Assembly (NCBI GenBank): GCA_017435485.1
Contig: JAFSEY010000002.1
Span: forward strand, 1 to 38,365
Direction: 5' to 3'
Origin: Bacilli bacterium
Lineage (GTDB): Bacteria > Bacillota_I > Bacilli_A > RF39 > UBA660
Length of the DNA stretch: 38,365 nt
A program made the position numbers and the translations under genes. Shown here piece by piece: positions 1 through 38,365 of the stretch (the stretch's first letter is position 1; every line of letters begins with the position of its first letter). Under the pieces are notes generated by a model. The model ran no database searches and was not told the origin of the DNA. It was given only the letters and a program-made list of their open reading frames with translations.

Positions 1-41
1 ACAAAAAGCATTATCATAAAAAAAAGCATTTTCTTTAACAT
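1..41 (-). CDS. 5' end of a truncated gene, secreted or membrane protein start
   Basis: A GAGGTGA ribosome site at 48-54 (minus strand) sits six bases before an ATG at 41-39. The frame stays open to the window edge and encodes MLKKMLFFFMIMLF, which has the form of a signal peptide or first membrane helix (two lysines, then a hydrophobic run). The gene follows pnp on the same strand by 54 bases, so it may be co-transcribed. Only about 13 codons are visible, so its function cannot be judged. Confidence 0.55.
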   Translation of the reverse strand, partial: MLKKMLFFMIMLF

Positions 42-95
42 AAATTTTCACCTCTAGTAAAAATTATGTCATTAAATGCTTTTTAGACTTAAAAA

Positions 96-2279
96 TTATT
101 TTTCACTTTTATCTTTTTTTATTTTTTTGGCTTTCTTTTCTTCTTTTTTATTTTCTTTTGATTTTGGTAAAGCTTCTTTACGACTTAAATTAAGTCTTCC
201 CCGATTATCGTACCCTAAAGCTTTAACAACCATTTCATCGCCAACTTTAAATAAATCAGATGGCTTTTCAACTCTTTCATGAGCTAAGTGAGAAACATGA
301 ACTAATCCTTCACATCCTGGCCATAATTCAACGAAGCATCCGAAGTCTTCAACTTTTGTTACTACACCATTATATAAATCTCCTGGTTCAACTTCTCTGA
401 TTATTTCTTCAATCATCTTACGAGCTTTAGCAATTATTTCTTTATCAGAATGATAAATAATTACTCTACCATCATCTTCTAAATCGATTTTGACAGCATC
501 CTTATCGTTTACAGCAGCAACATTACTTGATTCTAGAATGATTCTTGTAATTGTTTCTCCACCACGGCCAATAACTTCTTTGATTTTATCTGGATTAATT
601 GTAAATGTTTCAATTTTTGGAGCATATTCGCTTAATTCTTCACGTGGAGACTCAATTACATCAGCCATTACATCTAAAATTTCCATACGTGCTTTTTTAG
701 CTTGTTCTAAAGCTTCTTTTAAGATTGCTTTTGTAACTCCTTTTATTTTAATATCCATTTGTAGAGCACAAACACCTTTACGAGTTCCTGCTACTTTAAA
801 GTCCATATCTCCCATATGATCTTCTAAGCCTTGAATATCTGTTAGAATTGTATATTTTTTACCATTAGAGATTAATCCCATGGCAATTCCTGCTACTGGT
901 GCTTTGATTGGAACTCCGGCTGCCATTAAACTTAAACATCCTGCGCAAATAGTTGCTTGTGAACTTGAACCGTTACTTTCTAATACTTCGCTTACTACTC
1001 TAACTGTATAAGGGAATTCTTCTTCACTTGGCATTACTTGAAGTAAAGCTCTTTCTCCTAAGGCCCCGTGACCAATTTCTCTTCTTCCTGGAGCACCATA
1101 ACGTCCTGTTTCTCCTACCGAGAAAGCTGGGAAGTTATAATGTAACATAAATCTTTTAGTATCTTCTAATCCAAGACCATCTAAAACTTGATGTTCTCCT
1201 AAAGCTCCCAAAGTTGTAACTGCTAGGGCTTGAGTTTCTCCTCTTGTAAATACAGCTGAACCATGAGTACGTGGAAGTAAATCGATCATAGCACTTAACG
1301 GTCTTATTTCATCCATCTTACGTCCATCTGGTCTAATTTTTTTGTCAGTGATTAGGCGTCTAACTTCATCACCTTCAATTTTATCAACAACTTTTTTTAC
1401 TTGTTTTAATAAGTCATCAATATTTTCTTCATCTTTATAAACTTCTGTAAAGTTTTCAATTGTTTCTTCTTTTACTTCGTCAATTCTAGCATATTTTTCT
1501 AATTTATCTTTAATTTGAATAGCTTCTAACATTTTGTCTTTAGCAAATTCAGTAACAGCTTTTTCTAAATCTTCATCTATTTTTGCTAAAGTAAGTTCTA
1601 CTTTTTCTTTACCAATTTCATCGATGATTTCTTGTTGGAATTCACATAACACTTTAATTTGTTCATGTCCAAACATAATTGCTTCCAGCATTTCTTTTTC
1701 GGTTAGTTCGTTTGCTCCAGCTTCAACCATACAAATAGCATCCTTTGTTCCTGCTACTGTTAAGTTTAAAGTACTTTCTTCTAATTCATCAGCAGTTGGA
1801 TTGATAATATATTTTTTACCAATTTTTCCAACTACAACTCCTGCTACTGGACCATCAAAAGGAATATTACTAATTCCTAAAGCTAAACTTGAACCAAATA
1901 ACGCTGTCATTACTGGCGAATTATCTTGATCAACAGATAATACAGTATTTACTACTTGAATTTCATTACGTAAGTTTTCATCAAACATTGGTCTGATTGG
2001 ACGATCAATTAGTCTTGCAGCTAATGTTGCTTCATCACTTGGACGCCCTTCTCTTTTAATAAATCCACCTGGGATTTTTCCTACTGAATATAATTTTTCT
2101 TGATATAAAACTTGTAGTGGAAAGAAATCTTGTGTTACAGCATTTTTTCCCATTACGGCAGCAGTTAAAACAACTGTATCTCCATATCTAACTAATACTG
2201 ATCCATTAGATTGTTTTGCTAACATACCATTTTCTACAACGATTTTACGTCCTAAAAAATCCAATTCAAATTTTTTCAT
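96..2279 (-). CDS. pnp: Polyribonucleotide nucleotidyltransferase (PNPase)
   Basis: This enzyme degrades RNA 3' to 5' by phosphorolysis in the cytoplasm and is central to mRNA turnover. The 727-residue length fits the family. Two RNase PH-type domains (about residues 10-145 and 310-540) flank a helical linker. The second carries the conserved stretch around [20 protein letters not shown] and the catalytic-site segment [13 protein letters not shown] domain follows with the GxxG loop (VIGRGGETI), then an S1 domain ([20 protein letters not shown]). A lysine-rich tail ends the protein. An AAAGGAG ribosome site precedes the ATG. It lies downstream of rpsO, the usual bacterial order, with an intrinsic terminator in the 45-base gap that probably reduces read-through. 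Identification is certain. Confidence 0.98.
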
Positions 2280-2300
2280 TTTCTCACTCCTTTATAAAAC

Positions 2301-2323
2301 AAAAAACACTAATATTATTAGTG
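2301..2323 (-). terminator. Intrinsic terminator or attenuator between rpsO and pnp
   Basis: On the minus strand a perfect 7-bp stem, CACTAAT/ATTAGTG with a 3-base loop, is followed by six T. It lies immediately after the rpsO stop codon and ahead of the pnp ribosome site, so it should uncouple high S15 expression from pnp. Confidence 0.75.
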
Positions 2324-2324
2324 C

Positions 2325-2594
2325 CTATTTTCTTAAATTTAATTTTTTAATTACTTCACGGTAGCTTACTACATCTTTATCTTTTAAGTAACTTAAAAGT
2401 TTCTTTCTTCTACCAACTTTCATAAACAATCCTCTTTTTGAATGGAAGTCATGTTTATGTTCTTTTAAGTGTTCAGTTAAATCGTTAATTTCTTTTGTTA
2501 AGATAGCGATTTGAACTTCTGAACTTCCTACATCATTTTTTGATTTTGCAAATTCTTTAATGATGCTTGCTTTTTCTTCTTTACTTAAAGCCAT
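2325..2594 (-). CDS. rpsO: 30S ribosomal protein S15
   Basis: S15 binds the central domain of 16S rRNA early in small-subunit assembly. The 89-residue length is exactly the family size. Typical S15 segments are present: [22 protein letters not shown], followed by the [11 protein letters not shown] and [10 protein letters not shown] motifs that contact rRNA. The ATG follows a GGAGGAAAC ribosome site. The leader between promoter and start (about 85 bases) contains a TTGGA/TCCAA hairpin near 2641-2660, which could serve the mRNA autoregulation known for S15 in other bacteria; that role is inferred. pnp lies directly downstream. Confidence 0.98.
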
Positions 2595-2679
2595 TTTAGT
2601 TTCCTCCTTTATTTTATTATTCGGTTTTATCGTAGACTAGAATTGGAGAATCTCTAATCCAAGAAAAAACTACATGTTA

Positions 2680-2708
2680 ATTATATTATAAGTTTGTTTA
2701 AAAATCAA
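2680..2708 (-). promoter_or_regulatory. Promoter of rpsO-pnp
   Basis: The minus strand reads TTGATT (2703-2708), a 17-base spacer, then TATAAT (2680-2685). A second overlapping TATAAT lies at 2685-2690. It is upstream of rpsO and leaves a structured leader of about 80 bases. Confidence 0.7.
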
Positions 2709-2719
2709 TGTTTTATTTT

Positions 2720-3382
2720 TTAAACATTTCTTGATGATAAAGCTTCATTTAAGCCAGTAACAATCTGATTTAAATGGCTATTTTCTTTGGCATAATAACA
2801 AATAAGTGTGTTAAGCGTTCCATCTGATTGAATAAGTTTGGCAACATCTTTATAACTTATCTCGCTATCTTCATCTCCACCAAATCGTTCTTTATCAAAG
2901 TAAGCAAAATCTCCATTAATATCAATTTCTGTATATTCTTTATTAGGAGATGAAATAATCGTTGTATATTCGTCCGTAACATTATTACTTTTTTCCAACG
3001 ACAAAACACCATTAATAACTTCCGCTTTATAAAAAGTCGTTATCTCTGGGGTTATTAAAGCATATTCTATCGAACTAACATAAGGCATTTTATTTTGATT
3101 TTGATTTTTATGAGAAATTGCTAGCGAAACTCCAACTGCCTTCATAGATGAGTGGGCATTTAAAATATTACTATCATTAATATAATCTTTAAATGGTTCC
3201 ATATAAGGTACCCCTATAAGCGAAATTTCTCGGTTACTTGGAATCCATTTAGCATATAATTTTACATCCATTTCTTCATTATTATCCGTATCAAATAATC
3301 TTATTTGTTTTTTACTATCATTATCTACAACTAAATTAATTCCTAAACCATTTAATAAATTATTGACATTACTTAAATCCAT
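2720..3382 (-). CDS. Hypothetical protein, 220 aa
   Basis: I do not recognise this protein. It has no signal peptide or membrane helix and is rich in Asp, Asn, Ser and Ile, with short alternating hydrophobic stretches suggesting a beta-rich cytoplasmic fold. The segment SYKDVAKLIQSDGTLNTLICYYAKENSHLN near the C-terminus looks helical. A GAGAGG ribosome site precedes the ATG. The gene has its own 86-base upstream gap and is not tightly coupled to rpsO or to the thioredoxin-like gene above it, although all three lie on the minus strand. Confidence 0.8.
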   Translation of the reverse strand: MDLSNVNNLLNGLGINLVVDNDSKKQIRLFDTDNNEEMDVKLYAKWIPSNREISLIGVPYMEPFKDYINDSNILNAHSSMKAVGVSLAISHKNQNQNKMPYVSSIEYALITPEITTFYKAEVINGVLSLEKSNNVTDEYTTIISSPNKEYTEIDINGDFAYFDKERFGGDEDSEISYKDVAKLIQSDGTLNTLICYYAKENSHLNQIVTGLNEALSSRNV

Positions 3383-3468
3383 ACTTTTTTCTTCCTCTCT
3401 ACACGGGATATATTATAATTTTATTGTGCAGATTTGTCAACTTTGTAAAACTTAACTATTGACACGTT

Positions 3469-4053
3469 TTAAGCGTTTTTGCTATATCCAGCTTCATCTA
3501 AGAAAGTTCTTAATTCTGCTCTACTTAATCCTCCGATATAACCATCAATCAATTTGCCATCTTTAAAGATAACAAATGTTGGAGTATAACCTTCATCTTT
3601 TAGAAATGCACCGATTGTTTTAGTAACCGCATCTTTACCTTTTATTTCAATTTCTTGTTTCTTAGTCAACTTTTTAGTAAATGTTGACCACTCTTTTGAC
3701 TTCTTATCTAGTTCTTTAAAATTTAAATAATTAACTTCAATACCATATTCTTTTGATACATCTACTATTTTAGGAACAAATAATTCACATGGTTCACAAC
3801 CTTCATAACCAATATAAATAAATGTTAATTCTTCTGATTTTATAAGTTCTAATACTTCTGATAAAGTAGATTTATTAAATGCTTCAGTTGTTTTTATTTC
3901 TTCTTTTAATTCAGTTGACTTATTATCTTTTAATTCTTTATTATCTTTAATTAAACTTATTATTAATAATATAACTAGTAAAATTCCAACAACGATTAAA
4001 AATTTATCTGTTTTTTTATTTTTAACAGTTTTCTTATTCTTTTTCTTTGTCAT
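3469..4053 (-). CDS. Membrane-anchored thioredoxin-like protein
   Basis: A lysine-rich start (about 17 residues) is followed by one hydrophobic helix (about 18-37), so the rest should face the outside of the cell. The soluble part is a thioredoxin fold with the redox motif CEPC (in YIGYEGCEPCELF) near residue 85. The cis-proline region is GYTPTFVIFKDGK, followed by the terminal strand and helix IDGYIGGLSRAELRTFLDEAGY. It is therefore likely an extracytoplasmic thiol-disulfide oxidoreductase; the substrate is unknown. The N-terminal helix makes it longer than plain thioredoxin (194 versus about 105 residues). A GAGGTGG ribosome site supports the ATG. Confidence 0.85.
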   Translation of the reverse strand: MTKKKNKKTVKNKKTDKFLIVVGILLVILLIISLIKDNKELKDNKSTELKEEIKTTEAFNKSTLSEVLELIKSEELTFIYIGYEGCEPCELFVPKIVDVSKEYGIEVNYLNFKELDKKSKEWSTFTKKLTKKQEIEIKGKDAVTKTIGAFLKDEGYTPTFVIFKDGKLIDGYIGGLSRAELRTFLDEAGYSKNA

Positions 4054-4170
4054 AATCCACCTCTTTGTTTTATATTATACTAATTTATATTTTGTTTGCA
4101 AGTTTATTTATTAAAGTTCAACTAGAAAATTATAATAATTATGATATAATATAAAGCATTAAATTTCTAT

Positions 4171-5187
4171 ATGAGTGAGGTGATTTTTATTAATTTATTA
4201 ATAGATATGTTGAATAAAATTAACGAATTTTATAAAGATGCTAAAAAAAGTTGTCAGCACTTAAAAAATGAAAATAATTTAGCTCAATTGGATTTTGATC
4301 AAAATGAAGATAATTTAGAGTATATCGGAGAAGTTGAAAATCAAATTCACGATCAAATCCAAGCTCTATCTTTTACTAACAGGAATGAATACGAAAATTT
4401 GCTATCTTTACTTATAATTCATTATTATACTTTAATAGCGGGTGATGGCGATTATTATGAAGATTTAGAAAATGCAGAAGATGAAAATGAATATGAAGAA
4501 ATATATGATGAATTAATAGAAATGATTGTTGAATTAGATAAGGATACTTTAATTAGTAGTATAGAAAATCAGGAAAACACCTACTTATACGATCTATTAG
4601 ATCTAGTCATTGAAGAAGAACTGCAATATCATGAAGAAGATGACGACAAAACAATTGAAGACTATGATGACATTTCTTATATGGAAGAGACTTTAAAAAG
4701 AGAAGAAGGAATTAAAATTTATAGAAAATTCCATCCAAATCTAGAACTTGAGTTAGAACACTTTCAATATCAGCAAAAAAAGGAAGAAATTTTTAACAAA
4801 TTAAAAGAAATTAGAATTAAAAACATCAATGATTTCTTTTATGCATTTAATTTAGTAAAAAACAGTTTAAAAACAATTCATTATATTAACCCTGTTTTAA
4901 GAAATATCTTATATGAGATTGAAGATAAAAAAATACTGAATACTATCATGGCAGCACTTTTATCTTACTATTATGTTTATCAAAAAAATTATAATGAATA
5001 TTTTGATGAAGATTTTTTTATTAATGTTGAATTAAAATATGCATTTGATGATACACGTGATTTTATATCTGCATATGATTATGTAATAAAATGTTTTTGT
5101 AACTTTGATATGAGTGAGTATTATAAGCTGTTAAATAATTTATCGGAAAATGATAAAATCAAATTAAATTTAATCAAAAAAAATTGA
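4171..5187 (+). CDS. Acidic helical hypothetical protein with unclear start
   Basis: I do not recognise this protein. It is strongly acidic, with runs of Glu and Asp such as DGDYYEDLENAEDENEYEEI and YHEEDDDKTIEDYDD, and its sequence pattern is mostly helical. No signal peptide or membrane helix is seen. The start is odd. The ATG at 4171 has no ribosome site. A perfect GAGGTGA site (4177-4183) lies five bases before an in-frame ATT at 4189, and the next ATG is at 4207. The real product may begin at AUU 4189, as in infC, or at 4207. A strong terminator follows the stop codon. A role as a nucleic-acid mimic is possible from the charge alone, but nothing else supports it. Confidence 0.8.
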   Translation: MSEVIFINLLIDMLNKINEFYKDAKKSCQHLKNENNLAQLDFDQNEDNLEYIGEVENQIHDQIQALSFTNRNEYENLLSLLIIHYYTLIAGDGDYYEDLENAEDENEYEEIYDELIEMIVELDKDTLISSIENQENTYLYDLLDLVIEEELQYHEEDDDKTIEDYDDISYMEETLKREEGIKIYRKFHPNLELELEHFQYQQKKEEIFNKLKEIRIKNINDFFYAFNLVKNSLKTIHYINPVLRNILYEIEDKKILNTIMAALLSYYYVYQKNYNEYFDEDFFINVELKYAFDDTRDFISAYDYVIKCFCNFDMSEYYKLLNNLSENDKIKLNLIKKN

Positions 5188-5217
5188 TAGTCTTATTTAA
5201 ACGACTATCTTTTTTTT
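5186..5217 (+). terminator. Intrinsic terminator of the acidic protein gene
   Basis: A GATAGTC/GACTATC stem with a 10-base loop is followed by eight T. It starts at the stop codon. Confidence 0.85.
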
Positions 5218-5221
5218 GCAT

Positions 5222-5245
5222 AATAAAAACTGACGTTCGTCAGTT
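5222..5245 (-). terminator. Terminator of the five-tRNA operon
   Basis: The minus strand has AACTGACG, a two-base loop and CGTCAGTT, then a T-rich run. It lies just beyond tRNA-Lys, the last tRNA of the array. Confidence 0.75.
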
Positions 5246-5256
5246 AATATTTAAAA

Positions 5257-5332
5257 TGGTGTCCCGCCCGAGATTCGAACTCGGGACCCTTTGATTAAAA
5301 GTCAAATGCTCTACCAGCTGAGCTAACGGGAC
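5257..5332 (-). tRNA. tRNA-Lys (TTT)
   Basis: The cloverleaf is complete. The acceptor stem GTCCCGT pairs with GCGGGAC (with a G-U), the anticodon loop is CTTTTAA between TTTGA and TCAAA, the T arm is intact, and CCA is encoded. It is the last gene of the array. Confidence 0.97.
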
Positions 5333-5335
5333 ATC

Positions 5336-5411
5336 TGGCTGCCTCGGGTGGGTTCGAACCACCGGAATGTCAGAGTCAAAGTCTGATGCCTTACCACTTG
5401 GCTACGAGGCA
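5336..5411 (-). tRNA. tRNA-Gln (TTG)
   Basis: The acceptor stem TGCCTCG pairs with CGAGGCA, the anticodon loop CTTTGAC lies between TCAGA and TCTGA, the discriminator is G and CCA is encoded. A second Gln tRNA (CTG) lies at 10299. Confidence 0.97.
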
Positions 5412-5417
5412 ATACCG

Positions 5418-5501
5418 TGGTGGAGGGAGATGGATTTGAACCATCGAACCCGAAAGAACAGATTTACAGTCTGCCGCGTTTGACCACTTCGCTATCCCTC
5501 C
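5418..5501 (-). tRNA. tRNA-Tyr (GTA)
   Basis: A class II tRNA of 84 bases with a long variable arm. The anticodon loop is CTGTAAA, the acceptor stem is GGAGGGA/TCCCTCC, and CCA is encoded. Confidence 0.97.
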
Positions 5502-5506
5502 GTAAA

Positions 5507-5582
5507 TGGTGCCGACAGAGGGAATCGAACCCCCAACCTACTGATTACAAGTCAGTTGCGCTACCAATTACGCTATGTCGGC
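5507..5582 (-). tRNA. tRNA-Thr (TGT)
   Basis: The acceptor stem GCCGACA pairs with TGTCGGC. The anticodon loop is CTTGTAA between ACTGA and TCAGT, and CCA is encoded. Confidence 0.97.
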
Positions 5583-5589
5583 AAAAAAA

Positions 5590-5666
5590 TGGTGGGCGCT
5601 ATAGGACTCGAACCTATGACCCCCTGCTTGTAAGGCAGGTGCTCTAACCAACTGAGCTAAGCGCCC
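5590..5666 (-). tRNA. tRNA-Val (TAC)
   Basis: The acceptor stem is GGGCGCT/AGCGCCC. The anticodon loop CTTACAA lies between CCTGC and GCAGG, and CCA is encoded. It is the first gene of the array after its promoter. Confidence 0.97.
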
Positions 5667-5685
5667 ATAACACTGGACGTAATTA

Positions 5686-5714
5686 AATATAACATTTTAG
5701 TTAAAAGATGTCAA
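5686..5714 (-). promoter_or_regulatory. Promoter of the five-tRNA operon
   Basis: The minus strand carries consensus TTGACA (5709-5714), a 17-base spacer and TATATT (5686-5691), 19 bases before tRNA-Val. The strong match fits a stable-RNA promoter. Confidence 0.85.
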
Positions 5715-5731
5715 TTAATTTTTGCAAAATT

Positions 5732-6655
5732 TTAATTAAAATTATTATATTCAACCGTTTTTCCGTTTAAAATGTATGTTTTTTCCCAGTTATTATTACT
5801 ATCTTTAATTAAATAGTTAGTCAAGTCAATCTTTTTTCCAACTTTTAATGGTTCATTTCCTATTAAATATAAATATTCTTCATTGAGATTAATTTTTTTA
5901 TAAATTTTATCATCTAATTTAAATTTATTGTTTTTTGTGTTGATAACTCCATTGATTTTAAGTTTTATACCATAACACTCTTTTCGTACTTTTTTATCAA
6001 CAAATATATCTTTTTTAGTTAATTTTGTACACTTATCAACAACTGCAAAAGATTTTGTTGCATTATCAAAAACATCGTTTGTTAAAAAACCATCAGACAC
6101 AAAATCACATTTTTTACCAATAACAAATGAAGTCATTGAATTACTTGCCAGAATACTTTGCAAATTATCTAAACTATTATGTTTTGCATTATTAACAACT
6201 GCATATACTCCTCTTAAATTGAAATGTTTTTCATATTTTATTAACTCCATAGCTTTATAAAAATATTTTGTTGATAACCCATCTTCAAAGTTATTAATAT
6301 TTAATTGCAAAAACAATTGGAGCTCATCACGGATTTTTAAATTTTGAATTTCTTCAAGTTCATCATAATCTTTAACAACTAATATTAAATTATTCATTAT
6401 GACATCATATATTTGTTCTATATCTGCTATTTCACTAATAATAATTGGAGTCTTTTTAAAAATATTTCTAATTTTTAGAGCTTCAGATAAATTATTTGTG
6501 AATACTCCTATATTATCTATCTTTAATATTTCATCTAATATATCTAAACCTAAACCATATGCGTTATATCTTACATCTATCCAATTAAAAAGTTTATCTT
6601 TTATATTTTCTTTTATATTATCTCTAATTTTATTTAAATCTACTGCTAATTGCAT
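5732..6655 (-). CDS. Alanine-racemase-like protein lacking the PLP lysine
   Basis: The N-terminal half follows the alanine racemase barrel pattern: AVDLNKIRDNI at the start, then VRYNAYGLGLD, where true racemases read V-K-A-(N/D)-A-Y-G-H-G. The PLP-binding Lys is Arg here (residue 29) and the second conserved His is Leu. The later barrel segment LFLQLNINNFEDGLS resembles the racemase KxDTGMxRxG strand without its key residues. A small C-terminal beta domain seems present, but the total (307 residues) is shorter than the usual 360-380. It is therefore probably not an active PLP racemase. The start at 6655 is chosen because AGGTGA lies five bases upstream; a GTG further upstream is part of that site. 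It is divergent from the UvrD-like gene. Confidence 0.75.
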   Translation of the reverse strand: MQLAVDLNKIRDNIKENIKDKLFNWIDVRYNAYGLGLDILDEILKIDNIGVFTNNLSEALKIRNIFKKTPIIISEIADIEQIYDVIMNNLILVVKDYDELEEIQNLKIRDELQLFLQLNINNFEDGLSTKYFYKAMELIKYEKHFNLRGVYAVVNNAKHNSLDNLQSILASNSMTSFVIGKKCDFVSDGFLTNDVFDNATKSFAVVDKCTKLTKKDIFVDKKVRKECYGIKLKINGVINTKNNKFKLDDKIYKKINLNEEYLYLIGNEPLKVGKKIDLTNYLIKDSNNNWEKTYILNGKTVEYNNFN

Positions 6656-6751
6656 TATCTTCACCTAGTAATATTATAACTTAAAATATTAGACAAAGAA
6701 AGATTATTATGATAAGATTTAAGAGCATTTGGATAATATAGAAAGGTTTTT

Positions 6752-8296
6752 ATGTATCCAAAATATTCTTATATAAAAAAACAAGATATAAAGAAAGTGC
6801 GTACTATAAATAGAGCGTCTGCTTATCAAAATAATAAAAAATATTTTAAAGAACAAGATAGGCTTTATCATGAGTTGCTTGATAACATTAATGGCTATCC
6901 CTTAGATAAATACCAAAGAAAAGTTGTTTATAGCAATGAAGATCATACTATTGTAATTGCTGGAGCTGGTTGTGGCAAAACAACAACAATGATTGGAAAA
7001 ATTAAATATTTAATAAATGTTAATAAAATAGCTCCAGAAGATATTATTGCGATTTCTTTTACTAATGAATCAGCCAATAGTCTAAAAAAGGCGTTAGAAA
7101 ATAATAATATCTATAATGTTTATACTTCTACTTTTCATAAGTTAGCTTTAAATTATGTTGATAAATCAAGTATAGTTTCCGATAATTACTTAGATTTTAT
7201 TATAAATGAGTATTTTTATAGTTGTAATAATAGAACTAAAGCAATAATTTGCAAAGCTTTTGGCATTTCTAATTATGAAGAATTATTTAGTGAAGATTAT
7301 TTAATTTACAAAAAGATGGTTAAGAAAACCTTAATGTTGTGTCATACTAATGATTTTACAATAAAAGATTTTATGAAAATTAGAAATAAAATAAACAAGG
7401 TATTTTTCAAGCGGCTTTCTTTACTTTGTTATTTATATTTAATAATTGATTTGTATTATTTGTACGAAGAAGAAAAGACTTCTACTAATGCGATTGATTT
7501 TGATGATATGATTATTAAGGCCACCAATAACCTTTTTAAATATAAGCTAAATACTAAATATGTTATTGTTGATGAATATCAAGACACTTCTTTGGTAAGA
7601 GTTAAATTCTTACAAGAATTTATCAGATTAAGTAAGGCAAAGTTATTGGTGGTTGGGGATGATTATCAAAGCATTTATCGTTTTAATGGCTGTGATATTA
7701 ATATTTTTTTAAATTTCAAGAAATATTTTACTAATCCTAAAACTTTTAAATTAAAAAATACTTATCGTAATAGCCAACAACTTATTAACATATCGGTTAA
7801 CTTTATTTTAAAAAATCCGTTTCAAATTAATAAAAAATTAATATCTAATAAAAGATTACATTGTCCAATAAAAATTATTTATTACAACGAAAAAAACAGA
7901 AAAAGTAAGTTTAGTAAACTATTAAAATACGTAAATAACAAGTATGGAAATTATTTGATTTTAGGTCGAAATAATTTTGATATAAATCATTATATAGATA
8001 CTCAAGTAAATTATTTAACTGTGCATAAATCAAAAGGGTTAGAAGCTAACAACATAATTATTATTAATTTAGAAAATAGTTGTTATGGTTTTCCTATCAA
8101 ATTAAAAGATTCTAAAATAGAAAAAATATTTTTTAATAATAAACAAAAATATCCTTATGATGAAGAAAGACGACTTTTTTATGTCGCCTTAACAAGAACT
8201 AAAAACTATGTATTTTTATATGTTAATAAGTCTAATCCTTCTATCTTTGTTAAAGAATTAATCAAAGATAATGAAACCCAAGAAATTCAAATATGA
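6752..8296 (+). CDS. Compact UvrD/Rep-type superfamily 1 DNA helicase
   Basis: This is an ATP-dependent 3'-5' DNA translocase of the UvrD/PcrA/Rep group. The helicase motifs occur in order: Walker A GAGCGKTTT (about residue 71), motif Ia FTNES, TSTFH, motif II VDEYQDT, motif III GDDYQSIYRF, motif IV NTYRN, motif V VHKSKGLEANN, and motif VI VALTRTK. At 514 residues it is well below the roughly 720 of UvrD/PcrA. The gap between motifs IV and V is short, so the 2B insertion appears much reduced. It is thus likely an accessory helicase rather than the main PcrA. The ATG follows GAAAGG. It is divergent from the alanine-racemase-like gene across about 95 bases. Confidence 0.92.
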   Translation: MYPKYSYIKKQDIKKVRTINRASAYQNNKKYFKEQDRLYHELLDNINGYPLDKYQRKVVYSNEDHTIVIAGAGCGKTTTMIGKIKYLINVNKIAPEDIIAISFTNESANSLKKALENNNIYNVYTSTFHKLALNYVDKSSIVSDNYLDFIINEYFYSCNNRTKAIICKAFGISNYEELFSEDYLIYKKMVKKTLMLCHTNDFTIKDFMKIRNKINKVFFKRLSLLCYLYLIIDLYYLYEEEKTSTNAIDFDDMIIKATNNLFKYKLNTKYVIVDEYQDTSLVRVKFLQEFIRLSKAKLLVVGDDYQSIYRFNGCDINIFLNFKKYFTNPKTFKLKNTYRNSQQLINISVNFILKNPFQINKKLISNKRLHCPIKIIYYNEKNRKSKFSKLLKYVNNKYGNYLILGRNNFDINHYIDTQVNYLTVHKSKGLEANNIIIINLENSCYGFPIKLKDSKIEKIFFNNKQKYPYDEERRLFYVALTRTKNYVFLYVNKSNPSIFVKELIKDNETQEIQI

Positions 8297-8346
8297 AAGT
8301 ATTATTTTTATTGCGCAGCCAACTTTTTTGACACAATGGTTTTAGT

Positions 8347-8383
8347 ATAAAAGAAACAATCACCTAACCTATTTAGGTGATTG
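8347..8383 (-). terminator. Long hairpin downstream of the helicase gene
   Basis: A perfect 11-bp stem, CAATCACCTAA/TTAGGTGATTG, with a 5-base loop spans 8357-8383. The U-rich tail (TTTCTTTT) is on the minus-strand side, so it acts best on minus-strand transcripts. It may also form the 3' end of the helicase mRNA. The rest of 8297-8472 shows no gene. Confidence 0.55.
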
Positions 8384-8471
8384 CACATTAATAGACAACA
8401 CTCAACATAGCAAAATTAAGTGTTCCATTTTTATTGTATGAAGATTTTTTCATTTATAAACTATATAACAT

Positions 8472-8498
8472 AAAAACGACTTTCTCTCAAGTCGTTTT
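8472..8498 (-). terminator. Terminator of the tRNA-Gln-gltX-tRNA-Glu unit
   Basis: The minus strand has AAAACGACTT, a 6-base loop and AAGTCGTTTT running into TTTTT, eleven bases past tRNA-Glu. Confidence 0.8.
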
Positions 8499-8509
8499 AG
8501 CTTGTTCAT

Positions 8510-8586
8510 TGGTGGCCCGTATGGGTTTCGAACCCATGAATACTGCCTTGAGAGGGCAGCGTGTTAAACCACTTCACCAACGGGTC
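8510..8586 (-). tRNA. tRNA-Glu (CTC)
   Basis: The anticodon loop CTCTCAA lies between CTGCC and GGCAG, giving anticodon CTC. The body (GTTGGTGAAGTGGTTTAACAC) is typical of bacterial tRNA-Glu, and CCA is encoded. The acceptor stem GACCCGT against ACGGGCC has an A2-C71 mismatch; usual tRNA-Glu has G2. It lies 53 bases downstream of gltX, before a terminator. Confidence 0.93.
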
Positions 8587-8639
8587 AGGAAAACATTAAT
8601 AGTTTATCATATAAATTTTTAAACTACAATGTTTCTTAT

Positions 8640-10280
8640 TTATTTTACAGATTTAAATAATGATATTCTCTCTTTTAAAGTATCTTTTCCTAAGATATTT
8701 AAAATTTCATAAAGATCAGGAGTCTGTACTTTAGAAGTAATTGCAACTCTAATTAATTCACATACGTCTCCCACATGTCCTTTATAGCTTTCCGGATTGG
8801 CTTTATAAGCCTTAACTTCTTTAGCAAAGCCATGTTTTTCAGCTAGATCTTTTATTTTATTAAACCATGTATCTTTGTCATCTTTTTCATTATAATAATT
8901 ATTTATGTAATCTTCTAAGATATCTCCGTTGTAGAATTCTTTAAATTCTATTTCATCATAAGCATCTTTTGTGAATAATTCATCATACATGTACCAGAAA
9001 TATTTTTTATAATCGCTATATGACGCAATATCTTTTCTTGGTCTAGCAATATATTTTTCAATACTTAGTGTATTTATAGTTTTTTCTTTATTATTTTTAA
9101 CTAATTCATAAAATTCTAAATCATTGACTTCTAAATATTTTAAAAGATTTTCATAAATATCTTCACTTTTTTGTCTACTGAAATAAATTTTAGAAATACT
9201 CATTAATTTATCTATATCAAATAATGATCCCCCTACTGGCATTTTATCAAAAGTAAATTCATAATCATCAACAGTTAAAGTTGGATTATTAGTATACCAT
9301 TCTTCAAATGCTGAATTATTGACAGTTGCTAAATATAAATTAATTACTTCTGTTGGTATTCCCAATTTATAATAATAAGAAATAGCCGCTTCAGGATCTT
9401 TTCTTTTACTTAATTTTCTAATTGAACCATTATCTTTAATTGTAATAGGTGCTATATGACCAAACTTTGGTAATTCAAAACCTAACACCTTAAATAATTG
9501 ATCATGGATCGGATAACTTGACACCCATTCATCACCACGGAAAACATGCGTAGTACGCATTAAATGATCATCAACAACATGAGCAAAATGATATGTTGGT
9601 AGACCATCGCTTTTTATAATAACGATATCTAAATCGTTTTCAGGCATTTCTATACGACCTTTGATTAAGTCATTTAAAATTACTTTATTATCATAATTTC
9701 CCGGAGATTTAAAACGAATAATAAACTTCTCGCCGTTATTAATTTTTTCCATAACTTGTTCTTTACTATAGTTACGACAACGAGCATATTTTCCATAATA
9801 ACCAATTCTAGCTTTTTTTATTTCTTGATTTTTTCTGGTAATGTCTAAACTTTCTTCAGAGCAAAAACATGGATAAGCTAGTTCTTCTTCGATTAATTTT
9901 CGAGCAAAAGCTTGATATATATCTTTTCTTTCACTTTGGATATAAGGACCATATTCTCCACCATATGAAGGACCTTCATCCCATTTTATATTTAAATCAT
10001 TGAAATCTTTAATAATTCCTTCAATGCCATTTTCTACTTCTCTTTTTTGGTCAGTATCTTCTATTCTTATATAAGCTACGCCACCAGTTTGGTGAGCGAA
10101 TTGTAAATCAGAAAATGATGTGTATAAACTCCCCATATGAACAAATCCCGTTGGAGATGGGGCAAATCTTGTTACCATTGCTCCTTCTTTTAGATTTCTT
10201 TTTGGATATTTTTGTTCATAATATTCCCAATCATGTTCTACATTTGGAATTAGTATTTCTGCAAATTCTTTATTTGTCAT
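8640..10280 (-). CDS. gltX: Glutamyl-tRNA synthetase (probably non-discriminating)
   Basis: A class I synthetase that charges tRNA-Glu with glutamate. The ATP-site HIGH-type motif lies in RFAPSPTGFVHMGSLYTSF after an N-terminal extension of about 38 residues. The KMSKS-type motif is KLSKRKDPE. A CFC...YARCR cluster probably binds zinc, as in other GluRS. The C-terminal anticodon-binding region is helical. The length of about 546 residues matches the longer Firmicute type. The start is set at ATG 10280 because GAGGTG lies just upstream; the GTG nine bases earlier is inside that site. The gene is flanked on the same strand by tRNA-Gln(CTG) and tRNA-Glu(CTC). Most Firmicutes lack GlnRS and use GluRS plus GatCAB for Gln-tRNA, so this enzyme probably charges both neighbours; that is inference. 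Confidence 0.96.
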   Translation of the reverse strand: MTNKEFAEILIPNVEHDWEYYEQKYPKRNLKEGAMVTRFAPSPTGFVHMGSLYTSFSDLQFAHQTGGVAYIRIEDTDQKREVENGIEGIIKDFNDLNIKWDEGPSYGGEYGPYIQSERKDIYQAFARKLIEEELAYPCFCSEESLDITRKNQEIKKARIGYYGKYARCRNYSKEQVMEKINNGEKFIIRFKSPGNYDNKVILNDLIKGRIEMPENDLDIVIIKSDGLPTYHFAHVVDDHLMRTTHVFRGDEWVSSYPIHDQLFKVLGFELPKFGHIAPITIKDNGSIRKLSKRKDPEAAISYYYKLGIPTEVINLYLATVNNSAFEEWYTNNPTLTVDDYEFTFDKMPVGGSLFDIDKLMSISKIYFSRQKSEDIYENLLKYLEVNDLEFYELVKNNKEKTINTLSIEKYIARPRKDIASYSDYKKYFWYMYDELFTKDAYDEIEFKEFYNGDILEDYINNYYNEKDDKDTWFNKIKDLAEKHGFAKEVKAYKANPESYKGHVGDVCELIRVAITSKVQTPDLYEILNILGKDTLKERISLFKSVK

Positions 10281-10298
10281 TAATTTCACCTCTATATT

Positions 10299-10374
10299 TG
10301 GCTGCCCAGGTAGGATTCGAACCTACGAAATGACGGAGTCAGAGTCCGTTGCCTTACCGCTTGGCAACTGGGCA
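10299..10374 (-). tRNA. tRNA-Gln (CTG)
   Basis: The acceptor stem TGCCCAG pairs with CTGGGCA. The anticodon loop CTCTGAC lies between ACGGA and TCCGT, the discriminator is G and CCA is encoded. Its 3' end is only 18 bases before the gltX start, so it is almost certainly cut from the gltX leader. Confidence 0.96.
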
Positions 10375-10411
10375 AGTTCTAACATATTTTAACATATATA
10401 TGATATTTTAT

Positions 10412-10456
10412 AAAGAAAAAAAAGTTTCAATTATTTTTTATTTACTTGAAACTTTT
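10412..10456 (-). terminator. Terminator of the mscL-distal gene
   Basis: The minus strand has an 11-bp stem, AAAAGTTTCAA/TTGAAACTTTT, around a 15-base loop, followed by a run of T. It overlaps the last codons of the 273-residue protein and separates that operon from tRNA-Gln-gltX. Confidence 0.8.
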
Positions 10457-11252
10457 TATTTACTCTTTCCCTTTTTATTGCTTCTTTTGCTCTTTTTTTC
10501 TCATTGTTAAGTATGCTATCAAAATCTTTATTTTCTCTAACATAATTATCTTTAAATTCAAATAATCGAACCGGATCTTTTCCATTAATTACCCATAAAG
10601 AACTCATTACTTCACACTTAAAGCTATGATATCTAGTCGGCATGCAATTGCTGTATATTTTGGCTCCGGTAGGATTGTTATATTCAACCCCAATTATTGT
10701 ACTAAAGGATTTAGTCACATTTCTTTTTAATCTTTGGTTTTCATCAATATCATTTAACAATTTATTTATACTTCGATAAGCGCCTTCTGTAATATATAAG
10801 TATTCTATGTCTTTTAAGCCAAGATTTCCGGTAGTATTAATAATTCGGTTTGTTTCTTTTACAACCCCAATATCACCATTTAAGGATATAACATCAACAA
10901 TTTTAGATTCTCCCTCTAATATTGTTGCTTGCATCTTCCTTACAATTTCATAATCTATAGCCTTTGGCTCTTCATCAGGAAGATAAAAATCAAAATTAGG
11001 AAATTCTTCTTTTAACTTTTTAAAAAGCCAGTATCCTACTACAGTTTGCCAATAATCTCTCTCATCATAAATACTATTAATAATTTTTTCAACGCATTTA
11101 GTTTGTGGCAGCAAATCTAGAATAACTGATTTAATATGATTTTCTTGAAGCTTCAAGAAATATGCATTACGTACATCATTAATCATATCAATGGTAATAT
11201 ATTCAGAATTATTTAAATATCCGATTAATTCTTTATCTTCTTTTTTTAACAT
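10431..11252 (-). CDS. Hypothetical protein, 273 aa, downstream of mscL
   Basis: I do not recognise this protein. It is cytoplasmic by appearance, with a helical N-terminal third (KEDKELIGYLNNSEYITIDM and following), a mixed central part (TILEGESKIVDVISLNGDIG) and a basic coiled tail (KKRAKEAIKRERVNKKFQVNKK). It may be an N-terminal helical domain with an adenine-nucleotide or RNA-binding core, but no motif proves this. The gene starts 15 bases after the mscL stop codon and ends in a strong terminator, so the two are probably one transcript. The ribosome site is weak (AGGAAG, 11 bases upstream). Confidence 0.8.
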   Translation of the reverse strand: MLKKEDKELIGYLNNSEYITIDMINDVRNAYFLKLQENHIKSVILDLLPQTKCVEKIINSIYDERDYWQTVVGYWLFKKLKEEFPNFDFYLPDEEPKAIDYEIVRKMQATILEGESKIVDVISLNGDIGVVKETNRIINTTGNLGLKDIEYLYITEGAYRSINKLLNDIDENQRLKRNVTKSFSTIIGVEYNNPTGAKIYSNCMPTRYHSFKCEVMSSLWVINGKDPVRLFEFKDNYVRENKDFDSILNNEKKRAKEAIKRERVNKKFQVNKK

Positions 11253-11267
11253 ATTATCATCTACTTC

Positions 11268-11714
11268 CTATTTTTGCTTTTTTAATAAATCTCTTATTTC
11301 TTCTAATAGTAGTACTTCATCAGATTTTTTTGGAGCTTTTGTAACTTCTTCCTTTACTTCTTCTTTGTGTTTAAATCTTTCGAAAACTTTTACCATCATA
11401 AAAATGCAAGCTGCTACAATTAGAAAATCAACTATTGTTTGAATAAATAACCCATATGCAATAGTAGCATCTTTAATTTTAATACTTAAGTTACTAAAAT
11501 CTAGGCCACCCATTAAAGTTCCAATTAAAGGCATTAAAACATCATTTACTAAACTTGTAACAATTTTCCCAAATGCTCCACCGACAATAACACCAACAGC
11601 CATATCAACAACATTACCACGAGAAATAAATGTTTTAAATTCTCCAACACTCTTCATAATCTTATTATTTTTTATTTTTTCAATACTTTCTCTTACTTCT
11701 TTCTTTTTTGCCAT
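11268..11714 (-). CDS. mscL: Large-conductance mechanosensitive channel
   Basis: MscL opens a wide pore in the membrane under hypo-osmotic stretch. The diagnostic first helix is present: [37 protein letters not shown], with a periplasmic loop and a second helix ([24 protein letters not shown]). A charged C-terminal helix ends the protein ([10 protein letters not shown]). The 148-residue length is normal. An N-terminal Lys-rich stretch of about 25 residues precedes the family core, slightly longer than usual. Start 11714 is chosen because GGTGA lies just upstream; codons before it fall in the ribosome site. Confidence 0.96.
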
Positions 11715-11778
11715 ACTTATCACCAATTAATTATAATAAAAGTAAAATCCTAAAAATGCAAGCAAATCTCAGAAAAAA

Positions 11779-11807
11779 TTGCATATTTTAAAACATTATT
11801 ATATACT
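11779..11807 (+). promoter_or_regulatory. Promoter of the kinase-fold gene
   Basis: TTGCAT (11779-11784), a 17-base spacer and TATACT (11802-11807) precede an AAGGAGG ribosome site and the ATG at 11830. It lies in the divergent gap with mscL. Confidence 0.65.
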
Positions 11808-11829
11808 AAATGTCCAGAAGGAGGTTTTT

Positions 11830-12894
11830 ATGAGAATAGATTTCAACGTTAAACATTTTGATTATGAAAAAAGAATTGGTAATTTGGCTAAAGAAGCCGT
11901 TGGCAAAGTAAAAAGCGAAAAACATTTTCCTATTTTTAATGAAAATGGAAAAGAAGTTATTTTTAAACCATTATCAAAAACTAAACCGCTTAGTACGCCT
12001 TTATTTGCTTATAGCGAGGTTGTTTGGTCTCATATCATAAAAACTTATTTTGACGAAAAAACACCATTATATCACTTGGCTGTGTGCGAAAAAATTGAAG
12101 AACTAAATCCAAAATATTATCATCATGGTACAGTCGTTGAAAGCATTGTTAATAAAAATGAAGATTTAGTAAATTTATTGGAATACTATTTAGCTAATCC
12201 TCATGAGTCAGTTGATATTGCTTCATATATTAACTATTGCGAAAAGTTGTATGATTACTCTTTCTTTTTTGAAACGCCAATATTTCAAGATAACAAGGAG
12301 ATTTGTGAAAAATTTGCATTACAAATACTACTATCTTTATTAAAAGCAGACCAAAATTTTCATTATGAAAATATCATTTTTAAAACTGTAGGTTGCAAAA
12401 TAACTCAACTAGCATCTAGTATAGATCATGAATTTTCAACAATGTTTTTGTATGCCGATGACCCCAATAGGCATAATGTTTTATATAATAGATTTTTAGA
12501 AAAATTTAAAATAAAATCAGGAAATTCTGTTGAAAATCAAATTTTTAATTTATTTAATAAAAATTCCGCACCAATAAAAAATTTAAATGCTGTAGTAAAA
12601 CATCAGCCAGACGTTGCCGCAAAGTTTTTAAAGCAACTCCAAAGAATGTTAGCAGATTTAAAAAGAGAAAAAATTATTTTACAGAACAAAGGTTATATGA
12701 CACCATTTAATTCCAATAATTACGAAATAGGTGAATTGCAATATAAAGAAAATGATGAGTTAGCAGCTAAAGCAAAAATGAAACAACTAAATCAGTATAC
12801 TTTGAATTTAGGAATATTTAGCAATCGAGTAAACGAAGAGATTATCGAAACTGGTAAAACATTAGAACGCGCTATTAGACATCGTTTAAGATAA
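11830..12894 (+). CDS. Protein with HipA/kinase-like fold features
   Basis: No named family is certain. Several segments match the plan of HipA-like and related kinase folds. VIFKPLSKTKPL has a Lys in the position of the ATP-binding strand (K46). A D-x-N-x-H-x-x-N cluster, KADQNFHYENIIF (about 172-184), could be the catalytic loop. IDHEFSTMF (about 198-206) resembles the metal-binding D-H-E/G-x motif. The C-terminal third is helical and basic. The likely role is ATP-dependent phosphorylation of an unknown target. The start is ATG 11830, preceded by AAGGAGG; an upstream ATG lacks a site. It is followed by the DUF3419-like and HipA-like genes, each with its own leader. Confidence 0.75.
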   Translation: MRIDFNVKHFDYEKRIGNLAKEAVGKVKSEKHFPIFNENGKEVIFKPLSKTKPLSTPLFAYSEVVWSHIIKTYFDEKTPLYHLAVCEKIEELNPKYYHHGTVVESIVNKNEDLVNLLEYYLANPHESVDIASYINYCEKLYDYSFFFETPIFQDNKEICEKFALQILLSLLKADQNFHYENIIFKTVGCKITQLASSIDHEFSTMFLYADDPNRHNVLYNRFLEKFKIKSGNSVENQIFNLFNKNSAPIKNLNAVVKHQPDVAAKFLKQLQRMLADLKREKIILQNKGYMTPFNSNNYEIGELQYKENDELAAKAKMKQLNQYTLNLGIFSNRVNEEIIETGKTLERAIRHRLR

Positions 12895-12898
12895 TTAT

Positions 12899-12927
12899 TT
12901 GACAAACGAAAACTTTTTATATAGAAT
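12899..12927 (+). promoter_or_regulatory. Promoter of the DUF3419-like gene
   Basis: TTGACA (12899-12904), a 17-base spacer and TAGAAT (12922-12927) lie between the stop codon of the kinase-fold gene and the start of the next gene, so the two need not be one transcript. Confidence 0.65.
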
Positions 12928-12956
12928 ATCTCTCAACAAAAAAGGGAGATTTTTTT

Positions 12957-13967
12957 ATGGAAGTTAATAAAATTGATATTACGGAAGCTCTAGATGAAAG
13001 TTTTCATTTATTGCATAAACCGGTAGAACAAGAAGATACCTTCTCAAGATATTCATCTATTTATTTAGCACCTACATCTAATTTAAAAGATATGGTTAAT
13101 TTGTTTGATATAAACAAGGATAATAAGAGTGCTTTAGTAGTAGGTTCGCAAGGCGGACTAGCATTTGAACTATTGTTAAAAGGTTATAAAAAAATAGATT
13201 GTTTTGATAAAAATGTTTTACAGTATATGTATTTTGAATTAGTAAAAACAGCCATTAAAAATTTAGATTTTAAAGGATTTACTTTATTTTTAACTGGTAA
13301 TGAAAATAGATTTCTTTTAGCTGATGAAATATTAGATCATTTAATTTATAAAATGGATTCTATTCCCTTTGGGTATTGGTATGAGTTACAACAGTTTAAT
13401 TTTGGATTTATTGGAACAAAGAATGGACTTTTTAGAGCAGATTACTATATTAATAAAGATTATTTAGCTAGATTATCAAGTATATATAATGAAACAGATT
13501 ATTATCGATTACAAAAAATATTAAATAGTAATAATTATCAAATAGATTATCATATATGTGAGATTGAAGATATACCTTTTGAATTTGAAGGAAAAACTTA
13601 TGATTTAATTATGTTTGATAATATTTTTCAATATTATAAATCAATTCCTAAATTAGATAATGTGGCTGCTGCTAATCGCTTTGCAACTGGACAAATAGAA
13701 AATATGTTAAATTCTAATGGTTTCTTACAGATGGCTTATGGGTTTCAATTATCCTATATCGCTACCAAACAAGCTTTAAACTTACCAATCCCATCAGAAA
13801 TAAAGAAATATAGGTATCTAAATTGGACTATTGAAGACGAAAAAAAGAATGGTTTTATTCCTCAAATATTAAAAAAATATCAGAATAACTATAAACTCGA
13901 TTTTATTCCGGGAGCAGAAGACTTACCATCACAAAATGTCGTTTTATCTAGACAAAAGCATTTATAA
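12957..13967 (+). CDS. DUF3419/BtaA-like SAM-dependent transferase
   Basis: A Rossmann SAM-binding domain is suggested by ALVVGSQGGLAFELLLKGYKK, followed by an acidic strand end (IDCFDKN) and a helix (VLQYMYFELVKTAIKNLDF). This order, with a loop glycine motif, D-K/L-N and a QxxxxELK-like helix, is the signature of DUF3419/BtaA, which transfers the 3-amino-3-carboxypropyl group of SAM to diacylglycerol. Later YDLIMFDNIFQYY and a segment around NSNGFLQMAYGF fit the C-terminal strands of such enzymes. Whether it acts on lipid is unknown; a plain methyltransferase is an alternative. A GGGAGA ribosome site supports the ATG. It lies between two kinase-like genes on the same strand. Confidence 0.75.
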   Translation: MEVNKIDITEALDESFHLLHKPVEQEDTFSRYSSIYLAPTSNLKDMVNLFDINKDNKSALVVGSQGGLAFELLLKGYKKIDCFDKNVLQYMYFELVKTAIKNLDFKGFTLFLTGNENRFLLADEILDHLIYKMDSIPFGYWYELQQFNFGFIGTKNGLFRADYYINKDYLARLSSIYNETDYYRLQKILNSNNYQIDYHICEIEDIPFEFEGKTYDLIMFDNIFQYYKSIPKLDNVAAANRFATGQIENMLNSNGFLQMAYGFQLSYIATKQALNLPIPSEIKKYRYLNWTIEDEKKNGFIPQILKKYQNNYKLDFIPGAEDLPSQNVVLSRQKHL

Positions 13968-14026
13968 TTCGACATTTTTTTTGTATGTTTTATTATAAAA
14001 TAAATATTATCTTATTGAGGTGAAAT

Positions 14027-14833
14027 ATGATTTATTTAACAAAAGATGATTTAAAACAGTTAGAACATGAAAAAAATCTAAAATATAAATATGTTAGTTT
14101 AAGTAGCGGTAATTATCATATGAAATGTTGTGATCAAAGTAATATAGTTAAAGAACTATTTGGTAAAAAAATAGCTAATATAATAGGTTTATCTTGTCCC
14201 GATTATCAATACATTCCAGAGGCTAGTTGTATTTTAAGTAATAACATTAAAATTGAACACGCTTTTTTCTGGGCCCATGAATTAGGAATTGATGGAACTA
14301 CTTTAAAAAATATTGGCGAATGTTTAGAATTTCAAAAAGCCAACTATAACAGATTTACCAATGTTCAAGAAATAATGTTTCAAGTATACCTAATGCATTT
14401 TATGGATATAATCTTTAGTAATATATATCGAAGTATAGTAAATTTTGGTTTTAAATTAAATGATGATAACACTGGCTGTTTAACTATCATTGATCACGGA
14501 GAAATGTTTGATCATTTTAATTTAGCAACTCAACCTCTATCTTTTGAAAAAGCTGGCAATTTAGATTATACAGCGTATTCTAAAGCAACAGAATTTAAAT
14601 GTTTTATTTCTAAAATGACTCCAGAATTATTAAAAGTTTTTGAACAATTATTTCTATTATTTGAACCTAAAAAGATTAAATATATGATTGAGCAAATAGA
14701 AAAAGAAAATAATTTAAAATTATTTAATAAAAAAGAAATATTAAAAAATTATAAAATTAATTATAAGGGATTAAGTAAAGTTTTAAAAAAAGATATGATT
14801 TTAAATAGAAAAAAGCAATTGATTAAAGACTAG
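14027..14833 (+). CDS. HipA-like pseudokinase
   Basis: The centre of this 268-residue protein, MDIIFSNIYRSIVNFGFKLNDDNTGCLTIIDHGEMFD (in two parts at about 126-142 and 150-162), lines up with the HipA kinase core N-x-D-R-H-x-x-N-F-G and D-x-G. In that register the catalytic Asp is Tyr134 and the His is Ser136, while the metal-binding Asn139 and Asp156 remain. The protein may therefore bind nucleotide without normal phosphotransfer. The N-terminal beta part is short and no clear glycine loop is seen. The C-terminus is Lys-rich and helical. A GAGGTGAAAT site precedes the ATG. Its last codons form one arm of a large hairpin shared with the convergent HAD gene. Confidence 0.7.
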   Translation: MIYLTKDDLKQLEHEKNLKYKYVSLSSGNYHMKCCDQSNIVKELFGKKIANIIGLSCPDYQYIPEASCILSNNIKIEHAFFWAHELGIDGTTLKNIGECLEFQKANYNRFTNVQEIMFQVYLMHFMDIIFSNIYRSIVNFGFKLNDDNTGCLTIIDHGEMFDHFNLATQPLSFEKAGNLDYTAYSKATEFKCFISKMTPELLKVFEQLFLLFEPKKIKYMIEQIEKENNLKLFNKKEILKNYKINYKGLSKVLKKDMILNRKKQLIKD

Positions 14834-14861
14834 ATTATGAAATTCTAGCCTTTAATCAATT
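14817..14861. terminator. Convergent 18-bp hairpin between two gene ends
   Basis: AATTGATTAAAGACTAGA (14817-14834) pairs with its complement at 14844-14861 with one A-C mismatch and a 9-base loop. It covers the stop codons of the HipA-like gene (+) and the HAD gene (-). It has no long T-run, so it may act as a weak bidirectional terminator or as a mutual 3' end stabiliser. Confidence 0.6.
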
Positions 14862-15313
14862 ATAGATGAATCTTGATAAACATCAACTTCTGGTAAATTA
14901 TTCTTAATAAAATGAAGTATTTCATTGTCATCATCTATTAAAATTATTTTGTTGGTTGGAGTAAGTTTAGACTTTAAAAAATTTAGTTTTAATTCTTTTG
15001 ATTTGGAGTTTGGATATTTTTCTTTGGAAATGATATAACACTTTTCTTGATTTATAAATTCGGTATATTTTCTAAGCCAGTCTTTTTTTATTAATATGTC
15101 ATCATTTTTTTTGCAAATTGATAAAATATTAATAGAAACATTTTTTAATTTAGTTAACTCATATATTATATTAATAGTTGTTTTAACTGGTCTTTTATTT
15201 TTAAAATCATAAGGATTATAAATACTATAATCAGCTAAGACACCATCCATATCAACATATATTTCTATTTGTTTATTTTTATATTTCTTTTTTACTTCAT
15301 TTATAAAATACAT
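14852..15313 (-). CDS. HAD-superfamily phosphatase (5'-nucleotidase-like)
   Basis: A small HAD hydrolase of 153 residues. Motif I is VDMDGVLADY (Asp21 nucleophile, Asp23 acid/base), motif II is the LSICKK region, and motif IV is IILIDDDNEIL with its acidic pair. The compact cap and the DMDGVLADY form resemble 5'(3')-deoxyribonucleotidases and their relatives. It probably removes phosphate from a nucleotide or a small metabolite. It starts 9 bases downstream of the P-loop kinase gene, after a GGAGG site, so the two should be one operon. An adjacent nucleotide kinase and NrtR-like regulator suggest a nucleotide or NAD salvage role, by inference. Confidence 0.85.
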   Translation of the reverse strand: MYFINEVKKKYKNKQIEIYVDMDGVLADYSIYNPYDFKNKRPVKTTINIIYELTKLKNVSINILSICKKNDDILIKKDWLRKYTEFINQEKCYIISKEKYPNSKSKELKLNFLKSKLTPTNKIILIDDDNEILHFIKNNLPEVDVYQDSSIID

Positions 15314-15322
15314 ACTTTCCTC

Positions 15323-16093
15323 CTAATACAATGCTTTTATTCTTTTTAGTACATCGTTAGCAATTATTATTGAAGCATCCATTCTTTCCTTATCAGAGGT
15401 ATCTATTAACATCGATTCTTCTTTTTCGATACCGATAATTTGATACATTCGCATAAGGGCTTCATTATATCTTTCTACATTTTCTGCATTCATAGTAGTT
15501 CTTGGTTCAATGGATAAAGAATTTATGTAATCTCTAATCATAGATATATTACTTCTTGTATAAAGTGCATAAAACAACTCAATATAATTTCTTTTTTCTT
15601 GTAATAGTTTTAAAAATTCGAAATATCGGCTTTTATCAATCATTCCCATATGATAATACATATCATACCATATAAAAGGGTCGATATTACCTCGATCACA
15701 AATTAAAATATCATTTTCTTCAATTTTACTTTTGATAGATTGGGTTCCAACTTCATATTGTCTTTCAACAAAACCGATTCGATCTTGTAATAAAATCTTT
15801 TTTTCTTCTCTATTTTTTAAAGTTGCATATATCAAACCAGCCGGTTCTTCTAAAACAGAAGTTCTTAAATCACATTTTTTAAAAAACTCTGCTAAATTTT
15901 CAACACAAGTTGTTTTTCCTGCTCTTGGCGTCCCACTTATGGTAATAACAATTGGCTTATTTAAAGATCCATATTTCGCTTGTAATTCTCTTATTTCATT
16001 TTTCTTGGCATCCAATATTTTTAGTTGATGATATAAATTTCGATTTCCTTCAAAATATTTTTGCATTTCTTTATCATAATTTAAGTTTTTCAT
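15323..16093 (-). CDS. P-loop nucleoside or nucleotide kinase
   Basis: The Walker A motif is SGTPRAGKTT (about 53-62) after a helical lead of about 45 residues. An ILICDRGNIDPFIWY segment (about 127-141) is the D-R-x-x-x-D motif used by deoxynucleoside kinases, thymidylate kinases and NadR-like ribosylnicotinamide kinases. A lid region rich in Arg follows (YTRSNISMIRDY, then EPRTTMNAENVERYNEALMRM). The 256 residues fit this fold. The exact substrate is open: a deoxynucleoside or nicotinamide riboside are both possible. It is upstream of the HAD gene and downstream of the NrtR-like regulator, all on the minus strand. AGAAGGA precedes the ATG. Confidence 0.85.
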   Translation of the reverse strand: MKNLNYDKEMQKYFEGNRNLYHQLKILDAKKNEIRELQAKYGSLNKPIVITISGTPRAGKTTCVENLAEFFKKCDLRTSVLEEPAGLIYATLKNREEKKILLQDRIGFVERQYEVGTQSIKSKIEENDILICDRGNIDPFIWYDMYYHMGMIDKSRYFEFLKLLQEKRNYIELFYALYTRSNISMIRDYINSLSIEPRTTMNAENVERYNEALMRMYQIIGIEKEESMLIDTSDKERMDASIIIANDVLKRIKALY

Positions 16094-16141
16094 TTTATCC
16101 TTCTTTCTTTTGCGTATTTTTTACACTTTATGATTTTTATA

Positions 16142-16166
16142 AAAAATGTATTTAGAATACATTTTT
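16142..16166. repeat. AT-rich inverted repeat at the end of the NrtR-like gene
   Basis: Perfect 11-bp arms AAAAATGTATT/AATACATTTTT with a TAG centre cover the last codons and stop of the NrtR-like gene. On the minus strand a T-run follows, so it may be an intrinsic terminator. Its core TGTATT..AATACA also resembles the palindrome in the regulator's promoter, so an operator for the kinase-HAD genes is an alternative. Confidence 0.6.
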
Positions 16167-16826
16167 GCTTATTTTACTTTTTTTAAATTTATAAACTTTA
16201 GCGGGTTTGTTACCTTTAAAATTCCTTACTTTATTAGTATCTTGAATTAAATCAATACTAAGCAATTTTTTTCTAAAGTTTCTTCGATCAAATTTCTTAT
16301 CTAAAATAGATTCATACACCCTTTGAATTTCAGGAATGGTAAATCCACTTGGAAATAACGCTTTAAGAATATCCGTATTAACTATATTCTCTTGTAGGGA
16401 TTTAAGCGCCTCTTTAACTATCTCGTTGTGATCGAATGCAAGTTTAGGGATTTTATCAATTGCAAACCAATCGGCATTTGATGTCTTAAGCGTTTCTTTC
16501 AAAAAAGAAACCTTTTCACTATCAATAATACCAATATAAGTAATTGCAATCATTCTTTTAACGGGAGAACGATCTTTTTTACCAAACACCCCAGAAAAAT
16601 ACGTATCAATATTGACTATTCCTGTTTTTTCAAACATTTCTCTTTTTACTCCTTCGAGTAAATCTTCATTATTATATAAAGCTCCACCAACTAAAGACCA
16701 CATGTCCTTAAATGGACTATTTTTTCTTTTTACCAATAAAACTTTTGTCACGCCATCTATAACGGTAAATATCGAAGTTATGACATGAATACCTTGATCT
16801 TTGTACAAAGGATTTTTCACTTGCAT
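16152..16826 (-). CDS. NrtR-like NUDIX-winged helix transcription regulator
   Basis: Residues about 10-140 form a NUDIX domain with the box GGALYNNEDLLEGVKREMFEKTGI (given here as 24 residues in two halves: GGALYNNEDLLE and GVKREMFEKTGI). The catalytic R-E-x-x-E-E-x-G-U is R-E-M-F-E-K-T-G-I, so one metal-binding Glu is Lys. A dead NUDIX box is typical of NrtR sensors, which bind ADP-ribose-type ligands and control NAD genes. The C-terminal part (about 150-215) is a winged helix: LFPSGFTIPEIQRVYESI, then FDRRNFRKKLLSIDLI. It lies directly upstream of the P-loop kinase and HAD genes, and its promoter holds a palindrome, which suggests autoregulation. Confidence 0.85.
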   Translation of the reverse strand: MQVKNPLYKDQGIHVITSIFTVIDGVTKVLLVKRKNSPFKDMWSLVGGALYNNEDLLEGVKREMFEKTGIVNIDTYFSGVFGKKDRSPVKRMIAITYIGIIDSEKVSFLKETLKTSNADWFAIDKIPKLAFDHNEIVKEALKSLQENIVNTDILKALFPSGFTIPEIQRVYESILDKKFDRRNFRKKLLSIDLIQDTNKVRNFKGNKPAKVYKFKKSKISKNVF

Positions 16827-16848
16827 TTTAATTTCTCCCTACAATCGC

Positions 16849-16878
16849 ATTATAATGTGTATTTAATACACTTGTCAA
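16849..16878 (-). promoter_or_regulatory. NrtR-like gene promoter with a palindrome in its spacer
   Basis: On the minus strand, consensus TTGACA (16873-16878) and TATAAT (16849-16854) are 18 bases apart. A perfect 7+1+7 palindrome, GTGTATTTAATACAC (16857-16871), fills the spacer. A repressor bound there would block RNA polymerase, so this is a strong candidate operator for the NrtR-like protein. Confidence 0.8.
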
Positions 16879-16905
16879 CATAAATTTTATAGAAGTGTAA
16901 ATTGT

Positions 16906-16933
16906 TTCGTTTTAAACATTTCGTTTTAAACAT
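16906..16933. repeat. Tandem 14-bp direct repeat
   Basis: TTCGTTTTAAACAT occurs twice head to tail, with no gap. It lies between the NrtR-like promoter and the 902-residue protein gene. The direct repeat and the internal TTTAAA look like a possible regulator-binding site, but no regulator can be named. Confidence 0.8.
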
Positions 16934-17003
16934 ATATCCATATTCTTGTTTTATTAAATAAACTTTGATAAAATAGATCGTAAGATTTCTTTAATATATT
17001 ATT

Positions 17004-17035
17004 TACATACATTTCTTAATCTTTAAATGTATGTA
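17004..17035 (+). repeat. 11-bp inverted repeat in the leader of the 902-aa gene
   Basis: Perfect arms TACATACATTT/AAATGTATGTA enclose a 10-base loop. The repeat ends four bases before the GGGGG ribosome site at about 17039-17043, so a hairpin in the mRNA could affect translation, or the site could be an operator. Confidence 0.75.
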
Positions 17036-17052
17036 ATAGGGGGCGATTTGAT

Positions 17053-19761
17053 ATGTTATTAACAAATCCTATGTATTCTGGGATTGATCTTTATTTAACA
17101 GATTTAGAAAAGCATTTTGAATCCGGTTGCCGTTTTGAATATGATTATAGAAGCTATGATAAAAATATAGATGATGTTATAAGTTATATTTGTTTTGAAA
17201 TCAAATCTTTATTGAAATCTCCCCAAAATATTATAATAAAAAGTATAAAATATGATGGTCAATTAAAATTTGAATATCATAAAGCGATGAATGAAATATA
17301 TATATCTGAACTTCCTTTTATAGATGACGGAAAAAACAAGTTTTATATTTTTACCCACGATATTGCACTCATATTAAGTAAAGCAGTTGCTAATATAGTG
17401 GATTTAAAGTCAGTAAAAATAAAATTTATTAATGATTTTTTTCTGAGTACAATTGATAGAAAAACGCTAGAAATTTTGCCCACTGTTAGTAATACGTATA
17501 ATTGGAATATGTTAGTTAGTATCCGCGAAGGAATCAAAAAGGAAATTGAAAAAATTAAAGTTGAAAGTATAAGATATAAAGAACAACAGGAAAGAAAATA
17601 TAAAGCCGAAGAACGTGCTTTAATTAAAAGAAGAAAAGTACAAGGATTAGACCCTGAAGCTTTTGAAAATTACGATTTATTTGAACAAGCATTAACAGAA
17701 CATATTCTTGCAAAAAACACCAAAAGAAAAGCTAACTTACAACCAAAACTCGAAAGTTGTATTCGTAAATACAAAGAATTACTAAAATCATGCGATCTTG
17801 ACTTAATTAATAGTAACTCCCCTTATTATTTCAATAACAATTCTAAAGGGCATACAGAAGATTATGAAAAATTAGATATTAATGAAAAATTAGTTATTTG
17901 GTATGACTTTGACTTAAATCACGATAAAGGATTACTTAATGTGATTTTAAACATCAAGTATGATTTATATAATAATCGATCTAACAGCGAAAATGGTATC
18001 ATTCATAAAGATAGTTATGTTATGCGTGATGAACTTAATGCAATAAACTATACTCATCCAGCATTATCAAAAAACGACGTTAAAGAATTAGAAGTATTTA
18101 TTTCGTTGTTATATAATATAAAAAATTTATATAATAAAATTTATCACGTGTGTCCAGCTATCGATAAAGCTCCATTAGACCATATTTATAGTTTTTCTAA
18201 ACATAGCTCTGCTATTCCTTGGTCTAAAATTTTAAAATTCCCATTTTGGTTAAGCATTTATTATGACAGCTACCCAAACATAATTAAAGAAACGTTTGGT
18301 CTTTTCATGATAAAACCTGGAGTTAATAAAATAGATTATTCTAAAATTATGTGTTTCTCTACTGACAAAGCTAAATACGTACACTTTACTGACGAGTTTG
18401 TTAATAGGCGTATCATAACAATACCAAGAACTCTCCCTTATGATGAAATCTGTAAGTTAGTAAATTTTTCTATTGAAAATTCTTATCACCTTAATTTTAT
18501 ATGTGAAGATATTACTAATTATATAATTATTAAACGCATATTAATTTTAAAAGAATTAGACTCTTTTTATTCTTTAGATAAAAAACAAAAAGATGGAGTT
18601 GGAAAAAAAATAAAATGGTTCGTTAATTTAGACCCTAACTATTATAATGATTATATGGTTACTATAGCAAACAATAAAACCTATTGGCATAAATTTGATT
18701 TTACATCCGACTATAAATATAGAAGAAAAGATCCTTTAGATATTAAAGCTATTGTAGAAGAATGTGTAAACAGGTATTGTAAGAGTAAAACAGAGTTTAA
18801 TTTAAAAAGAAGCTTAATAGAAAAGATTTTATTAGGGGATATTATAGAAGCAGATAAAGAGCTTGTTGAGAGAAAACCAGAACAATTTAAAAATATTTAT
18901 GAAGGATTTAAATTAGAGAAAAATTTCAGAGAAACTTTGAGAAACTTTTATGGATTAGGTAATCAGGGTTTTATTGGACTTGAAAAATATCGTTTACATG
19001 AAATTTTAACTGAATATATTGTTGATAATAATCATAATCAATTATATTTAGGAACTACAAATATATTTAAAAATTATTCTTTATTAGAAGCAGGACTATT
19101 TGCAAAAGAACTATCATCTGAATGGGACTGGAATCCAGCTGATTTTGAAATTAGCAATTTTGATAATACAGAGTTTGAAATAGAAGTTAATTATTCAGAA
19201 CAAAAAAAAGAAGATAATACTGAAAATATCTTTCCAGAACAAGATAATAGTTTTAAATATCGAGAAAAACTTAATAATAATCATTTATTATCCTTTAAAT
19301 GCATACTGGAATTTTTAAAAAGAATATGTATAAACAAATTACTTGATGAGAAAATTTTCATTGATAGTTTAAATCAAAATAATGCATTTATAGTAAGTAA
19401 ATGTTCTTATGGTTTATATTCTATAGAATTAATCAAAGCCGACAATCATAGTTTAATTCAAGAAGATCACTATTTCCGTATTTATTTTAAGCTTACTCCA
19501 TGGCAAAATACATATCGTATATGTTTAATCGCAGCAACTAGATATCCAGATTTAGATAAAGAGACATTATTTGAATCGACCTTAAAAATAAATGCCAACA
19601 CAGTAGTTTTTCCAAAAAAGCTTTCAGATGACATTTTAAATAGAATTTTTGAAAAATTTGATAACTGTATTAAAGCTAATAAAATTGAAAGTCCTAAATT
19701 AACCAAAAAGAAACCAGTTAATGAAATTAAGATTAACCCTATAGATGATTTACCTTTTTAA
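17053..19761 (+). CDS. Large unknown protein ending in an SSB-like tip
   Basis: I do not recognise the 902-residue body. It has no signal peptide or membrane helix. A basic coiled-coil stretch lies at about 155-200 (KEIEKIKVESIRYKEQQERK and on). The middle is rich in Tyr, Asp and Asn, with no visible nuclease, helicase or ATPase motif. The tail is Lys-rich and ends INPIDDLPF. The final DDLPF is the peptide that bacterial SSB uses to recruit RecQ, PriA, RecG, RecJ and others, suggesting contact with the replication-repair set. The gene stands alone, with repeats in its leader, and has uvrB downstream after 143 bases. A defence or repair role is only inference. Confidence 0.85.
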   Translation: MLLTNPMYSGIDLYLTDLEKHFESGCRFEYDYRSYDKNIDDVISYICFEIKSLLKSPQNIIIKSIKYDGQLKFEYHKAMNEIYISELPFIDDGKNKFYIFTHDIALILSKAVANIVDLKSVKIKFINDFFLSTIDRKTLEILPTVSNTYNWNMLVSIREGIKKEIEKIKVESIRYKEQQERKYKAEERALIKRRKVQGLDPEAFENYDLFEQALTEHILAKNTKRKANLQPKLESCIRKYKELLKSCDLDLINSNSPYYFNNNSKGHTEDYEKLDINEKLVIWYDFDLNHDKGLLNVILNIKYDLYNNRSNSENGIIHKDSYVMRDELNAINYTHPALSKNDVKELEVFISLLYNIKNLYNKIYHVCPAIDKAPLDHIYSFSKHSSAIPWSKILKFPFWLSIYYDSYPNIIKETFGLFMIKPGVNKIDYSKIMCFSTDKAKYVHFTDEFVNRRIITIPRTLPYDEICKLVNFSIENSYHLNFICEDITNYIIIKRILILKELDSFYSLDKKQKDGVGKKIKWFVNLDPNYYNDYMVTIANNKTYWHKFDFTSDYKYRRKDPLDIKAIVEECVNRYCKSKTEFNLKRSLIEKILLGDIIEADKELVERKPEQFKNIYEGFKLEKNFRETLRNFYGLGNQGFIGLEKYRLHEILTEYIVDNNHNQLYLGTTNIFKNYSLLEAGLFAKELSSEWDWNPADFEISNFDNTEFEIEVNYSEQKKEDNTENIFPEQDNSFKYREKLNNNHLLSFKCILEFLKRICINKLLDEKIFIDSLNQNNAFIVSKCSYGLYSIELIKADNHSLIQEDHYFRIYFKLTPWQNTYRICLIAATRYPDLDKETLFESTLKINANTVVFPKKLSDDILNRIFEKFDNCIKANKIESPKLTKKKPVNEIKINPIDDLPF

Positions 19762-19904
19762 TATTTTGATTTTAACGATGTTGAAATAAAACATTAGATA
19801 TTAAAAAATTACGAAATTTGATTTATAATAGTAATAAATGATTAAGTAAAAACTAGTATAAAAAATGTATATTTTATCGAAACTAAAATGAAAAGAGGTG
19901 CAAT

Positions 19905-21851
19905 ATGTTTAAATTACACTCAAACTATAAACCTAGTGGAGATCAACCACAAGCTATTCAAAAGTTAGTTGATGGCATTAATTCTGGAAAAAAAGAACAA
20001 GTATTACTTGGAGCAACAGGAACTGGTAAAACATTTACTATAGCTAACGTAATCAAAGAAGTAAATAAACCTACCCTAGTACTTGCGCACAATAAAACTT
20101 TAGCAGGACAACTTTATGCTGAATTTAAAGAATTATTCCCAGAAAATCATGTTGAATATTTTGTGTCATATTACGATTATTATCAACCGGAAGCATATGT
20201 ACCTAGCAGTGATACATTTATAGAAAAAGATTCATCTATAAACGATGAAATTGATGAACTACGTCATGCTGCTACTAGCGCTTTAATTAATAATCGGGAT
20301 GTAATTGTAGTTGCTTCTGTATCATGTATATATGGTATTGGTGAAAAAGAAGAATATGAAAAAAATATGTTAACTTTAAATTTAAATGATAAAGTTAATC
20401 GAAATGATATTTTAAATAAATTAATTGATATGACTTATGAAAGAAATGAATTAGATTTTCATCGTGGTACATTTAGAACTAAAGGTGATACAATCGATAT
20501 AATTCCAGCAAGTGAACGTTCACAGGGTATTAGAATAGAATTATTTGGCGATGTTGTTGATAGATTGTGTACATTCGACCCTTTAACTGGAGCAATTATT
20601 AGTAACAAAAAATCAATTTCCATTTTTCCAGCCAGTCACTATGTAACAAGTCCCGAAAAAATGGTAGTGGCCATAGAAAGAATAGAAAACGAATTAAAAG
20701 AACGTTTAAAGTTTTTTGAAGATAATGGTAAATATATTGAAGCCCAACGAATTAAAGAAAGAACCAATTATGATATAGAAATGTTAAAAGAAACTGGATT
20801 TTGTAGTGGTGTAGAAAATTATTCTTGTCATTTAGCATTACGTGATCCTAGTGAAACACCTACTTGTTTAATCGATTTTTTTCCAGAAGATTTTTTACTT
20901 GTTGTGGACGAATCTCATGTTACCTTACCGCAAGTAAGAGGAATGTTTAATGGTGATAGAATGCGTAAACAGACTTTAGTCGATTACGGTTTTAGACTTC
21001 CTAGTGCTTTAGGAAATAGACCATTACAATTTGCTGAATTTGAACAAAAAATTAATCAAGCAATCTTTGTATCGGCAACTCCTGGCGATTACGAATTGGC
21101 AAAAGTACATAACGAAGTTGTTGATCAAATAATCAGACCTACTGGACTATTAGATCCAACTATTGAAATAAAACCAACTGAAGGACAAATTGATGATATT
21201 ATTGAACAAATAAATATTAGGAAAGCGAAAAACGAACGTGTTTTAATTACTACTCTAACAATTAGAATGAGCGAAGAATTAACTAATTATTTAAAAGAAA
21301 TGAATTTAAAAGTTGCTTACTTGCATAATGAGATTAAAACTCTAGAGCGATTAAAAATAATAAGAGAATTAAGATTAGGAGAATATGATGTTGTCGTAGG
21401 AATTAATCTTCTTCGTGAAGGAATAGATATACCTGAAGTCAGTTTAATATGTATTTTAGATGCTGATAAACAAGGTTTCTTGCGAAGTGACCGAAGTTTA
21501 ATTCAAACAATTGGTAGATGTGCTAGAAATAGTAATGGTCATGTTATTATGTATGCAGATACTATAAGTGAAGCTATGAATAAAGCTATAACGGAAACTA
21601 ACAGAAGAAGATCAATTCAAGAAGAATATAATAAAGAGCACAATATAACTCCTAAGACAATTATTAAAGAAATTAAAGAAGTTGTTAGTAATGAAGTTGA
21701 AACAAAATCAACTAGTAAAAAAATCACAAAAAAAGAATCACGAGAAATTATGGCGACTATTGAAGAAGAAATGAAATTAGCAGCAAAGAATTTAGATTTT
21801 GAGCGCGCAATGGAATTACGTGATATACTATTAGAGATGAAAAGTAAGTAG
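19905..21851 (+). CDS. uvrB: Excinuclease ABC subunit B
   Basis: UvrB is the damage-verifying helicase-like subunit of nucleotide excision repair. The 648-residue protein has Walker A ([10 protein letters not shown], about residue 38), the beta-hairpin region [18 protein letters not shown], the Walker B-type [15 protein letters not shown], helicase motif V/VI ([16 protein letters not shown] and QTIGRCARN), and the C-terminal UVR motif ([21 protein letters not shown]) that binds UvrC. AGAGGTG precedes the ATG. uvrA is not in the window. An SDR gene follows 15 bases later, probably on the same transcript. Confidence 0.98.
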
Positions 21852-21866
21852 AAAGAAGGGTTTATA

Positions 21867-22637
21867 ATGAAAGTATTAATTACAGGGGCATCAAGTGGAA
21901 TTGGTAGAGATATGGCTAGATACTTAGCTACTCAAGGCCATGAATTAATTTTAGTAGCAAGAAGAAAAGAAAGATTAGAAGAGCTAAAAGAAGAATTGAA
22001 CAATGTTAAAGTAACAGCTGTTTCTATGGATTTAGCTAAAGAAAGTAATGTTTATAAGTTATATGATCGTTTTAAAGATGATAATATTGACTTTTTAATT
22101 AATAATGCTGGTTTTGGATTATTTGGATTATTCCATGAAACTGATTTAGACACTGAACTTAAGATGATTGATTTAAATATTAAATGTTATCATATTTTAA
22201 CAAAGTTATTTTTACAAGATTTCGTTAAGAGAAATTATGGTTATATTTTAAATGTTTGTAGTAGTGCTGGATTTATGGCTGGTCCTAGATTAAATACTTA
22301 TTATGCAACTAAAAACTATATAACAAAATTAACAATGGCTATTAATGAAGAATTACGCCAAATGGATAGTAATGTTGTTATAAGTGCATTATGCCCAGGT
22401 CCTGTATCAACTGAATTTAATGATGTAGCTCATGGAAAATTTAGTGTTAAAGAAGCTAATAGTCAAATGGTTGCTAAATATGCTATAGATAAAACTATGG
22501 AAAGAAAAATGATCATCATCCCTACTTTCCGAATGAAATTAGCAATATTTGGAACTAGATTAATTCCTTACAGATTACAACTTATTATTGCTTACCATAT
22601 TCAAAAGCGAAAAGAGTCGAAAAAAGCTAAAAAGTAG
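21867..22637 (+). CDS. Short-chain dehydrogenase/reductase
   Basis: A classical SDR of 256 residues. The cofactor loop is TGASSGIGRDMARYL, the central NNAG motif is LINNAGFGLFG, and the active-site Y-x-x-x-K is in NTYYATKNY with the Ser in SSAGF. The N-terminal strand followed by ARRKERLEEL favours NADP(H). The substrate is unknown; the C-terminus resembles DltE/YqjQ-type SDRs. It starts 15 bases after uvrB and ends in a terminator just before tmRNA. The C-terminal KRKESKKAKK is basic. Confidence 0.92.
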   Translation: MKVLITGASSGIGRDMARYLATQGHELILVARRKERLEELKEELNNVKVTAVSMDLAKESNVYKLYDRFKDDNIDFLINNAGFGLFGLFHETDLDTELKMIDLNIKCYHILTKLFLQDFVKRNYGYILNVCSSAGFMAGPRLNTYYATKNYITKLTMAINEELRQMDSNVVISALCPGPVSTEFNDVAHGKFSVKEANSQMVAKYAIDKTMERKMIIIPTFRMKLAIFGTRLIPYRLQLIIAYHIQKRKESKKAKK

Positions 22638-22653
22638 ATTTTCTACTTTTTTT
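22631..22653 (+). terminator. Terminator after the SDR gene
   Basis: An 8-bp stem, AAAGTAGA/TCTACTTT, and a T-run directly follow the stop codon. It overlaps the upstream part of the tmRNA promoter. Confidence 0.8.
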
Positions 22654-22654
22654 A

Positions 22655-22663
22655 TGCTATAAT
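22655..22663 (+). promoter_or_regulatory. Extended -10 promoter of tmRNA
   Basis: TGCTATAAT is an extended -10 element, eight bases before the mature tmRNA start. No good -35 is visible, which fits an extended -10 promoter. Confidence 0.75.
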
Positions 22664-22671
22664 CTACTTAC

Positions 22672-23029
22672 GGGGCAGTAATGGTTTCGACATGTATTAC
22701 TAAATATGACTGCAAGTAGTTGGAGAACTTTAAACTCACAATTAAAATTAAATGACAAAGCTGAATATAGCTTTGCTCCAGCATTTGCATAGTCTAGAAA
22801 GACTTTAGGAGCTCTTTTACTTACTTTGCTTACGTAGTAAGATAAAAGATCATATAGTAAGCTATATTAACTTAAATTCTTGGGTTAAGTTAACGAATTT
22901 TTACTAAGATAGTTATTTAATAGGTATGTTAAGAGCCGGTTAGATAATGAAATACAAATCTTACTAAACTTGTAGATGTTGTATGATAGGATATATTGGA
23001 CAGGAGTTCAATTCTCCTCTGCTCCACCA
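22672..23029 (+). ncRNA. ssrA: Transfer-messenger RNA (tmRNA)
   Basis: tmRNA rescues stalled ribosomes by adding a degradation tag. The 5' end GGGGCAG pairs with CTGCTCC before the encoded CCA, forming the tRNA-like acceptor. The 5' part includes GGTTTCGAC, and the 3' T arm is GGAGTTCAATTCTCC. The tag frame ends NDKAEYSFAPAFA and then TAG (22754-22792). The resume codon is uncertain: the frame is open upstream through QLKL, so the tag may be up to 17 residues. The tag ends in AFA rather than ALAA, as in many Mollicute relatives. The length is 358 bases, and a terminator follows. Confidence 0.97.
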
Positions 23030-23039
23030 GATTGATACT

Positions 23040-23069
23040 AAACTCAAACTTTCATAGTTTGAGTTTTAA
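23040..23069 (+). terminator. Terminator of tmRNA
   Basis: An 11-bp stem, AAACTCAAACT/AGTTTGAGTTT, with a 5-base loop is followed by TTTT-rich sequence, eleven bases after the CCA end. Confidence 0.85.
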
Positions 23070-23080
23070 AATATAAAAAA

Positions 23081-23163
23081 GTGTTATTTTATAATAACTC
23101 CAAATTAACTAAAATGTCATTTTAATAACACACTATGCTATTGGCGAAGCCAATAACTGTGTG
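23081..23163. repeat. Nested inverted repeats downstream of tmRNA
   Basis: GTGTTATT (23081-23088) pairs with AATAACAC (23124-23131). Directly after lies a two-tier hairpin: CACAC/GTGTG (23129-23133, 23159-23163) around TATTGGC/GCCAATA (23139-23155) with a GAA loop. The two structures overlap and could switch. It has no T-run. It might be a small RNA, a mobile miniature element, or an RNA-processing site. I see no gene from 23070 to 23293. Confidence 0.55.
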
Positions 23164-23263
23164 CAAAGAGAGAAGCATTTTTGAAATTTTATAGAATTAA
23201 TAATTTATTTTGTCAATTTTTTTATCATTCTACCAACGGTATACTTAAAAAAGCAATTTTTAT

Positions 23264-23271
23264 GATATAAT
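23264..23271 (+). promoter_or_regulatory. Extended -10 promoter of the XRE gene
   Basis: TGATATAAT (TG from 23263) lies 22 bases before the ATG, with an AAGGAGGG ribosome site between them. Confidence 0.6.
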
Positions 23272-23293
23272 TCTATGCGTAAGGAGGGATTGT

Positions 23294-23767
23294 ATGGATC
23301 AAATTAAGATTGGAAAATTTATTGCTGAATGTAGAAATATCAAAAAAATAACTCAAGATGAATTAGCACAAAAACTAAATATTACAGATAAAGCAGTTAG
23401 TAAATGGGAAAACGGAAGATGTATGCCAGATATACAATTACTAGAACCATTATGTAATGAATTAGATATTACAATATACGATTTAATTCAAGGTAAAAAA
23501 TTGACAGTTGAAGAACAAAAAGAATGTTCTAATAAAAATGTGTTTTCAATATTAACAACAAAAAAAGAATTAGAAAATATGCAAATATTAACAGAACTTT
23601 TAATTTTTAGCGCACTAATAATAACCGGAATATTAACAAAGTTATTAGCTATTACTGTTCTCCAAAGGATTGTAACTATTACTGCAGGAATATTTATATT
23701 TGGATTTGGTATCTTTTTAAGAATTAAATTAAGAAATATTAAAAATAAAATAATAGATAATAATTAA
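23294..23767 (+). CDS. XRE-family regulator with two membrane helices
   Basis: Residues about 7-62 are a helix-turn-helix of the XRE/Cro type (AECRNIKKITQDELAQKLNITDKAVSKWENGRCMPDIQLLEPLCNELDI in pieces, with the recognition helix DKAVSKWENG). The C-terminal half has two hydrophobic helices (about 97-118 and 122-142) and a basic end. This architecture, a soluble DNA-binding head on a membrane anchor, is common in Firmicutes, and the target genes are usually nearby. The neighbouring Cys-rich gene is convergent, so no obvious target is adjacent. The AAGGAGGG site makes the start clear. Confidence 0.9.
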   Translation: MDQIKIGKFIAECRNIKKITQDELAQKLNITDKAVSKWENGRCMPDIQLLEPLCNELDITIYDLIQGKKLTVEEQKECSNKNVFSILTTKKELENMQILTELLIFSALIITGILTKLLAITVLQRIVTITAGIFIFGFGIFLRIKLRNIKNKIIDNN

Positions 23768-23878
23768 TTTAATTTAATTTTACCAAAATTTTGATATATT
23801 TATATTAGTAATTAATGGATATAAATTAAAGACTAGTGGTTGTTATACTTCCACCAAAAGGTCATCAATAATTAAAAT

Positions 23879-23906
23879 AAACTCGAGTTTTAAATAGCTC
23901 GAGTTT
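23879..23906. terminator. Hairpin after the XRE gene
   Basis: Perfect 9-bp arms AAACTCGAG/CTCGAGTTT surround a 10-base loop. It lies between the convergent XRE and Cys-rich genes and may end transcripts from both. A nearby GTGG/CCAC stem at 23836-23854 may belong to a short RNA. Confidence 0.55.
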
Positions 23907-23932
23907 TAAATAACTTTTTTACAATTCGACAT

Positions 23933-24515
23933 TTATTTTTTAATAGGAAATTTATAAAACTTTCTCAAAAGCTCAATTACTTCTTCCTTATCTTTAAAAA
24001 ATGATATAGAAATAATGTAAATATGGTATTTTTTTTATAGGAAATTTAATCTTCTTTTGAAATCTTAGGTAAGGGCAAACAAATAATTTACAACTAATAC
24101 TTTTTATTTTACATGTTTTTAGCTTTTTATCAAATTTATCACAGAGAATTCTAGTAGTAGTTCCAGTGCAACAACTATAAACTTGTTTGTCTTTAGGTTT
24201 ATTTCGATTACATTCACACATATCATTTTTAAACCCACATAAATTTTTATTTCTAAATTCATTATCTAAATAGTCACAGGAGATATCATAGACAATATTT
24301 AACCTCTCATATTTAGTTGATGCATTGAGTATTTTTAAAATATTGATTAATACTTCTATTTCTTCTGGATATTTTTTTTCTTCTCCAGAATACTCTTCAT
24401 TATTATATGAAATATATATTTTATAACCTATTAATCTTTGTAATTTTAACCAATTAATTTTTTTATAAAATTTATTAATATTATTTTTTTCAACTATTAC
24501 TATCTTCTTTTTCAT
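23933..24515 (-). pseudogene. Cys-rich protein, frameshifted in an A8 tract
   Basis: The uninterrupted frame (23994-24515, 173 aa) has a Cys pattern in its C-terminal half: SCDYL, CGFKNDMCECNRNK, YSCCTG, RILCDKF, LKTCKIKSISCKLFVCPYL. About eleven Cys suggest metal or zinc binding. After FPIKK the frame passes through eight A (24031-24038) and soon stops. Moving one frame there restores KYHIYIISISFFKDKEEVIELL and RKFYKFPIKK to a stop at 23933-23935, giving 193 residues with a plausible C-terminus. Causes could be a real indel, slippage on A8, or an assembly error. Similar Cys-rich Firmicute proteins of unknown role, with a CKLF.C motif, exist. An AGGTGTATT site precedes the ATG. Confidence 0.75.
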
Positions 24516-24667
24516 AATACACCTATATTTATTAAGTATAGTATATAATGTTTGTTTTAAATTTACAATTGTTATAAAATTTTCCTTAAAGTTTTTCAGT
24601 GTGTAAATTTAATGCTGTGTTATAATATATTTAACCTATAACTATATATTAAAAGGATAGTGAAAAA

Positions 24668-25168
24668 ATGATAACTTTAAATGAATATAAAACTTATTTA
24701 ATTAATTATTATGTACACGAAATAGATAATAACGATGATAAAAGATTATATAGAAAAGAATCATTAGAGAAACAATATAATGATGAAGATTTAACCAAAA
24801 TAATTAATGATACATATGACTTTATTAAAGAGGTTTTATGCTGCGATACAATAAATAGTGGTTATAGTATAGTTCCTTTAGAAGAAGATACTACCAGTTA
24901 TATTTCATTAAATTTAGTTGGTGGTTGGTTTGCAGATACTTTATTTACTGATTTAAAAGGCAAAATTATTAGTAGATATATTATGAAATATGTATTTGGT
25001 TCACGTTTTGATATAGAAGTTATAGATGAAGAGATAGAACGAGATAACGAGGATGATGACATCGTTAGCTTTTATCATAATTATTATTTGTATTTACGTG
25101 GTTTTCCTAAAAATATTGAAGAAATCAAAAAAAATATTTTTGGTAATTCAAAATTATTAACAAAATAA
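24668..25168 (+). CDS. Hypothetical acidic protein, 166 aa
   Basis: I do not recognise this protein. It is cytoplasmic by appearance and acidic, with a DNEDDD patch near residue 127 and mixed helix and strand. The central segment SYISLNLVGGWFADTLFTDLKGKIISRYIMKYVFG looks like a compact core; nothing marks a function. AAAAGGATAG precedes the ATG. It is followed after 58 bases by an SDR gene with a separate ribosome site, so the two might be co-expressed. Confidence 0.8.
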   Translation: MITLNEYKTYLINYYVHEIDNNDDKRLYRKESLEKQYNDEDLTKIINDTYDFIKEVLCCDTINSGYSIVPLEEDTTSYISLNLVGGWFADTLFTDLKGKIISRYIMKYVFGSRFDIEVIDEEIERDNEDDDIVSFYHNYYLYLRGFPKNIEEIKKNIFGNSKLLTK

Positions 25169-25226
25169 TTTTATGTATGATTCACCTATTTTTGTTTTAT
25201 GAATATTATAACTATGGTGATATGAA

Positions 25227-26171
25227 ATGGACTATAAGTTTTATTATTCTAATGAAAATGGTCAAGATGATTATGGTTTGAAAGATTTTACGGAAGATGG
25301 ATATAATTTAAAGTGTACAACTTTTAAAGTGAAATATCCGGAGCAAGAACAAGATGTTCAGCCAGGAATGGAATATTTAATGAATCCTCGCCCTATTTAT
25401 AACAATCCTTATTATAAAGCAAGCGGAAAATTAAAAGGAAAAGTTGCTATTATAACTGGTGGAGATTCCGGGATTGGTCGAGCTGTAGCAGTTGCATATA
25501 TTAAAGAAGGTGCAAAAGTTGTTATTGTTTATTTAAATGAACATAAAGATGCAAAAGAAACTAAGGAAGTAATAGATGCCTTAGGTGGCGAAAGTTTATT
25601 TATTGCTGGAGATCAAAAAGATCCTAGGTTTTGTGAATATGTTGTTGATCAAACAATGAAAAGATTTGGGAAGATTGATATATTAATTAACAATGCTGGA
25701 GTACAATATCAACAAAAAAGTTTATTAGATATATCTGATGAACAATTTGATGAAACTATGAAAACCAATGTTTATGGAATGTTCTATTTAACTAGAAGTG
25801 CTCTAAAATGTATGAAACCTGGTTCAAATATTATCAATCTTTCTTCAGTAACTACTTTTTATGGTGAACCAGAATTAATTGATTATGTTACTACAAAGGG
25901 AGCCATTGTTGGTTTTACAAGATCTTTAGCAACAAACTTAGCTGACAAAAATATTAGGGTTAATGCTGTAGCTCCTGGATACTTTTGGACGCCATTACAA
26001 CCAGCTTGTTGGGAAAAAGAAAAAATCCCTACTTTAGGAGCAGATGCACCTATGAAAAGAGCTGGAGAAACTTATGAAATTGCTCCCCTATTTGTTTACT
26101 TAGGGAGTGATGATGCTTCATATGTTACTGGACAAGTAATGCACATTAATGGAGGTTTAGTTAAAGGTTAA
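25227..26171 (+). CDS. SDR oxidoreductase, general stress protein 39-like
   Basis: A 314-residue SDR with an N-terminal extension of about 65 residues (PGMEYLMNPRPIYNNPYYKASGKLKGKVA in part), as in the YhdF/GSP39/YgaH-type family. The cofactor loop is GGDSGIGRAVAVAY, with LINNAGVQYQ, the active-site SSVTTFYGEPELIDYVTTKGA (Y-V-T-T-K), and NIRVNAVAPGYFWTPLQP. The ending GQVMHINGG is typical. It probably reduces or oxidises a small carbonyl or alcohol; these proteins are often general stress induced. The Arg of IRVN is encoded by AGG, supporting the standard code. GGTGAT precedes the ATG. Confidence 0.93.
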   Translation: MDYKFYYSNENGQDDYGLKDFTEDGYNLKCTTFKVKYPEQEQDVQPGMEYLMNPRPIYNNPYYKASGKLKGKVAIITGGDSGIGRAVAVAYIKEGAKVVIVYLNEHKDAKETKEVIDALGGESLFIAGDQKDPRFCEYVVDQTMKRFGKIDILINNAGVQYQQKSLLDISDEQFDETMKTNVYGMFYLTRSALKCMKPGSNIINLSSVTTFYGEPELIDYVTTKGAIVGFTRSLATNLADKNIRVNAVAPGYFWTPLQPACWEKEKIPTLGADAPMKRAGETYEIAPLFVYLGSDDASYVTGQVMHINGGLVKG

Positions 26172-26222
26172 AAAAATGCATAAAATATTTTTCTTGTACC
26201 ATTCTATTAATGGAGGAATATT

Positions 26223-26657
26223 ATGGAAAATGAAAAAGAAATAAATGTTTTAGATGAATTATCTAAAGGAGCTAGCATGGGTAAAGATGCTATTAAATTT
26301 ATCTTAGAAAAAGTAAAGGATAAAGGGTTAGAAAAGGAATTAAAAACCCAATATCAAAAATATGAAGAAATTGCTGAAAAAATCAAAGCAATATATCCTG
26401 AATACAGTGAAGATGAACCACATGAAACTAACATAGTTAACAAAGTAATGACTTGGTATGGAATTGAAATGAAGACTTTGTCAGATGATACATCTTCTAA
26501 ATTAGCTGAACTTGTTATGCAAGGTACTAATATGGGAATTATTGAAGGTAGAAGATTATTAAATCATAAACATACTAATCCAGAAATTAATAGTTTAGTT
26601 CAAGAATATGTTGATATGCAAGAGGATGCGGTTGAAGCATTAAAATCATTTTTATAA
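26223..26657 (+). CDS. Helical-bundle protein, ferritin-like fold likely
   Basis: A 144-residue, almost all-helical protein without signal peptide. The recurring segments ASMGKDAIKFILEKVKDKGL, KYEEIAEKIKAIYPEYSEDEPHETN, and GTNMGIIEGRRLLNHKHTNPEINSLVQEYVDMQEDAVEALKSFL suggest four long helices. Glu and His positions (PHET, KHTNPE, QEDA) could bind metal as in DUF2383/DUF305-like bundles, but this is a guess. Similar short proteins are widespread in Clostridia without known function. A GGAGG site and a terminator flank it; it is possibly co-expressed with the SDR 51 bases upstream. Confidence 0.85.
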   Translation: MENEKEINVLDELSKGASMGKDAIKFILEKVKDKGLEKELKTQYQKYEEIAEKIKAIYPEYSEDEPHETNIVNKVMTWYGIEMKTLSDDTSSKLAELVMQGTNMGIIEGRRLLNHKHTNPEINSLVQEYVDMQEDAVEALKSFL

Positions 26658-26683
26658 TAAGCTTTATAGCTTATTTTTTTATT
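26656..26683 (+). terminator. Terminator after the helical-bundle gene
   Basis: Stem AATAAGCT/AGCTTATT with a 4-base loop and a T7 run, overlapping the stop codon. Confidence 0.85.
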
Positions 26684-26715
26684 ATCTAAAATCACGAAAA
26701 AGCACGTGTACCTTA

Positions 26716-26745
26716 TTGACTACAGCGAAAGCTTGGTGATATAAT
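26716..26745 (+). promoter_or_regulatory. Promoter of the HTH-BRO pair
   Basis: TTGACT (26716-26721), an 18-base spacer and TATAAT (26740-26745) with TG two bases upstream (extended -10). It lies 17 bases before the ATG. A CACGTG palindrome at 26703-26708 is just upstream. Confidence 0.7.
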
Positions 26746-26762
26746 CTAGTTAGGTGATAAAC

Positions 26763-27017
26763 ATGAAAAAAATTAATAACGAAAAAAGTATTATTGAATT
26801 AGAATATAATCTTATTTGTGATTTTATAAAGTTACGTAACGAGTTAGGTTTAAGTCAACAAAAAATGGCTGAGGAATGCGGAGTCATAAGAGAAATGATA
26901 GCTGTAATAGAAAATCAAAAAAAGCATCCACAAATAAATACTCTAATTAAAATACTTGAACCGTTTGGATATACATTGTCTATTACTAAAATAAAGGAGG
27001 AAAATGATGAATTATAA
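26763..27017 (+). CDS. XRE-type helix-turn-helix protein
   Basis: An 84-residue, single-domain HTH protein: NLICDFIKLRNELGLSQQKMAEECGVIREMIAVIENQKKHPQINTLIKILEPFGYTL in shape, with the recognition helix around IREMIAVIENQ. The form resembles HipB/HigA-type antitoxin regulators. The ATG at 26763 is chosen because GGTGAT lies just upstream; the GTG nine bases earlier is inside that site. It overlaps the next gene by 14 bases, so both are translated from one mRNA. Confidence 0.88.
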   Translation: MKKINNEKSIIELEYNLICDFIKLRNELGLSQQKMAEECGVIREMIAVIENQKKHPQINTLIKILEPFGYTLSITKIKEENDEL

Positions 27018-27837
27018 ATTAGCTTTATTTGAAGAAAAACAGATAAGAAAAACTTGGAAAGATAAAAAATGGTACTTTAGTATTATAGATGTTGTTTATG
27101 CGCTAACAGATTCACTTGACCCTAAACAATACTTAAAAAAAATAAAATCTAGGGATATAGAAATACAAAATAACTGGGGTACAATTTGTACCCTACTTGA
27201 AATGGTTGCATTAGATGGGAAAAAAAGAAAAATTCAAATGGCTGATACGGAAGGAATTTTGCGTATTATCCAATCTATTCCATCACCTAAAGCTGAGCCT
27301 TTTAAAAGATGGCTTGCTAGAGTTGGTAGTGAACGAATTGAAGAAATAAATAATCCTGAGCTTGCTATGGATAGAATGAAACAGATTTATGAAAAGAAAG
27401 GCTATTCTAAATCTTGGATAGAGCAACGAGAAAGAGGTATAACAACAAGACATAATCTAACAGATGAATGGAAAGAACGTGGAGCTAATGAAGGAAGAGA
27501 CTATGCTATACTTACTAATGAAATATATAAATCTGGATTTGGATTAACTGCTAAAGAATATAAAAATATTAAGGGTATTCATGAAAGCCAAAATTTAAGA
27601 GATTCTATGACAAATATCGAGTTAGCTTTAACAAATCTTGGAGAAGCGGCAGCAGTAGAATTTCATAAAAAGAATAATAGTCAAGGACTAAATAATTTAA
27701 AAACTGATATGACAAAAGCTGGAAATGTATTAAATAAAGCAAAACAAGAAATTGAAAATGAATTGCAAAAACCTGTTGTTTCTTCGGAAAATTATATTGA
27801 TTTAACACAAAAAGAAGATTTATTAGATATAAAATAA
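27004..27837 (+). CDS. BRO-N/DinD-like protein
   Basis: The N-terminal BRO domain is clear: QIRKTWKDKKWYFSIIDVVYALTDSLDPKQYLKKIKSRD, as in phage antirepressors and E. coli DinD. The middle has the helical DinD-type core (RWLARVGSERIEEINNPELAMDRMKQIY, then the ERGITTRHNLTDEWKERG element). The end is a Glu/Lys-rich helix. The 277-residue length matches DinD (about 274). It may act as a DNA-binding partner of the preceding HTH; DinD is known to inhibit RecA filaments, but the role here is not shown. AAGGAGG precedes two adjacent ATG codons (27004, 27007). A terminator follows. Confidence 0.9.
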   Translation: MMNYKLALFEEKQIRKTWKDKKWYFSIIDVVYALTDSLDPKQYLKKIKSRDIEIQNNWGTICTLLEMVALDGKKRKIQMADTEGILRIIQSIPSPKAEPFKRWLARVGSERIEEINNPELAMDRMKQIYEKKGYSKSWIEQRERGITTRHNLTDEWKERGANEGRDYAILTNEIYKSGFGLTAKEYKNIKGIHESQNLRDSMTNIELALTNLGEAAAVEFHKKNNSQGLNNLKTDMTKAGNVLNKAKQEIENELQKPVVSSENYIDLTQKEDLLDIK

Positions 27838-27874
27838 AAAGACTATTAACTAATTTCTTTTGTCAACACTCTAT

Positions 27875-27898
27875 AATAAGCCTTGGCTTATTTTTTTT
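27875..27898 (+). terminator. Terminator of the HTH-BRO operon
   Basis: AATAAGCC/GGCTTATT, a two-base loop, then eight T. The stem is strong, beginning 38 bases after the stop. Confidence 0.85.
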
Positions 27899-27956
27899 AT
27901 TATTTATAAATTTGCTATAATAATATAAATAACTTACTTATATGGCAGTGATAAGA

Positions 27957-28083
27957 TGCTTAATATAAATAACGAAAAAGATGTTCCAGAAATGTTGAGA
28001 TATCATCGAACAAAAGATATGATTTATTTGATTTATGTCATATTCCTAACCAAAGATATGCAGGTATATCTGTATGGCACTAA
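27957..28083 (+). pseudogene. Possible decayed coding fragment
   Basis: An open stretch starting ATG at 27957 reads MLNINNEKDVPEMLRYHRTK, while the frame two bases later reads YDLFDLCHIPNQRYAGISVWH and stops at 28083. The second string has protein-like composition and a good Trp/Tyr/Pro balance, as though a frameshift joined the two. No ribosome site is evident. From 27838 to 28289 there is no intact gene; the stretch also holds the fragment at 28149. Confidence 0.3.
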
Positions 28084-28148
28084 CGTTATTAAAATAAGTA
28101 ATTATAGTATAATAATATTAAATAAATTTTAATTAGGTGTTTAACTTT

Positions 28149-28265
28149 ATGAATTATGAAGATTGAAAAATTGTTGGAATCATCGCTACAAATGTAAATG
28201 CTTCTGTGGCTTTAAATGTCATTGGTCTTTTAGCTGTTTCAACCGGAAAATATCTTTTTTCTTAA
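28149..28265 (+). pseudogene. Truncated DUF2000-like fragment with an internal TGA
   Basis: The frame reads MNYED, TGA, KIVGIIATNVNASVALNVIG and LLAVSTGKYLFS before a TAA. The pattern I-x-x-N-V-x-x-x-V-A-x-N-V-I-G-x-L-A-V-S-x-G-K-x-L resembles the start of DUF2000-type proteins. TGA sits where a Trp would suit. The product would be only 38 residues, so both ends are lost or it is a relic. The gene on the opposite strand begins right after it, at its stop. Confidence 0.45.
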
Positions 28266-28289
28266 AAAAATTTGAAAATTTCAACTATG

Positions 28290-29126
28290 TTAATTGTTAT
28301 CAATATTTCTTTTATAAATGGTATCTGCTAGTTTTAAAACTCTTTCTCTTTTCATATTATACTCTGAAACTATAGTTTTAACTTGTAATGAAGGATTATG
28401 AGCAAATATTGATTCTGGAAAAAAACTTTCTGTTTCAATTATTTGTTCCAAAGCTTCCATAAGTTCGTATTTAGTAAAATCATTGTATAAAGATGTATTT
28501 AATTTTATCACTCTGTTTTGAGGATAACTTAAAAATTCAGCTGGTCTTATATTAGCATTTCCTTCAATTTCTTTTCGACGATATGTATATAAATAATTAG
28601 AAATAATTTCCGGAGATATTCTTTGATATGAATAAAAAAATGTTAATAAATCAAATACCTTTAAATACTCATCTCCCAAACCATATCCGCCACCACAAAT
28701 AGCAGCATCAACACGTTCAATTCTTCGATCATTAGCATCCTTTTCTTTACTTCTAATGTTATTATTAGCAATTATCAAATTCATTATAGGTAACGTACTA
28801 TATTCAATACTAGATAATTCCTTAGTTGATAAATTATCTAATCTATTTAATATAGTATTAAATATTTCTGAATCTAATAGGGTTATTTTATTTAGTCGAT
28901 TGTATCCTAATTCACTTAATATTTCTTTGCTAATTATTTGCTTTATTTTTTTACTAACAAAATACATATGATGTTTTAATGTAGCTGAGAAATGAAGATA
29001 ACGCATACTATTTTGTAAATATTCATCTTGATTAAAACTATAATTAATTGATGAATTGTAACCTTCAAAACGATAGAATTTAGTTGTTTCAGGAAAGTTT
29101 GCAAATACCTCTTCATATAATGTCAT
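28290..29126 (-). CDS. Hypothetical protein, 278 aa
   Basis: I do not recognise this protein. It has no signal peptide and a helical profile throughout, with Tyr- and Asn-rich stretches (FEGYNSSINYSFNQDEYLQ, SYQRISPEIISNYLYTYRRKE). The central segment ERVDAAICGGGYGLGDEYLKVFDLLTFFY has a Gly-rich turn that might hold a ligand, but no known motif is complete. The ATG 29126 is used because GGAGTGA lies 6-7 bases upstream; an earlier GTG is inside that site. It is convergent with the BRO gene and its debris and sits 110 bases from tRNA-Arg. Confidence 0.8.
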   Translation of the reverse strand: MTLYEEVFANFPETTKFYRFEGYNSSINYSFNQDEYLQNSMRYLHFSATLKHHMYFVSKKIKQIISKEILSELGYNRLNKITLLDSEIFNTILNRLDNLSTKELSSIEYSTLPIMNLIIANNNIRSKEKDANDRRIERVDAAICGGGYGLGDEYLKVFDLLTFFYSYQRISPEIISNYLYTYRRKEIEGNANIRPAEFLSYPQNRVIKLNTSLYNDFTKYELMEALEQIIETESFFPESIFAHNPSLQVKTIVSEYNMKRERVLKLADTIYKRNIDNN

Positions 29127-29199
29127 ATAAATCACTCCATGGCTTGTACTATTTTATATGCAATTTTTAAATTTGGCAAGAAAAATATATTTTTAATAT

Positions 29200-29226
29200 A
29201 AAAAAACACTTATATAAATAAGCATT
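29200..29226 (-). terminator. Terminator after tRNA-Arg
   Basis: On the minus strand a CTTAT/ATAAG stem region with flanking G-T pairs is followed by TTTTTTT. It lies about 12 bases downstream of tRNA-Arg. Confidence 0.6.
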
Positions 29227-29238
29227 TTAAATATCTTA

Positions 29239-29315
29239 TGGTGTCCCCGAGAAGATTCGAACTTCCGACACCCGCCTTAGGAGGGCGGTGCTCTATCCAA
29301 CTGAGCTACGGAGAC
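29239..29315 (-). tRNA. tRNA-Arg (CCT)
   Basis: The acceptor stem GTCTCCG pairs with CGGGGAC (one T-G pair). The anticodon loop CTCCTAA lies between CCGCC and GGCGG, and CCA is encoded. It has A20-type Arg features (GTTGGATAGAGCA). It decodes AGG, which this genome uses for Arg. Confidence 0.97.
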
Positions 29316-29384
29316 ATATATAAATTATTATATCACATTTTTAGTAATGTTAAAGAACTAAAAAAGTAAAGCTTTATTTAAACT

Positions 29385-31547
29385 TTACTTTGAAAATTGT
29401 GAATTATATAGTTCGCTATAGAAACCATTTTCTTTCATTAGTTCTTCGTGATTTCCTTGTTCTATAATATTTCCATCTTTCATAACTAATATTAAATCAG
29501 CGTTTTTAATTGTTGATAATCTGTGAGCAATTATAAAAGAGGTTCTTCCTTCAGTTAATTTATCCATTGCTTTTTGGACTAATTCTTCGGTTCTTGTATC
29601 AACATTACTTGTAGCTTCATCTAAAATCAGGAACGGGGCATCTTCAATCATCCCACGCGCTATTGTTAATAACTGCTTTTGTCCTTGGCTAATTGCTTCG
29701 TTATCACTAACTTCGCTATCTAAACCACCCGGTAATGTTTTAATAAAATGATCAATTCCAACAGTTTTGCAAGCGCTCCAAATCTCTTGATCAGAGATAT
29801 TTTCTTTATTAAATTTGATATTTTCACCAACAGTTCCTTCAAATAGCCAAGTATCTTGTAAAACCATAACAAATAAATCATGAATATTTTCTCTTGTTAA
29901 ATCTTTTATTGAAACTCCATCAATTAAAATATCTCCATCATTTATTTCATAAAATTTCATCAATAAGTTAACCATGGTTGTTTTACCAGCCCCTGTTGGA
30001 CCAACTATAGCTATTTTTTGACCAGGTTTGGCTTTGGCACTAAAGTTTTTAATAATAGTTCTACCCGGTTCATATCCAAATTTAACATTTTTAAATTCGA
30101 TTTCACCTTTAACTTTAGATCTATTTAAATGTCTTTTAATATCTTTTTGATCAGCCATTTCTTTTTCATCTAAAAATTCAAATACTCTTTCAGATGATGC
30201 TGCAGTTGATTGCAAACTTGTCATCGCTTGAGCTATTTGTGATAATGGATTTGTGAATAATCTGACATAAATCATAAATGCTACAATTACCCCAAAAGAA
30301 ATTACTCCATTCATTGTTAGTAATGCTCCAACAACGCAAACGGCAACATAACCAAAGTTACCAACAAATCCCATAATTGGTTGCATTATTCCAGATAAGA
30401 AATTACTTTTTCGATTACTTTCGTATAATTTATCATTTAATTGTCTAAATTCCTTTAGAGCCGTTTTATCTCCGTTATAAGCTTTGACTACGTTATGACC
30501 AGAATATATCTCTTCAATAAATCCATTTAATTCTCCCAATTCTTCTTGTCTTTGATTAAAATATTTTTGGGACTTTCCAAGAATTAAAAACATTAAAGCA
30601 AAACCTACTATACTAGATACTATAGCAGTTATAGCCATCGTCCAATTTGTAGCAAACATCATGATGATTGATCCAACAAATAAGGTAATGCTTGTTACCA
30701 AAGTGGCTAAGCTATTATTCATATTATGACCTATATTATCTACATCATTTGTTACTCTTGATAAAACATCTCCTGTTTCGTGTTGATCAAAATATTTTAA
30801 TGGTAATTTATTAATCTTAATACTTATAGCAGTTCTCAATTTTTTAGCGAAATTATTCGAAACAGTTGCCATAAAAAATGTTTCTAAATAACCAAATATA
30901 GCACTGACTATATAAATTATTGCTAATGATAAAGCTATCTTTTTTACACCTGTCATATCTAATTTTGGCTCTACTAAACTATAAATACACTTTGGTAGTT
31001 CTTCCATCTTTGCTAATATTTCATTGGTAACCATAGTTTCATCAATAGAGCTCATAATACGTAAGTATTCTAATTGATCTTTCTTACTTATTATTACCTT
31101 TTCTACTTCAATGTCTGATAAGATTTCAAGCAATATGCTATCTGGCAAAGACAAGAACAGCTTAATACTATCTTCTTTCTTATCAACATTACTCATATTA
31201 GTTAAAGTATCTTGCAGTAACTGTTTATCGCCTAAACTAATATTTTCGCTACTCATAATACTTGGAATTTTTTTAGTAATACTTTCTTCATTCAAGTTTT
31301 CTATTATTTTAACGTTAATTAATTCAATATTTTCAACTCTGGGTTGGATTCCTAAAGTAATTTTATCAGCTAGGTTAGATAATATATTGGGAGAAATTAT
31401 AGAAAGCACAGCACTAACTCCAGCAAGTATTAAACCAAGTATTAAAAGTCCACGCCATTTTTCTAAACTATTAAATAATCTTTTCATAGAGCCAGTAAAA
31501 TCTTTTGAAGTTTCATTTACTCGCATAGGTCCACCAGGTCTAGGCAT
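29385..31547 (-). CDS. ABC exporter half-transporter with outer insertion
   Basis: A 720-residue permease-ATPase fusion, the partner of the next gene. After a first membrane helix (about 32-53), a soluble insertion of about 135 residues (62-200, mostly helical, rich in Ser/Glu/Ile) precedes the second helix. This places it outside the membrane. The ATPase domain has Walker A GPTGAGKTT, a non-canonical signature ISQGQKQ, and an intact Walker B FLILDEATSNVD. In heterodimeric exporters such as TM287/288 or BmrCD, this side pairs with a partner of reversed defects. The reading frame overlaps the upstream gene by 8 bases. GGAGGAATTAG is the ribosome site. The substrate is likely a drug or lipid, by family. 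Confidence 0.92.
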   Translation of the reverse strand: MPRPGGPMRVNETSKDFTGSMKRLFNSLEKWRGLLILGLILAGVSAVLSIISPNILSNLADKITLGIQPRVENIELINVKIIENLNEESITKKIPSIMSSENISLGDKQLLQDTLTNMSNVDKKEDSIKLFLSLPDSILLEILSDIEVEKVIISKKDQLEYLRIMSSIDETMVTNEILAKMEELPKCIYSLVEPKLDMTGVKKIALSLAIIYIVSAIFGYLETFFMATVSNNFAKKLRTAISIKINKLPLKYFDQHETGDVLSRVTNDVDNIGHNMNNSLATLVTSITLFVGSIIMMFATNWTMAITAIVSSIVGFALMFLILGKSQKYFNQRQEELGELNGFIEEIYSGHNVVKAYNGDKTALKEFRQLNDKLYESNRKSNFLSGIMQPIMGFVGNFGYVAVCVVGALLTMNGVISFGVIVAFMIYVRLFTNPLSQIAQAMTSLQSTAASSERVFEFLDEKEMADQKDIKRHLNRSKVKGEIEFKNVKFGYEPGRTIIKNFSAKAKPGQKIAIVGPTGAGKTTMVNLLMKFYEINDGDILIDGVSIKDLTRENIHDLFVMVLQDTWLFEGTVGENIKFNKENISDQEIWSACKTVGIDHFIKTLPGGLDSEVSDNEAISQGQKQLLTIARGMIEDAPFLILDEATSNVDTRTEELVQKAMDKLTEGRTSFIIAHRLSTIKNADLILVMKDGNIIEQGNHEELMKENGFYSELYNSQFSK

Positions 31548-33300
31548 CTTCTAATTCCTCCTTTGAAAGTTGTGATAAAGCAATTTCTTTGTATACTTCA
31601 CAATTTTTTAGTAACTCTTTATGAGTTCCGATTCCAACACATTCTCCTTTATCTAAAACAACTATCTTATCTGCATTTAAAATTGTTCCAATTCTTTGGG
31701 CAACTATTAAACTAGTAGCATCTTTAGTATGTTTTTTTAATTCTTTTCTTAAAATCGCATCAGTCTTATAGTCTAGCGCAGAAAAAGAGTCATCGAATAT
31801 ATATATTTCTGGATTTCTTGCGATTGCTCTAGCTATAGCTAATCTTTGTTTTTGACCACCAGAAATATTTGTTCCTCCCCTTGCAATATGAGATTCATAT
31901 TTTTCTTCCATTTTCTCAACAAAATCAATTCCTTGAGCAACTTTAATCGCTTTTTTTATTTCTTCTTCTGTTGGCTTTGGGCGACCACTATCTCCGTATG
32001 CAACGTTTTCTTTAATAGTTCCCGTAAACATAACCGCTTTTTGAGGAACATAGCCAATTTTATTATTTAATGCTTCTAATTGGTAATCTTTTACATTAAT
32101 TCCATCAACTAAAACCTCTCCATCAGTTGCATCATAAAATCTTGGTACTAAATTTATTAAAGTAGACTTCCCGCTACCGGTAGAGCCAATAAAAGCAATA
32201 GTTTCACCTTTATTTACTTTAAAGGAAATATTTTTTAAAAGATATTCATCTGCGTCTGGATATTTAAAATAAACATTTTTAAATTCAATTGTACCATTTT
32301 CAGTTGTCTTTCCTTTAAATTTACCATCAACAATACTTACTTCTTCATCTAAAACATCATTTATACGACGAGCAGAAACTTGAGCTCTGGGCCATATCAT
32401 AAATATCATAGCAAGCATTAAAAACGACATAATAACCTGCATTCCATAACTAGAGAAGACAACCATATTACTAAATAAGTTTATTTTTTCAACACTGCCA
32501 GCATTACTGATTAGTATTGCTCCAATAAAATAAATTCCTAATGTTAAAAAGTGCATAACAAATTGCATTATAGGATGTAAAATAGCAAAACATCTTTGAT
32601 TAAATAATTGAGTTTCAGTTAATTTAGTATTCACCTCTTCAAATCTACTTTGTTGATACTTTTCGGCATTAAATGCTCTTATTACTCTAATACCTGTTAA
32701 GTTTTCTCTTGTAACGCTATTTACTTTATCTATAAGCTTTTGGACTTTAGCAAATCTTGGTATAACTATAGCAATTAATATCCCGACTGTAAGTAAAAGG
32801 ATTACTACCCCGGCAGCAGTTAACAGGCTCCACTCAACACTTTTATCAACAATTTTTAGAATTGCCCAAACAGCCATAATTGGTGCTTTAATAAGCAATT
32901 GAAGTCCCATGCCAATTAACATCTCAACTTGAGTTACATCATTTGTTGTTCTAGTAATTAGGCTACTGGTAGAAAACTTTTTAAGCTCTGCCATACCAAA
33001 TTTTTCTACTTTTTCGAATATTAGGTTACGGACATTTCTAGAAAAACTCGAAGCGATATTTGATGATAGGTATCCAGTACATATTGCACTAATCAAACTT
33101 CCTAAAGCACAACCTATCATATAAGAACCTTGCTTTAAAATATTAGCCATCTGAGTACCTTCCGTTTGAATTAAACGAGTTATAGCACTCATATAATCAG
33201 GTAATTTTAAATCAAGATAAACTTGTAAAATAATAAAACCTATACATACTAATACCAATAAAATATTCTTTAACTTTAATTGCTTTAATAATTTGAACAT
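31540..33300 (-). CDS. ABC exporter half-transporter, degenerate ATP site
   Basis: A 586-residue ABC exporter half with six membrane helices. The ATPase domain has Walker A GSTGSGKST, a canonical signature ISGGQKQRLAIARA, and Walker B IYIFDDSFSALD where the catalytic Glu is Asp. That substitution marks the degenerate site in heterodimeric exporters, matched by the ISQGQ signature of the partner. The pair therefore forms one inactive and one active ATP site. It starts 3 bases after the marR stop. The MarR-ABC-ABC order is typical of Firmicute multidrug exporters; the substrate is not shown. Confidence 0.93.
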   Translation of the reverse strand: MFKLLKQLKLKNILLVLVCIGFIILQVYLDLKLPDYMSAITRLIQTEGTQMANILKQGSYMIGCALGSLISAICTGYLSSNIASSFSRNVRNLIFEKVEKFGMAELKKFSTSSLITRTTNDVTQVEMLIGMGLQLLIKAPIMAVWAILKIVDKSVEWSLLTAAGVVILLLTVGILIAIVIPRFAKVQKLIDKVNSVTRENLTGIRVIRAFNAEKYQQSRFEEVNTKLTETQLFNQRCFAILHPIMQFVMHFLTLGIYFIGAILISNAGSVEKINLFSNMVVFSSYGMQVIMSFLMLAMIFMIWPRAQVSARRINDVLDEEVSIVDGKFKGKTTENGTIEFKNVYFKYPDADEYLLKNISFKVNKGETIAFIGSTGSGKSTLINLVPRFYDATDGEVLVDGINVKDYQLEALNNKIGYVPQKAVMFTGTIKENVAYGDSGRPKPTEEEIKKAIKVAQGIDFVEKMEEKYESHIARGGTNISGGQKQRLAIARAIARNPEIYIFDDSFSALDYKTDAILRKELKKHTKDATSLIVAQRIGTILNADKIVVLDKGECVGIGTHKELLKNCEVYKEIALSQLSKEELEDA

Positions 33301-33303
33301 AAT

Positions 33304-33744
33304 TTAATCTCCTTTTTTATTTATATTCTTCTTTATAGTATATATAACCTCAAAAAAAATATTTAATTCGTCATTTGATAATCCTTCAGTAATCATATTG
33401 CCAAAATCATCTAAATTACTTTTAATTATTTGATAAATATTTAAAGCTTTATTTGTTAACGAAATATGTGTAAGTTTACTATCAACGTTAGAATCTTTTA
33501 TTATCAACCCATTTTTTTCCATTGTTGTTAACACACTAGATATAGTTGATTTTCCCCGCCCTGTAGTATGATACAAGTCTTTCTGGTAACACTCTTTATC
33601 AGTTCTATCGATTAAATATTTTATGATTGTTATTTGAATTGGCGTAATACGATATTCTACATTAAGATTCTGAGCCATATGGAATAACTTTCTCATAATC
33701 GCTACATCAAGGGATTTTAATTCTTCCAAAATATTTTTTTTCAT
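33304..33744 (-). CDS. MarR-family transcription regulator
   Basis: A 146-residue winged helix protein. The wing and recognition helix are in YQKDLYHTTGRGKSTISSVLTTMEKNGLIIKDSNVDSKLTHISLTNKA. The flanking helices form a dimer interface, as in MarR. Ligand binding would release DNA and induce the exporter operon that follows, by analogy. GGTGAT precedes the ATG. Its promoter carries overlapping palindromes, so autorepression is likely. Confidence 0.93.
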   Translation of the reverse strand: MKKNILEELKSLDVAIMRKLFHMAQNLNVEYRITPIQITIIKYLIDRTDKECYQKDLYHTTGRGKSTISSVLTTMEKNGLIIKDSNVDSKLTHISLTNKALNIYQIIKSNLDDFGNMITEGLSNDELNIFFEVIYTIKKNINKKGD

Positions 33745-33758
33745 AGGATCACCGTGTC

Positions 33759-33786
33759 AGTTCGATATCGAACTAAACTAAGTTTA
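33759..33786. promoter_or_regulatory. Operator-like palindromes of marR
   Basis: A perfect 16-bp palindrome AGTTCGATATCGAACT (33759-33774) is followed by TAAACTAAGTTTA (33774-33786), a 6+1+6 palindrome covering the -10. These suit a dimeric MarR protein and lie at the transcription start. Confidence 0.8.
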
Positions 33787-33809
33787 ATATGTATTAAGTT
33801 TATTGTCAA
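33781..33809 (-). promoter_or_regulatory. Promoter of the marR-ABC operon
   Basis: Minus strand: consensus TTGACA (33804-33809), a 17-base spacer and TAAACT (33781-33786). The weak -10 lies inside the second palindrome, so the regulator would mask it. Confidence 0.7.
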
Positions 33810-33814
33810 GGTAT

Positions 33815-33843
33815 AAAAAAATTAGCTACTCAGTAATAGCTAA
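33815..33843 (-). terminator. Terminator after the TM-anchored protein gene
   Basis: Minus strand TTAGCTA, an 8-base loop, TAGCTAA, then T7. It overlaps the stop codon and ends just before the marR promoter. Confidence 0.8.
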
Positions 33844-34425
33844 CAATTTTATTCTACAACTTAAATTACCATTTAATAGTTCTAATTGATTTTCATTTTC
33901 ATCATTGCTAAACCACATATATAGTGTATAGATATGTGTTTCTTCTTTTGGTAAATATATACGAGCTTGATTTAATTGAATGTTGGTTATATCATTAATA
34001 TTTTCAAAATTTCCTTCGGCTACAGATTTTGTTTCGCTGGTAGGATTTTCTACATTATATAAACGCCATTTTACGTCAGCATGCTTTAAATTGTCTGTAA
34101 TATCTAAATCATCAATGTAAATGTTATAGTATACATCTTCTACTGTAGATTGTTCACCACGTTTAACTGTAAAAATAGTTTTATCCGCTTTCGTAAATAT
34201 TTCTTCATCATTTATTAACCATGTGTTTTTATTTGAAATATACTCACTAGTCTCAAAATCAACATCTAGTTTTCCTGCAATAACCGTTGCTTTAGTATTT
34301 TCTTTATTTTTTTCAAAACTAATAGAAAAATAAGCATAAGAAAGACCACCAACAAGGAAAAGCCATAAAAATATTAAAATAGCATTTAAAACTAAATGAT
34401 TTCTTTTTTTTGTTTTCTTTGCCAT
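33826..34425 (-). CDS. Membrane-anchored exported protein, TasA-like
   Basis: A 199-residue protein: a Lys-rich start, one hydrophobic helix (about 11-32, LNAILIFLWLFLVGGLSYAYFS), then a soluble beta-rich domain. The order, with GLSYAYF after the helix and a KATVIAGKLDVDFETSEY sandwich-like start, resembles TasA/CalY/camelysin-type proteins whose signal is cut by SipW-like peptidase. It may stay attached to the membrane or be released. A second protein of similar layout lies at 37035. A promoter (34451-34479) is upstream and a terminator follows. Confidence 0.75.
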   Translation of the reverse strand: MAKKTKKRNHLVLNAILIFLWLFLVGGLSYAYFSISFEKNKENTKATVIAGKLDVDFETSEYISNKNTWLINDEEIFTKADKTIFTVKRGEQSTVEDVYYNIYIDDLDITDNLKHADVKWRLYNVENPTSETKSVAEGNFENINDITNIQLNQARIYLPKEETHIYTLYMWFSNDENENQLELLNGNLSCRIKLLAITE

Positions 34426-34450
34426 ATAGTAATCCTCCTATTATGATATC

Positions 34451-34479
34451 ATTATATCTAAAAAACTTAATTTTAACAA
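34451..34479 (-). promoter_or_regulatory. Promoter of the TasA-like gene
   Basis: Minus strand TTGTTA (34474-34479), a 17-base spacer and TATAAT (34451-34456). AGGAGG follows before the ATG. Confidence 0.65.
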
Positions 34480-34484
34480 TACCA

Positions 34485-35492
34485 TTATTCACAAATATTT
34501 AAATAAGAGCAAGCATCAATATCTAAATTAGCATATATTTTATTCTGATATAGATAATAAGCCGCTGCTCCGATCATAGCTGCATTATCTGTACAATATA
34601 TTAAAGAAGGTATAGTCACTTCAGTATTGTATTGTTGACAAACTTTTACTAATTCTTCTTTTAAGTATTGATTAGCGGATACTCCTCCAGCCACAACTAA
34701 TTGTTTAACATTATATTCTTGCAAAGCTTGATTTACTTTTAAACAAATTTCTGAAATAGCAACTTTTTGAAAAGAACATGCTAAGTCTTCTTTCCTTATT
34801 TCTCTGCCGTGCATTTTTTCTTTGTTCACTAAATTTAAAACACTGCTTTTTAATCCACTATAGCTAAAATTATATGTTCCATCATTAACAGGTAATGGTA
34901 GTTTATAAGAATCTATTCCTTGTTTAGCTAATTTTTCAATAATAGGTCCCCCAGGATATGGTACTCCTAAAACCTTTGCCACTTTATCATAACTTTCGCC
35001 AATTGCATCATCTAAGGTTTCTCCCAATAATTTAAAATTATAATCTTCAGACATATAAAGTAATTCAGTATGACCACCACTAACAATTAATGTTAGTAAA
35101 GGAAATTCCAATTTGTTTTCAATATTATTTGCGTAAATGTGCCCAATTAAATGATTAACGGCAAGCAAAGGTTTCTTGTAAATATAAGCTAAGGTTTTAG
35201 CAAAATTCACCCCAACTAACAAACTTCCTAATAGACCAGGGCCATAAGTAACAGCTATTGCATCCATGTCTTCTATCTTTAGATCAGCTTTTTCTAAAGT
35301 TTCGTTAAGTACAATAGTAATATTTTCAGCATGCATCCGTGATGCCACTTCTGGTACAACACCACCATATTTAGCATGAGTACTTATTTGCGTATTTGTC
35401 GTCAAAGCTAATACATTAGTTCCATTTTCTACAATAGCAATACTTGTTTCATCACAAGAAGTTTCAATTGCTAGGATTTTAATACTACTCAT
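34485..35492 (-). CDS. tsaD: tRNA N6-adenosine threonylcarbamoyltransferase
   Basis: TsaD transfers the threonylcarbamoyl group to A37 of ANN-decoding tRNAs, making t6A. The 335 residues match the family. The metal site has the H-x-x-x-H pattern in NHLIGHIYAN; the ATPase-type fold includes IETSCDETS, VSGGHTELLYM, GESYDKVAKVLGVPYPGGPIIEKLA, GGVSANQYL and TDNAAMIGAAAYY. It is the last gene of tsaE-tsaB-rimI-tsaD, overlapping rimI by 8 bases. Confidence 0.97.
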   Translation of the reverse strand: MSSIKILAIETSCDETSIAIVENGTNVLALTTNTQISTHAKYGGVVPEVASRMHAENITIVLNETLEKADLKIEDMDAIAVTYGPGLLGSLLVGVNFAKTLAYIYKKPLLAVNHLIGHIYANNIENKLEFPLLTLIVSGGHTELLYMSEDYNFKLLGETLDDAIGESYDKVAKVLGVPYPGGPIIEKLAKQGIDSYKLPLPVNDGTYNFSYSGLKSSVLNLVNKEKMHGREIRKEDLACSFQKVAISEICLKVNQALQEYNVKQLVVAGGVSANQYLKEELVKVCQQYNTEVTIPSLIYCTDNAAMIGAAAYYLYQNKIYANLDIDACSYLNICE

Positions 35493-35919
35493 CTTTTATT
35501 TTCCTTTCCATAATATAGGCATCATTATTATCGCTATAATAATTTTTACGTGTATGAATTATATCAAATCCAAATTTTTGATAAAATTTTATAGCGTTTT
35601 TATTAGTAACATTTACTTCCAAAATGATTTTTTCGACATCTAAAGATAACTCAGAAATATAATAATCCAATAAACTAGTTCCAATATGTCTATGGCGATA
35701 TTCTTCATCTACAAAAATTAAAATTAAATTAGATATTTCAAATGTATTTAAAACTATCAAAAAACCAATTACCATATCATTTTGATCAGCTACATAAACT
35801 TTGTAATTATTATTAATTAAAATATCTTTAACATCAAATAATCTTTGAAAATTTGGATGATATTTTTCTCCCAATTCTATAATTTTTTCAATATCAAAAC
35901 TTGTAGCAACTCTAATCAT
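35485..35919 (-). CDS. rimI: GNAT N-acetyltransferase, RimI-like
   Basis: A GNAT of 144 residues. The acetyl-CoA loop is V-D-E-E-Y-R-H-R-H-I-G-T-S-L-L, and EVNVTNKNAIKFYQKFGFD is the usual motif B. In E. coli, RimI acetylates S18; in many bacteria the gene lies between tsaB and tsaD. Location is stronger evidence than sequence for the name. Substrate here is unproven. It overlaps tsaB by 4 bases (ATGA). Confidence 0.9.
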   Translation of the reverse strand: MIRVATSFDIEKIIELGEKYHPNFQRLFDVKDILINNNYKVYVADQNDMVIGFLIVLNTFEISNLILIFVDEEYRHRHIGTSLLDYYISELSLDVEKIILEVNVTNKNAIKFYQKFGFDIIHTRKNYYSDNNDAYIMERKIKDE

Positions 35920-36479
35920 TTTTCTACCTCTATTTTTTTTATATATAGAGGTTTGATATTATAATAATCTTCAATTTTTAAAAGATTACATTTATAAACG
36001 TTATTCCAACTGATTTGTGTATCTTGTATAACTTCATTTTTCGTTTCATATGTTAAAAATTCATCTTTGTTTAAATAAAAGTATTCGTTTTGCAATATTC
36101 CATCTTTTGAATATTCTCCAATATAATATCCTTTGGGATCTTTAATTGCTACGGAATAATTAGTTTCTTTTTCGATACTTAACGCTAACAAATCTAAAGA
36201 ACTTATCGATTTTATGTCGATATTAAGACAATAACTAATAGTTTTTGCTACGGTTACTCCTAGACGTACTCCAGTAAAACTTCCTGGTCCATTTACAACA
36301 ATTACTTCTGACATTTCATTAATTTGTATATTTTGTTCATCCATAATATTTTGAATAAGTGGTACAAGTAATTTGCTTTGTGAAGGCGTTTCTCTAGAGA
36401 TACTAGCATAAAATTTCTTATCTTTATATAAAATTATATTTAATATATTACTATGTGTATCTATTAATAAACTATACAT
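35916..36479 (-). CDS. tsaB: TsaB, t6A biosynthesis scaffold
   Basis: TsaB is an inactive TsaD homologue that pairs with TsaD and TsaE. Residues about 1-100 follow the fold (LLIDTHSNILNIILYKDKKF, then VIVVNGPGSFTGVRLGVTVAKTISY). The 187 residues are short but usual. It ends in TGA inside ATGA, with rimI starting there. A terminator-like hairpin precedes it. Confidence 0.95.
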   Translation of the reverse strand: MYSLLIDTHSNILNIILYKDKKFYASISRETPSQSKLLVPLIQNIMDEQNIQINEMSEVIVVNGPGSFTGVRLGVTVAKTISYCLNIDIKSISSLDLLALSIEKETNYSVAIKDPKGYYIGEYSKDGILQNEYFYLNKDEFLTYETKNEVIQDTQISWNNVYKCNLLKIEDYYNIKPLYIKKIEVEK

Positions 36480-36497
36480 CTTAATCCTTCTTTCATG

Positions 36498-36522
36498 AAA
36501 AAAACTCTGTTATAGTACAGAG
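36498..36522 (-). terminator. Terminator-like hairpin between tsaE and tsaB
   Basis: Minus strand CTCTGT, a 6-base loop and ACAGAG, then seven T. The tsaE stop codon lies at the loop. It may tune expression of tsaB-rimI-tsaD. Confidence 0.7.
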
Positions 36523-36962
36523 CTACAAATTTCTTCGTAAATAGTACCATGTGGTTCTAGTACCATTACTCTTGTATTTTCATCGATAACTTTTATTTTA
36601 ATATTTAATCTTTCTTCTGGTAATAAATCAGCTATTAATTCAGACCATTCAATTATGGTAACACCATTTTTTACAAAATAATCTTCTATTCCAATATTAT
36701 TATCGTTTTCTTCTACTCTGTACATATCCATATGAAACAATGGTAACTCTCCAGTAACATACTCTTTTACAAGATTAAATGTTGGTGATGTTATATTATC
36801 ATTGATGCCTAACGCAGATGCAAAACCTTTTACAAAAACAGTTTTTCCGCTTCCAAGTTCACCATCCAAGCAGATAACCATATTTGGAAATTTTTCTGAT
36901 TCTAAATTTTGCGCCAATTCCATTGTATCTATTTCATTTCTTGAAGTATATTTATAATTCAT
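36510..36962 (-). CDS. tsaE: TsaE, t6A biosynthesis ATPase
   Basis: TsaE is the small P-loop ATPase of the t6A complex. Walker A is LDGELGSGKTVFVKGFA; SPTFNLVKEY and a Walker B-like region VTIIEWSELIADLLPEERL follow. About 150 residues, normal. The ATG at 36962 is placed five bases after AGGTGA; another ATG lies three bases upstream and may be used. It is first in the tsa run. Confidence 0.95.
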   Translation of the reverse strand: MNYKYTSRNEIDTMELAQNLESEKFPNMVICLDGELGSGKTVFVKGFASALGINDNITSPTFNLVKEYVTGELPLFHMDMYRVEENDNNIGIEDYFVKNGVTIIEWSELIADLLPEERLNIKIKVIDENTRVMVLEPHGTIYEEICSSVL

Positions 36963-36988
36963 CATAATCACCTAATAACATTATAATT

Positions 36989-37016
36989 AAAAAAAATAGC
37001 TATTACAAGACTATTT
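36989..37016 (-). terminator. Weak terminator after the second exported protein
   Basis: Minus strand AAATAG, an 11-base loop, CTATTT and a T-run of eight. It lies between the exported protein gene and tsaE. Confidence 0.45.
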
Positions 37017-37034
37017 CCATGATTTGACATTATT

Positions 37035-37697
37035 TTAATTTGCCGAAACAGATGTCACTGAAACTACACCATAAAACCCTTTATTCATCATACTATTATC
37101 AGCCTCTATGCTCATCCATAAGCGTAAATTAAAAGTTTTGCTTTCCCCAGCATTTAAAGATTCTTCCTCCATTAAATAAGAGCTACTAACACTGTAAGGA
37201 TCATTCTTTGAATTAATGATTGATAATGTTTCATTATCTAAATTAGTAGTTGGAGCTGTAGATAGTTGTTTAATGGTATCTGTGTTATTAATATTATTAA
37301 ATAAATACTTTATATATTGAGGGTTTAATGTAGAATTACTTAATGATGATAAGGCAATTCTGTATTGAGCATTTATATTGCATGTATTAGTAATAGTAAA
37401 TTGATATGGTTTCAAATTTTGACCCTTAACATCTGAAATGGGGTAGGTATTGATTAGGCTTATGCTGGTCGCCTGACTATCTTCGTTATTATCAGTTAAA
37501 GTAACAGAAAAACATCCTGTAGATATTAGATTTTGTCCTTCTTGAACCTTAGTATCATTCCATAAGGCATAAGAACTAAAAATTACGACAATTAATGCAA
37601 AAATTATAATTGTGAAAAGTATAGCAATTAAAAAGCATCTATTGCTACAAATTTTCTTTGTATGTTTTTTACTATTTTTTTTACATTGCTTTGCCAT
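37035..37697 (-). CDS. Membrane-anchored exported protein, TasA-like
   Basis: A 220-residue protein of the same layout as that at 33826: a Lys/Cys-rich lead of about 20 residues, one hydrophobic helix (about 22-44), SYALW after the helix, then a beta-rich domain (QNLISTGCFSVTLTD, then TYPISDVKGQNLKPYQFTITNTC). The ending FGYGVVSVTSVSAN-like stretch suits a beta sandwich. It is probably SipW-type processed or anchored outside the membrane. Its role is unknown. No clear GGAGG site precedes the ATG, only a weak GTGA. Confidence 0.75.
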   Translation of the reverse strand: MAKQCKKNSKKHTKKICSNRCFLIAILFTIIIFALIVVIFSSYALWNDTKVQEGQNLISTGCFSVTLTDNNEDSQATSISLINTYPISDVKGQNLKPYQFTITNTCNINAQYRIALSSLSNSTLNPQYIKYLFNNINNTDTIKQLSTAPTTNLDNETLSIINSKNDPYSVSSSYLMEEESLNAGESKTFNLRLWMSIEADNSMMNKGFYGVVSVTSVSAN

Positions 37698-37806
37698 ATT
37701 TTAATCACTATTCCTATATTTAATATTAACATAAATTTACGGTTCTAATCAAGATTTTATTGGATATATTATATATTTAAAACTAAGTTTAGAATAATTA
37801 AAAAAA

Positions 37807-37856
37807 TTGGCACTAGCTATTTTAGCATACGTTATCGTCGGAGTTATAGAGCTTAA
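37807..37856 (-). pseudogene. Decayed fragment of 5S rRNA
   Basis: The 50 bases read (plus strand) TTGGCACTAGCTATTTTAGC and on, and align with the 3' half of the true 5S at 38014-38064 with seven mismatches and one gap (about 84% identity). Similarity ends sharply at 37856. It lies about 150 bases downstream of the intact 5S gene, beyond a terminator-like hairpin. The gap 37698-38011 holds only these two items. Confidence 0.75.
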
Positions 37857-37923
37857 TGTACATCATTTCAGCTATTATAATTTTATATTATCTATATTAA
37901 TAATATAAATTTTAGATACTTTT

Positions 37924-37954
37924 ACAAAAAAAGGCACAATTTAGATGTGTCTTT
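37924..37954 (-). terminator. Probable terminator of the rRNA operon
   Basis: Minus strand AAAGACACA, a 7-base loop and TGTGCCTTT (one A-C mismatch), followed by TTTTTTT. It lies about 60 bases after the 5S gene. Confidence 0.65.
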
Positions 37955-38011
37955 TAAAATTAAATAAAATATATTAAATATCGGGATTTTCCCAATTTTA
38001 AAACAAAAAAA

Positions 38012-38116
38012 AATTGGCAACTACCTATTTTCGCATACACTATCGTCGGCGTTTTAGGGCTTAACTTCTCTGTTCGGTATGGGAAGAGGTGTATCCCCTA
38101 AGCTATCGTCACCAAT
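38012..38116 (-). rRNA. rrf: 5S ribosomal RNA
   Basis: The minus strand reads TTGGTGACGATAGCTTAGGG and continues through CCCATACCGAACAGAGAAGT to GGTAGTTGCCAA. TTGG/CCAA ends form helix I and the loop A/B segments are typical. About 105 bases. It follows 23S after a 66-base spacer with an AAAGGA/TCCTTT hairpin. Confidence 0.96.
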
Positions 38117-38182
38117 AAAGGATTTTGTCCTTTAAAAACAAGATAATGCTCTCTCAAATTGTTTAATAAAACAATAAATTAA

Positions 38183-38365
<183 letters not shown>

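Follow-up and report, generated by a model that had tools for sequence, protein, structure and literature searches.

An orphan 107-kDa protein of small-genome Bacilli with an SSB-like DDLPF tip found in one lineage

Our study identified P0001, a large orphan protein whose C-terminal residues, NPIDDLPF, resemble the end of the SSB encoded in the same genome (ALSEDDLPF; G000:C13), and we consider, with a probability of about 0.5, that it is an accessory protein with an SSB-Ct-like docking peptide acquired in one lineage. SSB uses its last few residues to organise DNA repair and to recruit repair enzymes. If our reading is true, an unrelated natural 107-kDa protein with the SSB end would mean that the docking code can be borrowed, and P0001 would then serve as a genetic tool to find out which of the SSB partners are important in small-genome Bacilli. 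The tip aside, the core of P0001 constitutes an undescribed protein family without a recognised fold. The window, that is, the whole stretch of 38,365 nucleotides that was analysed, corresponds to contig 2 in the assembly of a Bacilli bacterium with a small genome (1.085 Mb, 94% complete). Table 1 includes the features of the protein and its full-length homologues from other genera.

Table 1. Position in the window and main characteristics of P0001, its parts and its full-length homologues
Feature	Position	Strand	Length or residues	Characteristics and basis
P0001, orphan protein	17053..19761	+	902 aa, 107 kDa	lacks any strongly hydrophobic (membrane) segment
N-terminal alpha/beta domain, conserved	17053..17520	+	residues 1-156	model pLDDT 70.8, pTM 0.69; fold comparison not significant
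Extended helical stretch, probably a coiled coil	17500..17790	+	about residues 150-246	conserved E164, E187, G198; suggested by a low-confidence model
Second conserved core block	18199..18849	+	about residues 383-599	alignment of six members
Lineage-specific C-terminal extension	18850..19758	+	residues 600-902	search of 243 genomes
Basic linker preceding the tip (KANKIESPKLTKKKPVNEIKINPI)	19672..19743	+		sequence; charge comparison
SSB-Ct-like tip DDLPF and stop codon (GATGATTTACCTTTTTAA)	19744..19761	+		sequence; genome scan
Homologue G009			707 aa	ends RLKEEIE, tip absent
Homologue G288			691 aa	ends TKRNK, tip absent
Homologue G061			~785 aa	ends SLTLKW, tip absent
Homologue G135			~970 aa	ends SLKKRK, tip absent
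Homologue G509			723 aa	ends ARERQF, tip absent

The open reading frame comprises exactly 902 codons from its ATG start, and its translation closes with KKKPVNEIKINPIDDLPF before the stop; the complete sequence runs from MLLTNPMYSG to NEIKINPIDDLPF and has a pI of 7.0. An initial annotation of this DNA had described a protein of 902 residues with no recognised domain, and our searches confirm this observation: profiles from Pfam, NCBIfam, PHROGs, PADLOC and PDB, compared with the whole protein, its pieces and the family alignment, gave nothing significant, and no relative was found among phage, plasmid and viral-contig records. The gene is flanked by a divergent NUDIX/NrtR-type regulator gene (16152-16826, minus strand) and by uvrB (19905-21851, plus strand). 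An operon link with uvrB was rejected because the gene upstream of uvrB varies among the relatives looked at. On the other side, the regulator is followed consecutively by an AAA_28 ATPase (NadR-like) and a weak PNKP-type HAD phosphatase (14852-16826, minus strand), a gene row that may form a cassette related to NAD or to nucleic-acid ends. Between the regulator and P0001, the intergenic DNA contains a perfect tandem repeat of TTTCGTTTTAAACAT (16905-16933), whose units share one base; the motif is absent elsewhere in the window, although two loose matches to it are not rare by chance in AT-rich DNA.

The alignment of six members of the family contains 50 invariant columns, among them the polar clusters T101/D103, E164/E187, N481/C484/K494 and N525-x-D527-P-x-Y530 ... 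S552-x-Y554-x3-R558. The last of these clusters provides the signature of the second core block, N-x-D-P-x-Y ... S-x-Y-x-x-x-R, with N525, D527, P528, Y530, S552, Y554 and R558 invariant in all six. The full-length AlphaFold model, built from four sequences, had a mean pLDDT of 35, falling to 22 in the last block; such values would fit a disordered tip, but a model that is poor throughout says little about this. The separate model of residues 1-156 had no match at E <= 0.001 in Foldseek comparisons with PDB and viral models; GNAT-, NTF2- and RAD52-like folds were rejected for this domain, with E values of 0.02-1 and TM-scores below 0.4.

Protein and profile queries across family, order and class samples showed that the P0001 family is rare: homologues occur in 7 of the 385 genomes of the order, all seven of them within one taxonomic family, and the named relatives were obtained from metagenomes of goat caecum and rabbit ('Lapin'). 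One genome of the same genus carries a 99% identical copy with the tip present (G001/L007), and five full-length homologues from four other genera are about 30% identical to P0001 over ~600 residues. A further copy, L009, is disrupted by a frame change. The initial annotation had proposed conservation of DDLPF among homologues as a test of its idea, and at the family level this expectation failed: the tip is absent from all five full-length homologues of the four other genera and present only in the two near-identical genomes of one genus. The last ~300 residues, searched in 243 genomes, had no match except in G001. Given its absence from relatives in four other genera, the tip seems to have been added recently rather than to belong to the core function of the family. 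Between the two tip-bearing genomes, the gene presents five synonymous and five non-synonymous differences, none of them within residues 601-902, and these are too few for selection on the tip itself to be measured. Across the whole gene, the rate ratio of about 0.23, obtained from two genomes and few changes, suggests that P0001 is a functional protein. The genes of the family are stand-alone, strongly diverged and patchy, and they lie at different chromosomal places. Three of the homologues (L017, L018 and L009) are located a few kb downstream of scpA/scpB or adjoining genes, with different cargo in between, which makes this a variable chromosomal site.

Special attention was given to how often such an end is found. 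The tip had initially been described as SSB-like (IDDLPF), and this reading stands: P0001 conforms to the D-D-[IL]-P-F pattern of SSB tips, and the host SSB itself ends in SEDDLPF. In the 1.085-Mb genome, the SSB and P0001 genes are exactly the two sites that encode DD[NTN]PF-stop (DD-x-P-F-stop, NTN being the third codon). A scan for DDxPF-stop in 145 genomes of the taxonomic family identified 52 sites, versus 8 for the backward control pattern. This set includes 44 SSBs (the host's among them), two phage-type proteins, three frames of 7-25 codons, one HTH + HRDC protein, and P0001 in two genomes; genuine genes with a DDxPF end in the sampled taxonomic family are SSBs in nearly every case. 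We rejected the idea that the tip arose through recombination with the 3' end of ssb, as the sole match consists of 21 bases around the tip (E 0.06) and is outscored by unrelated chance matches. The host has a second SSB-domain gene (G000:C6:19849-20151; L006), a 127-codon frame that ends in SSKKADE and has no DDLPF tip.

P0001 is not an SSB. The SSB domain (PF00436, the OB-fold that binds ssDNA) had no Pfam match in the protein, whole or in parts, and the two SSB genes of the host are located elsewhere. The DDLPF end is common to P0001 and the host SSB, but P0001 has two acids in its tip (IDD), whereas three (DDD or EDD) are found in most SSBs of the taxonomic family. The sequence preceding the tip differs as well. 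The initial annotation had noted a flexible Lys-rich linker, of which the Lys-rich composition is borne out; its charge, however, is the opposite of that of real SSB linkers, since residues -35 to -7 carry a net charge of +5 in P0001 versus a mean of -6.3 (range -8 to -2) in 43 SSBs, so that P0001 does not have the acidic disordered stretch that precedes an SSB tip. Two phage-type proteins of the same bacterial group (L042 and L101; phrog_18107 of unknown function, DUF669/PF05037) are likewise non-SSB and end in NDDLPF, but they are about 190-225 aa long, have Asn/Asp-rich tails and show no sequence similarity to P0001. Leaving P0001 and its copy aside, a single real gene of the sampled genomes that is neither SSB nor phage-type has this end; it encodes the HTH + HRDC protein of G061 (L061:6497-7333, minus strand; 278 aa; HRDC E = 8e-14), which ends in IKLDDLPF and is unrelated in sequence to P0001. 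The G061 genome also holds one of the P0001 homologues. A precedent for a borrowed tail is the PriB-SSBc chimera, in which an SSB tail attached to PriB in the laboratory leads to an SSB-type stimulation of PriA (PMC8509808); that chimera, however, is artificial, has the full SSB tail and was built from Gram-negative proteins.

In the reading that we favour, P0001 would be a member of a rare and patchy accessory family restricted to gut Bacilli with small genomes that form one family-level group, with the activity of the family probably carried by the ~600-aa core (the N-terminal alpha/beta domain, the helical stretch and the N-x-D-P-x-Y / S-x-Y-x-x-x-R block). In the host genus, the protein would have gained a C-terminal extension of ~300 aa ending in a short linear motif that copies the end of the host SSB. 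Docking would be the most likely use of this motif: the terminal Phe, with its free carboxylate, together with Pro, Leu and Asp, would enter the pocket in which one or several SSB partners receive the SSB-Ct, either placing P0001 at the ssDNA where these partners work or allowing it to compete with SSB for them. It is important to note that our data show the open reading frame, the tip with its rarity, its identity with the end of the host SSB and its confinement to one lineage, and that we infer the exposure of the tip, its docking, the choice of partner and the purpose alike. The solved complex of RecJ with an EDDLPF peptide shows order in DLPF alone, the last four residues, and a deep pocket holds the Phe (PMC4846377); therefore a tip with two acids could fit and may suffice. 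The initial annotation had envisaged that the tip intercepts or recruits RecG, PriA, RecJ or RecQ-type partners. The statistically SSB-like tip and the second non-SSB gene ending in DDLPF (in G061) speak for this proposal, but the partners that it named are not equally likely. The host genome does encode PriA; in S. aureus, however, PriA fails to bind the SSB-Ct peptide of the same species (PMC5531588), which makes PriA a doubtful first guess in Firmicutes, and RecJ-, RecO-, RecG- or primase-type pockets would be likelier. A more far-reaching version, with a new family, perhaps a new fold, and a tip mimic by which one lineage hijacks or recruits the SSB interactome, P0001 being a natural non-SSB hub or decoy at ssDNA, we regard as unlikely.

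A serious competitor to docking is that a freely drifting C-terminal extension ends in DDLPF by chance and has no role connected with SSB, and that the family does something else. This is a real possibility, consistent with the basic linker, with the lack of the tip in every homologue of other genera and with family C-termini that vary wildly in length and sequence (proteins of 707, 691, ~785, ~970, 723 and 902 aa). Against it stand the predominance of SSBs among real genes with a DDLPF end and the expected numbers: based on the amino-acid composition of the window's 34 genes and an estimate of ~1,050 genes per genome, 0.0004 DDLPF-ending genes are expected per genome and 0.06 over ~145 genomes, whereas two independent non-SSB, non-phage genes were observed (P ~0.002 for at least two exact DDLPF ends, subject to a selection effect, because the earlier reader was free to pick any striking end in any window and the per-genome probability therefore understates the real chance). 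The tip of P0001 exceeds the expectation from composition, and luck is an unlikely source of it.

Two other explanations have less in their favour. Being rare, patchy, strongly diverged and stand-alone at varied chromosomal places, with three copies in the variable stretch downstream of scpAB-linked genes, the family might be an anti-phage or mobile-element system acting on ssDNA or replication, whose SSB tip would be the means by which one lineage senses or blocks the repair machinery; nevertheless, PADLOC assigned 0 families to five members, neither a PHROGs match nor a phage, plasmid or viral-contig relative of P0001 was found, and the neighbours are mostly housekeeping or unrelated genes, which leaves this idea improbable. 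Still more remote is that the C-terminal LPF is a ClpXP degron that sets the lifetime of P0001, a degron in some S. mutans strains being the one further documented role of this end that we found. ClpXP degrades GFP ending in LPF in S. mutans UA159, but LPF is not recognised in E. coli, two other streptococci and several S. mutans strains (PMC5143411). Moreover, the ClpX zinc-finger family (PF06689), detected in 10 of 14 control genomes, was not found in the 94%-complete host genome, which disfavours a degron.

Downstream of uvrB, the window contains a tmRNA (22672-23029, plus strand) with the tag DKAEYSFAPAFA, versus the usual -ALAA/-AVAA end, in this same genome with no detected ClpX zinc finger; the tag may direct its substrates to a different protease, for example Lon. 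The region beyond the tmRNA (23294-28000) encodes an HTH protein, a BRO-N protein and several orphans, perhaps what is left of an element that had integrated at the tmRNA.
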